DNA from: Sphaerolaimus hirsutus
Lineage: Eukaryota; Nematoda; Chromadorea; Monhysterida; Sphaerolaimidae
Assembly: GCA_964036195.1 (NCBI GenBank)
Contig: OZ038450.1
Span: forward strand, 24,953,208-25,017,207
Direction: 5' to 3'
Length of the DNA stretch: 64,000 nt
The notes under the pieces are model-generated. The model ran no database searches. It was not told where the DNA came from and saw nothing but the letters and a program-made list of their open reading frames with translations. Position numbers and translations under genes: made by a program. Position 1 is the stretch's first letter. Each line of letters begins with the position of its first letter. Below, one piece after another: positions 1-64,000 of this stretch.

Positions 1-276
1 CTCTTCCCGCACCTCTGTAAACCAAAAACCCTCAACCCCACCTTGGGATCCGAGCTGGTGTCCATGTCCAACTCCGGCTCGATCGGCTCCATGTCCATCT
101 CGGGCGGCAGCAAACCGTCCGGCGCCTCGCCTCGATCGTCGCCGAATTCATTGTCGGCGGCCGCCGCTAAACCGCCGCATAGCAGAAAAATGGACAACGC
201 CAAGTACACGCACCGCATGACGGCCGCGATAACGTCGAAACGTTGGAAAATAGGGCCAAACGTATCTGAAACGTAG
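1..276 (+). CDS. 3' end of an unrecognised protein-coding gene (partial)
   Basis: The frame is open from the first base to a TAG at 274-276 (91 codons). The first 230 bases are GC-rich, as in the exons of the two identified genes here, and unlike the AT-rich DNA that follows. The peptide has a low-complexity Ser/Gly/Ala/Pro stretch (about residues 20-60) and ends with a basic segment containing HRMTAAITSKRWK. No domain was recognised. It could be the last exon of a gene that starts to the left, or an exon whose donor was missed. Low-complexity tails often end intracellular proteins, but no function is proposed. Confidence 0.4.
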   Translation, partial: LFPHLCKPKTLNPTLGSELVSMSNSGSIGSMSISGGSKPSGASPRSSPNSLSAAAAKPPHSRKMDNAKYTHRMTAAITSKRWKIGPNVSET

Positions 277-1430
277 GCGTACTTGTTTAACCAAACGTTA
301 GCAAATCATTATGACGTACCGATAAAACGTTAAGGGTAGCGGGTCAGCGTTGGCATGGTGCCAGGACTCTGGTACCACTGTTGTACTCATTCTTATGTAT
401 TGACTGTAACCCACCACAACAGAACTGGAAATGTATTGTCAGGATATTATCATGGAAGCGCCATGATCTAACAATAAACACCACGCGCATGCATTTTTTA
501 GTGAGTCTGTGCATATTTTTCAGAAACAAGTACACGTAAATGGAATAGTCTCTAGCACCAAAATTCGGACACATCAAACATCGTACGAGTGAATCCAACA
601 ATGTGTTTTAATTTTTGTAAATTAGCCTGACTCACAAGGAAGAGTGACATCAAATTACGAAATTTTAGAAGTTTGACAAAACTTCCTACAGTGAAAGTGG
701 AAAAGCTGGTGAAAAGCTTTCTTCTAAAATCGATATGCACGGTAAACAAAGGATGTTAGCATATTCTGATGAATAGAGTAACGCGAAACGTTAATGAAAG
801 CAGTGTAGTGTGAGCAGGAGAAATATTTTCTTATTCAGGTGGATATGGTAGATTTGGTGTGAAGTCAGCGGAATAAATCAAGAGACAATGGAGCAAACTC
901 CAAATTCAGAAAAGATTCAATAACGTTCTAATCAAATTTGGCCCCTTAACCAGGAATGCTGCCATAAAGATGCTTCAAAAAACCAGACAATCCCATTTTG
1001 AAAATTTTAAACCACAATTTATTAAATCAACCAGTTTTTTACGCTTATGCGAAAGAATCGGGCTGCCCGAAAAATGTGTCAGACCGATAGAAATTGGCCC
1101 CAATTTGCGATTGAAGCTCATATTCTACCGTAACCCGCCTGTGGGTCAAGGAAATTAGAAAAAAATCTGAACATTTTTTTATTGGATCCGCCTTAAATTT
1201 TAACTCATCCGTTCGAAATAAACGAAAAAAAACACGAAAAGAGGCACGGATGGGAAGAACTTCCCCCATCGCAAAAAATAATACAATTTAAAAAAATCAC
1301 GAAGGAAGTGGACGGTGCCCCTGCGGAAATTTTTGCTCGTTCGAACGCCGTCACCTTGCCCAACTGCGCGACAAGGTGCGACACGAAGTTTTGATCAACA
1401 TTTGACATTTGTCTTTGACCACTCTCAACA
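277..1430. other. intergenic, nothing recognised
   Basis: AT-rich DNA with only short open frames that do not resemble coding sequence. No RNA gene or clear transposon end was seen. Confidence 0.5.
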
Positions 1431-2082
1431 TTTGACATTTGAGGCGTCCAATTCTAAAAGTCGACAAGTCCAAAATATGAAAATTTCGAGTTAGGCCCGG
1501 AAACGTCATCTGGGGCTACTTCTGCACATTTTTCATCATTTTCCATAAATTTTTTGACCTCACATGCCCATATGGCAAAGTGCCAAATTCGACATTTTTG
1601 GGGAAAAATGCAAACATTTTGGGCAAGAAGTCGTCAAGTCCACTTAGTTTTGGGCTAAAAGGCGACAAGTCCATCCTCCGATTCTTTTTTTGATGGGAAA
1701 AAAACGCAAGAAATGTGATAAGTCCACTATGGGCACCGATTTCTAAAAGGCGACAAGTGCATAATTTTCCCATAAGGCAGCCCATATTTTCCCATGAACA
1801 AAACTGTTCTCGCGTGCAAGAAGTCCATTTCCCTCCCAAAAACAGTTTTGCTCTGACCGAATGGAATTTTATGGACACCCCATTTTTCACATATACGTTG
1901 AGATTAGGGGCTGAAAATTTGACACTTTATTGTCAACATATGGAACTTTATGAAAAGCATGAGAGAGCCAAATTGGACATGCACCACGGGCCTGGAATTG
2001 GCTCGGAAACTTAAAATGCGATTTACTCGAAATCACATTTTGTGGACTTGTCGACTTTTAGAATTAGACGCCTCATTTGTCT
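1430..2082. repeat. fold-back element with GGCGTCCAATTCTAAAAGTC arms
   Basis: A block at about 1436-1500 (AGGCGTCCAATTCTAAAAGT, then CGACAAGTCC) recurs as its reverse complement at about 2030-2080. Between the arms the phrase GGCGACAAGTCCA is repeated with variation. No coding capacity. Target duplications were not identified. Confidence 0.55.
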
Positions 2083-2261
2083 TTGACCACTCTCAACATT
2101 TGACATTTTGTATTTGACGACTCTCAAGATTTGACATTTGACACAACAATGGCACTGCCATTTGCTGCCATTTGGTGAAGGAAGCGCACCAGGAAAGTAA
2201 TTTTTATCGCCTGAGTGAAACCGAGACTTATCTTTTCTCGGTCTCGTTTGAACGACCAAGG

Positions 2262-3535
2262 CTCATTCCGAATGTATACCCGCCCCGAATGTATACCCGC
2301 ACCGAAGGTAAGCCCGGCCCGAAGGTAACTGATGCTACCTTTGGGCCGGGCTTACCTTCGGAGCGGGTATTCATTCGGGCCGGGTTGGAGATTAGTGGGG
2401 GGGCACGACTGGCGGCGCATGTGCACCCATCGGCGCGGTGCGGCAAACACAAAGGGCAAATAACAATACAAATGAGGCCCAACAATGCATGGCTCTTTAT
2501 ATTTTGCCGCCAAGACCGCAACCGATGTTTGATGTTTGATGAGTGACCCCCCCCCGTTCGGCATGCGATTCGGTGTCATTTAGAGCAACATTTGTGCAAC
2601 ATGATCTGCCGACATTTAATCGAACAGAAAACGACATCTTGGAAAACGATCTGCCGACATTTTGGGGTATCTTTACTCCTCATTTCGAGTTTAATTTTCA
2701 TCTGCTAGTTTTCAACGTATTCGTGAAAACAACATGAAACTAGCAGCTGAAATAAAAACCCGAAATTGAAATCTGGTACAAAATTTCAATTTCGGGTTTC
2801 AATTTCAACTGCTAGTTCCATGTTTGTTTCACAAAAATGATGAAAACTAGCAGATGAAAATGATACCCGAAATGAGTTGAAATTCAATTTCGGGTATCAT
2901 GTTCAACTGCTAATTTTCAGTATTCGTGAAAACGACATGAAACTAGCAGTTGAAATTAAAACCCGAAATTGAAATCTGGTACAAAATTTCAATTTTGGGT
3001 TTCAATTTCAACTGCTAGTTCCATGTTGTTTTCACAAAAATGATTAAAACTAGCAGATGAAAATGATACCCGAAATGAGTTGAAATTCAAGTTCTGCTAG
3101 TTTTCAACATTTTTGTGAAAACAACATGAAACTAGCAGTTGAAATTGAAACCCGAAATTGAAATTTTGTACAAAATTTCAATTTCGGGTTTTAATTTCAA
3201 CTGCTAGTTTCATGTTGTTTTCACAAATACGTTGAAAATTAGCAGTTGAACATGATACCCAAAATTGAATTTCAGCTCATTTCGGGTATCATTTTGTATT
3301 GTTATTTGCCCTTTGTGTTTGCCGCACCGCGCCGATGGGTGCACACGCGCCGCCAGTCGTGCCCCCCCCCTCCGCTTATCTCCAACCCGGCCCGAATGAA
3401 TACCCGCTCCGAATGTATACCCGCTCCGAAGGTAAGCCCGGCCTGAAGGTAGCATCAGTTACCTTCGGGCCGGGCTTACCTTCGGAGCGGGTATGCTTCC
3501 ATTCGGGGCAGGTATACATTCGGGGCGGGTTTACA
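2262..3535. repeat. large fold-back element with alternating hairpins inside
   Basis: The outer arms (about 2262-2476 and 3293-3535) are inverted copies. They are GC-rich and contain repeats of GAAGGTAAGCCCGG and GGAGCGGGTAT. Inside (about 2690-3290) are alternating hairpins of about 90 nt built from AACTAGCAGTTGAAAT, a CCCGAAATTGAAAT core and their complements. Open frames here are mirror images on both strands and are not genes. Confidence 0.65.
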
Positions 3536-3596
3536 TTCGGAGAGGCACAGGCTCCGTTTGAACCCCCATTCTTACCCTACGCACTCTTGCGACGTT

Positions 3597-3729
3597 GACC
3601 CTGGATTTTCTTGCAATGACCCTGGATTCACTTGTAAAGACCCTGGATTTTCTTGCAATGACCCTGGATTTACTTGTAAAGACCCTGGATTTACTTGTAA
3701 TGAGCCTAGATTTACTTGTAATATTTCTC
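3597..3729 (+). repeat. 21-bp minisatellite, about six copies
   Basis: Tandem units alternate between ACCCTGGATTTTCTTGCAAT and ACCCTGGATTTACTTGTAAA, each followed by G. Because 21 is a multiple of 3, the frame stays open and reads as a 7-residue repeat (DPGFSCN / DPGFTCK). No splice or start context supports translation. Confidence 0.8.
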
Positions 3730-4655
3730 GTGACTCTCATTTTTTGTACAGATGCCTCCCCGTTGGACACAGCGTGTTACCCCCAGGTGCGGGGAGATAT
3801 TTCTGTCAGCTGTCAGTCCTGAATGCAGTTCACACCCGATCCTGATGAATCCTGATCCTGATGAATCCTGATCCTGAATCCTAGCTGTTGGGACCCTCTG
3901 CTCACCCTGTTGGTTTTGAGTCTTTGGTTTTTGCGCTGTGAATAGTAAGTTTGTCACTTTTTATCGCAGGCTGGTTGAGTGTTTGGCCTGGTGCCGTGTT
4001 TTGGCACTGAGCCAATAATCCGTCAACCTGCGCCGTTCACATGGTTGGTCAAAATGTCCTAGTTTTTTTGTTGTTATTCTTTCGTGGTTTATGTGTACTT
4101 ATCTGCACCGTTGCAGACAGTGGTCGGCTATGCTGTTCAGTGTTTATTTTTGGCGCTGTTCCAGTTTTTATTTTTGTGATTTTTTTCGTTTTGGTGGTGT
4201 CGACATCTCGAATTTCTGGTGTACGGTCGGATCGCGTGCTTCTTGTTTATTGCAATTGTGTTTTAGAATTATTGTTACATATATCTATCACTCTCTCATA
4301 TCGTAGTGGGAATCAAGGAATCGTATCCCTTGGAACCCTGTGCACCCTTTGGAATTCTTTCCGGCCCATTTTGCATATCGTGTTTTTTGTGCTCAGTTAC
4401 CAGGGTCTGCGAAACCTCGTCATTCCTTGAAAACTTCTGTTTGATTTTGCATTCGGAAATTAGCAAACTTTTGTTGTTATGTGTGATCATTGCTCCAGAG
4501 TTGTTAGAAGTACTTACTTTTACTCATTTTACCCATTTTCATTTTCAAATTATCTTATTTTTAGCTTTTATGATACTCATTTTTGGCCATTTTTTTATTT
4601 TAAGCCTTTTCACCCTTTTCTCCCTTCCATGCTTCAAAGAACCTATATAATGGCC
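3730..4655. other. T-rich intergenic DNA with a short GATCCTGAT microsatellite
   Basis: A short GATCCTGATGAATCCTGATC repeat lies at about 3838-3880. The rest is T-rich on the + strand and gives hydrophobic-looking frames that I read as composition artefacts. No gene was recognised. Confidence 0.5.
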
Positions 4656-4659
4656 TATC

Positions 4660-4800
4660 AGAAATACGTTTTCTGTACTCGAGTACTTTCAAAAAGTATA
4701 CATAAACAAAGTGCAGAAACTTTTTTTCAGGGGAAATGTAAACGTATTTACTCTGTACTCGAGTAAATATATGTATTTATCGAGTAAAAGTAAATTATGC
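4660..4800. repeat. relative of the AAGCGTAAATAC element family
   Basis: Contains TACTCGAGTA, AAAAGTAAAT and AAACGTATTTAC motifs like those of the elements at 40805, 47135 and 63852. The ends are unclear. Confidence 0.35.
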
Positions 4801-4945
4801 ATTGCTATTTCGCACGCTGGTTGCAAACCGAAACCAGAAATTACTAATTGTGGTAAACTCTGGTTATCTGTTTTGGATCAGCATACCCCGTATTTTACAG
4901 ACCCCTCATTCCGATTAGCTTAAATATGTTTAAGAACGATTTATC

Positions 4946-5126
4946 GGGTGCCAGTTCCGCAAATTGAGAAGTAAAATGACGAAAGTGAAGTGAAATGGCA
5001 AGTAAATTGGCAAAAGCTAAGTAAAAAAGAAATAGACGAAGTAATTTCTTGCCATTTTACTTCTCAATTCACTTAGCTTTTTCCATTTCACTTCGCATTA
5101 GCCATTATTCGCGGACCTGGCCCCAG
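4946..5126. repeat. MITE of the CTGGNGCCAGTTCCGC / GAAGTGAAATGGC family
   Basis: It opens GGGTGCCAGTTCCGCAAATT and closes GCGGACCTGGCCCCAG. The interior is GAAGTGAAATGGCAAG-type phrases on one side and their complement on the other, so the whole can fold into a hairpin. Other copies are at 29603, 40621 and 52863. Confidence 0.75.
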
Positions 5127-5361
5127 GTATGAAAATTTCGGTTGTTACTAGTAAGAGAAAATCCAATCAGGGCACGAAAATCCCTCCCAAATTTTTGTTG
5201 TAAACCGTTGGTATTGACACTAATCGCCACGCAAACTTTTCTTATCGGATATGCCCCTGACTTTGCACAATTTGATATTTAAATTTCGATTCGAATGCAT
5301 GTGCATGTGCATGAGCCGCATGTCATTCCAACAGCTCAAGAATGGCTGCATGCGTGTCACT

Positions 5362-5375
5362 GTTTCCATGGAAAC
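5362..5375 (+). promoter_or_regulatory. X-box (RFX-family transcription factor site) of WDR19
   Basis: GTTTCCATGGAAAC is a perfect palindrome and fits the RFX/DAF-19 X-box consensus GTHNYYATRRNAAC at every position. It lies 221 bp upstream of the proposed WDR19 ATG. That is within the range where X-boxes sit in IFT and other ciliary genes of nematodes, flies and vertebrates. The site is seen directly; its activity is inferred. Confidence 0.8.
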
Positions 5376-5596
5376 TGTAGTGAGATTGCGGCTACAGGTG
5401 CCGTGTCGGATGCAGATTTTTTTGACGCTTTTCAATTTCTGTAAAATGTGGAAATTATTATCTACCGGAAATAATTCTGCATTTGATACGAAGCCTTGAC
5501 ATTTAGATATCTCCCCAAAAGCAATTTTATGCATTTTCTATCACACTGAGGGTCCTAGAGAACACGCCAACGATTTGAGTTTCAATACTGCGCACC

Positions 5597-5602
5597 ATGA
5601 AG
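5597..5602 (+). CDS. WDR19: WDR19 exon 1 (coding part)
   Basis: ATG AAG preceded by GCACC and followed by a GT donor (phase 0). The 67-nt intron ends TTTCCCGCAG. This exon is so short that it is the least certain part of the model; the resulting N-terminus MK-LVFS agrees with the family. Confidence 0.7.
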
Positions 5603-8600
5603 GTTCTCTCCCCTATGCTTTAACATTCAAATTGCAACCTCCGTGGCAAAACCTACCCCTTTCCCGCAGCTGGTGTTTTCCGTCGCTGAAAGTGCCCATG
5701 GCGGTGGCCCTGTCAAATTTGCGTGGCAGACTAGCGCTGCTAATTTGCTAGCCACTACTGGGTCGGTTTTGGGTTGTGTTGTTTTGGGTAGGGTTCAAAC
5801 GATATATATCGATATCGATCATTTTTTAATGTTGATATCGAAAATTTAAAAAATCGAGTTTCAGAAAAATATCGATATCGAAAAGTCACATCGTTCGAAC
5901 CCTAGTTTTGGGCATTGTTTTGTGCTATTTAGATGGTTGGGGTGGCTGTTTTGAGGCTGTTATTTGACTGTCAATGTGCTGAGAGTTTGAATTCATTTGA
6001 GTCCAAATTGCTGTTGGTGAAAATTTAAATTAATCCATTCTGGTTAAATCAAACGTGTGTAAAACTGACTCATCAGTTTCCGAATTTTTGTCTGAAAACA
6101 AAATGTGAGCAACGATTGTGTGTGTGCCTGTTTTTTAGATCTGTCGGAAATGTGGGAAATGTGCCCCCACACGCTAGTTGACATCGAAACCAAATGTCAA
6201 CTGGTGCCGATCCCGATTCAAAGCTTGCTGACGAGCCGACAATTGACGTTCAAACGCATGCTTTGAATTGGGAACGGAACAAGTTGACATTTGGTGTCGA
6301 TGTCAACTAGCGTGTATGGGGCTATTAACTCAAACCCTGCCGAGAAAGTAGTTCATTTCTGAGTACATGTGTGCACTGTCGACTGATGCAGGCAGGACAA
6401 CAAGGTGAACGTGTTCGACAAGCGGGGCGACTTGGTCGATGAGATACAGCTGCCCGGGTTAGTGTTGCATACGAACATATTTCCCTCATTACCCACCCTT
6501 GAGGGGGTAACCCCCAACCCCCCTACTAACCCCCCACTTGCAACTCAATTTTCAATACCCCCCTCAGACTAGCCACATGGCTGTCGTGGGACGCGCAGGG
6601 CGACGTGCTCGCGGTGACGAACGCGTCCGCGGCCGACGTGCTCCTGTGGGACGCGCACGCGTGCCGCACCAGCGCCGTGTCGCTAGGGGCCGCGGGGAGG
6701 TGGGTCGGGGGTAGGGTTGGCCGATGTTTTATTAAACGTTTTATTTAATAAACGTTGTTTTTTTTAAAAACACGAGGTCTGAAACGTTTTTTTTGTTGAA
6801 TTTTTGAAATTTTTAGTACTAAGCACTATGTATTTTGCAAAATTTTTGCGCGCAAGCGCGTAGTTTCACACACATCGACATTGGTGGTTGTTTTCATTGG
6901 TTTTGTGGCATTTTTAGTATCAAAGCATCCATTTCTATGTGCTACCATGGGTAAAAAGGCCGTCATATGTTGCTGTAGTATATAATATTCAGGTAATGTG
7001 CTTCCATGTACCTCAACAGGGTGTAACATCACTCCCAAAGTAACAACCTCCTTTTATAACCTTGTTTGATCACTATTCCGTGCCAAACTTCACTTGGAAG
7101 TCACGAACATTCGACTATAAGGCGATATACGAACATGTCAACAAAAAATGGACATTTTTGACACAAATCACCACTTATAATGCTATCCCATGGCTCCACA
7201 GCCATTATATGGTCGTGTATAACATCACAGAGTATTGTCGTTTAGTTAAAAACATGGCGTTAAAAAAAAACGTTTTTTTCCAACCCTAGTCGGGGGTAGG
7301 GTTCAAACGGGATCCCGAATCCCAAGAAATTTCGGGATTTTGTGGTCCCGATCCCGAAACCTCAATCCCGATCCCGAAATTTGAAAAAGCCAATCCCGAT
7401 CCCCAGATTTTGAAAATCCCAAACCCGATCCCGAAAAAATGCCCCAATCCCGATCCCGGAAAAATTCACAGACACAAAAGATGCCAGTAATGGAACTTTT
7501 AAATGACCATTTTGTATGCAGTTTGCAAAAATTTTGCGCCCAAGCGCGCATTTCCCCACCTCCCTTTATATCCCTGTTGCGTAGGCATGGCATGGGCATT
7601 TCGAGGTAATAGGTATTTAGAAATACAAAAGCACGTGTTCAACGTGTTGCAACAACCACAATGTACGTTGCTGTGGCTACAGACCAAAAATTTCGAAAAA
7701 TATCGAAAACTTATAAATCGGCTTTGTATTGACCGGAATGAATTATTTTGAATTTCTATTCCATTTCTAACCTCATTCCGGTAAACTCAAATGCATTCAA
7801 AGCTGACTAGGCCATTAAATCCAGTTGACTTGACTTCTCTAAACTACAGAACAATTCTCAGGGACACGTTGTCGTTCGCGTGCTGGTCGGTGGGCACGCC
7901 GGCCATCCTGGCGGCGGGCAGCGCCAAGGGCAACCTGCTGCTGTACAACCACGCCACTACGAGGTCAGTTGACTTTTTGTTGGGTTGACTTAGTTTGGAG
8001 CGAATTTTTCAAAGCAGCGTTTCTGAGGTAGCTGTAGGGTCGATGGAAAATACGGGTGAAAAATTTATCTTCTGAAATCTCTCGAAATCGCCAGATGGTA
8101 GAATCCTTGCAGGGCTGGTCAAAGAACATTTTTTACATGTAATTTCTTTTTACTCTTTTCTCAAAATTCTACAAAACTTACAATTTGAATGTGCAAGCGA
8201 TGAATGTACGATCTACCGTCAAACCTCAAGCACATCAATTCTTTCAATTTCAATTATTCTTCAAATTAAAATTATGCGCAAATAAGTTGAATCCACTACA
8301 CCCTTCAAATGGCACCAACATCGAAACGGCATAATATGTGCAACTATAAAAATCTGTCCAGTAGTGGTGTAAAGGCGCCCAGCACCGTGGCGCTGTTTGC
8401 TTTGGCGGTAGCGCCATGCGCCAGCGTCATGGCGCTTTTACATCACAACGCAGTCTTTATTCCATTTCCCAGACGCGAGTGCATTATCGGCAAGCACACC
8501 AAAAAGATCACCTGCGGCGCGTTTTCCCGCCGCGGCCTTTTAGCCCTGGTGCCACTCTCGGACCCTGTAAAACGCCCTGTAAAATGTAAAATGTCATGCA

Positions 8601-11600
8601 AAGTGTCAAAAGTCAATGTAAAATGGCCTATAAAATAGCAAACATACGTTCGCCATTTTCCCGGCCATTTTACAAGTCTTTAGACACTTTAAATGACACT
8701 TTCCATCTTCCAGGGCACTTTACAGGGTGCGGGACTGCCCCCGCAGGGCGCCGACGACAGGCAGATCACCGTGTCCAACAGCGAGGGCGACGTGCTGCAC
8801 TCGCTCGCCTGCGCCAATGGGGAACCTGCACAGTTGCGGTTTGCTACTATGAAGACTAGTGATCGGCTGAATTCGGCTAATTTGGATAATACGGTTGGGG
8901 GGGGGGGGGGTGAGGGCAGAGTCTATGGAAAGAGGGTTTAAATTTTTGGGTGTTTTTTTCTAAAATGACTTCGAATTTTGATTTTTTTCCGATCATTGTT
9001 TTCGAATTTTAGAAATTTATCTCCGAGTTTTTTGGAATACTTACGAATTTTTTCCCCCTATGTAAATTATTGAATTTTCGAATTTTTCTGCCGAAATTTG
9101 AATATCATGTATATGCTTTGCAGTCTTCCGTGCTTTTACCGCAGACACATTTAATCATGTTCTGCCGCCAGCTGTAAATCCATGTTAAATTCATGCTTTA
9201 AAATGCATTTTTAACTCAATTTTAACCAAACTTACTGTCGAAAATAGATTTTTAAGTGTTTTTCAAATTGTGAACTTAAAATTCGCAAACCTAAAAAAAA
9301 TCCAAAATTCTGAAACCTTCGCATAGTCCATATCACACCCGCAGATCAGCGTGGTGGTGGCCAAGCGCATCCTGATGCTGGTGGACATGAACGAGCCGGA
9401 GAACCCCATCAATCTGCAGTTCCAAGCCCGCTACGGGGACATCGTGCAGTACCACTGGTGGGTATACTACCGTGTTTACTCGAATAATTACCCTTTGAAC
9501 AGTTCCCCCCCTGTGAGACGAGTGAGGAATAATTACCCCCTCCTTGAATACCCCCTCGAATAGTGCCCCGTCAAAAAGTGGCCGAAAAAATAATTCCTCG
9601 GGAAAATAATTCGAGCAAATACGTTATTTGTATTGTTGCGCGCGCGCGCAGTGCCTTGGTGCCTGCATAAATTATGACACTGAATGACATTTTCACCGCA
9701 GTTTATGCTTCGAACTGTGTAATTCCTCTAGACCCAACGATAAAAGCTCATTGCACCTTAATCCCACCTTAATCATCCCACCCCAAAATTCCCCCCTCCC
9801 CCCATTTGCACAGGTACGGCGACGGGTACGTGCTGCTCGGCTTCGACCAGGGTTTCATCGTGTCCATCTCGACACACCTGTCCGAGATCGGCCAGGAGGT
9901 GTTCTCCGTGCACGAACACAATAGTTACTTGTCTTCGCTGGCGTTGAGCACTGCGTTTGATAAGCTGGTTTCTGCTGGGGATAATTGGTGAGTGGATGTG
10001 CCAGTCTCGCACCCTGTGAAGTGTGAAGTAAAGTGTCAAATGTCAATGTCATGTAAAATGTCATAAATACAAATTTGTCAAATGTCATGCAAAATTTCCA
10101 AAGTTCAGTACTAAAATCTTTTATTTTAATTGACATTGACACTTTACACCGCACTTCCCCTATCTCAAACAAGTTTTTGTTCCCAATTGTAAACACCTTC
10201 CCGGTCACGTCCTGCACCCATTTTTTGATTTTACTTCTTACATCCTATCCCCAGTTCTAGGGCGCCCCAAGGGCTGAAACTTGGGGGAGATATTGGCGCA
10301 ACCCCCCCATACTTCGCATGAATTGAAGGGGTCGCGGCGACCCCTCGCAGTGTGGGTCGCTCTAAGTGCAAATTTTTTTCCGGCTTTTTTGGTGTCCCAC
10401 AGCAGGTCCGGCACCCGCTGATTTCTGAGCTGTGGGAGGGGTATAATTCTAAAATTTTGGGGATGTGTTACCAACACCACTCCCCTACTATGCACTATTC
10501 AATAGTGTGAGATTAATGTGAAAAATTTCTCAAAAATTCGCTTATTCTCTAAAAAACACCACTCCCCTATAGATGGATGACAAAAACTTAACTTTTTGGA
10601 ACTTTTTTATTAGACACTTGAAGAGCTGGTTTACGATACTTTAAAGGGAACGGTTTGATGTTAAAAGTTATGTAAAGAACCATACCTGTAAAATGCATGC
10701 ATTGTAAAATTTACTTGGGGGGAATTTCAAAGTGTAAATTTTGTAAATTTTTGTTCCTGCAATGATGTCATTATGATGTCATAAAATTCGCTTACGGCAT
10801 AAAATCAGTTTACGATACTTTGAAGGGACGGGTTTGATGTTTAAAGTTATGTAAAGAACCATACCTCTAAAATGCCTGCATTGCAAAATTTACTTAGTGC
10901 GAATTTTATGACATCATAATGACATCATTGCAGGAACAAAAATGCACAAAATTTACACTTTGAAATTCCCCCCTTTGAAACTTGAAATGTAAGTAAATTT
11001 TACAATGCATGCATTTTAGAGGTATGGTTCTTTACATAACTTTAAACATCAAACCGTTCCCTTTAAAGTATCGTAAACCAGCTCTTCAAGTGTCTAATAA
11101 AAAAGTTCCAAAAAGTGAATTTTTTGCCATCCATCTATTGGGGAGCGGTGTTTTTTAGAGAATAAGAGAATGTTTTAGAAATTTTTCACATTTATCTCAC
11201 ATTATTGAATAGCGTATAGTAGGGGTGTGGTGTTGGTAACACATCCCCAAAATTTTACATTTATACCCCTCCCACAGCTCAGAAATAAGGGGGTGCCGGA
11301 CCTGCTGTGGGACACCATAAAAGCCAAAAAAATTGCACATAGGGCGACCCATCCTGAGAGGGGTCACCGCGACCCCCAAAATTCATACGAAGTAGAGGGA
11401 GGTTGCACCAATACCTCCCCCAAGTTTCAGCTTCTGGCGTGCCCTAGAGCTGGTGATAGGGTGTCACAAGTACGATCAAAAATAGGGTGCCGGACGTGAC
11501 CGGGAAGGTGTTTAGTAGTTGATTGACTACAAAACTGAAACATCACAATGCGTGTTGTTCTCAGCATGAAGCTGCGCGAGTTGGGCAAGCTGTCGCAGGT

Positions 11601-14600
11601 GTTCGCCATCGTCGAGGTGGACAATGAGGACAAGGGCCTCGACAAGACCGCCTTTAGTGCTGATGGTAAATTTAACATGTTTTTCTTAATATGTTCACGC
11701 TGTTTTCGTCAAAGTGATATACATACCCTGTCGCATAACGAGCTTCTTTCAACCAAGAAACAATAAAAAAATGACCGGTACTTCGTTACGTTAAATATTA
11801 GCAGGTAGGTTTCCAAAATCCTGTAAAAAACTGACCCCTGAAGAAAAAGACAACATCTCCCCTTTCTACCCCCTTACCCCCCCCCCCTCCCAGGCCAACT
11901 GTGCGCAGTGAGCGGGGCGTCCGGGGCCGTGCACGTGTACCTGACGCACGTGAGCCGTCTGGCGGCCGTGTGCGGCAACACCTTGGCCACGCTGACAGGG
12001 CTCCAGGAGATATCCATCTCACATCACCCGCAGCATGTGGGTTTGGGGGGGGGGAGTTTAGACACATTGAAATCGCTGATTTTGTAACTTTGCCAACATT
12101 TACCTACTAAATAGCTAATGCCCGTAAAGTTTTACCTTGTCGCCTATTTTACGCCATTTCGAGCCAGTCAAATACCACGCACAAATGTTTGTAAAGTTTC
12201 TATTTTTATTTTGCGTGACATACAGTAATTAAAACAAACACTTTTTTCCTGAAACTACACGCACATCAAATACACCCAAATCCCGCTTAAGATTTACAAG
12301 CCAAAATTCACCAAAACTGTTGCCATACCCCAGCCACAGTCCAACCTCACTAACTACTGTATTTCCTCGAAATACCCCCCTCAAAATGGACACTATATTT
12401 TTATACCCCCCCCCCCCAAATTTAGTGTATAGAGAACGTAAATGACAAAAGCTGCGGTTTGCGATCTGGGAAACGCAGAACACACGTTAAAAAGAACGAC
12501 TGTGTCATGTTAGAACAGGGTTTATACCGTCTACATACTTATATAAGTCTATAGAGTCTTATATACATGGCGGTTTGTGTTGCATTTCTCGACGTCTGTT
12601 TACGTTACTTTTACAAACCTCTTTTACAAACTTTTTACGTTACAAACAACAATTTAGTACTGAGATAAAAAAAAATTCTGGCGATATAATAACCCCCCCC
12701 CCCCTCGTTTAACCCCCTTCAAAATTTACACTCTGAAAAAATAAACCCCCGGTGGTAATTCGCGTAAATACGGTAAGCCATTGTCACCATTTACAGGAAG
12801 GCAGCGCGGTGGTGCTGCAGGTGACGGTTGAGCCGGCGTGCTTGGGCGTGGGGCCGGCGCACCTGGCCGTGGCCATGAACAACCGCGTCTGGTTCTACCA
12901 CTACGCGCCCACTGGTCAGTTGGACAGTGTAGCATTCCGCAAAAAAGCCCATTCCGCATTTTTGCCCATCCCGCAAGTTGCATCACCTGTTTGCGGAATG
13001 GGCACATTTGCGGGATGGGTCACATAATTTGCGGGATGGGCAAAAATGCGGAATGGGCTTTTTTGCGGAATGGGCCCTTGCCGTCAGTTGGGTGGTGTGA
13101 AGATTGACCAAATGGCCGGGGTTTTGTCGGGTAGCTCGATGCTTAGCTGCCCGATTCAGTGTAGTTTTGGTAGGGCCCATTCCGCATCAAAGCCCATTCG
13201 CATGTAGACCCATACTAGACACATTATGGCTGCAGGGGTAAGAAAGGGGGGTGGGTAACACCGCAAATTGCCTAGCTATCTAGCTATCTGGAGCGCTTTT
13301 GAGCAATTTTACACTAATTTTCACCAAAATTCCCTAATTTTCAAACTTCTTATAGATTTTCACCTTCAAAATAACTAGGTCATGTGTTTTATTACCTATT
13401 TTCAACATGCCAGGCATAATCAAATGTGTTCCGGGTCAACATGCGGGATGGGTTTACATGCGGAATAGTGCACTGCCGTTTTGGTGCCACTGTCAGATCC
13501 TGAAATTTCGTGAAATTAAAAAAAAATACTTGTGCTATTTTGGTATTTTACATGACTTTTAACACTTCTCATAGCATTTTACAGGGTCTGATAGTGGCCT
13601 CTGCTGTTTAGTCTTATTTATTTAGTCAGTTTATGCAGTGGCGTAGCCAGGATTTTTGAGCGGGGGGGGCGGATTGTTTACGGAGCCCTGCGAACGGGGG
13701 GGGCGGCGCCCCCCCCCCCCCCTAAAATTCGACCGCTGTAGTAGGGTAGTAGCGCCATGGCGCTGGCGCCATTCGTAGGCGCCATGCCATGGTGCCATTG
13801 GCGCCAAAGACCGCTGTATATGTATGTATTTTACATACATATACAGCGACATGGAAGTGTTTCAGTGCATTTTCACGTAAGTTGAGGTTATCGCGACCTG
13901 TAAAGGAAAAATGGCTGTCAATTGACGCCAAAATGCGCGCTTGCGCGCAAAATTTTTACAAATTGACCTCAAAATCGTTGCACCAGAACACGTTTCCAAA
14001 CATTTCTTAAGTCTCACCCCGGAAGGGGGGGGGCGGCCGCCCCCCCCCCCCGCCCCCCCCCCCTGGCTACGCCACTGAGTTTATGTGAAGAATCAGAGAC
14101 AGTTGAATCGGGCAACAATGAATCATCAGTGTTTCATCAACTGAAACAATAAATTTAGCTGCCCAACAGAACATTTCTAGCTGATTTAATGGGATACCTG
14201 GAATTTTTGCTACGTTGTCAGTTTGTCATAAATAAACAGTTAGCAGTGCTGTTCTCATTTTGCAGGAGCCACTCTGCAGTGTGAATTTGAGTACGTTGGC
14301 AGCGTGAGTGAATTGCAACTGAACGGGACTCACTGTGCCGCGCTCCTGGATGGAAGGGTGCAGCTGCACATGGTTTGCAAGTACCGTGGTTGCTTGAATA
14401 ATTCCCCCTGTTAGAAGTCTGAGGAAAATACACCTCTTGAATAAATCCCCCTGTAGGCATGTGACCAATTGGTTGTGTCCCATTTGAACAAAAATGGCAG
14501 ATAGAAACATGCTTGTAAATTTTGATGAAATATTAGTTCTGCCCTAGAAAAAAACCTGACGAAAACATAATTCCCCAGGGAATTATTCGAGCAAATACGG

Positions 14601-17600
14601 TAAACACATGTCACAAACCGCATCTGCAACTCCAAAATCACCCTAATCCCTTGCCCCCCTCCACAGATCGAGGAGTCGGCCAGCGAGCGCGAGACGGACT
14701 CGTTGGTGCTGCCGCAGGTGGGCAAGGTGAACAACGGCCGCATCACCTGCTTCGCCTTGACCCAGCACCTGCTCATCACTGGCACCGATGTGGGTGCACT
14801 GGGGTTGGGGGGTGTGGGGTTAATTAAGCTGGGTGGTAAAAAAATATTTCTGGATGCTAGCCAAATCACGAAAACGTGTTTTCACGAATCTTTTTCCCAG
14901 CTTTTTTTTGTAAAAATTAGCAAACGACGACTTAACTTAAATTTAAATCTAAAACCGACAAAACGTGTGGGACCAATATCGCTGCAGTAATTTAGTACAC
15001 TAGTTTACTGCCAGTAAACTGAAAATTTGATGAAATCATAAATCAGTTTCGAACGGCATTTTAGTTTACTGGAATTAGGCGTTTGTCAACTACTTTGACA
15101 GAGATTAAAAAACTCATTCCAGTCAACTCAAATGCGTTGAAGGCGTTTTTGAGTTTACTAAACTTTCGAAATTCCATTATTAAACAAGTATGCGCAGCGT
15201 CACAAACATTCACAAATACAATCACCGCCCCCCCCATCACAGGTGGGCCAACTATCCTACCTGTACGTGGAGGAGGGCAAGTGGGTGAACGAGTTCCGCC
15301 ACGGCGCCGGCATCAAGTTCATGCGGCCCGAGCCCGGCACCAGCGCGACCAGACTCTGTTTTGCGGATTACAAACGGGATATTTATATTTATAGCCCGGT
15401 AGGGTTTTCTGGGTTACAGTAGGGCGGGCGGGGCTGTTTGGGATTTGATTTGTACCGTTTGGAGCGATTTGTATTGATTTAATTGGCTGTGTCTAAAATT
15501 TTGTGTGGATGTTGAAGGACATTTTAAAGGTGGTCGCTGTGTTGGATTTTTCAACTGGTTAAGGGGTTAAACGCTTTAAAATTTTGTTTTTGTCAGATTT
15601 CTTTTAAATTCTTTAAAAAACGGAAATTCAAACAACGGCCGAAAACATTTAGATGAGGCCATTGCACGCAGATCGATGATAGCGTTGTATCCGTGCAGCA
15701 GCCAACTGGCGCAGAGACAATAGCTGGTATTTTATGGGACTGCTCGCCTGCCGACAAGGTAAGGTACATACCGTATTTCCTCAAAATACTCCTAGACGGT
15801 TTTTTTGTTTCAGACTGCAAATTTTGAGGGGGGGGGGGGTTTCGAGGGAGGGTTTATTATGTCACCAGAAATTTTTGTAAATCAGGGGTATCTTGAATTT
15901 TGACCCTCCGAGTGGTTGGATAGATAGCAAATCGCTCCTCCGGAGGGATAGATAGCTGAAAAAATTTCTGGGGGGGGGGTTGTGGTGGTTCGATATATAG
16001 GCTTTTTCGGGGCATTGAAGGAGGAAAAGGGAGAAAAATCGCTAAAAGTAGGTGTAAAATAGCTCAAAATGAGTATACAAGAGCATATAGTACTTAAAAT
16101 AGCTGAAAATAGGCAGTTAGGCCCCACACACGCTAGTTGACATCGACACCAAATGTCAACTGGTTCAGTTCCTAATTCAAAGATTGTGTTTGAACGTCGT
16201 TCGTCCACTCGTCAGCAAGCTTTGAATCGGGATCGGCACCAGTTGACATTTGGTGTCGATGTCAACTAGCGTGCGTGGGCCCTTAGACGCATGAACTAGT
16301 GATTTTGGAGGTGAAAATCTATATATAGGTATGAAAAATAGCGATTTTGAGCGAAAATTGGGGTATAGTTTCTGAAAAATCGCTCCAGATAGGTAGATAG
16401 CTGGGCGATTTGGGGGGGGGGGGTTAGGGGGTAGTAGCCCAAAATTTTGCCTCCGGGATAGATAGATAGCTGGGCGGTTTGGGGGGGGGGGGGGGGGGTA
16501 ACCCCCCCCCCCCCCCCAACCCCCCCCATTCGAGACCCCTGTTGTAAATATCGTAGTAAAGAATGGGTTTTTGCAACCCCAAAACTGGTGATAAACGTCA
16601 CCAAATGGGACATAGTAAAACAAACAAAAGTAGATAGCTATACAAACTACTCTATGTATAGCTGCGATGAGATTTGACCCCAATAAATATTACATAATGT
16701 ACATTGTATACATGATGTACATCATTCAATACAGGAGGTATTTTTACCTCAGCTCGAAAACACCTGGGGGTATTTCGAGTGGGGGGGGGGGTTAATTCAA
16801 GGGGGGTATCTCGAGGAAATGCGGTATTTTAATTTTTTTTCGTGAAAAGCAATATGCCAATAAGGTGGAATTTTTGGTTGTTCAAAAAATACGTTTTGGA
16901 AACAGGAAGCAACAATAATAAAAACTACTGCATGTTTTTTTTGTGCGGACCGCAGTAACACAACTATTGCTCATGGCCCTACATTATTCGTTTCAGGACA
17001 TCCTGGTCACGTACGACAAGCACAAAGCGTACACGTACAGCTACCAGCGCGACCACATTCAAGGTTACATAAATATTTACACCGCATTGATACATTTTTA
17101 TGGACGAACCCTGGGGCCTGTTCCCTTTACGATTTTTAAATTTCAAGCATAGACCCCGCACAGACCAGTTTCTGGCCAAAATTTCGGAAACTGATAAATC
17201 AACCTTGTACTCATTTGAGTTTACAAACCACTGAGTCCGTCAACCGCTGTTGACAGTGGTCAACTCAACTTATCCCCCCCTAGGCGGCCAGTGCCCCCTA
17301 GTCAGTTCAACCCCCCTGCCATTCGACCACGTGCCGCAGCTGGTGCACGAGGGCGAATTGGTGTGCGTGGCCGCTAGCGGCAGACCCTCGGGCACCATGT
17401 TGGACAGCCACAATGAGGAGGGGGTGGAGGGGGGTGGCCAGGGGAATGGAGGGGATGAGGGGGTGCAGATGAAGGTTGGGTGGGTGGGGTTGTTGTAGAG
17501 CTTGTAGAATACCATGGAAAATGGCAAATATCATGCAAAGTGTCAAAAGTCGTGCTGTGCTGGAAAATGTCGAATGTCATGTAAAATGCCCTAGAAAATT

Positions 17601-20600
17601 TCATGTCATTCATGTAAAAAGTCATGTAAAAAGTCTTGGAAAATGGAAAATTTTACCGGGAATTTTACATGACTTTGTTCACATGCCATTTTCAGTCAAC
17701 ATCACAATCAAAATGTAGTCCCACTTCTCACCCCAATTCCCTCCCAGGCCCTGTCCACCGTGCAGCGGTGCGCCGTGCTGAGACGCTGGGCGCACGCGTG
17801 GCGCGTCTGCGAACAGAGCAAGAGCATGTCGCTGTGGCAGGCGCTCGGCACCGCCGCACTGCTCGTGGCCGATTTGGAACTGGGTCTGCGGGTTGGGTGT
17901 TTTATTGGGGCTGCAAAATTGGGCGGGATGTTGTATTTTTGTGTGGAGGGTGTTTTTAGAGGGTTTTTAAAAAAAAATTCAATTCAAGTTCACTGTTAAT
18001 TGCATTTTTGTGTCTTAGAACAAGGACGTAGCCAGGGGGGGGCGGGGGGGGGGGCGGCCGCCCCCCCCCCCTTCCCGGACCAAAAAATGTGCCAGAAATG
18101 GCACTTCCAGAAGTCGATTTTGTCGACAGTGTTTAAAAATTTTGCGCGCAAGCGCGCATTTTCCCTTTACGTCACATATTATTTCGGCTGATCAGCTATT
18201 ATTTCTCCCAGCCCCAAAGCCAGTGAAAATGGACCCAATTCGTCCATTTAGCTGTATTTGCCTGTAAAATACAGGCATATACAGCTGTTTTGGCGCCAAT
18301 GCCAACGCCAGTGGCGCCATGGCGTGGCGCCTACGAATGGCGCCAGCGCCATGGCGCCATTCCCCTACCACAGAGGTAAAATGTTAGGGGGGGGGGGCGC
18401 CGCCCCCCCCGTTCGCCGGGCTCCGTATACAATCCGCCCCCCGCTCAAAAATCCTGGCTACGTCCCTGTCTTAACATGTATTGCATAGAGCGCAAATATT
18501 AGCGCTCAGAAAATCTGTGAAAGGCGCACGTTGAATTCTAGGTATAAATATTTGCATTATTTTACATGAACACTGTATCTAAACAATTACATTTTCTGAA
18601 CTGTATCTTTCTTGTAAAAATTCCGTATCACACTACTAACAGGTCACTTCATGCGACACCCAACCCCCAACAACCCCCACCCCCCCCCCCAGCCGGCCGC
18701 GTCTACCGTCAACTGGGCGACGTGGGTCTAGTATTCACATTGGAGCAACTGTCTTACGTGGAGGAGCGCTCGCTGCTGTACGCGCACCTGGCCACCCAGC
18801 TGGACATGTTCGATCTGGCTGAACAGATGTTTCTGCATAGTGAGCAGCCATTGGAGGCACTGGAGGTGGGTTTGGGTTGTTTGTGAAGTTTGGGTAGTGT
18901 TATGGAGTGCCCTTGATTATGTCCCGTGTAACGATGGGGAAGAAATCTTCGATAATTCGAAAACGTTTTCGAATTTTTATTTCACCTCTGAAAAAACACT
19001 TAAAAATCGATTTTTTCTCAAAAAATTCGAAAATCCATTTCAGAAAAAACACTTTTAAAATTAAAATGCTTTCTCCGGGTGGATTGCCATCGTTAGTCAC
19101 ATGAGATGCTTTTATGAGCTATTTTGTTGAAAGGGTTACTTAGGGGGGCTTATTTTGTATCAGAAGTGTTTTAAGATTACACTATGGATTTAAAGACATA
19201 AAACTTATTAAATTCACTGCCATACTAGAAAATTTGTCACGTCTTGGTCCAGCATCATTTTTTTCATTTGTAGCGTGCAGGTGTTTTACTTAGGACGTTT
19301 ACGTATGTCATATTCAAATCGGTTGTGGAATTTTTCAAGGGGTGATCTACTCGTGGCTTATTTATTGCGTACATAAAATACCTAGGCTGGAAGAAACTGT
19401 TAGGTTTAAAGGTTTAGGTAGCCCAAAATTTTGCCTCCGGGATAGGTAGATAGCTGAGCGGCCTCCGAGAAAGATAGATAGCTCGGCGGTTTGGGGGTGG
19501 GGAACCCCCCCCCCCCCCATTGGAGACCCCTGGGTAAAATAACGACATATGTATCGTACTTTTGCAGCTGCGACGAGACTTGCTGCACTGGGAGCGCGCG
19601 CTGCAGTTGGCGCGCAGACTGGCGCCCGACGAAATCCCCTACATCTCCAAGGAGTACGCCCAGCAGTTGGAGTTCACGTGCGTCAACTGACAGTTCCGAT
19701 TGTGTAGTTATAGTTGATTAGCCCGACGCTCGTTGGCGGCAATACCCAAAAAGGTGTCGGCCTCGGGCTAATCGAATTTGTCAATCACAGTTGTGCACAC
19801 TTGAGCCTTGGTCGCCTTTCGCAGAGGGGAGTACGGCGCTGCGCTAAGCCACTACGAGCAGGCCTTGATCGCTAATCCTGAAGAGGTGCGTATCCCTTTA
19901 TCTAGTAAAAAGTAAAAGTAAAAATGTCTAGTAAAATAACATTTTACACCTTACATTTTACGCGACATTTTAATGGGAGTGGGAACGCCCCTGATATGAT
20001 GGCGAGGACTCCGTGCGCATGTAGACCCGGTGCCCATCTAGCGCTTACCCAGTGCCCACGTAGACTCGGTGCGCATGTAGAGCCCCCTAGATGGGCACCG
20101 GGTAACATGCGCACCGGGTTGTAGCGCTGCATGGGCACCGGGCGGGTTGCCAATGGGTATCGTGGATGACAATGTACCATTGTTGCATGCAAAAACGAAT
20201 TTACGTTTCCCCAAAAAACCGGTATTAGGGTATTTATACTTACGTTTACGTTTACGGTGTAAAGCGGTCCAGTACGCAAGTGGAGAATTGAAAAACAATT
20301 TATAAAAGGGAAGTAAAAAGTGAAAAAAAATAAGTGGGAAGTGAAATGGCAAGTAAAATGTCAATAACTTTTTTATCGTTTCCTTGTCATTTGCCATTTT
20401 GTTTTGTTTTACTCATTTTTTATTTGATATCAGAGCACTTCTCGAAATTTTTACGGTTACGTTTCATTTTATGTTTACCTAGATATTTAGAAAAATAAAT
20501 ACGTTTTAGTATTTATGCTTGAAATTTGGAAAATGTAATTATGTCTACGTTTTCCGAAAATACTAGTATTTTCACAACACTGCATTGCACTCGTACATAG

Positions 20601-23600
20601 GTATGGTGCGCATGTAGACCCCATGCATAAAAACCCGGTGCGCATGTACGGTTGTACAAGATGTGCACCGGGTCTACGGGCCCACACACGCAAATTGACA
20701 TTCGTTTTAAGGTATCGATAATGTCAACTCAGAGTCAACTGCCAATTTCGTGATTGACGCAGTGACACTTTTACCTAGTTGAAAATGTGCGCAATAATTT
20801 TGTGTCAACTAGCAGTAGACATTTTGTGTGGTAGTGTTTGAGTCAATTAAAGTGTACGCGTGCGCTTTAGTGTGCACGTGTTCGCGAGAAAGCGGACGCG
20901 TTTGTTTTTCCGCGCACGCGTTCGCGAAAATACTAATGTGCGCATAAGTTTCTGAGCAGTATGCCAATTTAATTGCTAAATGTAAATCATTGAAAAACTG
21001 AAGTAGATCTTGTGTTTAAAAGTACATATGAAAAGTTTGCTTTATTAATTTTGTAGTATTTTACAAGTTTAATATGTGATTTTTTGTGATATTCCTCATG
21101 TATTTTCCTTTTTGTTTATATTTCCATGTATATATTTTAAAGTCATTTTAAATTACATTAAATAAAATTTTTATACATCAGTTCACGAAGTTGCAAGATG
21201 AAATAAAGTAAAATTTTACAACATTTAAATGGATCAAGAGACTGAAACTGATTTTTAAAATGCAAATTATTGCAAACTGTCAAACCAGTAAATTACGTAA
21301 TATGTATCAAGGGAATGAAATCACAGGGGGGGGGGGGTTATTATTTTGTCAGAAATTTTCATATGGATTGTAGTAAATAGTGGGCATTTGCTTACCCAAA
21401 ACAGGTAATAAATGTGGCCCAACAGGATATATTTGGACAAAAAATGTAGATAGCTACACACTCACAGCAAATAATGTGCTCGTGAAGTGCACTGAAGTGG
21501 TCTGAAGTGCCCCTTGTGATCACACTTCAGAGCCTGATCACGTCTGATCACCAGGCACTTCACGGCCCGTGATCACACTTCAGAGCCTGATCACGCCTGA
21601 TCACCGATGGAATGCACTTCACTGACACTTCACGAATCTGTTTACTAAATTGTTTACAGAAATAAAAAATCAGAAATTCGTGAAGTGCGTTGAAGTGCCT
21701 GCAAGCATCTGCGTGAAGGCACTTCACCGCAGATCACGGCAGATCACCAGCGCATTTTTTGCTGTGACTAGTATCTATGTGTATCTGGGAAGCAAATTAG
21801 CAGTAATAAATACATAGTATGTAATTGACATACTATGGTAGCTTGATGGTTCATTCATCCACACATTTTGCCTTTTCAGTTGACATTTAACATTTTAAAT
21901 AATGCAAAAGAAGCATAAAAATTGGCAAATAAACTTACACAAAATACCAATGTGTTATGACAAATGTCAACTGAAGTTAAGTTGACAAAGTTTGGACATA
22001 CAGACATATTATGTAAAAGTTATAATTTAATTGACATTTTTAGGTGTGGTGTCAACTGCGGTTGCAATGTTTCAAGAATGGAAAATGTCTACTGAGGGTA
22101 TCAAAAATGTCAACTGACTGAAAAGTGTACGCTGCCAACGTTTTTTCACTCAAATTTTGCGTGCATGTTGCAAACTATTTCAATTGAGAAAAACGTGCTA
22201 AAATATGCGAATTTTGAGCAGTTGACACAGCGCTCGCCGACTTACTAAAAGTAACTTAATTAATGCAGTTTGTGTGAAAATTTAAGAAATTAAAGGTGCT
22301 GTAAGAGAAAAATATGATGCACATTTTTCCTAAGAGAACTTTTCATGTGCAAAGTCTCCAAAATCTAATTAGAATTTTTTTTCTGAAATCTAAAAAGTTC
22401 AATTGACATTGGGTTTTTAGTATACAATGGATGCGAACTCATAGTTGACACAGTTTAAATATAAATTTTTTCAACTGGAAATTTGTTTTAGGGATAAATG
22501 TGTATAGAAAAGAATTTTTCTGCATGCAAATTCAATATGTTTCATGTGCAGGCAGCGGGACTCAATTACGAAGGACATTATTCGATAATTATGTTGATTG
22601 TGTCTGCTGATTTGAAGGTCCAGTACATGGATATCAGTGCTCCTGGTGCACAGTCTGATTCGGTTGTTTTGCTGACATCAACTTTTGGGCAAGACCTGAT
22701 GTGAATTGACTTTAATTGTACTTATTATATCAATATATCTTATTTTACCCTTATTCAGTTGACAAATTAGTTTGTGCTTTATGTTTTTTTCTATTAGTCA
22801 GAAATGGTGCATTGTTGATTCCCCTACATGCACTACCCCCTGGCAGTGACCCCTACGATCACACCAACTACATCCCCAGCTGCTTTTTGGGTGACCAAGG
22901 GTTTTTGTTGAGCTGTTGAGCGTGGCCAACAGGCACTTCAATACAAGGTGACTGCTCAATTTTTTTTTGTTGGTGTAATGGGTGTTGTGAACTTTTTTCA
23001 TACACATTTGGACTTACATTGCTGGTTCAGTTGACAAAGTATGGGTTATACAAAAATTTTGTATCAAATTGATTTCTACTGATATACTTAACTCGACTTA
23101 TATACTTTGTTTTCAGGTTGTCTCGTGTTCAGAGAACAGTTGAATCCATTTTTGGTATGCTGGCTGCTCGCTGGCAAATTTTGCTCGGCACCATCTGCAT
23201 GGAACCGGACCGCGTCAGCAGGATGGTGATGGCGTTGTGCATGCTGCACAACTGGCTGCAAGTGATGCGCGGCACCACAATTGATGATCACTTCAACAAG
23301 GATGATGATGAAAGGGAGCCGCTGCAGGGCGTGATTGATCACCATTCACTTCCTGGCTGCAATGTGAGACTTACATTTTACTCTGCATTTCTTGTTAAAT
23401 TTTACTTTTTATGAATAATGTCAACTGCTGCTGCAGCTTAGTTGGCATGCCGCAGTTGACAATATGATCAACTTAGAGCCAGCTGACCAGCGCGCTGCTG
23501 AAGCCATTTGCTAGATGAGGGCATGCGCGAGAAGATCAAGGAGTGGATGAAAGAGGGTGATGGCAGAGTGCCATGGATAAACTGGCGCAATTGCTGAATT

Positions 23601-26600
23601 GACATTTTTGAATTTCAAAATGATATCAAGTATTCTAAATGTTGACATAAACAAATTCAGTTGACACATTTGATGTATTTGTTGATGTCAATTAAGCAAT
23701 ATTTTTGGCAATTTACAAATTTAATTTAAAAAATTTGAAAACACTTACATTTCATCAAATTTTTGGTGGAGCATGTTAGGAAAATTTTGCTATATTGATC
23801 TATAGATATAGCACTTTAATAGTTGTTGTCCAATTTTTTTAAAAAATGTTTACATATTTAAGCTGTGAAAAATCATATCTTTCGTTTTCCAAGCTCGATT
23901 CTTTCAAAATAAATACTGGTATGTAGTGCTTTCTTTCATCATCATGTTGTTATCTTTGTTTTTGTTACATCGCAAAAATTTGTTCAATGAAAAATAAAAT
24001 TCGTTTTAAGAAATATAATTTTCAATCTTGGAAACAATTTTATTTAAACTTGACATATGTATAAAAAAAATCACTGACATTTATACTACATGAAATGACT
24101 ATAAAATTAACAATTTACTACACATGTAATAAATAAAAAATGTTTCAATATCAAAAGTGAAAATATTTTTTTAAAGTGTAGTGTTCTCATGATCTTTGAT
24201 AATAAAGTGGCACAAAGTCAAATTAATTATGCTCCATCGCACAACAGCTTTTAAATCACCCAAATCAAGTCATAGAAGGCAGGGTCAATTCGTTTCTGAA
24301 AAGGGGTTTGGTCAGTTGACTTTTCCGGTAAACTACTTGGCACAAGTAGTGGTTAAATGCCTTAACGCATTCGAAGGTAATGAAAATGTCAACTAGGAAC
24401 CCGATTGCATCAACTAAAACCTATTTGACGCTGAATTGACGCTAATTCCAGTGTCAATTAGTGTGTGCGGCCCCTACATGGGCACCGGGTAGAAATACAT
24501 GGACACCGAGCCTACATGTGCACCGAGTTTACATGCGCACCGACACAGACCCAATATGATCCCTGTCCTGTTTCAATCCCTATCAAGTTCAAAAAAATCC
24601 ATACCACCTCCAAATCACGATCCCGAAAAGAGATCCCCAGTATCAGCGACTCCTAGATTCAATCCAACTCACTCATCTCCCCACCCCGACACCCAACCCC
24701 CAACCCCCCCCCCCCCGCAGTCGGACTCATTCGCGCACACGCACAACACGTGGTGCGGCAACGGGATCGCCCGCATGGCCATTCGGCAGGGCGACATCAG
24801 ACGCGGCGTGCAGCTGGCACAGCAGGCTAATCATAGGCAGTTGAGCAAGCAGTGTGCACAGATTTTGGAGGCTATGAAGGTGGGGGGGGGTGTTTTCTAG
24901 GTGGTGCTGTTTATGCTGTTTGCTTTAAAAAAATTTAGGGGGGGGGGCTGAGCCCCCCCCCCCCCCGTTCGCCGGCCCCCGTAAACAAGCAGCCCCCCCC
25001 CCGCTCAAAAATCCTGGATACGTCCCTGGTCTGACACTCCCATCACTGCCTTGTTTCTGATATCTGTGTGATCACTAGTGATGCGAAAAGTGCTAGGACT
25101 TTGGCGCAAAGCGACCTCTTGCGACCTTTCCGACCTCTTGCGCCAAAAATGCCATGACTTTTTTTGCTCTGACGCTAGCGCTCTAGTTTTGACGCCATGC
25201 AGAAATAGCACGCCAGAGCGCCATATTCATGGGCATGGCGCCAATAGCGCCACAGCAAAATGACGCCAAATGCCAGTGCCATGACGCTTTTACAATCGTG
25301 ATGACGATACAACAAATGCGTGTAATGTTAAATGCTGACAGAAAGCTTACAGACGCTTTTTTACAGTTGTCAGCTGCAGACCTACGGTCAGCATTTGTCA
25401 GCTGGTTGTCAACGAAATGACAACATTTGTCAGGAAACTGAAAAAGTTCAATTCTTATCGATGTTAGCCATCTGCCACATACTTTGATGCTTCTCACAGT
25501 TGTCACATCTTAAATGTTTGTCAAACAATTGTTCCATATTTTGATGGTTGTCAAACAAGTTGTCAGCGTTTTACTTTTCTTGTGAAATACATGCACTTGC
25601 AGCAATACAACGAGGCGGCGCAGCTATACGAGCAGGGCCAGTTCTATGACCGCGCAGCTGCAGTGTGCCTCAAGGCAAAGAATTGGTCTGTGCTGTTGAA
25701 GGAGGGTTTGAAATTGGAAAACTTTCATTGGGATACTTTGATGCAATAGATAGTCCGGCTCTGACGTCGGCCTCGGAATTCCGTGTGGATAAAATTCAAT
25801 CAATATTTGGAGAATTGAAATCATTTATCGCGTATTCCGAACACATCAATCATTTATCGGTTCCGTCGGTTCCCCACCCTTATAGCTGGAGCAAGTTTGG
25901 TGATTCCTGTAAGATGTGACAAGCAAAATAACGCACGAATTTGTTAAATGCGATGTTAAGTGTCCAGAAAACATCTTTTACTGGCCATTTTACATTTTCT
26001 TGTTAACCAATTTGTTTGACATTTTACATGATATTCTCCGACATTTCTTGTGGAATTTTAGAGAGCGCTACACTGGTCCCAGGCCAGCTGCAAGCTCAAT
26101 GTCACTCAAAAATCCTTCATAAGCAACGACAGTTCCCAAAAATCACCCCCCCACCTCCAAACAGGTCAAAAGTGGGCGAAATGCTGGGCCGGCTGCACTC
26201 GCCCAAAATTCTGGGCCAGTACGCCAAGGCCATGGAGGCAGAGGGCAGCTATGAAAAAGCTGCCAGGGCCTACGCTGCTGCAAGCGACCATGATAACCTT
26301 GTGAGGTTGGTTTGGATGTCTGGGGGTTGTTTGTTGTGATAAGGGATGGAAAAAAGTTTTCTTGATGATGACATTTTTTTAAAGGGCTCAAAACTGGGGT
26401 GTAGAAAAGGAAGAAACGTATTTTATCGAATAATTACCCCGGGGAATAATTTTTTCGTCAGGGGACATATTCAAGGGGTGTTATTTTGTCAAAATTGTTT
26501 CTATGAATATGTATTTTTGACGACGTAATGTTTGTTTCAATTGGACGCCGCAAATGTATCATATGCCTAAAGGGGGTAGGGTTCAAACGGGATCCCGATC

Positions 26601-29600
26601 CCGATCCCGGATCCCGTGAAATTCCGGGATTTAGCAGTCCCGATCCCGATCCCGAAACCCCAATCCCGATCCCGATCCCGAAATCCAAAAATACCAATCC
26701 CGATCCCGAAAATTTTCAAATCCCGATCCCGATCCCGAGAAACTTAAGTCCGGGATCCCGATCCCGGAAAAATTAATGGAAATTATAATACCGTATTTAC
26801 TCGAATAATTCCCCCCACTTGAATAATTCCCCCCCTTGAATAATTCCCCCCTGCTAGACGAGTGAGGAAAAAATAATTCCCCCACTTGAATAATCCCCCC
26901 CCCCCACAATGATGGAGCATAAATCATGCACATTTATTAAAAAGACAATCGATGAAATCATAGCAAGCAAAAAAGCAGTGCGTGTTTGATTCGGCAGTGC
27001 ACCATTCCGCATGTAAACCCATCCCGCATGTTGACCAGGAACACATGTCATTATACCTGGCATGTTGAAAATGGGTAATAAAACACATGACCTAGTTATT
27101 TTGAAGCTGAAAATCTATAAGAAGAATGAAAATTAGGGAATTTTGGTGAAAATTAGGGTAAAATTGCTCAAAAGCGCTCCAGATAGCTAGATAGCTAGGC
27201 AATTTGCGGGTGGGGGGGGGTGTTCAGGGTAATGTAGCCAAAAAAATTTGCGCCAGGGATAGATAGATAGCTGGGCGGTTTGGGATGGTGTTACCCACCC
27301 CATTTCTTACCCCTGCAGGCATAATGTGTCTATAATGGGTCTACATGCGGAATGGGCTTTGATGCGGAATGGGCCCTAGCCGTTTGATTCATCAAATAAA
27401 TACAAATGCAGCACATTCGGTGTGTAAGGATGCGAAGGAATGTGCACTATGAATGGAAATTATACGTACATGTGTATGTTGTGTGACGGAAACATACTTG
27501 AAAATTTTGAGGAAATAATAATTCCCCCACTTGAATAATTCCCCCCCCCCCTTGAATAGTTCCCCCCTCAGAAATGTCTGACGAAAAAATAATTCCCCGG
27601 GGGAATTATTCGAGTAAATACGGTAAGTTGAAAATGATGTTTTCGCATGCAAAAATGTGAACGCAAACCCCCAGCGTCCATTTTATGCAACTTTTCTAGC
27701 ATCCAACAGTGTTTTGAGACGTTTATGAACAACTGTGAATGCCAAAAAATTGGCCAAAATCTCTATCCCTTGACCCCAATCCCGATCCCGAAAAAATGCC
27801 AATCCCGATCCCGATCCCGTGACCCCAATCCCGGCCAATCCCGATCCCGATCCCGATCCCGAAGTCTCAAAAAACCAATCCCGATCCCGATCCCGATCCC
27901 GAAACCCCAATCCCGATCCCGATCCCGAAAAGTCAATCCCGTTTGAACCCTAAAAGGGGGGGGGGGTAGTTCGAGGGGGACTATTTTATCCACATGTTTA
28001 ACAGGGGGGAATTATTCAAAGCGGGCAATAAAGTTTTCCAGGCAGAACGCGTTCAGAACTCTTTTGGACAAAAAATGTCACCGATACTTGCAGACTGCTG
28101 CTGGACAAGCTGAACAGCGCCGAGGAGGCCGTCAAGGTGGTCAGGCAGTCCAAAAGCGTCGAGGGCGCCAAGCTCGTCTCCAAGTTGGTGGGGTTGCGAC
28201 TATATATGTATCCTATCGAATGTCGATTTTTTCATATCGAAAATTTTGAAAAATATCGAATATCGACTATTTTTTATATTAATTGTCGGATATCGACCAT
28301 TTTTCTTATTGAATATCGATATCGATCGTCCATGTCGATATCACAATCGAATATCGAGTTAAAGAAAAAAAATACCGCTATCGAAAGGTCATACCATCCC
28401 AACACTACACCAAGGACGTAGCCAGGGGGGTGCGGGGGGGCGGCCGCCCCCCCCCCCTTCTTCCCGGGCCGGAACAAAAAATGTGCCAGAAATGGCACTT
28501 TCAGACGACGATTTTGTCGACAGTTTGAAAAATTTTTGCGCGCAAGCACGCATTCTCCCTTCACAACATATCTTTTTGGCTGGCCAGTCCTTGCGGTCGC
28601 TGTAAATGCCTGTAAAATACAGACGTATACAGGCGCCATGGCGTGGCGACTACGAATGGCGCCATTTCCCTACAACAGAGGTATAATTTAAGGGGGGGGC
28701 GCCGCCCCCCCCCCGTTCGCCGGGCTCCGTATACAATCCGCCCCCCCCCCGCTCAAAAATCCTGACTACGTCCCTGCACTACACGGAACTACAACAGATT
28801 AGACAGGGCACCGCGGTCGCAGGTTCTTTCTGCGCATCGGCGACCACACGTCGGCGGTGCAGTTCCTGGTGCTGTCGCACTGCAACGACGAGGCGTACAG
28901 GCTGGCCGACGAGCACAACAAGATGCACGTGTACGCGGAGGCTCTTGGTTGGTTTTGGTTTGGTGGCGCTTTTCGAGTGACACGTTTGCAAGAAATTTCA
29001 AAATTCAAATTGGAACAAGAATTCTAATCATGTAAATAACTTTGTCTGATACTCAATTCACTCCATCCATCTTTATCACTATTATACGGTATGCCACTTT
29101 TCAAGGTTCAAGTTCTCTGTCCAAAGTAAATTTTTCACACGCCGTGCAAAGTTTATCGGGAATTGAAACTTGTCAAAAATGTCACTTGACAGACGGCGGG
29201 TTCGGTCACCGCACGCTCTGGGGAAGCAAACTTTCTACACCATTTTAAACACACCTATTCTAACCGACAGAGGCCCTCTGTGCATGAAAACCCTCTGCGC
29301 ATGTATACCCTAATTGTCACTCAAAATCGCTAATTTTGATACCTTTTTATAGATTTTCACCTTCAAAATCACTAGTTCATACCCCTGACATGCACAGCGG
29401 GTAAACATGCACAGAGGCACGGGCTCATTCTAACCCTGAAACTGCCCTAGGCGACAGCGGCAGCGCCGAGCAGTACGGCCAAGTGGCGCAGTACTTCGAG
29501 TCGAAGCGGCAGCCGCTGCTAGCCGGCAAGTTCTACTTGCGAGCCGCGCAGTACTCGCAGGTGTGTGTGCTGGTTGAGGGGTGTCTCCGTTGGGGGACAG

Positions 29601-32600
29601 GCCTGGGGCCAGTTCCGCAAAATGAGAAGTGAGAAGTGAAATGGCAAAGGCGAAGTAAAAGCGCAAAGGCCAAGTGAAACGGCAAGTGAATTGGCAAAAG
29701 CGAAGTGAAAAAATAAAAATAAAAAACAATTTCTCTTCGCTTTCGCCATTTCATTTCACCTTTGCGCTTTTACTTCGCATTTGCCATTTCACTTCTCACT
29801 TCTTATTTTGCGGAACTGACACCAGGTGCAGTCCCGCACCCTGTAAAGTCAAGTGTCAAACACTTTGCATGATTATTGACATGACACTTTACAGGGTGCG
29901 CGACTGCGCGGATGTGATATTTGCTAACGAATGAGTTGCCTCACTGTTGACGTTAATAGCGCGCACATCTGATATTGACATAAAAAATCCAAAATATCGC
30001 GCCACATATTGCATATCCATAGCCAAAATCGGCCAAAATTTGGAAATTTATTTTGTTATTTTTGATACATCAATAACCCAAATAGGTAGGTATATAATCT
30101 CAGTAAACTGGACAGACAGATCGCTATACAATGAATGCTACCATATTTTGATGAATAAAGTCACAGCAAAAATGCACCAAATTCACCCAAAGTGGAACCA
30201 ATGTGATAAATATGATGAGAAAATTTTGTTATGTTTTTTTATTCAAATGGAATATGATAGATTTCATTGTAAGTTGTAATGTCGCTGGAGTATACATCAA
30301 AACGTAACCCCCCCCAGGCCCTCTCCCTTCTCCTCCAGTCTGGCGACACGGACGAATCCCTTCGCCTGTGCATCGAATGCGTCGCCGCGGCCCACAGCGA
30401 AAATTTGGCCCGTTTACTGATCAGCCACTTGTTGGGCGACAGAGATGGCGTCCCCAAGGACCCCAAGCACATTTTCAGACTTTATGTGGCCCTAAAGATG
30501 TACAGGGAGGCGGCTAAAACTGCTGTGATTATTGCCGAGGATGAACAGAATAGGGGTGTGTGTTTTTTGGGGGTGGAATTTTTCGTAGACTTTTTTTATC
30601 GATCGAATTAGAGCATCGTTGCGCGGGCGCAAGCAACAATTGATTTTCGGGTTCACGTAATATTCATGTGGCGCTTGTTATAGTATGTGTCACCACGACT
30701 GGTTTAGATAGATATGTGTGTGTAGGTGTAGTTGCACAGGCGTCAAGATTCATACCGAGATATGCTGATGTCATATTTACATCTGCCCAAAATTTACCGC
30801 GCGTGGCAAACTAACCGCGCACCAGAGGCCATTCCCAGGCCTAGGGTTCAAACGGGATTGACTTTTGGGGATCGGGATCGGGATTCACTTTTTGAGATTT
30901 CGGGATCGGGATCGGGATTGGGGTTTCGGGATCGGGATCGGGATCGGGATTGGTTTTTTGAGATTTCGGGATCGGGATCGGGATTGGCCGGAATTGGGGT
31001 CACGGGATCGGGATCGGGATTGAGATATGCATTTTTCCGGGATCGGGATTGGGTTCTAGGAATAGAGATTTTGGCCATTTTTTATGGCATTCACAGTTGT
31101 TCATAAAGGTCTCAAAACACTGTTGGATGTAAGAAAAGTGGCATAAAATTGACGCTGGGGGTTTGCATCCACTTTTTTGCATGCAAAAACGTCATTATTT
31201 CACTTCTTATAATTTCCACTAATTTTTCCGGGATCGGGATCCCGGACTTGGGAGTTTCTCGGGATCGGGATCGGGATTTGAAAATTTTCGGGATCGGGAT
31301 CGGGATTGGTATTTTTGAGATTTCGGGATCGGGATCGGGATTGGGGTTTCGGGATCGGGATCGGGACTGGTAAATCCCGGAATTTCACGGGATCCGGGAT
31401 CGGGATCGGGATCCCGTTTGAACCCTACCCAGGCCCTGTAAAATTTCATGCGAAGTGTCAAAAGTCATGTAAAATTCACTGTAAAATGTCAAACGGCGTG
31501 TTAATACACCAAAGAAAATTTTGTATTTCACAGCGCATTTCACATGACTTGACACTTTTCATGCCATTTGACATTTTACAGGTTTGACATTTGCCCCCCT
31601 CCACCGCCCACAGGCAGCTACCGGTCCGCGCACGGCGTGCTGTTCGGCATGCAACAACAGCTCACCGCCGCCCGGCTGCCCGTGCCCGCCGAGATGCGGC
31701 ACGCTCTCATGTTGCTGCACAGCTATTTGATTGTCAAGGTGGGTTTGTCGGTGGTTGTTTTTCGTTTGTCGGCGAGAAAGGTTTTTAATGGAAAGGTATA
31801 TTTTAATGGAGAGCCCACGTCAAGGGATGTTGGGCTGTTGGGATGGAATAAGGGCATAAACGAATTTTCAACTGTTTTTTTTTACCAGAAACATTCAGAT
31901 AAAATTTTGTAACCCTCATTAATATTGACAATAGAAATACGGTTAGGCTAAATCTTTCGTCTCTGCATCTGTCGAGAAAATCGTTCGCCTTTCAGTGTAG
32001 TGGGTAGGTATTTGACAAATTATAACAGTTTTTTAGAAGATAAACTTTCCACCAACTCTCTACATTAAAAAGACACAATTGTAACCAATCACTTCTCATC
32101 CATTGAAATGAATGTATTAAATTTAACACGCAGCCGCTGATCAAGCGCGGCGAGCACACCAAGGCGGCCATGATGCTCGTGCGCGTGTCCGACTCAATTT
32201 CCAAATTTCCCGCCCGTGCGTTTATCTGGTGTCGTTTCTACGCTTCTATAGTACGCCAAGAAACTAAGTCGATTTGCAAGTGCAAAACCAGCTATATTCG
32301 GCGGACCGCAATGTATGCACGGTAACCTACCATAATTTAATGAATAAAATCTTGTGATAACTTTCATGAGTAATTCTTCAATAGTAAAAACGAAATATTA
32401 TGATGAAAGCTGTATAATTTTTGGGGTTTTTTTTCAGATGGATTATGGTAGGTTTCCATACTAAGTGTGATGTCCGCCGAGTACCTATATGTAAAAACGT
32501 ACCCTTAAGGTATCCGAAAATTTTGACTCGGGATAGATAGGCTGAGCATCCCCGGGGATAGATAAAGCTGGAACGTTTGGGGGGAGGGGGGGGTAACCCC

Positions 32601-34160
32601 CCATTCTGAACCCGTTATTCACTCTAGTAGGAAACCAGGCGTATGTCAAAGGGTGGTCAATTCAAGGGGGCTATATTCAAGGGTAATACGATAACCCGAT
32701 TATCCCCCCCCCACAGACACAGTGCCAATCCTGACGTCATCGGTGATCGAGTGCACCAAAGTGGGCATGCGCGCGCAAGCTTTCAAGTTCGCCGCCGCGC
32801 TCATGCGTCCCGAGCACAGGAAGCTAATTGATGTCAAGTATAGGAAGAAGATTGAGGCTATTGTGAGGTGGGTGGGAAGTGGGAAGGGGCACCAGCTGGA
32901 CCATGTAAAATGTCAAATAAATATCATGAAGTGTCATGTAAAATGTACTCACTGGTGGTTTGACATTGTAAAATATTTACATGTCATTTTATGACTTGTG
33001 ACACTGCATGACATTTGACATTTTACACGGTCCGGTTACATGGTCGGTAGATGTGTGCAAAAGTGCAATTTTTGTATTTTCGAAGGCGAGTTTTTTTCTT
33101 CTTTAAAATGAACTATTTTCATTAAATTTTAGGAATTTTTGAATAGTTTTTAACATTTCCACGAAAAATGATGGCTTTCACAGTTTCGCCACCACAAGTG
33201 CCTTATTAACCTGCAATTTTCCTGGCAAATTTCCGGTGTTTTTTCTAGTAGTTTTACTCTTTTCTAGTAATTCAAACATCCATCCCATCCTTCATGTCCC
33301 ACAGAAAGTCGGAGAACCGGACCGAGGGCGCGGCGCCGACGAGCGCGTGCCCCTACTGCTCGGCGGCGGTGCCGCAGCCGCAGTTGCTGTGCGCCCAGTG
33401 CAAGAGCGCCCTGCCCTACTGCGTGGTCACTGTGCGTTGGCTCTTGACTGTTGACGAAGCGTTCTGAGTTATCACTTCTAGTGATGTAAAAAGCCATGGC
33501 GCTTGGTGATTTTTTTGCTCTGGCGCCATTGGGGCTAAGCGCTGGGGGTCAATTTTTACATCATTGATCACTACACTACCTGTCGATCGCAGGGGCTGCA
33601 CGTGGTTTCCGGGGACACGACCCAGTGCCCGCATTGCCATTTTCCCGCCATATTATCAGAGTTTAAAAAGTTTGTCGTTTTCGCTTCTTCAACTTGTTTC
33701 AAAGTCCTGGTTTGAATTCAAAGTAAACGAGAAACCGATTTAGAATCAAGAATCGGTACTGATGATTTTCATATGCCAAAACCTGCTCGGAGAACTCCAC
33801 TTTTCTGGTGCCATTCAACACCCTGAAAATGTCAAATTTCATGTAAAAAAGTCAAATTTTCGTTTTATTCTTAGTGGTAGTTTGAATTTTTTGTCAAGAC
33901 TTTCAACAATTCGCATGACACAGGACATAATACAGGTCCAGTCCAACCCCTAACCCCGGACCCCAGTCTCACCCACAAACAATCACACCTCCCCAACTAC
34001 CCCTCCCTTCACCAGGAGCCTGCAGCTGGGCGACACGTGCCCCATGTGCGGCGAGACGGTGGCGCCCGACCAGCTCGTGTCCGTCGACGACATGGCCGCG
34101 CTCGCCGAATCTCACGATTTGGTTTCTAATAATAATTCGGAGTCCGTCGCGCCCGTGTGA
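5597..34160 (+). CDS. WDR19: WDR19 / IFT144, intraflagellar transport complex A subunit; complete, 35 exons
   Basis: IFT144 is a core IFT-A subunit. It works in retrograde transport and in entry of membrane proteins into cilia. The 35 exons listed separately all have GT-AG borders and join in frame to about 1377 residues; vertebrate WDR19 is about 1340. The order is colinear with vertebrate WDR19, as compared from memory: N-terminal WD40 propellers (about residues 1-600), a TPR-like helical region (about 650-1260), and a C-terminal tail with CPYC, CAQC, CPHC and CPMC pairs typical of the family. Diagnostic blocks are [41 protein letters not shown]-like QGDIRRGV, and [14 protein letters not shown]. 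The start rests on a two-codon first exon (ATG AAG) after CACC, giving MKLVFS like the family's MKRIFS. The introns are full of transposons; the largest (intron 22, 4.8 kb) holds a Harbinger element. No frameshift or stop was found. Confidence 0.96.
5670..5761 (+). CDS. WDR19: WDR19 exon 2
   Basis: Residues 3-33, with GPVKFAWQ matching the start of the first propeller in IFT144. Ends in phase 2 before GTCGGT. Confidence 0.9.
5791..5902. mobile_element. 112-bp MITE with ATCGAT interior and GGGTTC(A/G)AACG ends
   Basis: Ends GGGTTCAAACGATAT and (complement) GGGTTCGAACGATGT, flanked by TA on both sides (5789-5790, 5903-5904). The interior is repeated CGATAT. It lies in WDR19 intron 2. Its layout matches the GGGATC elements at 26579, 30844 and 49713 with one hexamer exchanged for another. 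Confidence 0.8.
6163..6322. mobile_element. Harbinger-type MITE, copy in intron 2
   Basis: Inverted ends read about CCCCCACACGCTAGTTGACA. The arms of about 40 nt contain CCAAATGTCAACTGGTGCCG and its complement. Sister copies are at 16120 and 38542. The ends match those of the Harbinger elements in this window. Confidence 0.75.
6392..6457 (+). CDS. WDR19: WDR19 exon 3
   Basis: Completes the glycine started in exon 2 and encodes [18 protein letters not shown], like the first WD blade of IFT144. The acceptor is GATGCAG. Ends in phase 2 before GTTAGT. Confidence 0.92.
6568..6699 (+). CDS. WDR19: WDR19 exon 4
   Basis: Residues about 55-99, with [16 protein letters not shown] and LLWDAH (a WD blade). 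Phase 2 at both ends; donor GAG|GTGGGT. Confidence 0.93.
6714..7286. mobile_element. TA-flanked MITE with GGGTTGG ends and AAACGTT motifs
   Basis: Starts GGGTTGGCCGATG and ends TTTTTCCAACCC, with TA on each side (6712-6713, 7287-7288). AAACGTT-type motifs lie near both ends. It fills most of the first half of WDR19 intron 4. It also contains the AAAATTTTTGCGCGCAAGCG core seen in other families. Confidence 0.7.
7299..7470. mobile_element. truncated GGGATC-array MITE
   Basis: Starts after TA with GGGTTCAAACGGGATCCC and continues as GATCCC arrays to about 7470; the second terminus is missing. Located in WDR19 intron 4. Confidence 0.7.
7862..7963 (+). CDS. WDR19: WDR19 exon 5
   Basis: Residues about 99-133, with DTLSFACWS and [11 protein letters not shown], the same blade as in vertebrate WDR19. 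An alternative acceptor 13 nt upstream would break the alignment less well. Phase 2 at both ends. Confidence 0.92.
8356..8446. repeat. GCGCCA-rich element, WDR19 intron 5
   Basis: TAGTGGTGTAAAGGCGCC at one end and GGCGCTTTTACATCAC at the other, with GCGCCA motifs between. It belongs to the family best seen at 41779-43040. Confidence 0.6.
8473..8548 (+). CDS. WDR19: WDR19 exon 6
   Basis: Residues about 133-158, with [10 protein letters not shown] and RRGLLAL, one of the best conserved blocks of IFT144. Ends in phase 0 with CTG directly before the MITE that forms intron 6. Confidence 0.94.
8549..8746 (+). mobile_element. MITE that makes up the whole of WDR19 intron 6 (candidate introner)
   Basis: The 198-nt intron starts GTGCCACTCTCGGACCCTGT and ends CAGGGTGCGGGACTGCCCCC then GCAG. 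These are inverted copies of each other and match the termini of the dispersed TGTCATGTAAAATGTC family (for example 9998, 13482 and 29826). No host-like intron sequence lies between the MITE ends and the splice sites. Without splicing, the frame meets TAG near 8636. Confidence 0.75.
8747..8893 (+). CDS. WDR19: WDR19 exon 7
   Basis: Residues 159-207, phase 0 on both sides. [15 protein letters not shown] corresponds to the GGEDKMITVSNQEGD block of vertebrate WDR19. The donor ACG|GTTGGG sits at the start of a G run. Confidence 0.93.
8894..9344. other. WDR19 intron 7, nothing recognised
   Basis: T-rich intron beginning with a run of about 14 G. No transposon ends were seen. Confidence 0.6.
9345..9457 (+). 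CDS. WDR19: WDR19 exon 8
   Basis: Residues 208-245, with [20 protein letters not shown], close to the family block LNLNEPDNP. Phase 0 in, phase 2 out. Confidence 0.93.
9472..9627. mobile_element. CCGTATTT-family MITE, decayed, intron 8
   Basis: CCGTGTTTACTCGAATAATT at one end and AATAATTCGAGCAAATACG at the other, with CCCCCT-rich stretches between. The final CGG-TA of the consensus is mutated. Confidence 0.6.
9814..9987 (+). CDS. WDR19: WDR19 exon 9
   Basis: Residues about 245-303, with [20 protein letters not shown] and [13 protein letters not shown], matching the corresponding propeller segment. Ends in phase 2 before the strong donor GTGAGT. Confidence 0.95.
9998..10162. repeat. TGTCATGTAAAATGTC-family MITE, intron 9
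   Basis: GTGCCAGTCTCGCACCCTGT begins 11 nt into intron 9, and the complementary end is near 10140-10162. It is the same family as the element forming intron 6. Confidence 0.65.
10191..11513. mobile_element. concentric fold-back element E1 (two rings), intron 9
   Basis: Outer ends are AAACACCTTCCCGGTCACGT and its complement (11490-11513). A second inverted pair lies inside: GGTGTCCCACAGCAGGTCCG near 10390 and its complement near 11310. The inner boundary repeats the CCGGCACCC motif of the outer one. A further palindromic core spans about 10560-11110. No coding sequence. Confidence 0.75.
11565..11665 (+). CDS. WDR19: WDR19 exon 10
   Basis: Completes a cysteine with exon 9 (GDN-C) and encodes [20 protein letters not shown] then DKGLDKTAF. 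This corresponds to the family block ending in NLDEENKGLG. Ends in phase 1. Confidence 0.92.
11894..12036 (+). CDS. WDR19: WDR19 exon 11
   Basis: Residues about 337-384, with [20 protein letters not shown], the WD blade after DDGQLLALS in vertebrates. The acceptor follows an almost pure C tract. Ends in phase 0 at CAT|GTGGGT. Confidence 0.92.
12357..12773. mobile_element. CCGTATTT-family MITE, intron 11
   Basis: Starts CTGTATTTCCTCGAAATACC and ends AATTCGCGTAAATACGG, with TA on both sides (12355-12356, 12774-12775). The right end is only 23 nt from exon 12. The interior has CCCCC runs. Confidence 0.75.
12797..12914 (+). CDS. WDR19: WDR19 exon 12
   Basis: Residues 385-424, with [31 protein letters not shown] is a signature of IFT144. 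Phase 0 in, phase 1 out. The intron begins with GTCAGTTGG, which is also the target duplication of an inserted MITE. Confidence 0.95.
12924..13082. mobile_element. MULE-like MITE inserted at position 10 of intron 12
   Basis: A 159-bp element whose inverted ends carry GCATTCCGC / GGGCCCATTCCGC motifs and whose interior repeats GCGGAATGGGC. It is flanked by a perfect 9-bp duplication, GTCAGTTGG (12915-12923 and 13083-13091). The left copy is the 5' splice site of intron 12. A 9-bp duplication is typical of Mutator-like elements. Confidence 0.75.
13167..13481. mobile_element. MULE-like MITE, second copy, intron 12
   Basis: GGGCCCATTCCGCATCAAAG at the left and TACATGCGGAATAGTGCACT at the right. 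The flanks share GTTTTGGT. It is homologous, inverted, to 26993-27381, and contains AGCTATCTAGCTATC motifs. Confidence 0.7.
13482..13600. repeat. TGTCATGTAAAATGTC-family MITE, intron 12
   Basis: TTGGTGCCACTGTCAGATCC on the left, with complement ACAGGGTCTGATAGTGGCC on the right. Short copy. Confidence 0.6.
13636..14077. mobile_element. hAT-type MITE with perfect 8-bp duplication, intron 12
   Basis: The termini are perfect inverted copies of CAGTGGCGTAGCCAGG. The flanking duplication AGTTTATG is exact (13628-13635 and 14078-14085), which is the hAT signature. The interior has long G and C runs, GCGCCA motifs and AAAATTTTTGCGCGCAAGCG-like sequence. No transposase. Confidence 0.9.
14266..14372 (+). 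CDS. WDR19: WDR19 exon 13
   Basis: Residues 424-459, with [20 protein letters not shown] then LDGRVQLHM, colinear with the [20 protein letters not shown] block. Phase 1 in, phase 0 out. Confidence 0.92.
14384..14600. mobile_element. CCGTATTT-family MITE, intron 13
   Basis: CCGTGGTTGCTTGAATAATT to ATTATTCGAGCAAATACGG, flanked by TA (14382-14383, 14601-14602). 217 bp, filling most of the intron. Confidence 0.75.
14667..14789 (+). CDS. WDR19: WDR19 exon 14
   Basis: Residues 460-500, phase 0 on both sides. [17 protein letters not shown] matches RILCHALTSDFLIYGTD of the family. Confidence 0.94.
14990..15185. repeat. GTTTACT-rich repeat, intron 14
   Basis: Phrases such as CTAGTTTACTG, GAACGGCATTT and CATTCCAGTCAACTCAAATG recur at about 37978-38135, and partly at about 7770. 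The ends are not clear. Confidence 0.4.
15243..15398 (+). CDS. WDR19: WDR19 exon 15
   Basis: Residues 501-552, phase 0. [20 protein letters not shown] corresponds to [20 protein letters not shown]. Ends CCG|GTAGGG. Confidence 0.94.
15672..15758 (+). CDS. WDR19: WDR19 exon 16
   Basis: Residues 553-581, phase 0, with [15 protein letters not shown] (family GVLWENWPMDK). Donor AAG|GTAAGG. Confidence 0.93.
15771..16824. mobile_element. CCGTATTT-family element interrupted by other repeats, intron 16
   Basis: CCGTATTTCCTCAAAATACT to GTATCTCGAGGAAATGCGG with TA on both sides (15769-15770, 16825-16826). Inside are the Harbinger-type MITE at 16120-16282 and GATAGATAGCTGGGCGGTTT repeats with very long G and C runs. 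Confidence 0.75.
16120..16282. mobile_element. Harbinger-type MITE with TTA duplication
   Basis: GGCCCCACACACGCTAGTTG at one end, its complement ending GTGCGTGGGCCC at the other. The flanks are a perfect 3-bp TTA duplication (16117-16119, 16283-16285), the usual PIF/Harbinger target. Nested inside the 15771-16824 element. Confidence 0.85.
16997..17063 (+). CDS. WDR19: WDR19 exon 17
   Basis: Residues 582-604, with [20 protein letters not shown] then IQG, matching [21 protein letters not shown]. Phase 0 in, phase 1 out. Confidence 0.95.
17284..17474 (+). CDS. WDR19: WDR19 exon 18
   Basis: Residues 604-667, with [18 protein letters not shown], colinear with VPFAHKPLLLYNGELTC. The last 17 residues are Gly/Glu-rich and have no counterpart in the vertebrate protein as I recall it. 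An alternative in-phase donor inside the G-rich stretch (GGG|GTGGAG near 17426) would remove them, so the exon end is less certain than the rest. Confidence 0.85.
17508..17690. repeat. TGTCATGTAAAATGTC-family MITE, intron 18
   Basis: Many ATGTCATGTAAAATG-type phrases and a complementary right part. The CTGGTGCC termini are not preserved. Confidence 0.5.
17748..17883 (+). CDS. WDR19: WDR19 exon 19
   Basis: Residues 668-713, with [12 protein letters not shown] and [16 protein letters not shown], the start of the TPR-like region. The donor at 17884 (GTCTGC, phase 1) restores [14 protein letters not shown] with exon 20, like EFAIRVYRRIGNVG. Confidence 0.9.
18021..18468. mobile_element. hAT-type MITE, intron 19
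   Basis: Starts CAAGGACGTAGCCAGG and ends CCTGGCTACGTCCCTG. Flanks TCTTAGAA and TCTTAACA agree at six of eight positions. The interior is as in the copy at 13636. Confidence 0.8.
18693..18865 (+). CDS. WDR19: WDR19 exon 20
   Basis: Residues 713-770, with [19 protein letters not shown] and PLEALE. It aligns with the RRIGNVGIVMSLEQ block. The acceptor follows a run of C. Phase 1 in, phase 0 out. Confidence 0.94.
19415..19540. repeat. GATAGATAGCT repeat fragment, intron 20
   Basis: GGTAGCCCAAAATTTTGCCT followed by AGATAGATAGCTCGGCGGTTT and a C run, as inside 15771-16824 and 26993-27381. The rest of intron 20 shows nothing recognisable. Confidence 0.45.
19568..19677 (+). CDS. WDR19: WDR19 exon 21
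   Basis: Residues 771-807, with [20 protein letters not shown] and [11 protein letters not shown], one of the most conserved IFT144 blocks. Ends in phase 2. Confidence 0.96.
19825..19885 (+). CDS. WDR19: WDR19 exon 22
   Basis: Residues 807-827, with [14 protein letters not shown], a TPR motif. Phase 2 in, phase 0 out. Followed by the 4.8-kb intron. Confidence 0.93.
19990..20677. repeat. CATGTAGACCCGGTGC repeat, left part, interrupted by a Harbinger element
   Basis: GTGCGCATGTAGACCCGGTG-type phrases in both orientations at 19990-20150 and 20603-20677, continued at 24475-24550 after the Harbinger insertion. Also contains a reverse copy of the AAGCGTAAATAC-type element (about 20440-20582). Confidence 0.5.
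21325..21830. mobile_element. nested insertion in Harbinger copy 1 (CCGTATTT-family fragment with a GTGAAGTGC MITE inside)
   Basis: This block is missing from Harbinger copy 2. The outer part has a G run and the TATTTACTGCTAATTTGC-like interior of the CCGTATTT family. Within it, 21462-21767 is a MITE with TCACAGCAAA(T/A)AATG ends and repeated GTGAAGTGC and CTGATCAC motifs. Confidence 0.65.
22550..23515 (+). pseudogene. Harbinger transposase (DDE_Tnp_4 type) remnant, copy 1
   Basis: Segments in order: 22553-22702 with [20 protein letters not shown] and APGAQSDS (second catalytic Asp region); 22796-22920 with [20 protein letters not shown]; 23117-23363 with [19 protein letters not shown] (catalytic Glu) and [13 protein letters not shown]-terminal segment follows from 23438. 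Introns separate the segments. Stops interrupt it (for example after FLLSC). The N-terminal part with the first catalytic Asp was not found, so the protein is dead. Confidence 0.85.
24721..24879 (+). CDS. WDR19: WDR19 exon 23
   Basis: Residues 828-880, phase 0, with [20 protein letters not shown] and CAQILEAMK. This matches VAQMSIRMGDIRRGVNQA and CGAILENMK. The acceptor is a C run followed by GCAG. Confidence 0.95.
24930..25028. mobile_element. hAT-type MITE, right end only, intron 23
   Basis: A G/C-run palindrome followed by CGCTCAAAAATCCTGGATAC and GTCCCTG, as at the right end of the copy at 18021. The left end is missing. Confidence 0.6.
25076..25295. repeat. GCGCCA-rich element, intron 23
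   Basis: Opens TAGTGATGCGAAAAGTGCTA and closes CATGACGCTTTTACAATC, with GGCGC motifs between. It is a diverged member of the family at 41779. Confidence 0.5.
25603..25685 (+). CDS. WDR19: WDR19 exon 24
   Basis: Residues 881-908, with [20 protein letters not shown] and AKNW, as in [20 protein letters not shown]. Ends in phase 2. Confidence 0.95.
25686..26164. other. WDR19 intron 24
   Basis: Contains a decayed stretch of the TGTCATGTAAAATGTC type (about 25905-26090). Otherwise nothing recognised. Confidence 0.4.
26165..26305 (+). CDS. WDR19: WDR19 exon 25
   Basis: Residues 908-955, with [20 protein letters not shown] and [13 protein letters not shown], as in [20 protein letters not shown]. 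Phase 2 at both ends. Confidence 0.95.
26791..27623. mobile_element. CCGTATTT-family element nested in the GGGATC element
   Basis: CCGTATTTACTCGAATAATT to AATTATTCGAGTAAATACGG, with TA on both sides (26789-26790, 27624-27625). Joining its flanks restores the host element as seen at 31190-31215. Confidence 0.85.
26993..27381. mobile_element. MULE-like MITE with 9-bp duplication, innermost of three nested elements
   Basis: Ends GGCAGTGCACCATTCCGCAT and (complement) GGCTAGGGCCCATTCCGCAT. Flanked by an exact GTTTGATTC duplication (26984-26992 and 27382-27390). Confidence 0.85.
28094..28183 (+). CDS. WDR19: WDR19 exon 26
   Basis: Residues 955-985, with [20 protein letters not shown] and EGAKLVS, as in [20 protein letters not shown]. 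The phase-2 donor inside AAG (AA|GTTGGT) makes VSKFFLRIGD with exon 27. Confidence 0.92.
28190..28408. repeat. ATCGAT-type element, intron 26
   Basis: Dense ATATCGA and TATCGATATCGAT motifs in both orientations. The right end (complement TGGTATGACCTTTCGATAGC) resembles the TGACTTTTCGATATCG subterminal part of the 5791 MITE. The outer ends differ. Confidence 0.5.
28411..28776. mobile_element. hAT-type MITE with perfect 8-bp duplication, intron 26
   Basis: CAAGGACGTAGCCAGG at the left, CCTGACTACGTCCCTG at the right, with exact CACTACAC duplications (28403-28410 and 28777-28784). Same family as 13636 and 49122. Confidence 0.9.
28823..28947 (+). CDS. WDR19: WDR19 exon 27
   Basis: Residues 985-1027, with [20 protein letters not shown] and [12 protein letters not shown], as in [20 protein letters not shown]. 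Phase 2 in, phase 1 out (CTTG|GTTGGT). Confidence 0.95.
28948..29450. other. WDR19 intron 27, no clear element
   Basis: Near 29270-29420 are weak ATGCACAGAGG and TGTATACCC phrases in both orientations. Otherwise nothing recognised. Confidence 0.45.
29451..29560 (+). CDS. WDR19: WDR19 exon 28
   Basis: Residues 1027-1063, with [20 protein letters not shown] and AAQYSQ, as in [20 protein letters not shown]. Phase 1 in, phase 0 out. Confidence 0.94.
29603..29825. repeat. MITE of the CTGGNGCCAGTTCCGC family, intron 28
   Basis: CTGGGGCCAGTTCCGCAAAA to TTTTGCGGAACTGACACCAG. Hairpin-forming interior with GAAGTGAAATGGCAAAGGCG. It directly abuts the next MITE. Confidence 0.8.
29826..29912. repeat. 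short TGTCATGTAAAATGTC-family MITE, intron 28
   Basis: GTGCAGTCCCGCACCCTGTA to TTTACAGGGTGCGCGACTGC. Only about 87 bp. It begins where the preceding CTGGNGCCAGTTCCGC MITE ends. Confidence 0.7.
30318..30555 (+). CDS. WDR19: WDR19 exon 29
   Basis: Residues 1064-1143, the longest exon, with [20 protein letters not shown] and [20 protein letters not shown]. It corresponds to [20 protein letters not shown] and [20 protein letters not shown]. Phase 0 in, phase 1 out. Confidence 0.96.
30844..31425. mobile_element. GGGATC-array MITE, intact, intron 29
   Basis: GGGTTCAAACGGGATTGACT to GATCCCGTTTGAACCC with TA on both sides (30842-30843, 31426-31427). Arrays of GGGATC at both ends flank a unique middle (CACAGTTGTTCATAAAGGTC) shared with 27640-27760 and 49870-49960. 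Confidence 0.85.
31428..31585. repeat. TGTCATGTAAAATGTC-family MITE, intron 29
   Basis: CCAGGCCCTGTAAAATTTCA at the left and complementary GACATTTTACAGG at the right. It abuts the GGGATC element and ends 29 nt before exon 30. Confidence 0.6.
31614..31738 (+). CDS. WDR19: WDR19 exon 30
   Basis: Residues 1143-1184, with [16 protein letters not shown] and [10 protein letters not shown], as in NYRNAHDVLFSMYAEL and ILHSYILVK. Phase 1 in, phase 0 out. Confidence 0.95.
31739..32133. other. WDR19 intron 30, nothing recognised
   Basis: AT-rich intron with no recognisable element. Confidence 0.5.
32134..32215 (+). CDS. WDR19: WDR19 exon 31
   Basis: Residues 1185-1212, with [20 protein letters not shown], as in [20 protein letters not shown]. 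Phase 0 in, phase 1 out. Confidence 0.94.
32281..32485. repeat. CGGCGGAC-ended repeat, intron 31
   Basis: CGGCGGACCGCAATGTATGC at the left; TTCCATACTAAGTGTGATGT then CCGCCGAG at the right. Inside is ACCTACCATAATTTAATGAA and its complement. A relative lies at about 43990-44190. It is followed by a GATAGATA/G-run fragment at 32520-32610. Confidence 0.55.
32717..32867 (+). CDS. WDR19: WDR19 exon 32
   Basis: Residues 1212-1262, with [20 protein letters not shown] and [20 protein letters not shown]. It is almost identical in layout to [20 protein letters not shown] and LMRPEYRSKIDAKYKKKI. Phase 1 in, phase 2 out. Confidence 0.97.
32885..33036. repeat. TGTCATGTAAAATGTC-family MITE, intron 32
   Basis: CACCAGCTGGACCATGTAAA at the left and TTTTACACGGTCCGGTTACA at the right. 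Hairpin-like interior. Confidence 0.6.
33305..33431 (+). CDS. WDR19: WDR19 exon 33
   Basis: Residues 1262-1304, with CPYC and [11 protein letters not shown], the first part of the zinc-binding C-terminus (family: CPFC and CPGCKNSIPYC). Phase 2 in, phase 0 out. Confidence 0.96.
33477..33568. repeat. GCGCCA-rich element, intron 33
   Basis: TAGTGATGTAAAAAGCCATG at the left, AATTTTTACATCATTGATCACTA at the right, with GGCGCC between. It is nearly the whole 161-nt intron, but the termini stop 45 nt after the donor and about 24 nt before the acceptor. Confidence 0.6.
33593..33669 (+). CDS. WDR19: WDR19 exon 34
   Basis: Residues 1305-1330, with [17 protein letters not shown], as in TVCPHCDFPALYSELK. 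Phase 0 in, phase 2 out (AA|GTTTGT). Confidence 0.96.
33806..33945. repeat. TGTCATGTAAAATGTC-family MITE, intron 34
   Basis: CTGGTGCCATTCAACACCCT at the left; the right end near 33935-33945 (ACAGGTCCAG) is decayed. It shows the CTGGTGCC terminus clearly. Confidence 0.6.
34016..34160 (+). CDS. WDR19: WDR19 exon 35 with stop
   Basis: Residues 1330-1377, with [16 protein letters not shown] (family TESTCPMCSERLNAAQL), then a divergent acidic/Asn-Ser tail and TGA at 34158-34160. No canonical AATAAA lies between the stop and the Harbinger element that begins at 34342; the first is at 34506-34511, inside that element. Confidence 0.96.
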
Positions 34161-34341
34161 ATGACTTTCTGAGTTCTGTCTTTCCCGATCCGGCGCGATG
34201 CAGCGATTCTAGCCACGTTTATGTGATTTATATATTTTTTCTGTTAACTGGAACGAGATTTGATTAGCGCGACGTTTTTTTTCGGGCGGCCAGGTCCATT
34301 CAAAAGGTGGTGAATTTATGCCGCTGTTTCAGTGCCGTTTT

Positions 34342-37300
34342 GGGCCCACACACGCTAATTGACATTCGTTTTGATGTATCGATAATGTCAATTCAGAGTC
34401 AACTGCCAATTTCGTGATTGACGCGGAGACACTTTTAGTTGAAAACGTGCGCAGAAATTTTGTGTCAACTAGCAGTAGACATTTTGTGTGGTAGTGTTTG
34501 AGTCAAATAAAGTGTACGCGTGCGTTTTACTGCGCACGCGTTCGCGAAAAAGCGGACGCGTCCGTTTTCCTGCGTACGCGTTCGTTTCTGAGCAGTATGC
34601 GATTTTAATTGCTAAATGTAACTTGTTGAAAAAGTTAATTAGATTTTATGTTTTTAAGTACATATTTAAGTATTTTACAAGTGAAATATGTGTTTTTTGT
34701 GATATTTATCATGTATTTTTATTTTTGTTGATATTTACATATATATATTTCAAAGTCATTTTAATTACATTTTTTATATCAGTTTACGAATTTTCAAGAT
34801 GAAATAAAGTGAAATTTTACAAAATTTGAATGGATCATGAGATCAAGTGACATTTTAAAATGCAAAATATGTAAATTATGTAATATTTTTCAAGGGAAAT
34901 AACACACAGTAAGTAAAACAATTGCTGTTCTATTTCATGACAGCAAAAATAAAGTTCAACGATTTTAGCAAAAAAGTAACAAAAACGAGTAACAAAAACA
35001 AGACTCGTTGATTGACAAGATTTGAATTTTGTAAACTAGAAAAACACAGTACCATTTTCATGAGATTGCCTTTTGCAGTATCATTTTGCCTTTTAAGTTG
35101 ACATTGTCTGTTTTCAAGAATGCATAAGAATTGTAAAGTTTATCAAAACATGTCATAATTTGTCATAATAAATGTCAACTTAAGCAAAGTTGACAACAGA
35201 AACATTGTTTAAAAAGTTATAATTTAATTGACATTTTTGTGTGTGGTGTCAATTGCAGTTGAAATGCTTGAAGAAGGGTAAATGTCTACTGAGGGTATCA
35301 AAAATGTCAATTGACTGAAAAGTGTACGTGGCGAACGTTTTTTTTCCCAAATTTTGCATGCAGTTGACGCAAGTTTGTTGCGAACCATCTCAAATGCTGA
35401 AAACGTTCGAAAATATGCGAATTTTCAGCAGTTGACGCTGCGCTCGCCGACTTACTAAAAGTAACTTAATTAATGCAGTTTGTGTTATATTTTTATGAAA
35501 TTTAAGGTGATGTAAGAGAAAAATATGACACACATTTTTCTGTAGCATAGTTTTTGTGCGGAAACGCTTCAAAATCAAATTAGAATTTTTTTTGTGAAAT
35601 TTAAAAACTTCAATTGACATCAGGATTTTGTTTGGAATGGATGCGAAAGCATAGTTGACACACATTAAATATTAATTTTTTCAACTGCAAAATTGTTTTA
35701 GCAATAAATGTCTATAGAAAACTAATTGTATGCATGCAAATTCGGTGTTTCCATGCGCAGGCAGCGGGGCTAGATACTTCAATTACAAAGGACATTATTC
35801 CATCATAATGTTTATTTCTGCATCAGCTGATTTGAAGGTGCAGTACGTGGATATCGGTGCTCCTGGTGCTCAGTCCGATTCTGGTGTTTTGCTGACGTCT
35901 AGTTTTGGGCAAGACCTGATGTCAGTTTACTTTCATTGTACTTACTTATGTATCATACATCTTATTTGACCCTTTTCAGTTGACAAATTGGTATACATTT
36001 TGACAAATTAGTATATGCTAATTTTTTTGCAGAAATGGCCGATTGCTGATGCCGAAACCTGCGCTTCTCCCTGGCAGTGACCCGTACGATCAAACCAACT
36101 ACATCCCCAGCTGCTTTTTGGGTGACCAAGCATTTCCGTTGAGCCGCTGGTGTTTGGTGCCATTCAAAATTCAAAGATGTCATTCAAACTAACGCAGCCA
36201 ACAGGCACTTCAATACAAGGTGACTGCTTCAATTTTTTTTGTTTGTGTAATAATTTTGAATGGGTGTTGTGAACTTTTTCCATGCATATTTGAACCTATA
36301 TTTATCATTCAGTTGACAAAGATACACAAAAATGAATTTTTTGTATCAATTGGATTTATAATCATCTAATTATATACTTCTTTTTCAGGTTGTCTCGCGC
36401 TAGGAGAACTGTTGAATGCGTTTTCGGTATGCTGGCGGCTCGCTGGCGAATTTTGCTGGGCACCATCTGCATGGAACCGGAACGCGTCAGCAGGATGGTG
36501 ATGGCGTTGTGCGTGCTGCACAACTGGCTGCAAGTGACGCGCGGCAGCACAATCGATGATCACTTTGACGAGGATGGCGATGAAAGGGCGCCGCTGCAGG
36601 GCGTCAGGGATCACCCTTCGCTTCGCGACCGCAATGTGAGACTTACATTTATTGTTGAATTTTAGTTTTTATTAATAATGTCAACTCCTACTGCAGCTTG
36701 ATTGGCGCGCCGCGGTTGACAATATGATCAACTTAGAGCCAGCTGACCAGCGCGCTGCTGAAGCCATTCGCCAGATGAGGGGCGTGCGCGAGAAGATCAA
36801 GGAGTGGATGAAAGAGGGTGATGGCAGAGTGCCATGAATAAACTGGCGCGATTGCTGAATTGACATTTTTGAAATTCAAAACGATATCAAGTATTCTAAA
36901 TGTTGATAGAAACAATTTCAGTTGACACATTTGATGTATTTGTTGTTGTCAATTCAGCAATATTTTTGGCTATTTACAAATTTAATTTAAAAAATCGAAA
37001 ATGCTTACATTTCATCAAATTTTTGGTGGAGAATGTAAGGAAAATTTTTCTCTATCGATCTATACATATAGAACTTTAATAGTTGTTGTCAAAATTTTTT
37101 TAAAAATGTTTAATTATCAAAGCTGTGAAAAATCATATCTTTCGATTTACAAGCTCGATTCTTTCCAAAAAAATACTGCTATGTAGTGCTTTCTTTCGCC
37201 ATCATGTTGCTATCTTTGTTTTTGTTACATCGCGAAAATTTGTTTGATGAAAAATAAAATTTGATTTGAAGAAAAATATTTTTGAATCTTGCAAACAATT

Positions 37301-37735
37301 TTATTCAAACTTGACGTATGTATTAAAAAAATCACTGACATTTATACTACATGAAATGACTATAAAAGTAACAATTTATCACACATGTAATGAATAAAAA
37401 TTTTTTCAATATCGAAAGTGAAAATATTTTTAAAAAGTGTACTGTTCTCACGATCTTTGAAAATAAAGTGGCACAAAGTCAAATTAATTATGCTCCATCG
37501 CACAACAGCTTTTAAATTACCCAAATCGAGTCGTAGAATGCAGGGTCAATTCATTTCTGAAAAGGGGTTTGGTCAGTTGACTTTTCTGGTTAACTACTTG
37601 GCACAAGTAGTGGTTAAATGCCTTAACACGTTCGAAGGTAATGAAAATGTCAATTAGGAACCCGATCGCGTCAACTAAAACCTATTTGACGCTGAATTGA
37701 CGCTAATTCCAGTGTCAATTAGTGTGCGCGGCCCC
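34342..37735 (+). mobile_element. PIF/Harbinger DNA transposon copy 2, 182 bp after the WDR19 stop
   Basis: Starts GGGCCCACACACGCTAATTG, ends TGTCAATTAGTGTGCGCGGC then CCC. The flanks are TTT and ATT, so the 3-bp duplication is imperfect. About 3.4 kb, collinear with copy 1 apart from that copy's nested insertion. AATTGACA/GTTGACA heptamers are scattered throughout. Remnants of a transposase lie at 35757-36840. Confidence 0.9.
35757..36836 (+). pseudogene. Harbinger transposase remnant, copy 2
   Basis: Same segments as copy 1, better preserved: 35757-35925 with FNYKGHYSIIMFIS and [12 protein letters not shown]; 36031-36160 with [20 protein letters not shown]; 36388-36633 with [20 protein letters not shown] and LHNWLQV; 36698-36836 with [16 protein letters not shown] and a TGA. 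About 50 nt after FPLSR are absent from copy 1. The N-terminal DDE part is missing here too. It is therefore non-autonomous. Confidence 0.85.
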
Positions 37736-37738
37736 ATT

Positions 37739-37970
37739 GGGCCCACACACACTAGTTGACATCGCAAATTCGCGTCAACTCAGTGTCAATTGAATAAAAC
37801 AAGAAGTTTGTAAAAAAACATCACACTTAACAGGAACAATGAAAATGAAGTGTCATGATGTAAAATTAACTATGCTCTATCAGATAGATAACTTGAAATC
37901 ACAGTATCACTTAAATTCAGTTGACATTTAGTTGACACGAATTCAGTTGACATCCAGTGTGTGGGGGCCC
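37739..37970. mobile_element. Harbinger-type MITE abutting copy 2
   Basis: GGGCCCACACACACTAGTTG to its complement ending CCAGTGTGTGGGGGCCC. It is 232 bp with GTTGACA heptamers inside, and its flanks are CCATT and AATGG. It is separated from Harbinger copy 2 by only 3 bp. Confidence 0.75.
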
Positions 37971-37977
37971 AATGGCT

Positions 37978-38420
37978 CTACGCACGCTAGTTTACGACAG
38001 ATTACTGACTGACAAATTAGTAAACTAAATCAGATTTGAACGGCATTTCAGGACCGGTTTGGCTTGGGGTATTTGTAAACTACAGTTGACCGTGATGAAA
38101 GATAACCCATTCCGGTGAACTCAAATGCGTTCAAAGCTGATTTAAGAGTTTTTAAATTTCTCGAAATCTCTGTACAAACGTGTGTAAATCTGGCCGCCAT
38201 TACACCCACACCCGGGAGAGGAAAGCTCCTGTCAAACATTGAAAAAGAAGTTGAAGCGCGAGCACTTGATACAGCGCACACAGTTAAATATCACTCACAG
38301 TTTCCACTGTCTTCACTAATTATCAGTTTTCACTGGCCTATACTATCAATACTCCAGTCGTTTCGACAATTGTGAAACTGCCAAAAGTCCCCTCCACTTG
38401 CCACCAGAGGAAAAATTACC
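37978..38420. repeat. GTTTACT-type repeat and unassigned DNA
   Basis: 37978-38135 matches the repeat in WDR19 intron 14 (CATTCCGGTGAACTCAAATG, GAACGGCATTT). The rest has an open frame of 86 codons with no recognisable domain. Confidence 0.4.
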
Positions 38421-38541
38421 TGCCTCCCTTGAATTCAAAGATAAAAGCAGCTACGCCCGGCCGGCTGTGCAACGATAAATACAAAGATATGTTCAACCAT
38501 GGCTGCAGCATGTGCAACTGCATGAATACATCCGCCGCTTT

Positions 38542-38672
38542 GGGCCCACACATGCTAGTTGACACCAACCAAATGTCAACTGGTGCCGACGAACGACGTT
38601 CAAACGCAAGCTTTGAATTGGGAACGGAACCAGTTGACATTTGGTGTCGATGTCAACTAGCGTGTGTGGGGC
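38542..38672. mobile_element. Harbinger-type MITE with TTT duplication
   Basis: GGGCCCACACATGCTAGTTG to ACTAGCGTGTGTGGGGCC, flanked by TTT (38539-38541, 38673-38675). Same family as 6163 and 16120. Confidence 0.8.
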
Positions 38673-38744
38673 CTTTGGCGCGCGCCAACTACTGCAGTAT
38701 TTACGTTGTTCATTCCATTTTTTCAATTGGTGAATGGAACCCAT

Positions 38745-39065
38745 CAAGGACGTATCCAGAGGGGGGCTGCGCAGCCCCCCCCCCCCCCTTCCAAGAGAGA
38801 GACTTAAAGAATCCCGAAAAATGTCACTTTTCCATTAATTTTTTTCCCATAACCATGCACTCGATATTATCAGCAGATTGCTCCCAGTAAGCAAAGATCC
38901 ATAAAAGTGCACTCCATCGCGTGTGCGTCGCTGTTTTTTATCTATATAAACATACATAAACAGTGGTTTCTGGCGCCACTGCGAACGCCAATGGCGCCAT
39001 TGTGTCGCGCCTATGAATGGCGCCAGCGCCACTCAGTCAGGCTGCGCCCCCCCCCCCCCGAAAAG
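38745..39065. mobile_element. hAT-type MITE, right end lost
   Basis: CAAGGACGTATCCAGAGGGG at the left, then GCGCCA motifs and a C run. The right terminal sequence is not present. Confidence 0.6.
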
Positions 39066-39228
39066 GTTAATTTAATTAGGCTGTTTTTTTTATTTTAATC
39101 TTCTATTTTTTTTGTTGCTTTTTAGGTATAACTGTTGTAATAAACAGTTTTGGTTTTCACTTTGTTCCATTCAAGAAGGTCATTAAACTTCCTATCTTGT
39201 ATAACTGACTTAATCTATGATTTTTCTG

Positions 39229-39363
39229 CGATGGAAACTCACCCGGCTGAATTGAACATCAACAGTTTGATTACAGAACATTATACCCGAAACTACAGAC
39301 TGTATCCAAATCTTTTGCCTATGTCCCAAAGGGCCGCGGTTGTTTCCCGCAGACTACGGTAGT
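39229..39363 (+). other. short exon-like open frame, unrecognised
   Basis: ATG to TAG, 44 codons, with NYRLYPNLLPMSQRAAVVSR and a GTAGTT donor-like site at its end. It has more balanced base use than its surroundings, but no homologue or neighbouring exons were recognised. It may be an exon of an unknown gene or chance. Confidence 0.15.
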
Positions 39364-39649
39364 TAAATACCTACGTCATGATGGAGTGTTTCCTCCGGAA
39401 AAATGTACGCTGTCATGTCATCTGAGTTATACCAGATTTTTTTACAAAAGATCGTAACTAAAAAAATAAAAATTAACACCAGATATTTCAAATCCGTTGA
39501 AAAGATCATGAGCCACTACGTGCCAATAATTCAACATTCATATCAGGGATGACCGGTGTTTTTTTACCATCTTTTTTAATGTGTTCTTTAAACAGATGTA
39601 CCAAAACCGTTCTTTTAAACATCAGCCAACATTTTCAGGATTTAGGGTA

Positions 39650-39765
39650 CCGTATTTCCTCGAAATACCCCCAGGGCGTTTATTTTTTCAGAGTAAGATT
39701 TTTTCAGAGTAAGATTTTTGAGGGGGGGGGGTAAACGAGGAGGGGGGAGTGTTTCGAGGAAGTTA
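39650..39765. repeat. CCGTATTT-family fragment
   Basis: TA then CCGTATTTCCTCGAAATACC, a G run and TTTCGAGGAAGTTAATTTT. The right end is decayed. Confidence 0.5.
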
Positions 39766-39903
39766 ATTTTTTCATGGGACAAGTGTGGAACATGGTTACC
39801 TATATGAGTGGCGATATAACTTCTAGCCACCTTTCCTTTTGTATTTCTGCGGTTTTCTAATACCTATTTAAAAGTTAAAATGAGAGGGTATGTATTCAAC
39901 AGC

Positions 39904-40164
39904 TAGACGGATAGCTGGCAATTTGGAGGGAGCTGTCCCACATTGAACCCCCGGACTGTTTGAGTTCACACACTGAACCTCTAGTGGGGCGCCTTACAAG
40001 CACCCTACATGCCAATCGAATCCAGCCCCCTACCCCCTGGGGCCGGATTCGATTGGCATGTAGGGTGCTTGTAAGGCGCCCCACTAGAGGTTCAGTGTGT
40101 GAACTCAAACAGTCCGGGGGTTCAATGTGGGACAGCTCCCTCCAAATTGCCAGCTATCCGTCTA
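39904..40164. repeat. perfect inverted repeat, 120-nt arms, 21-nt loop
   Basis: 39904-40023 and 40045-40164 are exact reverse complements over 120 nt. The loop at 40024-40044 is C/G-rich. Both strands therefore encode the same short peptide frame, which I do not regard as a gene. The complete lack of mismatches implies a very recent origin, gene conversion or an assembly artefact. Confidence 0.95.
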
Positions 40165-40235
40165 CCGTAAATACTTTATTGGAGGGGGTCGCAACCTCAG
40201 CTGCTCAGGTACTCAGCTGCCTGACAATCTATTTA

Positions 40236-40503
40236 CCGTATTTCTTCAAAATGCCCCTGGTGGTTTATGTTTTCAGAATGAGATTGTTGAGGGGGGGGGT
40301 TAAACGAGGGTCGGTTATTATTTCGCCAGAAGTTTTGAAGAAATCCCAGAAACGTTTGAAACCTGCGCAGACATCGAAAAATGCAACAAAAACCGCCATG
40401 TATAAGGCTGTATAGATGTATAAGTATGTAGGTGGGGGTATTTCGAGGGGGTGGTTATAAATTCTTAGTTGCCATTTTGAGGGGGTATTTCAAGGAAATA
40501 CAG
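40236..40503. mobile_element. CCGTATTT-family MITE
   Basis: CCGTATTTCTTCAAAATGCC to TTTCAAGGAAATACAG with TA flanks (40234-40235, 40504-40505). Confidence 0.7.
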
Positions 40504-40620
40504 TATACACCCATTTATTTACCTGCAGATACCGAACAACCGAAAGAAGACTGTTCCAGCTTGCTGCATCTGGTGCACTTGGTGGGGGGGGGGGATTATT
40601 TAAATATCCTAGTGGGCAGA

Positions 40621-40784
40621 CCAGATGCCAGTTCCGCAAGTCGAGAAGTGAGAAATTTCATTTCAAATTTCACTTCGCTTTTCACTTCTCATTTCACTTC
40701 GCTTTTCACTTCTCATTTCACTTCTCATTTCACTTCGCTTTTCACTTCTCATTTCACTTCTCCACTTGCGGAACTGTCCCCTGC
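40621..40784. repeat. MITE of the CTGGNGCCAGTTCCGC family
   Basis: CCAGATGCCAGTTCCGCAAG to CTTGCGGAACTGTCCCC, with tandem CACTTCTCATTTCACTTCGC inside. Confidence 0.7.
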
Positions 40785-40804
40785 AATACTGTGCACCCCA
40801 GAGT

Positions 40805-40955
40805 TGTTAAAATACCGGTATTTTTGGAAAGCGTAAGCGTAAGCGTAAATACACTTTCCAAATCTCGAGTATGATGGATACTGTAAGCGTAAGGTATTTT
40901 TAAAATACCTAGGAAAGCATAAAATAAAGCGTAAGCGTAAAATGTTTTAAGCGCT
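40805..40955. repeat. AAGCGTAAATAC element
   Basis: GTTGTTAAAATACCGGTATT, then repeated AAGCGTAAGCGTAAATAC and GGTATTTTTAAAATACCTAG. Copies are at 20440-20582 (reverse, with ACGTA-type variants), 47135 and 63852. Confidence 0.65.
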
Positions 40956-41162
40956 CTAGCTGTTGAGCAACAGAAAACACCATTCTTTTCACTTTTGATG
41001 AGGTAATAAATCATTTTCATGCATAATTTCAGCAGTAGCATCACACAAGTCAATGTTTATTCATCCTTCACATAACTCTGACCAGGGTTGGCAAAATCTC
41101 AGAAAAGAATAAAAAAATTTTTGTAAAATTTTTTTCTGTTGTTTATAGTTCAACCTGTTCAT

Positions 41163-41600
41163 TCTCGGAGCTGGGGCAGTCCCAAGCCATGTAAAGTTTC
41201 AAAATGTCATATTAAATGGAATGGAAAGTGTCCATTTTCATGAAAATGTTAAGTAAAGCGTCAATTGTCATGACAAATATAAATAAAAGTGGAAACTGTA
41301 AAGCAAATTGTATCCAAATCTTATCTTTTGTATCCAAATCTTGTTGTTTTTGTAACCAAATCTTATGTGAACATTTGGATACAAAAACATAATACATAAA
41401 CAAGCTAACAATACCTACTGCATGCAACTTTTGCAAAGTAATGGAAAAATTTGTCACACGTTTTTCATGTTTAGGTTTAATTATCACATTTTTGTGACCT
41501 TGCATGCAAGATTCTGATTTTTTGTAAAATTTCTGAAAACTTTTTGTAAAATTTTTGTAAAATGGTCTATTTTATTATATTATTACTATTTTGGAAGAAA
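41163..41600. repeat. TGTCATGTAAAATGTC-type left end and AT-rich DNA
   Basis: GGGGCAGTCCCAAGCCATGT then AAAGTTTCAAAATGTCATAT. The remainder to about 41600 is AT-rich with repeated TTTTTGTAAAATTT. No gene recognised. Confidence 0.4.
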
Positions 41601-41778
41601 ATAAAATACCGTATTTCCTCGAAATACCCCCCCCCTTGAAATACCACCCCCCTCGTTTGACCCCCCCCCTCTCGAGACCACTATGAAACAATCACCCCCC
41701 CCCCCTCGAAATACCCCCCCCCAAATTGAGTGTAAAGGGAACGTACATGACAATAACTGTAGTTTGTGTTCAGTGTTG

Positions 41779-41990
41779 TGATGGAAAAAGCGCCAGGACT
41801 TTGGCGCCAAGCGCCAAAAGCGCCATGGCGCTTTCCAAAGTCCAGCGCCAAGCGCCAATGGCGCCACAGCAAAATAGCGCCAAGCGCCAAAAGCGCCATG
41901 GCGCTTTTCTAAACCACGGCGCCAAGCGCCAATGGCGCCAGAGGATGTTGGCGCCAAGCGCCAATAGCGCCAGCGCCAAAAAATTTTTTT
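41779..41990. repeat. GCGCCA-rich element
   Basis: GTGATGGAAAAAGCGCCAGG followed by many GCGCCAAGCGCCAATGGCGC units in both orientations. A second copy at 42826-43040 ends CGCTTTTCCATCACTA. Confidence 0.75.
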
Positions 41991-42825
41991 GCTGCTCATA
42001 CTAATGCAATGCTATTTATTCATTTGAATCGCAATATTTAAATCAACTACTCCAGTCACTTTTGTTCTTTTTATCATGATATTTTACAGCTGGGAGTTTG
42101 GGCTCACTATAGCAAGCCATCTGTAAAAAGGTGCTTAGATTTTTAGGTGTTTTTTAAAATTACTTTTCGAAATTAGATATGTTTTTTTCCCAAAAATAGT
42201 TTGAAATTTTCAAATGAAGTTTTCAGTTTTTTGTATACTTGAGATTTTTTTACTGGCATATTGCAGTTTAGAGTTTTGCTAGTCACTTTTGAACACTGGA
42301 TTATAAATTTGCAAATTTCGGATTGCAATTGTTCAATTAGAATGGCCCTGTAAAATGAAGTGTCAAATATCAAGAATCGAATGTGATGTAACATGTCAAT
42401 CAGAATAAATAAAAAATTTATAATTGAGCTTTTGATATGTCGCATGACACATAACAAAGGTGTATTTACAAAATTTTGCATGATGTTTATCGCTTAACTT
42501 TACACTTTACAGGGTCATTTAACCCTGCTTAAACAAAACTGCAAGGATCCAGCTCAGTATAGTGATAAAGCTAAAACCTATGTGAAGAGTGTTACCAGTC
42601 CGATGAATAGTCACAAAAGGACCCCCCCTGATAAGGTCCAAATTATGATTAGATGGGAAAAGTGTTGAATACGCATGCAATCACAGCTACATTGTTTGCA
42701 AAAGTAATCAAAAATAGGGTATGTTGATCCTGGAATACATTTACAGTAGCACGTATACTTATATAAATTATACTTACAAGGTCTTTTTGAATAAAATAAT
42801 AATGAACTTTTAGAACTTCTTGGGG

Positions 42826-43040
42826 CTTTTTTGGCGCTTTTTAGAACACTAGCGCCAAGCGCCAATGGCGCCACGGCGTCATAGCGCCAAGCGCCAAAAG
42901 CGCCATGGCGCTTTTCCAAATCCTAGCGCCAAGCGCCAATGGCGCCACAGCAAAAAGGCGCCAAGCGCCAAAAGCGCCATGGCGCTTTTTGCTTTGGCGC
43001 TAGCGCCAGGCGCCAGCGCCATGGCGCTTTTCCATCACTA
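42826..43040. repeat. GCGCCA-rich element, second copy
   Basis: Units of GCGCCAAGCGCCAATGGCGC and GCGCCATGGCGCTTTT, ending GCGCTTTTCCATCACTA. Confidence 0.75.
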
Positions 43041-43590
43041 GTTCAGTGTACTGCAGAACACACGTTAAAACAATGTCAGTGTCACGTTAGAACAGTGTAC
43101 ATACCATCTACATACTAATATTAGTCTACAGAACCTTATAAATGGCGGTTTTTGTTGCATTTTTCGACGTCTGCGTACGTTTCAGACGACAATTTCGTAC
43201 TTGGTTTTCAAAAATTTTCTTGTGAAACAATAACCCCCCCCCTCGAAATACCCCCCCCCTCTCGGGACCACTATGAAACAATCACCCCCCGGGGGGTATT
43301 TCGAGGAAATACGGTAAAATAAAATGAAACAAGAATAAAATAAAAACAAAATACATTTTTGTACAATTTTTATACAATTTGTATACAAATGATTTTTATA
43401 AAACCAACTCTGACTCTGACTTTGTGCTGTCGATTCGATGTCACTACTGGCATCATCATTGAAATTCATTTTACAAGCACCAAAATTTCAAAAAAATAAA
43501 ATACAAATCAAATACAAATTGAATACATTTTTCATACATGCTTATGCCCCCACATTTTCCGTAAAAAACTCATGTGCACATTGTTTTGTT

Positions 43591-43903
43591 AACACCTTCC
43601 CGGACAAGTTCACCACCCATTTTTTTATTTCACTTCGAACGCAATATCTCCATCCATGGGGGTGTTATACGGCTGAAACTTTGTATATATAGAGTTGTAA
43701 GACCCCCTTACTCCCCAACAATGGGGGGAGGTGCGGCGACTCACTACAGGGTGGGTCGCCGCACCTCCCTCATTGTTTGCGAGTAGAGGGGTCTTACAAC
43801 TTTATGTATACAAAGTTTCAGCTTTATAACACCCCCATGGACGGAGATTTTGCATTCGGAGTGAAATAAAAAAATGGGTGGTGAACTTGTCCGGGAAGGT
43901 GTT
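43591..43903. mobile_element. concentric fold-back element E2 (one ring)
   Basis: AACACCTTCCCGGACAAGTT to AACTTGTCCGGGAAGGTGTT with a palindromic interior containing GGGTGGGTCGCCGCACCTCC. The shortest member of the family (313 bp). Confidence 0.8.
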
Positions 43904-43989
43904 TATATTCCGCGGACCACACACTATTTATTTTTTTGAGGAAACACTCCGTCATGATAATCATCATTAATACAATCAATGTTGTTCCT

Positions 43990-44835
43990 ACTAAACGTAT
44001 ACTCGGTGGACATAACACTTAGTATGGAATCCTACCATAACCCATCTGAATAATGAACCAAAAATTATACAGGTTTTTCATCATAATATATCGTTTTTAC
44101 TATGAAAAATAAATTACGAGGTTAATCACAAGATTTTATTCATTAAATTATGGTAGGTTTTCATATTAAGTGTGCTGTCCGCCGAGTTTATTAGGAAAAA
44201 ATTAGTTGCTCGTGCACAACTCCACCTTTTTATTCTTTAAATATTTCTCTTTCTTGAGTAAACTCGGCGGACATGAAACGAGTCAGTGATTCGGTCCTTC
44301 GTTACCAATGACGTATGTTTATTAATTGGAACTTGAATGGACGGATTCCATTCGGTTCACGATACATTTGATTCAATCCGACGTATTATGCGATAACGAT
44401 ATGTGTTTGATTAGACAAATCGTTATAGAAAGTCGGATTGTAAGGTATTACGTCGATCTTATCGTCGCAGCCCCTATAAATTCATCCGAAAAAGTTCGTA
44501 TGAATTTGGCTCACGTCGAAGTTATCCTTTGCGTTTTATACGTACTGAAGTAAAAGACGCAGGATTTGCGTACGCGTCACCGATAATGGCCGCGCAATGC
44601 AATCAAGTCAACACAAGTGTCAACTCGTGTGTGCGCCGCATCAGTCGCTGTCTTTGCTCTCGCAGCATTTGCTGTCGCTTAATTGCATACCGCAGCTATT
44701 ATTGGTGACGCAGACGGAAATCCTGCGTCTCTCATTCTCGGTAAAATTTCGAAAGCGATAACTTGGACGTGTGCCAAATATAATTATGCACAGTCGTACG
44801 AAAACCCTGTAGACCATTGACTTCTATAATGTCCG
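43990..44835. repeat. repeats with CGGCGGACA ends
   Basis: A short unit (43990-44190) runs from CTCGGTGGACATAACACTTA to its complement ending GCTGTCCGCCGAGTTTA. Next to it, 44262-44835 runs from AAACTCGGCGGACATGAAAC to ATAATGTCCGCTGAGTTT. The latter shares a 400-bp interior, inverted, with 57490-57920, including GCGTCACCGATAA palindromes. A 75-codon open frame inside (44326-44553) is not preserved in the second copy. Confidence 0.55.
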
Positions 44836-44873
44836 CTGAGTTTAACTGTCTGCAATATCCAACTCGTCCCATT

Positions 44874-47019
44874 GTGGCCACACAAGCTGGTTTTCAATGT
44901 TCCTTTTTGAAAACTCTCAAGGGGACGCGTTGCTGTACAGAATTCAAAAGTGTGCAATTTGCCTTTTTATTTTTCAATAAGTGACAGCATATGTGAATAT
45001 TGGTTTCGGCAAGTCACATTTGCCGTGTAAGTTCACATTTGCAGAACGCGTCGTCTCTGTAGCGGTGACGCGTTGCCAACATAATACTCTGAAGACAGTT
45101 TTGAAAACTTAAAATTGAATAATTTAGTTTTCAAAAATGTACATTCTAGTTTTCAAATGTATAAAACATTTTTGAAAAGTGAACATGAGGGTGATGTACA
45201 GCGACATATGACGACGTCGCTGTACATCACTGTACGTCCCTGTACACACCAGTTTTCAATATCTGTGGAACATATGTGAGAATGTGTCGCCTTGCACACA
45301 AAAAGTAGCAAAATCGTTGCCCAGCATCACCAGTTTACAAATTTTGCCAACTTACTCCAAAATCCTTTAAAAACCACTGGATGAATGGGTTCATGTAAAA
45401 TTGACACTGAAGATGCAGTATTTTTTGCTGCATCTTATGATAGGGTCATAGAAAACTTGGGATTTATATAAAATAAAATAATTTTTTTCTTCAGATTATG
45501 TCGCTGTGGCTACGTTTCAGGTGACAACTGCATATGTCACCTGTTTCCATAAATTATTACCAATTTTGAATAGTATCTATAAAATGAAAGAATTCATGCA
45601 TTTATCAACAACACCAAATCTGGGACTTGGTACTATTATGAAGGGTTCAAAAGCACAACAACCTGTTAAATTTCTCATTGTGAAATTTGTGTGGACCATG
45701 CAGTGATTATGAATGATCTTGCATTACAGATTGTCCCATGCACGCCGCTGTGTAGAATGTGTTTTTTTGGATTTTGGCTGCTCGGTGGTGCATACTGCTC
45801 ACAACAATTTCAATGGAACTGCACAGGGTCAGCAAACTGGTGATGGCCGCGTGTTATTTGCACAATTTTATCAAAGAATTGCGCGGCACAAATGTATCCG
45901 ACCACTTTGACAAGGAAGGAGATGAAATGCCACCTGTGCGCGCTGTCAAAGAAGAAAGTCTACGCGACCGAACAGTTTGAAATCAAGATTTCATTTATTT
46001 ATAAATATTTCTGAATGTTATTATTACACACAGTTAGATTGGCGCTCGGCATACGACAGGCTAGATGAAATTTCGGATGCAAATCACAGGGATGAAACGC
46101 AAGATGCCCAGGGAATGAGAGAGAAACTCAAAGACTGGTTTAGATCTGCTCATGGTAGACTTCCATAGATAAATCCAGATAACTTTTGATTTTTCAAAAA
46201 AGTTCACATTTATGTTACATTCGTGACACATTTTAGTATGAAATGAAAACATGTTTGAAAACAATACAATAGAATTGTTTTTATTTTTTTGTGCTAGTGT
46301 ATTGAATGTGAAATGGTCGCAGTGAGTGTTCACTTGTTGTTCATTTTTTGCCTTTCATTTACATACAAAATTGGCTGTCTGAATTGCACTTGTGATTTTT
46401 AAAAAAATGATAAAGTTGATTGTTTAAAAATATCATTGTTTGTTTTGCGTACATGTTATTGAACTGATTTTTTTTGTTTGATGCACAAAAATATGGGCTT
46501 TTTTGTGTGACAATGCTATAATTACAGATACATGTATGTAATTTAAAAAAATTATTTAATGTTTTGAGCATAACCACAATTTCTTCATCTTTAAACTTCT
46601 ATTGCAAAACATGTTATCAAATGAAAGAGAAAAAAATACTGGACATATATCTGAGACGGATATCATCTACAATGTAAAACCAAATTTTAAAAAATATTTA
46701 TAGCTAGAAAACGAATTAATTTTTTTTTAAATGTATCACAGTGCTAAAAATATACAATACAGTCCCAAAAATCAAGCATAATTTTCTGCATCACATGCCA
46801 CTTACAGCTTGTCCTACAAATTTGTACTTATTTCACAAAAAATTATTTTGTCTGCAGCATTTTACCACACTTTTCAAATATGTTTTCTTCCAGAGGAAAA
46901 ATAGAAAAAAAATAATGATGGCGGCCATTTGGCTGATTACACAGACTGTTTAAATGAATTTGAAAACTAAATAATGGGTTTTCACAGAGGGAACCTTGAA
47001 AACCAGCTTGTGTGGTGCC
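44874..47019 (+). mobile_element. third, diverged PIF/Harbinger transposon
   Basis: Left end GTGGCCACACAAGCTGGTTT; right end is the complement of GGCACCACACAAGCTGGTTT. Flanked by ATT on both sides (44871-44873, 47020-47022). It carries transposase remnants at 45720-46168 related to those of copies 1 and 2. Confidence 0.8.
45720..46168 (+). pseudogene. Harbinger transposase remnant, third element
   Basis: 45720-45980 encodes LSHARRCVECVF and, after a one-base shift at a T run near 45765, ILAARWCILLTTISMELHRV and VMAACYLHNFIKELRGT. 46036-46168 encodes LDWRSAYDRLDEI and MREKLKDWFRSAHGRLP, then TAG. These match, with divergence, the catalytic-Glu exon and the C-terminal exon of copies 1 and 2. 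The upstream catalytic parts were not found. Confidence 0.8.
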
Positions 47020-47134
47020 ATTATCGACATAATAAGTACTTTTCACTCTGCCAACTATATGCAACCCTGTTTGATGATTTCTCAAAAAGCTATATAGACA
47101 CGGTCCTGCGCAAATAATTTTTATGCTTTCTGTA

Positions 47135-47275
47135 CCCGGGTATTTTGGCTGAGAAAGCGTAATGAGGCGTAAGGGTATTTTGTAAAAGCGTAAGTGTAAG
47201 CGTAAGTATAAACACCCAAATACCCGGGTATTTCGGGTAAGCGTAAATACACTTTCGCAACTCTGGTGCACCCTA
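47135..47275. repeat. AAGCGTAAATAC element, third copy
   Basis: TACCCGGGTATTTTGG, repeated GCGTAAGTGTAAGCGTAAGT, TACCCGGGTATTTCGGGTAA and a terminal CGCAACTCTGG. Confidence 0.6.
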
Positions 47276-47515
47276 CTCTTTTTCATTGAAGTGGCCTTGT
47301 ATTGGGCGTGGGTAGTTTCTGGCTGGCTTTACATTTTTACCCAGGTCTGAGTGAGCTAAGGAAATAATAGCCTCCTTGTTTCTGAAATGCATACACAAAA
47401 TCTGTATGCTATACACCATATGAACCTAGTAGAACCAACCCCTTCCACAAGGTGAAAATACCACATCCGCAACCCTGGCCAGTCTGGCAAACAGAAACCC
47501 CAAATTTCAATGACA

Positions 47516-47630
47516 ATGGCTGCGTGCGTTGGCGTGTTGCCAGTGCTGCTGCAGTTGGTGGCTGCGGCGCAGGGGGCCCCTGGCCAGTGCATCCAGCCGG
47601 ACAGGGACACCATCTTTGACCTGTGCTCCA
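47516..47630 (+). CDS. Kunitz/vWA gene exon 1: signal peptide
   Basis: MAACVGVLPVLLQLVAAAQG is a good signal peptide. It is followed by CIQPDRDTIFDLC, which could be the first cysteines of a Kunitz domain. Ends in phase 1 before GTGAGT. The GC-rich exon stands out from AT-rich flanks. Confidence 0.6.
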
Positions 47631-50600
47631 GTGAGTTTGTGCGAGATTTACACTGGCTTGAAGTTGGAACATATTTTTGAGGTATTTTGAAGATTGGATG
47701 AAAAGACCATAAATGTTCTACTTTTTCATGTACATTGCATTGCATACATATGGGGGTAATAAATTTTGTGACAAGTGTGGTCGGCTATCTGAAGAAATCT
47801 GGGAACTGCCTGTATTGCATTGCCATTTGTTAGTAACATATTTTAATTTAGTTGTCTGGACATTTCTGGTTTTGACGCCTTTGGCGTTTGGCAAGTTACT
47901 GCTGTAGCGCCAATGGCGCCAGACCTATGAACAGACAACGCCAGACACCTATGAAAAAGGCCATGGCCCTTGCCAAGCGCCAATAAGTCTAGGCGCTTTT
48001 CCTATCACAATGCACAATCACCTTCAGTTGACATTAGGAATGGGTAAAACACAGATAATAACGAGAAGGCAGTAATATTAAAAACCCTGTATTCCAGCGG
48101 TGCCGGGCGGGGGCATGCAGAACGCCAAGTGGGTGTTCCACTGGGTGCGGGACTGGTGCGAGCAGGTGGCCATCCAGTGCCCCGCCAAAGTCTGACACAC
48201 CTTCGACTCGAAGGACCAGTGCGAGACCGCGTGCAGGGGACAGCGGCCGCCGCGTGCAGCCACCGCCAGACCCCACTGGAGTCGGTCCTTTGTTGTGGCG
48301 ATGTGTAATGGTGGAAAAAATATTAAAAATTAAATAAAAAAAAAATTTCAGAATTTTTATCCATCTTTCAGTGTTCAGGGTCCAATCACGCTTTACTTTT
48401 AACAACCCCCCTAAAAATAACCTCCTCCCTCGAAATACCCCCATTCGAAATCTGTGTAAATAGCATGTCATCTGTGTAATGCGAACACACATTCAACTGT
48501 TCCATTTTTTTAGGTCTGCGTACGTTACAAACCACATATTTCCTTGCAGGTGCTTGGAGTTCAGAAAAATTCTGGCGAAATAATAAACCCCCATTGTAAC
48601 ACCCGCTCAAAATTTCCACTATGAAAGAAAAAACCCTGGGACCAGATTTAATTCTCCCTACAGATTTTGTAGTATAGGGCATCCGCCTGATAGATTTTCG
48701 ACCTTCCGCCAGGTCGGCGCGCACGCACTGAGAGCAAGGCAGTTCGTGAAATACATGAAAGTTTACTCGGAGTCGCCGATATTGAAATATGACGCGTTTT
48801 ACTTAGATTTTGGCCCGGAAATAACGATTTCGTCACTTTTTGGCCGTCGGCCAACTCTTTCTTGTTTTTATTTTGTCGGGCGGGCTACTCGCATAACTCG
48901 CGATTTTGTATGCTTGTGCATCATTCCTTTATTTCCTCGCCCTCATGTCTCGGCTGTAGGGCAGAGAAAACTAAGCAGTGTGAACGGAACTATACAAAAT
49001 CGCGAGTTATGCGAGTAGCCCGCCCGACAAAATAAAAACAGGAAAGAGTTGGCCGACGGCCATAAAATGACGAAATCGTTATTTCCGGGCCAAAATCTAA
49101 GTAAAACGCGTCATATTGCAACAGGGACGTATCCAGGATTTTTGAGCGGGGGGGGGGGGCTGCTTGTTTACGGGGGCCGGCGAGGGGGGGCCCTAAATTT
49201 TTTTCCTATATAGGGACGGAAATGTGCTTTGGCGCTAGCGCCATACCAAGGCGTCACGCCACGGCGCTATTGGCATTGGCGCCAGCGCCAGGAACCACTT
49301 TATATAGATGTAAATATACATTCATACGCAGCGAAAGTCGCAAAAATGTGTTCATTTTCAAGGATATTTGTTTACGGGGACCGATCCGCTAAAAATACAA
49401 TGTATGGGGAAGGAATTGCGCGCTTGCGCGCAAAATTTTTAAGAAACATTGAAAAATGTATAGGAAAAATTGCATTTTCCGGGACTTTTTAGGTCTCACC
49501 CCGGGAGGGGGGGAGGCTGCAGCCCCCCCCGCCCCCCTTGGATATGGCCCTGTATTGCAATATCGGCGACGTCGATGTAAACTTTACTGTATTTCACGAA
49601 CTGCCTTGCTCTCAGTGCATGTGCGTCGACCTGGCGGAACGTTGAAAATTTATCGGGCGGATGCCCTATACTACAAAATCTGTAGGGAGAATTAAATCTG
49701 GCGCCTGGGGTAGGGTTCAAACGGGATTGACTTTTCGGGATCGGGATCGGGATTGGTTTTTTGAGATATCGGGATCGGGATTGGCCGGGATTGGGGTCAC
49801 GGGATCGGGATCAGGATCGGGATTGGCATTTTTTCGGGATCGGGATTGGGGTCTTGGGATAGATATTTTGGCCAATGTTCTGGCGTCCACAGTTGTTCAT
49901 AAAGGTCTCAAAACACTGTTGGATGCCAGAAAGTTGGCATAAAATGGACGCTGGGGGGTTGTGATCACATTTTTGCATGCAAAAATGTCGTTTTTTTCAC
50001 TTTTTATTATTTCCACTTAATTTTCCGGGATCGGGATCCCGGACTTGGAAGTTTTTGGTGGATCGGGATTTGAAAATTTTCGGGATCGGGATCGGGATTG
50101 CTAAATCCCGGAATTTCACGGGATCCGGGATCGGGATCGGGATCCCGTTTGAACCCTAGCCTGGGGTTCTTTTGGAGGAAATACAGTATTTAAAAGCATG
50201 CCCATTATTGCAGGAAACATAAATGTATATACCGTATTTCCTCGAAATACCCCCCCTCTCGAGACCACTATGGAACAATCATCCCCCCTCGAAAAACCCC
50301 TCCCCCCAGATTGTCTGTAAAGACAACGTACATGAAAGTGTACACACGTAAAAACAATGTCGGAATCACGTAAGAACAGTGTTTATACCATCTAAAGTCG
50401 GCGGACATTTCACCCTACAAAATCGGAGAGTTAGATTTCGCTCGCGAATAGAGCGAACACAAAACTTGGTTCCCACCCGGACGTTCGGAATTGAAAAAGA
50501 AAAAAATATTAAAAGAGAAATGGACGCTTCGCCGTGTCCGTGCGTGCACGCCGCCCGTTTCAACGTTTCGTTTCAACGTTGTCCGTTGGAAGCGACAAAA

Positions 50601-53600
50601 TTTGACTGTTTAAATGACCCTTTTACCGTTTTTGTCAATTTTTCATTCATTGGCTCCGTTCCAATGGAAGAGTCCCCATATGAGAACTTGGCAGCCAGCC
50701 AAAATTGCGAAATCCGCTATTAATGTGAATAAAAAAGGCTAACACTAACTAAACACCTTCCCGGACAAGTTCACCACCCATTTTTTTATTTCACTTCGGA
50801 AGCTATATCTATGGCTATGGTGGGGTTAAAGAGCTGAAAATTTGTCAATATATACTTGTAACATCCCTCTACTCTGTATCAGTGGGGGGAAGCATGGCGA
50901 CCAACCACAGGGTGGGTCGCCCTATAAGCAAAAAATTTTTGCCGGGTTTTCCGTGTCCCAAACAAGTACACCACCCCCTTGATTAGCTACACTAAAGGGG
51001 CTGTATCTCCAGTTGCAGGGGTGGTAGAAAGCTAAAATTTTTGGGGTATTTTGGCAACACCCACCCCTACTAAATGCCAGTGGGGCAGCTCCCGACGACC
51101 CACTACAGTTTGTGCCGCTGTATATAAAATTGTTGTTTTTTAAAAAACCGACCCAAGTGTCCCAAGCAAGTTCACCACCTAAACAAATTAAAATTTTTTT
51201 TTTAGAACATACCTTATATAAAAACTGAATCAGGTTTTAACCCTACTTCTGCTAATTACATTTTTTTCCTTTGTTTAGCCACCCCCATCATAAATGGCAG
51301 ACCGAAAATTTCACTTTAAACCAATTTTTTGTTTCACACTTTCAAAGGTGGTTTACAAAGTTCACTAGAGAATGGTCTAAGGTTCAAAGTTATGTAAACA
51401 ACATATCCTCTAAAATGCTTCCATAAGTAAATTTATTTGGGGTGAATGAAAAAAAAAAATTTTGTCAAATTTTGTTCCTGAAATGACATCATTTTGACAT
51501 CATAGAATTCACCCCAAGTAAATTTCCTTATGGAGGCATACAAGAGGTTATGTTGTTTACATAACTTTGAACCTTAGACCATTCTCTAGTGAACTTTGTA
51601 AACCAACTTTTTAAGTGTGAAACAAAAAATTGGTTTAAAGTGAAATTTTCGGTCTACCGTTTATGGGACAGGGTGGGTGCCCTACTGAAAAAAATTTTGG
51701 TGGCTGAACTAGGGTTCCAACCCGATTCTGTTTTATGTTAGGTATGTTGTTGCAACATTTTTTTAAATGCAGTTGGGTGATGAACTTGTTTTGGGACACT
51801 TGGGCTGTTTTTAGAAAATGGTCAACTTTATATGCAGTGACCCATGCTTTAGTGGGTCGTCCGCAGCCGCCCCACTGGTGTATTGTGAGGGGGGTTGTTG
51901 GCATGACATCCCCCAAATTTCAGCTTTATACTGCCATCACAGCTGGAGATATGGCTCTTGTAGTGTAGCCAATCAAGTGGGTGGTGAACTTGATTGGGAC
52001 ACCAAAAACGCCAAAAAAATGTTGCATATAGGGCGACCGACCCTGTAGTGAGTCGCCGCACCTCCCCCTCATTGTTGGGGAGTAGAGGGGTCTTACAACT
52101 TTATATTTACAAAGTTTCAGCTTTATAACACCCCCATGGACGGAGATTTTGCATTTGAAGTGAAATAAAAAAATGGGTGGTGAACTTGTCCGGGAAGGTG
52201 TTTATATAACCATGTATATAAACAAAAATAGCGATTAGAAAGGTGGAAATTGGCAAAGGGGAGCAACTTTAAACGATTTTTAGCTAACTTTGACTTGTCA
52301 CTCGCATTTGTATAATACGCAACTGGAAACTGGGATAAGAGCCAAGTTTTCATATGTGACCCGATCCATTCCAATCATTAAAATATTGCGTCACAATAAT
52401 GACGACATGCACTCTCCACTGGAGAGACTGACGCAAATGTTTGTAGGGCGATACGTCTGCCGACTTTACTTACTAATATTAGTCTACAGGAGTTCATAAA
52501 TGTCAGTTATTGATGCATTTTTCTACCCCAGCGCACATTGTACTTGATTGTACATGTAAACAACGATTTTGTACTAGGATTTCAAAAAATTTCTTGCGAA
52601 ATAATAACCCCCCCCCCTCCCGAATAATAATTCGGGGAAATACGGTAGGGTAGGTATTTGGCACTTGAGGATACCTAGGTATGTATATTGAGAGTAAAAG
52701 TAAATACATGTTTCCAACTGTGCCTGTTTCCCAACTACGCTTTATCACTCAACATTTGGATACGCAGGCGGCAAGCCGACGACAGTGATGACCACGACCA
52801 GGGCCACCGCGGCGCCCACCACCACGTTGCCGGGCAGAATTTGCGACACCAATGTCAACCTGGTGCCAGTTCCGCAAATTGAGTAGTGAGAAGTGAAATG
52901 GCAAAAGTGAAGTGAAATGGCAAAAGTGAAGTGAAATGGCAAGTAAATTGGCAAAAGCGAAGTAAAAAAAATAAAAAATAAAAAAGCAAGTTATCTTCGC
53001 CTTTGCCATTTTACTTCTCAATTCATTTTGCTTTTGCCATTTCACTTCTCACTTCTCAATTTGTGGAACTGGCCCCAGATATTTCTGCTCGATGGCTCTG
53101 GGAGTGTTAACCTGTTCGGTAGAAAAGACAATTTTAATAGTATGTGGTTTTCATCGCTTTATTTAAGGATGGTTACTTATGGTGGCAAATACATTTGTTT
53201 TAATTTTTGATTCCACTACTTCAATTGCTTTTTTTCTAGAAAAGAATTTTAGAAAGTGTTTCATTTTATTTATTTTGTATTTTTGGTTCAAAATACAACT
53301 ATAAAGTGCATAAAAACTTTTTTTACATGGGAACTTTCAGATGCATGCTTCGCGTGCTTACCCTACCTACCTTACAACCTTACTTCACTTCTCATTCAAA
53401 ATTTTTTCAATGCTTTAACAGCTAGAATTTTACTATGCGTTTCATTGAACTGTTTCATTGCAGAGCTTTGTATCATGAAAATGTCAGTCAAAATTTTGTA
53501 ATTAATTTTTTATATACTCATTTTTCTCAATTATACTTCAGAGTTTGTGTTGAACTCCACTGCGGAAGTGGTCGGACGTCGAACAGACTGCACAACTAAA

Positions 53601-56600
53601 TTTGGAAATTTTCGCGTTGCTGTAATCATTTTTGGCACAATTCCAGATGTTAAAGGATTCAAAATGCTTGAAGGCAAGATGAATGCCGAAGTCCAGGTGG
53701 GTTGCAGAACGGCTGACGTGTGTTCATACTGTTTATGTGTTTATGTTCATGTCTATGCTAGAATGGCTGACTGATCCCCATCAAGTGTGTAAAGCGGCAG
53801 TGAAAAAATTCTCGAAAATTTACGTTCTGAGATTGTGCCGAATAGCTCCTTACAAAATTGTACATCACTGATTTGATCTCAAACATGTACTCTCCAAACA
53901 TTTGTGATCATTTGAAATGTCAGACAATCAAAATCGGTCAATAAATAACACTCGACGATTGAATTAATGACCAGGTTTGGTTTTAGTAAAATTATCTTCT
54001 CTAAAATTGTATAAAAATTGTATTTTATTTTAATTCTTGTATTTTATTTTATTCTTCTATTTTCCAATTAATTTTTACTTTATTCTTCAATTTTCCATTT
54101 TATTTTAATTTTATTTTTATTGTTTGTTTTAGTTTGTGACCAGGATTGGTTTTAGTAAAATTCTTTTTACTAAAATTGTATGATAATTATATTTTATTTA
54201 AATTTTATTCATGTTTCATTTTATTTTATTTTAGTCTTCATTTTTTTCATTTTATTTTTATTTTATTTATATATTTTTCTGAGATTTTGCCAACCCTGTT
54301 ACTGACATTCAAAATGACCCCGGTCCAGGTTACATCCAAAATCCCCCACCCCAAATATATGATTCCAGGTTATTTTCACCCCATGGATATATACTTCTGC
54401 CCGGGGACTAGTTTGCCCAACTTTTATAATGTGAGGGGGAAAGTCCTCCATAAAAAAATAGTTTGAAATGGTACATTAAGTAAGTCTACTTCCCCCTGAC
54501 CGCTCTAATTACTCTATTTGGGCATCTGTTTGGATTCAGTAATGGGTGCTATGTGTTTGATTTTTCCGTTTATCTCATTTGATGCAAGAACAATGCTTGC
54601 ACCAAATAAAAATCATTTATTGACACATGGCCCTCCAAAATTATGTCTGTTATGCCAATTGGCATTGATTATTGTTTGCGTGGGTGCATGAAGAACAATG
54701 CATGCAACTCAAAACTCTTTTTTCTCAGCCATTTCTCAGCTGATTTTCACCAATGTACACTTAAAATGATCAGAATCACGTGGAGATTGCATTTTGAGTG
54801 GTCAGTTGGGCACTATTAGTGTTTTGTCTGTGCACTATTAGCATTTTGTCTGTGCGCTATTGGCATTTTGTCCATGCGCTATTAGCATTTTGTCTATGTG
54901 TACTATTACTGTAACTTTTTATGTAAAGATATAATCTGAACCAAAAATGCAACCACATGTGATTCTGATCATTTTAAGTGTTCATTGATTAATACATGGC
55001 TATTTCTCAGCTGATTTTTACCAATAAACACTAAAAATGATCAGAATCACATGGAGATTGCAATTTTAGTGCTCTATTAGCGTTTTGTCTGTGCGTTATT
55101 AGTGTTTTGTCTGTGTGTTGTAAGCGTGTTGTCTGTTCACTATTAGTGTTTTGTCTGTGCACTATTAGTGTTAACTTATATTATAAATGTATGATCTGAA
55201 CATAAAAATATCTCCATGTGATTCTGATCATTTCAAGTGTTCATTGGTGAAAATCTGTGGAGAAATGGCCAAGATATAGAGTTTTGAAGTTGCAAGCACC
55301 CATACAAACGATAATCGATGAGGCTTAATAGACGCGTGCATAATTGTTGAGTGCCATGCATCAATAAATATATTTTATCTCATGGCTCAACAGACATCAA
55401 ATTGTAATTTATCTGTAATATTGTAATATATTTCATTGTAAAATTCAATTGTATTTCAGTCAGAAGACTATATTTGATCTGCAGTTAAGCATAAATGCAT
55501 CACCCTGCAATGCAATGTTGCAATTCTGCTGTGCGTATAGAGCTATGCATGTAAATAGCATGGAGAAGATGTCCATGGGGGGAAATTGGTAGTTAGCCGA
55601 AATATATCTACCTTCTTGAGTTACTGGTAGCGATTTGGGTGATGATACATATTTAAATCTGATAAGCAATTTAATTAGAATTTTGTATTTGCATGAAATA
55701 CCCGCGGGGGTTTATCTTTTCATGGTGAGATTGTTTGAGGGAGTTTGAAGGGGTATTTCGGAGGGACATCATGAAATTTATATTTTTAGTAAATAATATA
55801 CCCGAAATCGGTAATAAATGTGTCAAATATTATATTTTTGACATAACAAGTTGAATAATGTATAACACTTAATGAAGTCTAAATGCCAACAGTTTATTTT
55901 ACTATCAAAATAAAGTGAAATTATCACTTCCATGTTCAGTTTCTTGATGTTGCCACAAATAAAGTTGCAAAAATAATACCAGCTTCGCGATGGCAATACA
56001 ATATCTTTTAATGATTTGGTTTTTATAATAAAACACAATGTTTTTTATAGAAAAACCATTGACAAATGCCACCTGTAAACCACCTGTAAAATTACATGTA
56101 AAGCCAATGGCAATGGTTGGAAAGCAGCTTCCCTTGTCAGAAACAAGTATTTTTTTATTCACAAGGGAGCACTTATCATATGTAAATTATCAGCTACAAC
56201 CTGGGATTTATCAGGTATTTTTGAAAAGGAGTATTTGTTTACCCTCTGTAATGGTGAATGAATGGTGGGGGCTCGCTTACCACACACACAAATTTTACCT
56301 AGACAAACGTGCCATTATACTGGCACCACAACATGGCATGATTGGCAATAAGAAACTTGAGTTTTAACATCATTCAATACATATGCCAAGCCAATCAATG
56401 ATATATCATGCATCTGGTGTGGAAATGTGCACTCGTGTGCAAAATTTTTGAAAAATATGTCAAAAAATTCATATCAAAATTGAAATTTTTTGACATTCTG
56501 TAATTGGAACCCCGGCTCGAAATTTGCCAAAATTTCGAGTCGAGCCAGGCAAAAACCTCGAGTCTCGAGTCAGGGCCATATTTTTCCGGTCGAGTCAGCC

Positions 56601-59600
56601 GAGTCGAGTCGGTACCCAATTTTACCTTCGAGTCACGAGTCGAGTCGAGTTCGAGCCTCAGGTACAAACCCTGTTCTAACACGACACAATCATTGTTTTT
56701 AACATGTGTTCTGCGTTTCCCGGACCACAAACCGCAGCTTTTGTCATTTACGTTATCTATACACGATATTTGGGGGGGGGGTATTTCGAGGGAGGTTTAT
56801 TAATTCATAGAGTCCATTTTGAGGGGGGTATTTCAAGGAAATGCAAATACGGTATGCAACTGCAAATGCAATTAAATGCAAGCAAAAACATAACATGTCA
56901 AAGTGAAATGAAAAATTAAAAATGGGGATATTTACTCATTGTGGGCATTTTGAGGGGATATTTTAAGGAAATACGGTATATCACATGTGCTAATGACTAC
57001 AATAATTATATTATAAAGGCCCTGATTATTTAGTGTTACTCTTTCAGGCCATAATCAGAAAAATTCAGTGGCCAAATGGATGGACAATTATAACAAGAGG
57101 ATTCGAGGTGTGTCAGTTGCAAGATTTATTCATCCTTCATACCATGCAAAATGGCTAAACTTGCAAAAACTGGATTTTTCCACTAAACGTCACGTCCACG
57201 TGCATAAATGTGCTTTAACTGCACAAAATCAGAATACCGTACTGGCTTGGTTTTGAACCCCAGGGACTGTATTTTTTCACAAAGCTCTAGTGGAACTCAA
57301 TTGGAGCATGGTATAATACTCAATTCTAGCATGGTTTTGTATTATTTCATAAGGCATTTATTATATATTTTCTTCCATTATAGATAACACTCCACTCGAC
57401 GTACTTTTTGGAAGTCATTGTTCTACGGGATTTTTGTACAAATGTGAATACTTAAACTTGGCACATGTCCAAGTTTCTTGCATCTCATGCAAACAAGTTT
57501 AAAGACGCACAATTTCTGTCCGCGTCACCGATAGGTATTGGCCGTGGAATCCAATTAAGCGACCACAAATGGCGACCCACGTACTAGTTGAAACTTCTGT
57601 TTACCTTATCGCATTCCGCGGCCGTTATCGGTGACGCGAACAGAAATCATGTGTCTTTAATCTTTTTGGTATGAAATGCTAGGAATTTGGACGTGTGCCA
57701 AATTCATATGTACTTATTTAGAGGAATCTGTCTGGGCTGCGACAATAAGATCCGACCTAAGTCCTTACAATCCCACTTTCTGTAACGATGTGTCTATCAA
57801 ATTCATATCGTTCTCTTATAAAAAGTCGGATTGAATCTGCCCATTCAAGTTTGAATTAAATAACATGTCATTGGTAACCAAGGGCCGAATCACTGATTCG
57901 TTTCATGTCCGCCGAGTTTATCAATAAACATATTTTCGTAGATACCATATTAACTCAAATTATCCCCCCTTTAATTACCCCCTCGAATTAACACCCCCTC
58001 AAAATGGGATGGGGAAACCCCCCCCCTCAAAATACACACCCCCTCCAGAATGATGTACATCATGTATGCAACGATGGAAAAAACACAGAAATTGAACACA
58101 GAAACTCATTGAGTTTCTGTGTTTTTGTTTTACACAGAAACACGGAAACTCATAAATTTTGAAAAACTCAAAACTCAAATGAGTTTTTTTTTGGAGAACA
58201 CAGAAACACAGAAACACGGAAACACAGAAAAGTTTTTTTGAGTTTTTGTGTTTTTTTCAGTGAAGCGGTTGAATGCACATCAATACAGTTAAACTAAACA
58301 AGATAAGATAAGTATGTATAGTATGTAAATATGTACATAATGTATTCATATTTTATAATGGTACAAAAAAGAAATTCAAGATGGCATGCACATCTCATGG
58401 TGGATTTGACAATTTAAGTTTCGACATTTAAGTATACCTTAGTACCTTGAATTAACCCCCCTCAAAATGGACTGGTGAAATAATAGGCCCCTCCCCTCCC
58501 TCGAAATAGCCCCCTCCGGGATGATGTACATCATGTATCCAATGTACTTGATGTATTTATTACTGCTAATTTGCATCGCAGCTACACATAGACTGTACTA
58601 GGTTGTGTAGCTATCTACATGTTTATTTCAAATATATCCTTTTTGTACACATTTATAACCTGTTTTGAGTGCGTAAATGCCTACTATTTTCTATGATCCT
58701 TACAAAACTTTCTGATGAAAAAATAAACCGCCATGGGGGTATTTCAAAATAAATGGTAGTTGTAGTTCAAGTCAATTTCGTAGTCTTCCATACAGTGCAC
58801 ATCCATTGAAGAATTTTGGAGTACGGCGTAAATTGTGGTTTCTGGGCATTTTGTTGCTGGTGTTGTGATGTTGATGTCCTCATTGTGGACATTTTTAAGG
58901 ACTTTTTTGACACTTGAATGAATACACAATTGTTATGTGGGGTTAAAACATGTGTAAAACCAATATTTTATAAGAAAACCATTGTTTCCAGATCGAAATG
59001 CTGTAAATCGAAATTTTTTTGGGGAAAACTCGAATTTTTTGGAAAAAAAAACTCAAGTTTTTTTAGAAAAAAAACTCAAAAAACTCGAGTTTTTACAAAA
59101 AACACAGAAATAAAAACAGAGTTACTCAAGTTTTTTTTGAGAAAAAAACTCAAAACACAGGTATTCGTTTTTGAAAAACTCAAAACACAGAAAGTGTTTT
59201 TTTTTGGAGAACTTACCCATCGTTGCATGTATGCAATGTACAGTATTGCCTCGAAATACCTGCGTTATAAATAAATATATGCTATATATTTGGACATTAG
59301 CTACATAACTGTAGCTGCGAGTGATACAAATTAGCGGTAATAAATACATCATGTACATTGCATACATGCTGTACATCATTCCTGGTGGGGTTTTTTTTTG
59401 GGGGGGGGGTTATTATTTCCCCAGCCCATTTTGAGGGGAGTTAACTCGAAAAGGGGTTCATTCAGGGGGATAATTCGAGGTAATACAGTACAAGATGTAT
59501 TTATTACAGCAAATTTGCATTGCAGCTACACATACCGTAAAATGTAAATCCTCAAATAAGTCCCCCCTCGAATAACACTCCCCTGCTGTGAGCGTGAGGA

Positions 59601-62600
59601 AAAAAATGCCTCACCTTAAATAACTCCCCCTCTGATCGATGCCCCAAATGCATCATGTCTCATAAAAAAATTTGATGAAGGCATACAGATCAAACTAGCC
59701 GTGGTCATTAATGCAAATGCGGTGCAGCTTGCGTGCCATGAAAAACACAAAATCATGTTTTACATATGGCGGCGACGTACGCTCTTATGTGTGCACTGTT
59801 TAGGCAGTGCCGATGAACACAAATTTTAGTTGTTAATGGGTGAAAAAATCTTATGAAAGCTTAATACAATGGATTTACAAACTTAAGTTAACTTGTTCAC
59901 AAAAATCAATTGTCCACAAATTGTCCTGATTATTTTGACAAAACGATAACCCCTGTTTGAGGTACCCCTCCCCTCAAAATGGGCTGGGGAAAAAATAAAC
60001 ACCCCCCCTCAAAGTACCCCCCAAATACAGTGTAAACAGTAAGTATACACAACAAACACCACCGTGTGTGATCTGTATAATGCAGAACACACGTTAAAAC
60101 TAATGACTGAGTGACATGTGGACACGGTTTATGCACATACCGTATTTCCTCAAAATATACCCCCTCGAAATACCCCCGCCTCGAGGTACCCCCCGCAAAA
60201 TGGCCACTATGAATTTGTCACCCCCCTCGTTTAACCCCCCTCAAAATTTTCACTATGAAACAATCACCCCCGGAGGGGGGGGGGTATTTCGAGGAAATGC
60301 ACTATACAGTTATATACCTATGTCCATAAACACTTATACATCTGTATCATTAGTGCATTTTTCTACGTAAAATTTCTAGCGAAATAATGCCCCCCCCCTC
60401 AAATACCCCCCTCGAATTAACCACCCCTCAAATGTGCAGGTGAAATAACAAACCCCCATGGGGATAATTTGAGGTAATATGGTAGTTTGTGTAACAATCT
60501 ACATTTTTATGACCACATATACCCTGTTTGGACACATTAATTACCTGTTTTGGAGATGCAAATGCTTACTATTTACTACGATCCTTGTGAAAATTTCTGA
60601 CGAAGTAATACCCCCCCCCCTCGAATAAACCTTCATGGGTGAAATAATAAATCCCCATTATTTAAAGGTAATACAGTATATTGATTACAGTGGTTATACA
60701 AACACCTTCCTGATCAAGTCCAGCCCCCTATTTTTATTTTCACTTCGCATGCCCTATCTCCAGTTGTGGGAGTGGTGGAAAGCTTATACTTGTGGGGTAT
60801 ATAGGTGCAACCCCCCACTACCCCTCATGAATAAATCGGGCAGCCGCAACTCCGCTGTATACGTGAAAACTTTTATGGCGCTTTCACTGTCCCGCACAGG
60901 TCTGGCCTCCAGTTTCTTTCTTATGCTATGACTTGAGAAAGGGGCGTCAGATGCCAATAACGCCACGGGAAAATGGCGCTATGTGCTAATGACCTTCTCA
61001 GATGGCGCCAGTGCCATGGCACCATTCCATCACTAATCCCGATGCCTAAATTTTTATTCACTATCCCAAACCTTAAATTTTAAAAGGCTTTTGTTCGCTT
61101 TTATTTTGTGACAAACTTGACCCGCTGGTTTAGGGTGTTTTATAGAGAAAGGTTCAAGGTTCCAAGTTGCATAAAGAACTATACCCCAAAAATGCCTCCA
61201 TTAGAAAATTTTGACACTTTTTGTTCCTCTGATGGCATAATTTTGGCATCATAAAGTTCACCCCAAGTAAATTTTCTAAAGCTGGAATTAGAGCTCAGCG
61301 TCGATTCAACGTGAAATGACAATGTAAAATGATGTCGTAAAATTAAATACACGAGTGTGGATCATGCTACGGGTCTACAATTTTCTAAGGATAATATATG
61401 AATCAATACCTTAATCGTGTCCAATACTGAGTGTTATCAGCCACAACTAGAGCGAATTGAAAAATTCAATTTTTATCATTTTACCTCATCATTTTACATC
61501 AGGGAACGAATTTTACATTTCATGTCAACGATTGCAAGCAACCATTACGGTATTGATTCATATATTATCCTTAGAAAATTGTAGACCCGTAGCATGATCC
61601 ACACTCGTGTAATAAATTTTACGACGTCATTTTACGTCGTCATTTCACGTCGAATCGACGCTGAGCTCTAATTCCGGCTTAATGGAGGCGTTTTAGAGGT
61701 AAAGTTTTTCACGCAGCTTGGAACCTTATACCCCCCTGTTAAAAACATCCTAAATCAGCGTGTGAAGTGTGTAAAAAATAAAAGCAAAAAGTGCATTTTT
61801 CAATTTGCAAAGTTCTTTTACTTGTCTGCTGAATAGGGGGTGGGTGTTTGTGGAATGTTCGTGACTTAGGGCCATGGCACTGACGCCATTTGAGGTAGCC
61901 AAGTGATGCCACATCATAGCACCTACCGTATTTGCTTGAATAGTTCCCCCTTGAATAATTCCCCCCCCCCCCTCGAATAATCCCCCCTGTAAGACGAGTG
62001 GGGAAATAATAATTCCCCCTCGAATAATCCCCCCTTTAACGATTTGATTAATTTGTCATACCTAATTTTAACAAAAATGGCACGTTATTGTGTTTATAAG
62101 GCACATATCATGAAATGAGTTGATGGAAACATGCTTGAAAATTTTGAAAAAATAATTCCCCCCTTGAATAATTCCCCCCTCGAATAATTCCCCCCTCAAA
62201 AAATGTCCGACGAAATAATAATCCCCCAGGGGGATTATTCAAGCAAATACGGTATATCCTGTGGCGTTATTGGGGGCCAGACCCCTTTTTCAAGCCATAG
62301 CGTAAGAAATAAACTGGGGGCCAGACCTGTGCAGGACAGTGAAAATGCTGCAAATTTTTTTCACATATATGGCGACCCCCTCTATAGTGAGTCGCCGCTG
62401 CCCCGTGAGCCGCTGCCCCATTTATTCATGAGGGGTAGGGGGGTTTGCACATATATACCCCACAAGTATTAGCTTTCCACCCCTCCCACAACCAGAGATA
62501 GGGTGTGAGAAGTGAAAATAAAAATAGGGGGCTGGAGTTGATCGGGAAGGTGTGTATATTTACTGTATTACCTCGAATTATCCCCCCCCCTTGAATTAAC

Positions 62601-63775
62601 CCCGCTCAAAATGGGCTGGGGAAATAATAACCCCCCCTCGAAATACCCCTCCTCCCGAATGATCTGTATCATGTATGCAATGTACATGATGTATTTATTA
62701 CTACTTATTTGCATCGCAGCTACACTTATACGCTCATTTGTGTACAGATGTACATCTTTAGCCCCAATATAACCTATTTTCTCACATTTATTACTGTTTT
62801 TGTGTAAGAAAAAGCATATTCTTTACTATGAAATTCACAAAAATTTCTGGCGAAATAATAGAACCCCCCTCAAATAAACCCCCCCTCAAGTTAACCCCCC
62901 TCAAATTTTGCTGGTGAGATAATAAACCCACATGGGGGTATTTCGAGTTAATACGGTATATCAATTGTATCCATTTGTTTCACGTTTCAAAAATACTTCC
63001 AGAAAATGTAACTAAAGCTTTTCTAAGCCTGAGAATGTCTACTAAGAAGTTGATAGTTAAATGGAGGGAAAGATTCACAACATAAATTTTCAGAAAACAA
63101 ATTATCATACTGTATTTGTTTGAATCGGGTTTGAACCAGGTTTTAAAACTGAACCAGGTTTGAACCATAATTCTGCTAATGAAATTTTATTACGGTAGCA
63201 CCCACTGTCCCATAAACAGCTAACGAAAATTTCACTTTTAACCAATTTTTCTGTTAAACACAATTTTTTTTGTAAACAACATAACCTCTAAAATGCTTCT
63301 ATTTATAATGAAATGAATGAAAATGAAAATGATTTTCTTTTTTGGGGTGAATGAAAATGTAAATTTTGTCAATTTTGTTCCTGTTATGATCTCATTATGA
63401 CATCATAATGTTCATCCCAGATAAATTTCCTCATGAAAGCATTTTAGACTAGTGATGGGAGAGTGCCATGGCGCTTTTGGCATTTGGCGCCATTATGCTG
63501 TGGCGCTATTGGCGCTTGGCGCCGCTGTTGGGAAAAGAGCCGTGGCGCTTTTGGCACTTGGCAGTGGCATCTATAAACGCGCATTAGTTGGCATAAATGC
63601 TTCTCTGTAGCATCGCCTGAAAAATGCATGATTACACACTTTGGAAAGTTATGCATGGTATGGTAGTGTGTGTATATTCTCAAAAGCACTCGTTTTTGGA
63701 ACCATTTCTGTTCAACCATTTCAGGCATGTATGGCTGAGTTCCCAAATGCTGGTGGAGATCAGAAAACAAAGAAT
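47516..63775 (+). CDS. secreted Kunitz-like / Thr-rich / vWA-domain protein gene; 3' end outside the window
   Basis: Seven exons with GT-AG borders and matching phases are proposed: 47516-47630, 48098-48253, 52768-52862, 53079-53139, 53542-53696, 57048-57107, 63725-63775. They encode a signal peptide, a cysteine pattern like a Kunitz domain, a TTVMTTTRATAAPTTT linker, and about two thirds of a von Willebrand factor A domain. The vWA part begins ICDTNVNL-IFLLDGSGSV (MIDAS DxSxS), followed by FRVAVIIFGT, WPNGWTII and AEFPNAGGDQKTKN. The next vWA strand (usually VLxxLTDG) must lie to the right of the window. The vWA exons are intact and mutually supporting. The link to the first two exons is weaker, because exon 2 has an in-frame TGA (48193-48195). 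Secreted vWA proteins act in extracellular matrix and adhesion; the exact role is unknown. Confidence 0.65.
47872..48006. repeat. GCGCCA-type element in intron 1 of the Kunitz/vWA gene
   Basis: GACGCCTTTGGCGTTTGGC, GCGCCAATGGCGCC and AGGCGCTTTTCCTATCAC. Decayed. Confidence 0.5.
48098..48253 (+). pseudogene. Kunitz/vWA gene exon 2: Kunitz-like, with in-frame TGA
   Basis: Cysteines occur as WCEQVAIQC, then DQCETAC with a preceding HTF, the spacing and Phe seen around C3-C6 of BPTI/Kunitz domains. A TGA at 48193-48195 interrupts the frame four codons after the fourth cysteine, and the spacing is one codon longer than usual there. The gaps between the earlier cysteines are also longer than in classic Kunitz domains. 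The phase-1 donor at 48254 (GTGCAG) fits exon 3. This could be a decayed domain, a sequencing error, or an exon skipped in the real transcript. Confidence 0.45.
48642..49701. mobile_element. fold-back element with arms of about 300 nt, split by a hAT-type MITE
   Basis: CCAGATTTAATTCTCCCTAC at the left is repeated, inverted, at 49680-49701. Long inverted similarity continues inward (ATTTTGTAGTATAGGGCATC, GGCCCGGAAATAACGATTTC). The outer flanks CCCTGGGA and CGCCTGGGG suggest CTGGNNCCAG-like ends. The right arm is interrupted by 49122-49552. Confidence 0.75.
49122..49552. mobile_element. hAT-type MITE with perfect 8-bp duplication
   Basis: CAGGGACGTATCCAGG to CCTTGGATATGGCCCTG with exact TATTGCAA duplications (49114-49121, 49553-49560). 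Contains GCGCCA motifs and AATTGCGCGCTTGCGCGCAA. Confidence 0.9.
49713..50156. mobile_element. GGGATC-array MITE, intact
   Basis: GGGTTCAAACGGGATTGACT to GATCCCGTTTGAACCC, TA on both sides (49711-49712, 50157-50158). 444 bp with the same middle as the copy at 30844. Confidence 0.85.
50232..52645. mobile_element. CCGTATTT-family element, 2.4 kb, containing fold-back E3
   Basis: CCGTATTTCCTCGAAATACC to ATAATTCGGGGAAATACGG, TA on both sides (50230-50231, 52646-52647). Inside, 50396-50750 begins GTCGGCGGACATTTCACCC and has a 114-codon open frame of unknown meaning, possibly another repeat. This is followed by E3. Confidence 0.7.
50752..52202. mobile_element. concentric fold-back element E3 (three rings)
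   Basis: Outer ends AACACCTTCCCGGACAAGTT and its complement. Second ring: CCCAAACAAGTACACCACCC near 50956 with its complement near 51978. Third ring: GTCCCAAGCAAGTTCACCAC near 51158 with its complement near 51775. The palindromic centre is about 51320-51650. No protein-coding signal. Confidence 0.8.
52768..52862 (+). CDS. Kunitz/vWA gene exon 3: Thr-rich linker and start of vWA
   Basis: GKPTTVMTTTRATAAPTTTL is a mucin-like linker. It is followed by RICDTNVNL, the usual cysteine and first strand before a vWA MIDAS motif. Phase 1 in, phase 0 out. It ends CTG directly before the MITE GTGCCAG. Confidence 0.75.
52863..53078 (+). mobile_element. MITE that is the whole intron between vWA exons (candidate introner)
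   Basis: 216 nt. Starts GTGCCAGTTCCGCAAATTGA and ends CAATTTGTGGAACTGGCCCCAG (its inverted counterpart). The interior is GAAGTGAAATGGCAAAAGTG and complement, as in the copies at 4946 and 29603. Unspliced, the frame hits TAG at 52884-52886. Spliced, it gives VNL-IFLLDGSGSV. Confidence 0.85.
53079..53139 (+). CDS. vWA exon with MIDAS motif
   Basis: IFLLDGSGSVNLFGRKDNFN contains the DxSxS metal-binding motif. Donor GTATGT in phase 1 gives FNKFVL with the next exon. Confidence 0.8.
53140..53541. other. intron of the vWA gene
   Basis: T-rich, beginning GTATGTGG and ending TTATACTTCAG. No repeat was recognised. Confidence 0.6.
53542..53696 (+). CDS. vWA exon, central strands
   Basis: KFVLNSTAEVVG and KFGNFRVAVIIFGTIPDVKG match the alpha-1/beta-2 part of vWA domains (RVAVIxF). 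Phase 1 in, phase 0 out at CAG|GTGGGT. Confidence 0.8.
54550..55390. repeat. fold-back element with 23-bp minisatellites
   Basis: TGATTTTCACCAATGTACAC and AAAATGATCAGAATCACGTG near 54740 recur inverted near 55210-55260. Between them are tandem units like CACTATTAGCATTTTGTCTG at 54825-54905 and 55075-55170. Confidence 0.6.
56500..56690. repeat. CGAGTC-motif element
   Basis: Repeated CGAGTCGAGT in both orientations between GGAACCCCGGCTCGAAATTT and TTCGAGCCTCAGGTACAAAC then CCTG. It resembles the other GGGTT-ended low-complexity elements in plan. Confidence 0.5.
57048..57107 (+). CDS. vWA exon, WPNGWT segment
   Basis: AIIRKIQWPNGWTIITRGFE corresponds to the vWA segment before helix 3 (usually I..I.Y.GG.T.T..AL). 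Acceptor CTCTTTCAG, phase 0 at both ends, donor GAG|GTGTGT. Confidence 0.7.
58070..59215. repeat. two ACACAGAAACTC-motif elements
   Basis: 58070-58260 and 58970-59215 are built from ACACAGAAACTC, GAGTTTCTGTGTTTT and GAAAAACTCAAAACACAG in both orientations. Terminal sequences are unclear. A CCGTATTT-family fragment lies between them. Confidence 0.5.
60140..60303. mobile_element. CCGTATTT-family MITE
   Basis: CCGTATTTCCTCAAAATATA to GTATTTCGAGGAAATGCACTA, TA at the left. Confidence 0.6.
60701..62553. mobile_element. concentric fold-back element E4 (two rings)
   Basis: AACACCTTCCTGATCAAGTC to the complement GAGTTGATCGGGAAGGTGTG. Inner ring CTGTCCCGCACAGGTCTGGC (near 60888) with complement GGGCCAGACCTGTGCAGGAC (near 62320). 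The palindromic centre is about 61080-61800. Contains a GCGCCA element (60938-61036) and a CCGTATTT-family MITE (61926-62252). Confidence 0.7.
61926..62252. mobile_element. CCGTATTT-family MITE nested in E4
   Basis: CCGTATTTGCTTGAATAGTT to GGATTATTCAAGCAAATACGG with TA flanks (61924-61925, 62253-62254). Confidence 0.8.
62563..62956. mobile_element. CCGTATTT-family MITE
   Basis: CTGTATTACCTCGAATTATC to GTATTTCGAGTTAATACGG with TA flanks (62561-62562, 62957-62958). It begins right after E4. Confidence 0.75.
63451..63570. repeat. GCGCCA-rich element
   Basis: TAGTGATGGGAGAGTGCCAT then GGCGCTTTTGGCATTTGGCG and GGCGCTATTGGCGCTTGGCG. Confidence 0.65.
63725..63775 (+). CDS. vWA exon, helix before the next strand (last exon in the window)
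   Basis: ACMAEFPNAGGDQKTKN is the usual vWA segment that precedes the VLxxLTDG strand. Acceptor TTTCAG, phase 0, donor AAT|GTATGT. The continuation is outside the window. Confidence 0.7.
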
Positions 63776-63851
63776 GTATGTTGGCTTTATTTTGATTTTA
63801 TTAAGTTTCGTCAGAGACATTTTTTCACGTTTCACTGGCCAAGCTGTAAAC

Positions 63852-63985
63852 ACCAGAGTTGTTAAAATACAGGTATTTTTCGAAAGTGTAAATACACTTT
63901 GAGTATAGATACTGTAAGCATAAGGTATTTTTAAAATACCTAGGAAAGTGTAAAAAAGTGTAAGCGTAAAAATTTTTAAGAGAGA
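63852..63985. repeat. AAGCGTAAATAC element, fourth copy
   Basis: GTTGTTAAAATACAGGTATT, then AAAGTGTAAATACACTTTGA and GGTATTTTTAAAATACCTAG, as in the copy at 40805. Confidence 0.65.
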
Positions 63986-64000
63986 GTGCTCTTGCTGTTC

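Follow-up and report, generated by a model that had tools for sequence, protein, structure and literature searches.

A NuwaI-type MITE in a vWA exon of the nematode Sphaerolaimus hirsutus as a probable recent intron

The window analysed here, a stretch of 64,000 nucleotides from the genome of S. hirsutus, contains a gene in which a MITE interrupts the beginning of a vWA domain. The same position is uninterrupted in paralogous genes; the MITE is thus a recent insertion into a vWA exon, and its excision together with one copy of the target rebuilds the ancestral reading frame. With a probability of roughly 0.8, we propose that a NuwaI-type MITE entered the first strand of the vWA domain at a CTG codon and now acts as a spliceosomal intron, which would extend from 52863 to 53078. 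The origin of new introns is a long-standing question, and few clear cases, above all in animals, display the element, its target and the empty site together. For animals and land plants combined, the sections of a survey of introners (introns made by transposons) consulted here place them in two taxonomic groups (PMC9860276).

The interrupted vWA exon and its empty site

The upstream exon (52768–52862, forward strand, as are all parts of the gene) ends in ...CDTNVNL with the codon CTG, and its aligned pieces are 88–93% identical to three paralogues. This final codon (52860–52862) is at the same time the left copy of a CWG target site, which is present as a single CTG at the empty site of the paralogue on contig C7. 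It is followed by the MITE of 213 bp (52863–53075), which starts with GTG, providing GT as the putative donor, and ends with CCC. The right target copy (53076–53078) reads CAG instead of CTG, and its AG is the inferred acceptor. The inferred intron is 216 bp long, since one target copy adds three bases to the 213 of the MITE. The downstream exon, IFLLDGSGSVNLFGRKDNFN (53079–53139), represents the start of the vWA domain and leads into a GTATGT donor, and the following vWA exon, KFVLNSTAEVV...NAEVQ (53542–53696), which shares 45–46% identity with the exons of the C9 paralogue, leads into a GTGGGT donor.

The interval 52863–53078 is near-palindromic, with the opening bases GTGCCAGTTCCGC and the closing bases GGAACTGGCCCCAG, and RNA comprising the MITE and its target bases is predicted to fold into a single, long hairpin (−109 kcal/mol, z −16.8). 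The right arm of the window MITE is pyrimidine-rich; the last AG before the terminal one ends at 52990, with none in between. The first-pass annotation had quoted the two termini of this interval, which are indeed located at 52863 and 53065–53078, and had described the intron as a MITE from end to end. This description holds for 52863–53075, but the last three bases, CAG, are the right copy of the CWG target, as follows from the flanks of the family copies and from the paralogous empty site. Accordingly, of the two intron ends that were assigned to the MITE termini, the GT lies within the MITE, but the AG lies in the target duplication and not in the inverted terminus. Exact excision of 52863–53078 yields CDTNVNL^IFLLDGSGSV, just as had been claimed. 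Translation of the unspliced sequence does meet an early stop, which was said to come after eight codons; the frame reads VPVPQIE and then a stop, i.e., the stop is itself the eighth codon.

A translated search of the genome with the joined vWA product retrieved three other loci, at 1.669 Mb on C7 and at 22.944 and 23.165 Mb on C9, and in 3/3 of them the residues flanking the junction lie in one frame. The C7 paralogue reads GACACCAATGTCAACCTGATATTTCTGCTCGATGG, which is the window sequence minus 52863–53078, with 18 identical bases on each side. The C9 copies align with the joined exons over the junction at 88–89% nucleotide identity and with no gap. At the empty site, the target is a single CTG in C7 and TTG in both C9 copies. 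The uninterrupted vWA paralogues mark the insertion as new, so that taking it out restores the ancestral frame. The expectation that related genes would lack the intron was checked on paralogues of the same genome and agrees with 3/3 intron-free loci, of which the two on C9, near-identical at 98% over 1.6 kb, are duplicates and count as one independent witness. A genome search with the VWA profile (PF00092) extends the comparison: 27 of the 53 matches listed start at profile position 1–3, the insertion lies between positions 2 and 3, and 24/27 matches, starting at position 1 (22) or 2 (2), span the insertion position unbroken, while those starting at 3 (3/27) are uninformative. Some matches in this list are mutual duplicates, and one contains stops.

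The MITE family and its CWG target

Relatives of the element had been noted at 4946, 29603 and 40621, and copies are present in the window at 4948–5123 (forward strand, with no evident exon around it), at 29606–29822 (reverse strand; 34179–34395 in reverse-strand coordinates) and, in a diverged form, at 40625–40780 (forward strand). With up to 3 mismatches allowed, the two termini match the window 25 and 17 times, compared to means of 10.5 and 3.7 in shuffled sequence, and 0/100 shuffles equal either count. A chance terminal match is ruled out by these shuffle counts and by the existence of a genome-wide family. In the complete genome (348 Mb), when up to 2 mismatches are tolerated, the 22-base 5' terminus is found 2,366 + 2,328 = 4,694 times, and a reversed control 0 times. 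Because either end of one MITE may match the terminus pattern, the copy number is best expressed as a range, between about 2,000 and 4,700. A DNA similarity search of the genome, in which 40 of 2,304 candidates were scored, recovered the window copy and at least 39 others with 82–88% identity, reverse-strand echoes being set aside from these 39.

In total, 80 copies were parsed: 4 from the window, 21 picked by similarity (20 loci), 37 from C1 and 18 from C2. The C1 set was selected by an exact 5' terminus, with 34/40 loci used and 6/40 lacking a separate pair of ends; the C2 set derives from 20 short loci, of which two have no right end, and includes three chosen from one cluster. One false pairing, starting at 52720 in the window, is excluded from the 80, and three duplicate loci were dropped from them, which leaves 77 copies for the analysis of flanks. 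Together, the 80 copies give a consensus of 218 bp (GTGCC...GGCCC), which is of the GGG type at one end and GTG at the other, where T at the second base creates the GT. The window MITE diverges from this consensus by 9.7%, with 2 indels (the median of the 80 copies is 8.3%).

CWG triplets are found on both sides in 57/77 copies (CTG/CTG 24, CAG/CAG 16, CTG/CAG 12, CAG/CTG 5), and in the other 20/77, one side or both carry a different triplet. Left and right CWG are identical in 40/57 copies, which is above chance (Fisher p = 0.002). Mixed triplets, CTG/CAG or CAG/CTG, make up 17/57, which is seemingly more than expected from point mutation at one base. The copies picked by similarity (n = 21) show a GT start in 17 cases, a left CWG in 19 and a right CWG in 17, and the remaining sets were chosen by a terminus that already contains CWGGT; it is therefore from the flanks of the similarity-picked copies that the MITE is delimited as GTG...CCC and CWG is identified as its target duplication. 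A family that is this abundant and that occurs with CTG/CTG, CTG/CAG and CAG/CAG flanks would allow a direct comparison of the splicing requirements of inserted elements.

Among the PHIS (PIF/Harbinger-related) transposons, the NuwaI group is characterized, in the parts of its description drawn on here, by CWG duplication and by termini that are usually GGG (Han et al. 2015, PMC4482050). The present family resembles NuwaI as portrayed there in its CWG target duplication and in its 3' end, which is GGGCC on the other strand, but differs in that the MITE is non-autonomous, with a length of about 213 bp, and in that its 5' end, GTGCC, is one base away from GGG (PMC4482050). The GT donor thus results from a single-base departure of the 5' end from GGG. 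A search of the literature available without subscription found no link between NuwaI and introns. NuwaI transposons are associated with a DDE transposase and a Myb/SANT protein. The genome also contains at least 163 matches to the DDE_Tnp_4 profile, without a tie to the MITE termini. Among the matches listed, many extend over 633 bp for 147 profile positions and include four TGA (e.g., C1:20514088–20514720), as if an intron, or some other insert, of about 190 bp lay within a transposase gene.

MITE copies in HSP70 and other genes

An HSP70 gene (C2:11.197 Mb) is interrupted by a sense-oriented copy of the same MITE family, with CTG|GT...CCCCAG|GG at STAGDTHL|GGNDFD, a position at which the HSP70 gene on C13 is unbroken. 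A duplicate of this gene (copy B; C2, 2.866 Mb) retains the MITE, whose length differs between the two copies (247 and 269 bp, target bases included). Across 284 bp of flanking exon, the two copies differ by 12 synonymous changes and 1 nonsynonymous change (dS 0.21, dN 0.005), and within the MITE by 15 mismatches over 227 aligned positions, plus four gaps; both copies retain the terminal GT and AG of the MITE. The MITE is therefore likely spliced out, as the exons on either side evolve under strong purifying selection with the MITE inside. Barring gene conversion between the copies, such constraint would likely be hard to explain without splicing. The joined product of copy A matches PF00012 with 320 bits, and the joined HSP70 product aligns gap-free with a heat shock cognate chain at both insertion junctions. 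Among the best 60 of 156 PDB matches are a heat shock cognate (382 bits), Heat shock protein 70A (341) and SSB1 (302); the top heat shock cognate entries are presumably mammalian, and this order of scores is compatible with an animal host.

This HSP70 gene (L101+L099, C2:11194850–11196905, reverse strand) also contains a second MITE from a different family, at VEKAL|ADSHLDK and with CTG on both sides. Exact excision would correspond to a GT–TG intron, and use of an AAG acceptor 18 nt inside would add six in-frame codons. In other HSP70-like loci, the match is split near the MITE position (query residues 4–39/34–87, 4–41/33–86, 5–42/35–86 and 5–43/29–86). The MITE follows query residue 44, and judging by the match ends these splits are not at that position; those on C3 and C15, which fall some ten residues or less ahead of the MITE, may reflect an older nearby intron.

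It had been suggested that further introns might coincide with this MITE, and in addition to the HSP70 gene two such cases were found, less firmly, at L023 and at the first MITE of L011. L023 (C15) attracted attention by its long frame on either side after removal of the MITE and has CTG/CAG flanks; it has no paralogue in the genome (both matches are L023 itself) and no Pfam match. At L011 (contig C521), a gene with a BTB domain (BTB_2, 24.0 bits at a cut-off of 21.4) contains two MITEs, the first with CTG/CAG flanks. The second (604–815) has CTG/CTG flanks and a right arm without AG, and its site is uninterrupted in the 3 loci read of the four other loci found. Either this second MITE is unspliced, or it uses a TG acceptor, or the gene is broken, which sets a real limit on the claim that the family produces introns. 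Some exonic copies with a right CTG might in fact be spliced at TG. A further copy, L063, is flanked by CAG/CTG; its joined peptide scores 21.3 bits for zf-Di19 (cut-off 27.5), with the best stretch left of the junction.

Across ten joined peptides compared with Pfam, only HSP70 exceeds its cut-off and seven have no match, with short-chain dehydrogenase (25.8 vs 26.6 bits) and UPAR_LY6 (16.0 vs 24.8 bits) below the cut-off. In another seven joined peptides, the BTB-domain one is the only one above the cut-off. Fragments resembling short-chain dehydrogenases occur at L096 and L097 (C2:25.54–25.62 Mb), both with an antisense MITE at the same codon. Over about 200 kb, this region contains nine exact termini; L098, in another context, is one of them. 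Junction-spanning frames of 63 copies reach at least 60 codons in 39 cases in sense and 38 in antisense orientation (medians 76 and 67), and at least 150 codons in 5 and 1, respectively. Given that sense and antisense frames are little different, open frames alone are no proof of an intron.

The flanks of copies in coding sequence are distinctive: CTG/CAG is found in 4/5 of them compared to 8/72 others (Fisher p = 0.002), where the coding copies (the window copy, both of L011, L023 and L089) were chosen by eye after the sequences had been seen. Among copies that combine CTG on the left with a CWG on the right, 4/5 coding copies and 8/31 others have CAG as the right triplet (p = 0.03). The excess of CTG/CAG in this hand-picked coding set fits selection for an AG. 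A coding copy with CAG/CAG flanks, which a simple model of ready-made introns predicts, is absent among the copies called coding.

The family resembles known introners in its predicted mode of action. As in the introners covered by the consulted sections of Gozashti et al. (2022, PMC9860276), a short, dispersed, non-autonomous element shows similarity starting at both intron ends. Further shared features are inverted repeats at the termini, duplication of the target and an unchanged mRNA length, the last of which is predicted in the present case (PMC9860276). Those sections set a minimum of four introns of this kind, in genes unrelated to one another (PMC9860276); the candidates here are vWA and HSP70, which are firm, and L023 and the first MITE of L011, which are likely as judged by open frames only, so that four is reached only with the latter two counted. 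Both in the window copy and in the two HSP70 copies, A and B, the MITE ends coincide with the inferred intron ends, and prior absence is visible at the vWA empty sites (3/3 loci) and in HSP70 on C13. The introner of Chrysochromulina, as outlined in the same source, likewise carries its 5' splice site in the element and co-opts the 3' site from the target (PMC9860276). The combination of an element-borne donor with a target-derived acceptor is hence a known arrangement. It differs in that 4-bp duplications and no inverted repeats are given for Chrysochromulina, whereas a 3-bp CWG duplication and a NuwaI-type hairpin MITE are found here (PMC9860276). The proposal of the first-pass annotation that the vWA intron is an introner gains support from the three intron-free paralogous loci and from the likewise placed MITE in HSP70, and the MITE family as such is probably an introner family. 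In Micromonas and Aureococcus, MITE-like elements reportedly create introns on a genome scale via target duplications, a finding attributed to Huff et al. in 2016. Those elements are said to be unrelated to the present MITE, as are their hosts, and to generate longer target duplications.

Proposed mechanism and competing readings

The MITE inserts at CWG and duplicates the target triplet; in the proposed mechanism, the spliceosome would then take GT from the left end of the MITE and AG from the right target copy. With its pyrimidine-rich sequence, the right arm of the hairpin could serve as the tract, and the long stem might draw the intron ends together. At CTG targets, a normal AG acceptor would require either a T-to-A change in the right copy or a CAG from the outset. 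The donor, GTGCCA, is presumably a poor match to the usual donor consensus. A broader hypothesis, which we put forward tentatively and hold somewhat short of even odds, is that the change from GGG to GTG in one terminus turned NuwaI-type MITEs into ready-made introns, with GT supplied by the MITE and AG by a CAG target, or by a later T-to-A change at CTG targets. The thousands of copies would then cover the birth of introns in all its stages, beginning with exonic insertions that cannot be spliced and ending with introns that are fixed.

The most serious competing explanation, which we consider improbable, is that the MITE broke this vWA copy and is left unspliced, the gene being a young pseudogene or null allele. 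In favor of this reading, the genome also harbors exonic copies that lack a right-end AG, the C7 paralogue carries a further insertion, and splicing of the window MITE is itself a prediction. Moreover, the vWA domain in the window is incomplete: the product reaches 16.1 bits against Pfam, below the cut-off of 23.8, and the remainder of the domain was sought downstream in the window and not found. A PDB search with the vWA product gave no match. However, the MITE is about 10% from its consensus, and 303 bp of exon are nevertheless without a stop or frameshift. Under simulated drift for the age of the window MITE, which divergence from the consensus may overstate, exon sequence of this length escapes both stops and indels in 3% of cases (51% for stops alone). 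Against a broken gene there is also the right target copy, in which CAG puts an AG precisely where it is needed, and the same arrangement in HSP70, which persisted through duplication of the gene while purifying selection was strong. The evidence from the window copy itself is weaker than that from HSP70. Comparison of the vWA exons with the paralogues yields dN/dS of about 0.15 (C7, 32 codons) and 0.38 (C9, 40 codons), and the next vWA exon of about 0.46 (51 codons, dS about 1). These ratios suggest some constraint on the vWA exons over the divergence of the paralogues, a span other than the time since insertion.

Removal of the MITE by other splice sites, with a few codons left behind or some exon lost, appears very unlikely. 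The terminal donor is weak, and in-frame alternatives are available in other MITEs, namely the acceptor in the second HSP70 MITE and a donor in the C7 paralogue, each 18 nt inside. The window MITE, however, has no AG between 52990 and the terminal one, exact excision reproduces the ancestral sequence, and GT and AG at the MITE ends are common to HSP70 copies A and B. That an old intron was later filled by the MITE has next to no probability and is rejected on the paralogous sites, which are intron-free with a single CTG in C7 and a single TTG in C9; nothing specific favors it, only the 3/27 VWA matches starting at position 3 leave room for it, and no bases are present beyond the MITE and the target copy.

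Excision at the MITE's left end and the right target copy is therefore the reading we retain for the vWA gene. The vWA gene family may include dying copies, given the other MITE within the C7 paralogue. This MITE (L070) lies in the upstream exon, is about 192 bp long and starts with GGGG, with a duplication of CAG; an internal GTAACG donor would retain 18 in-frame bases.
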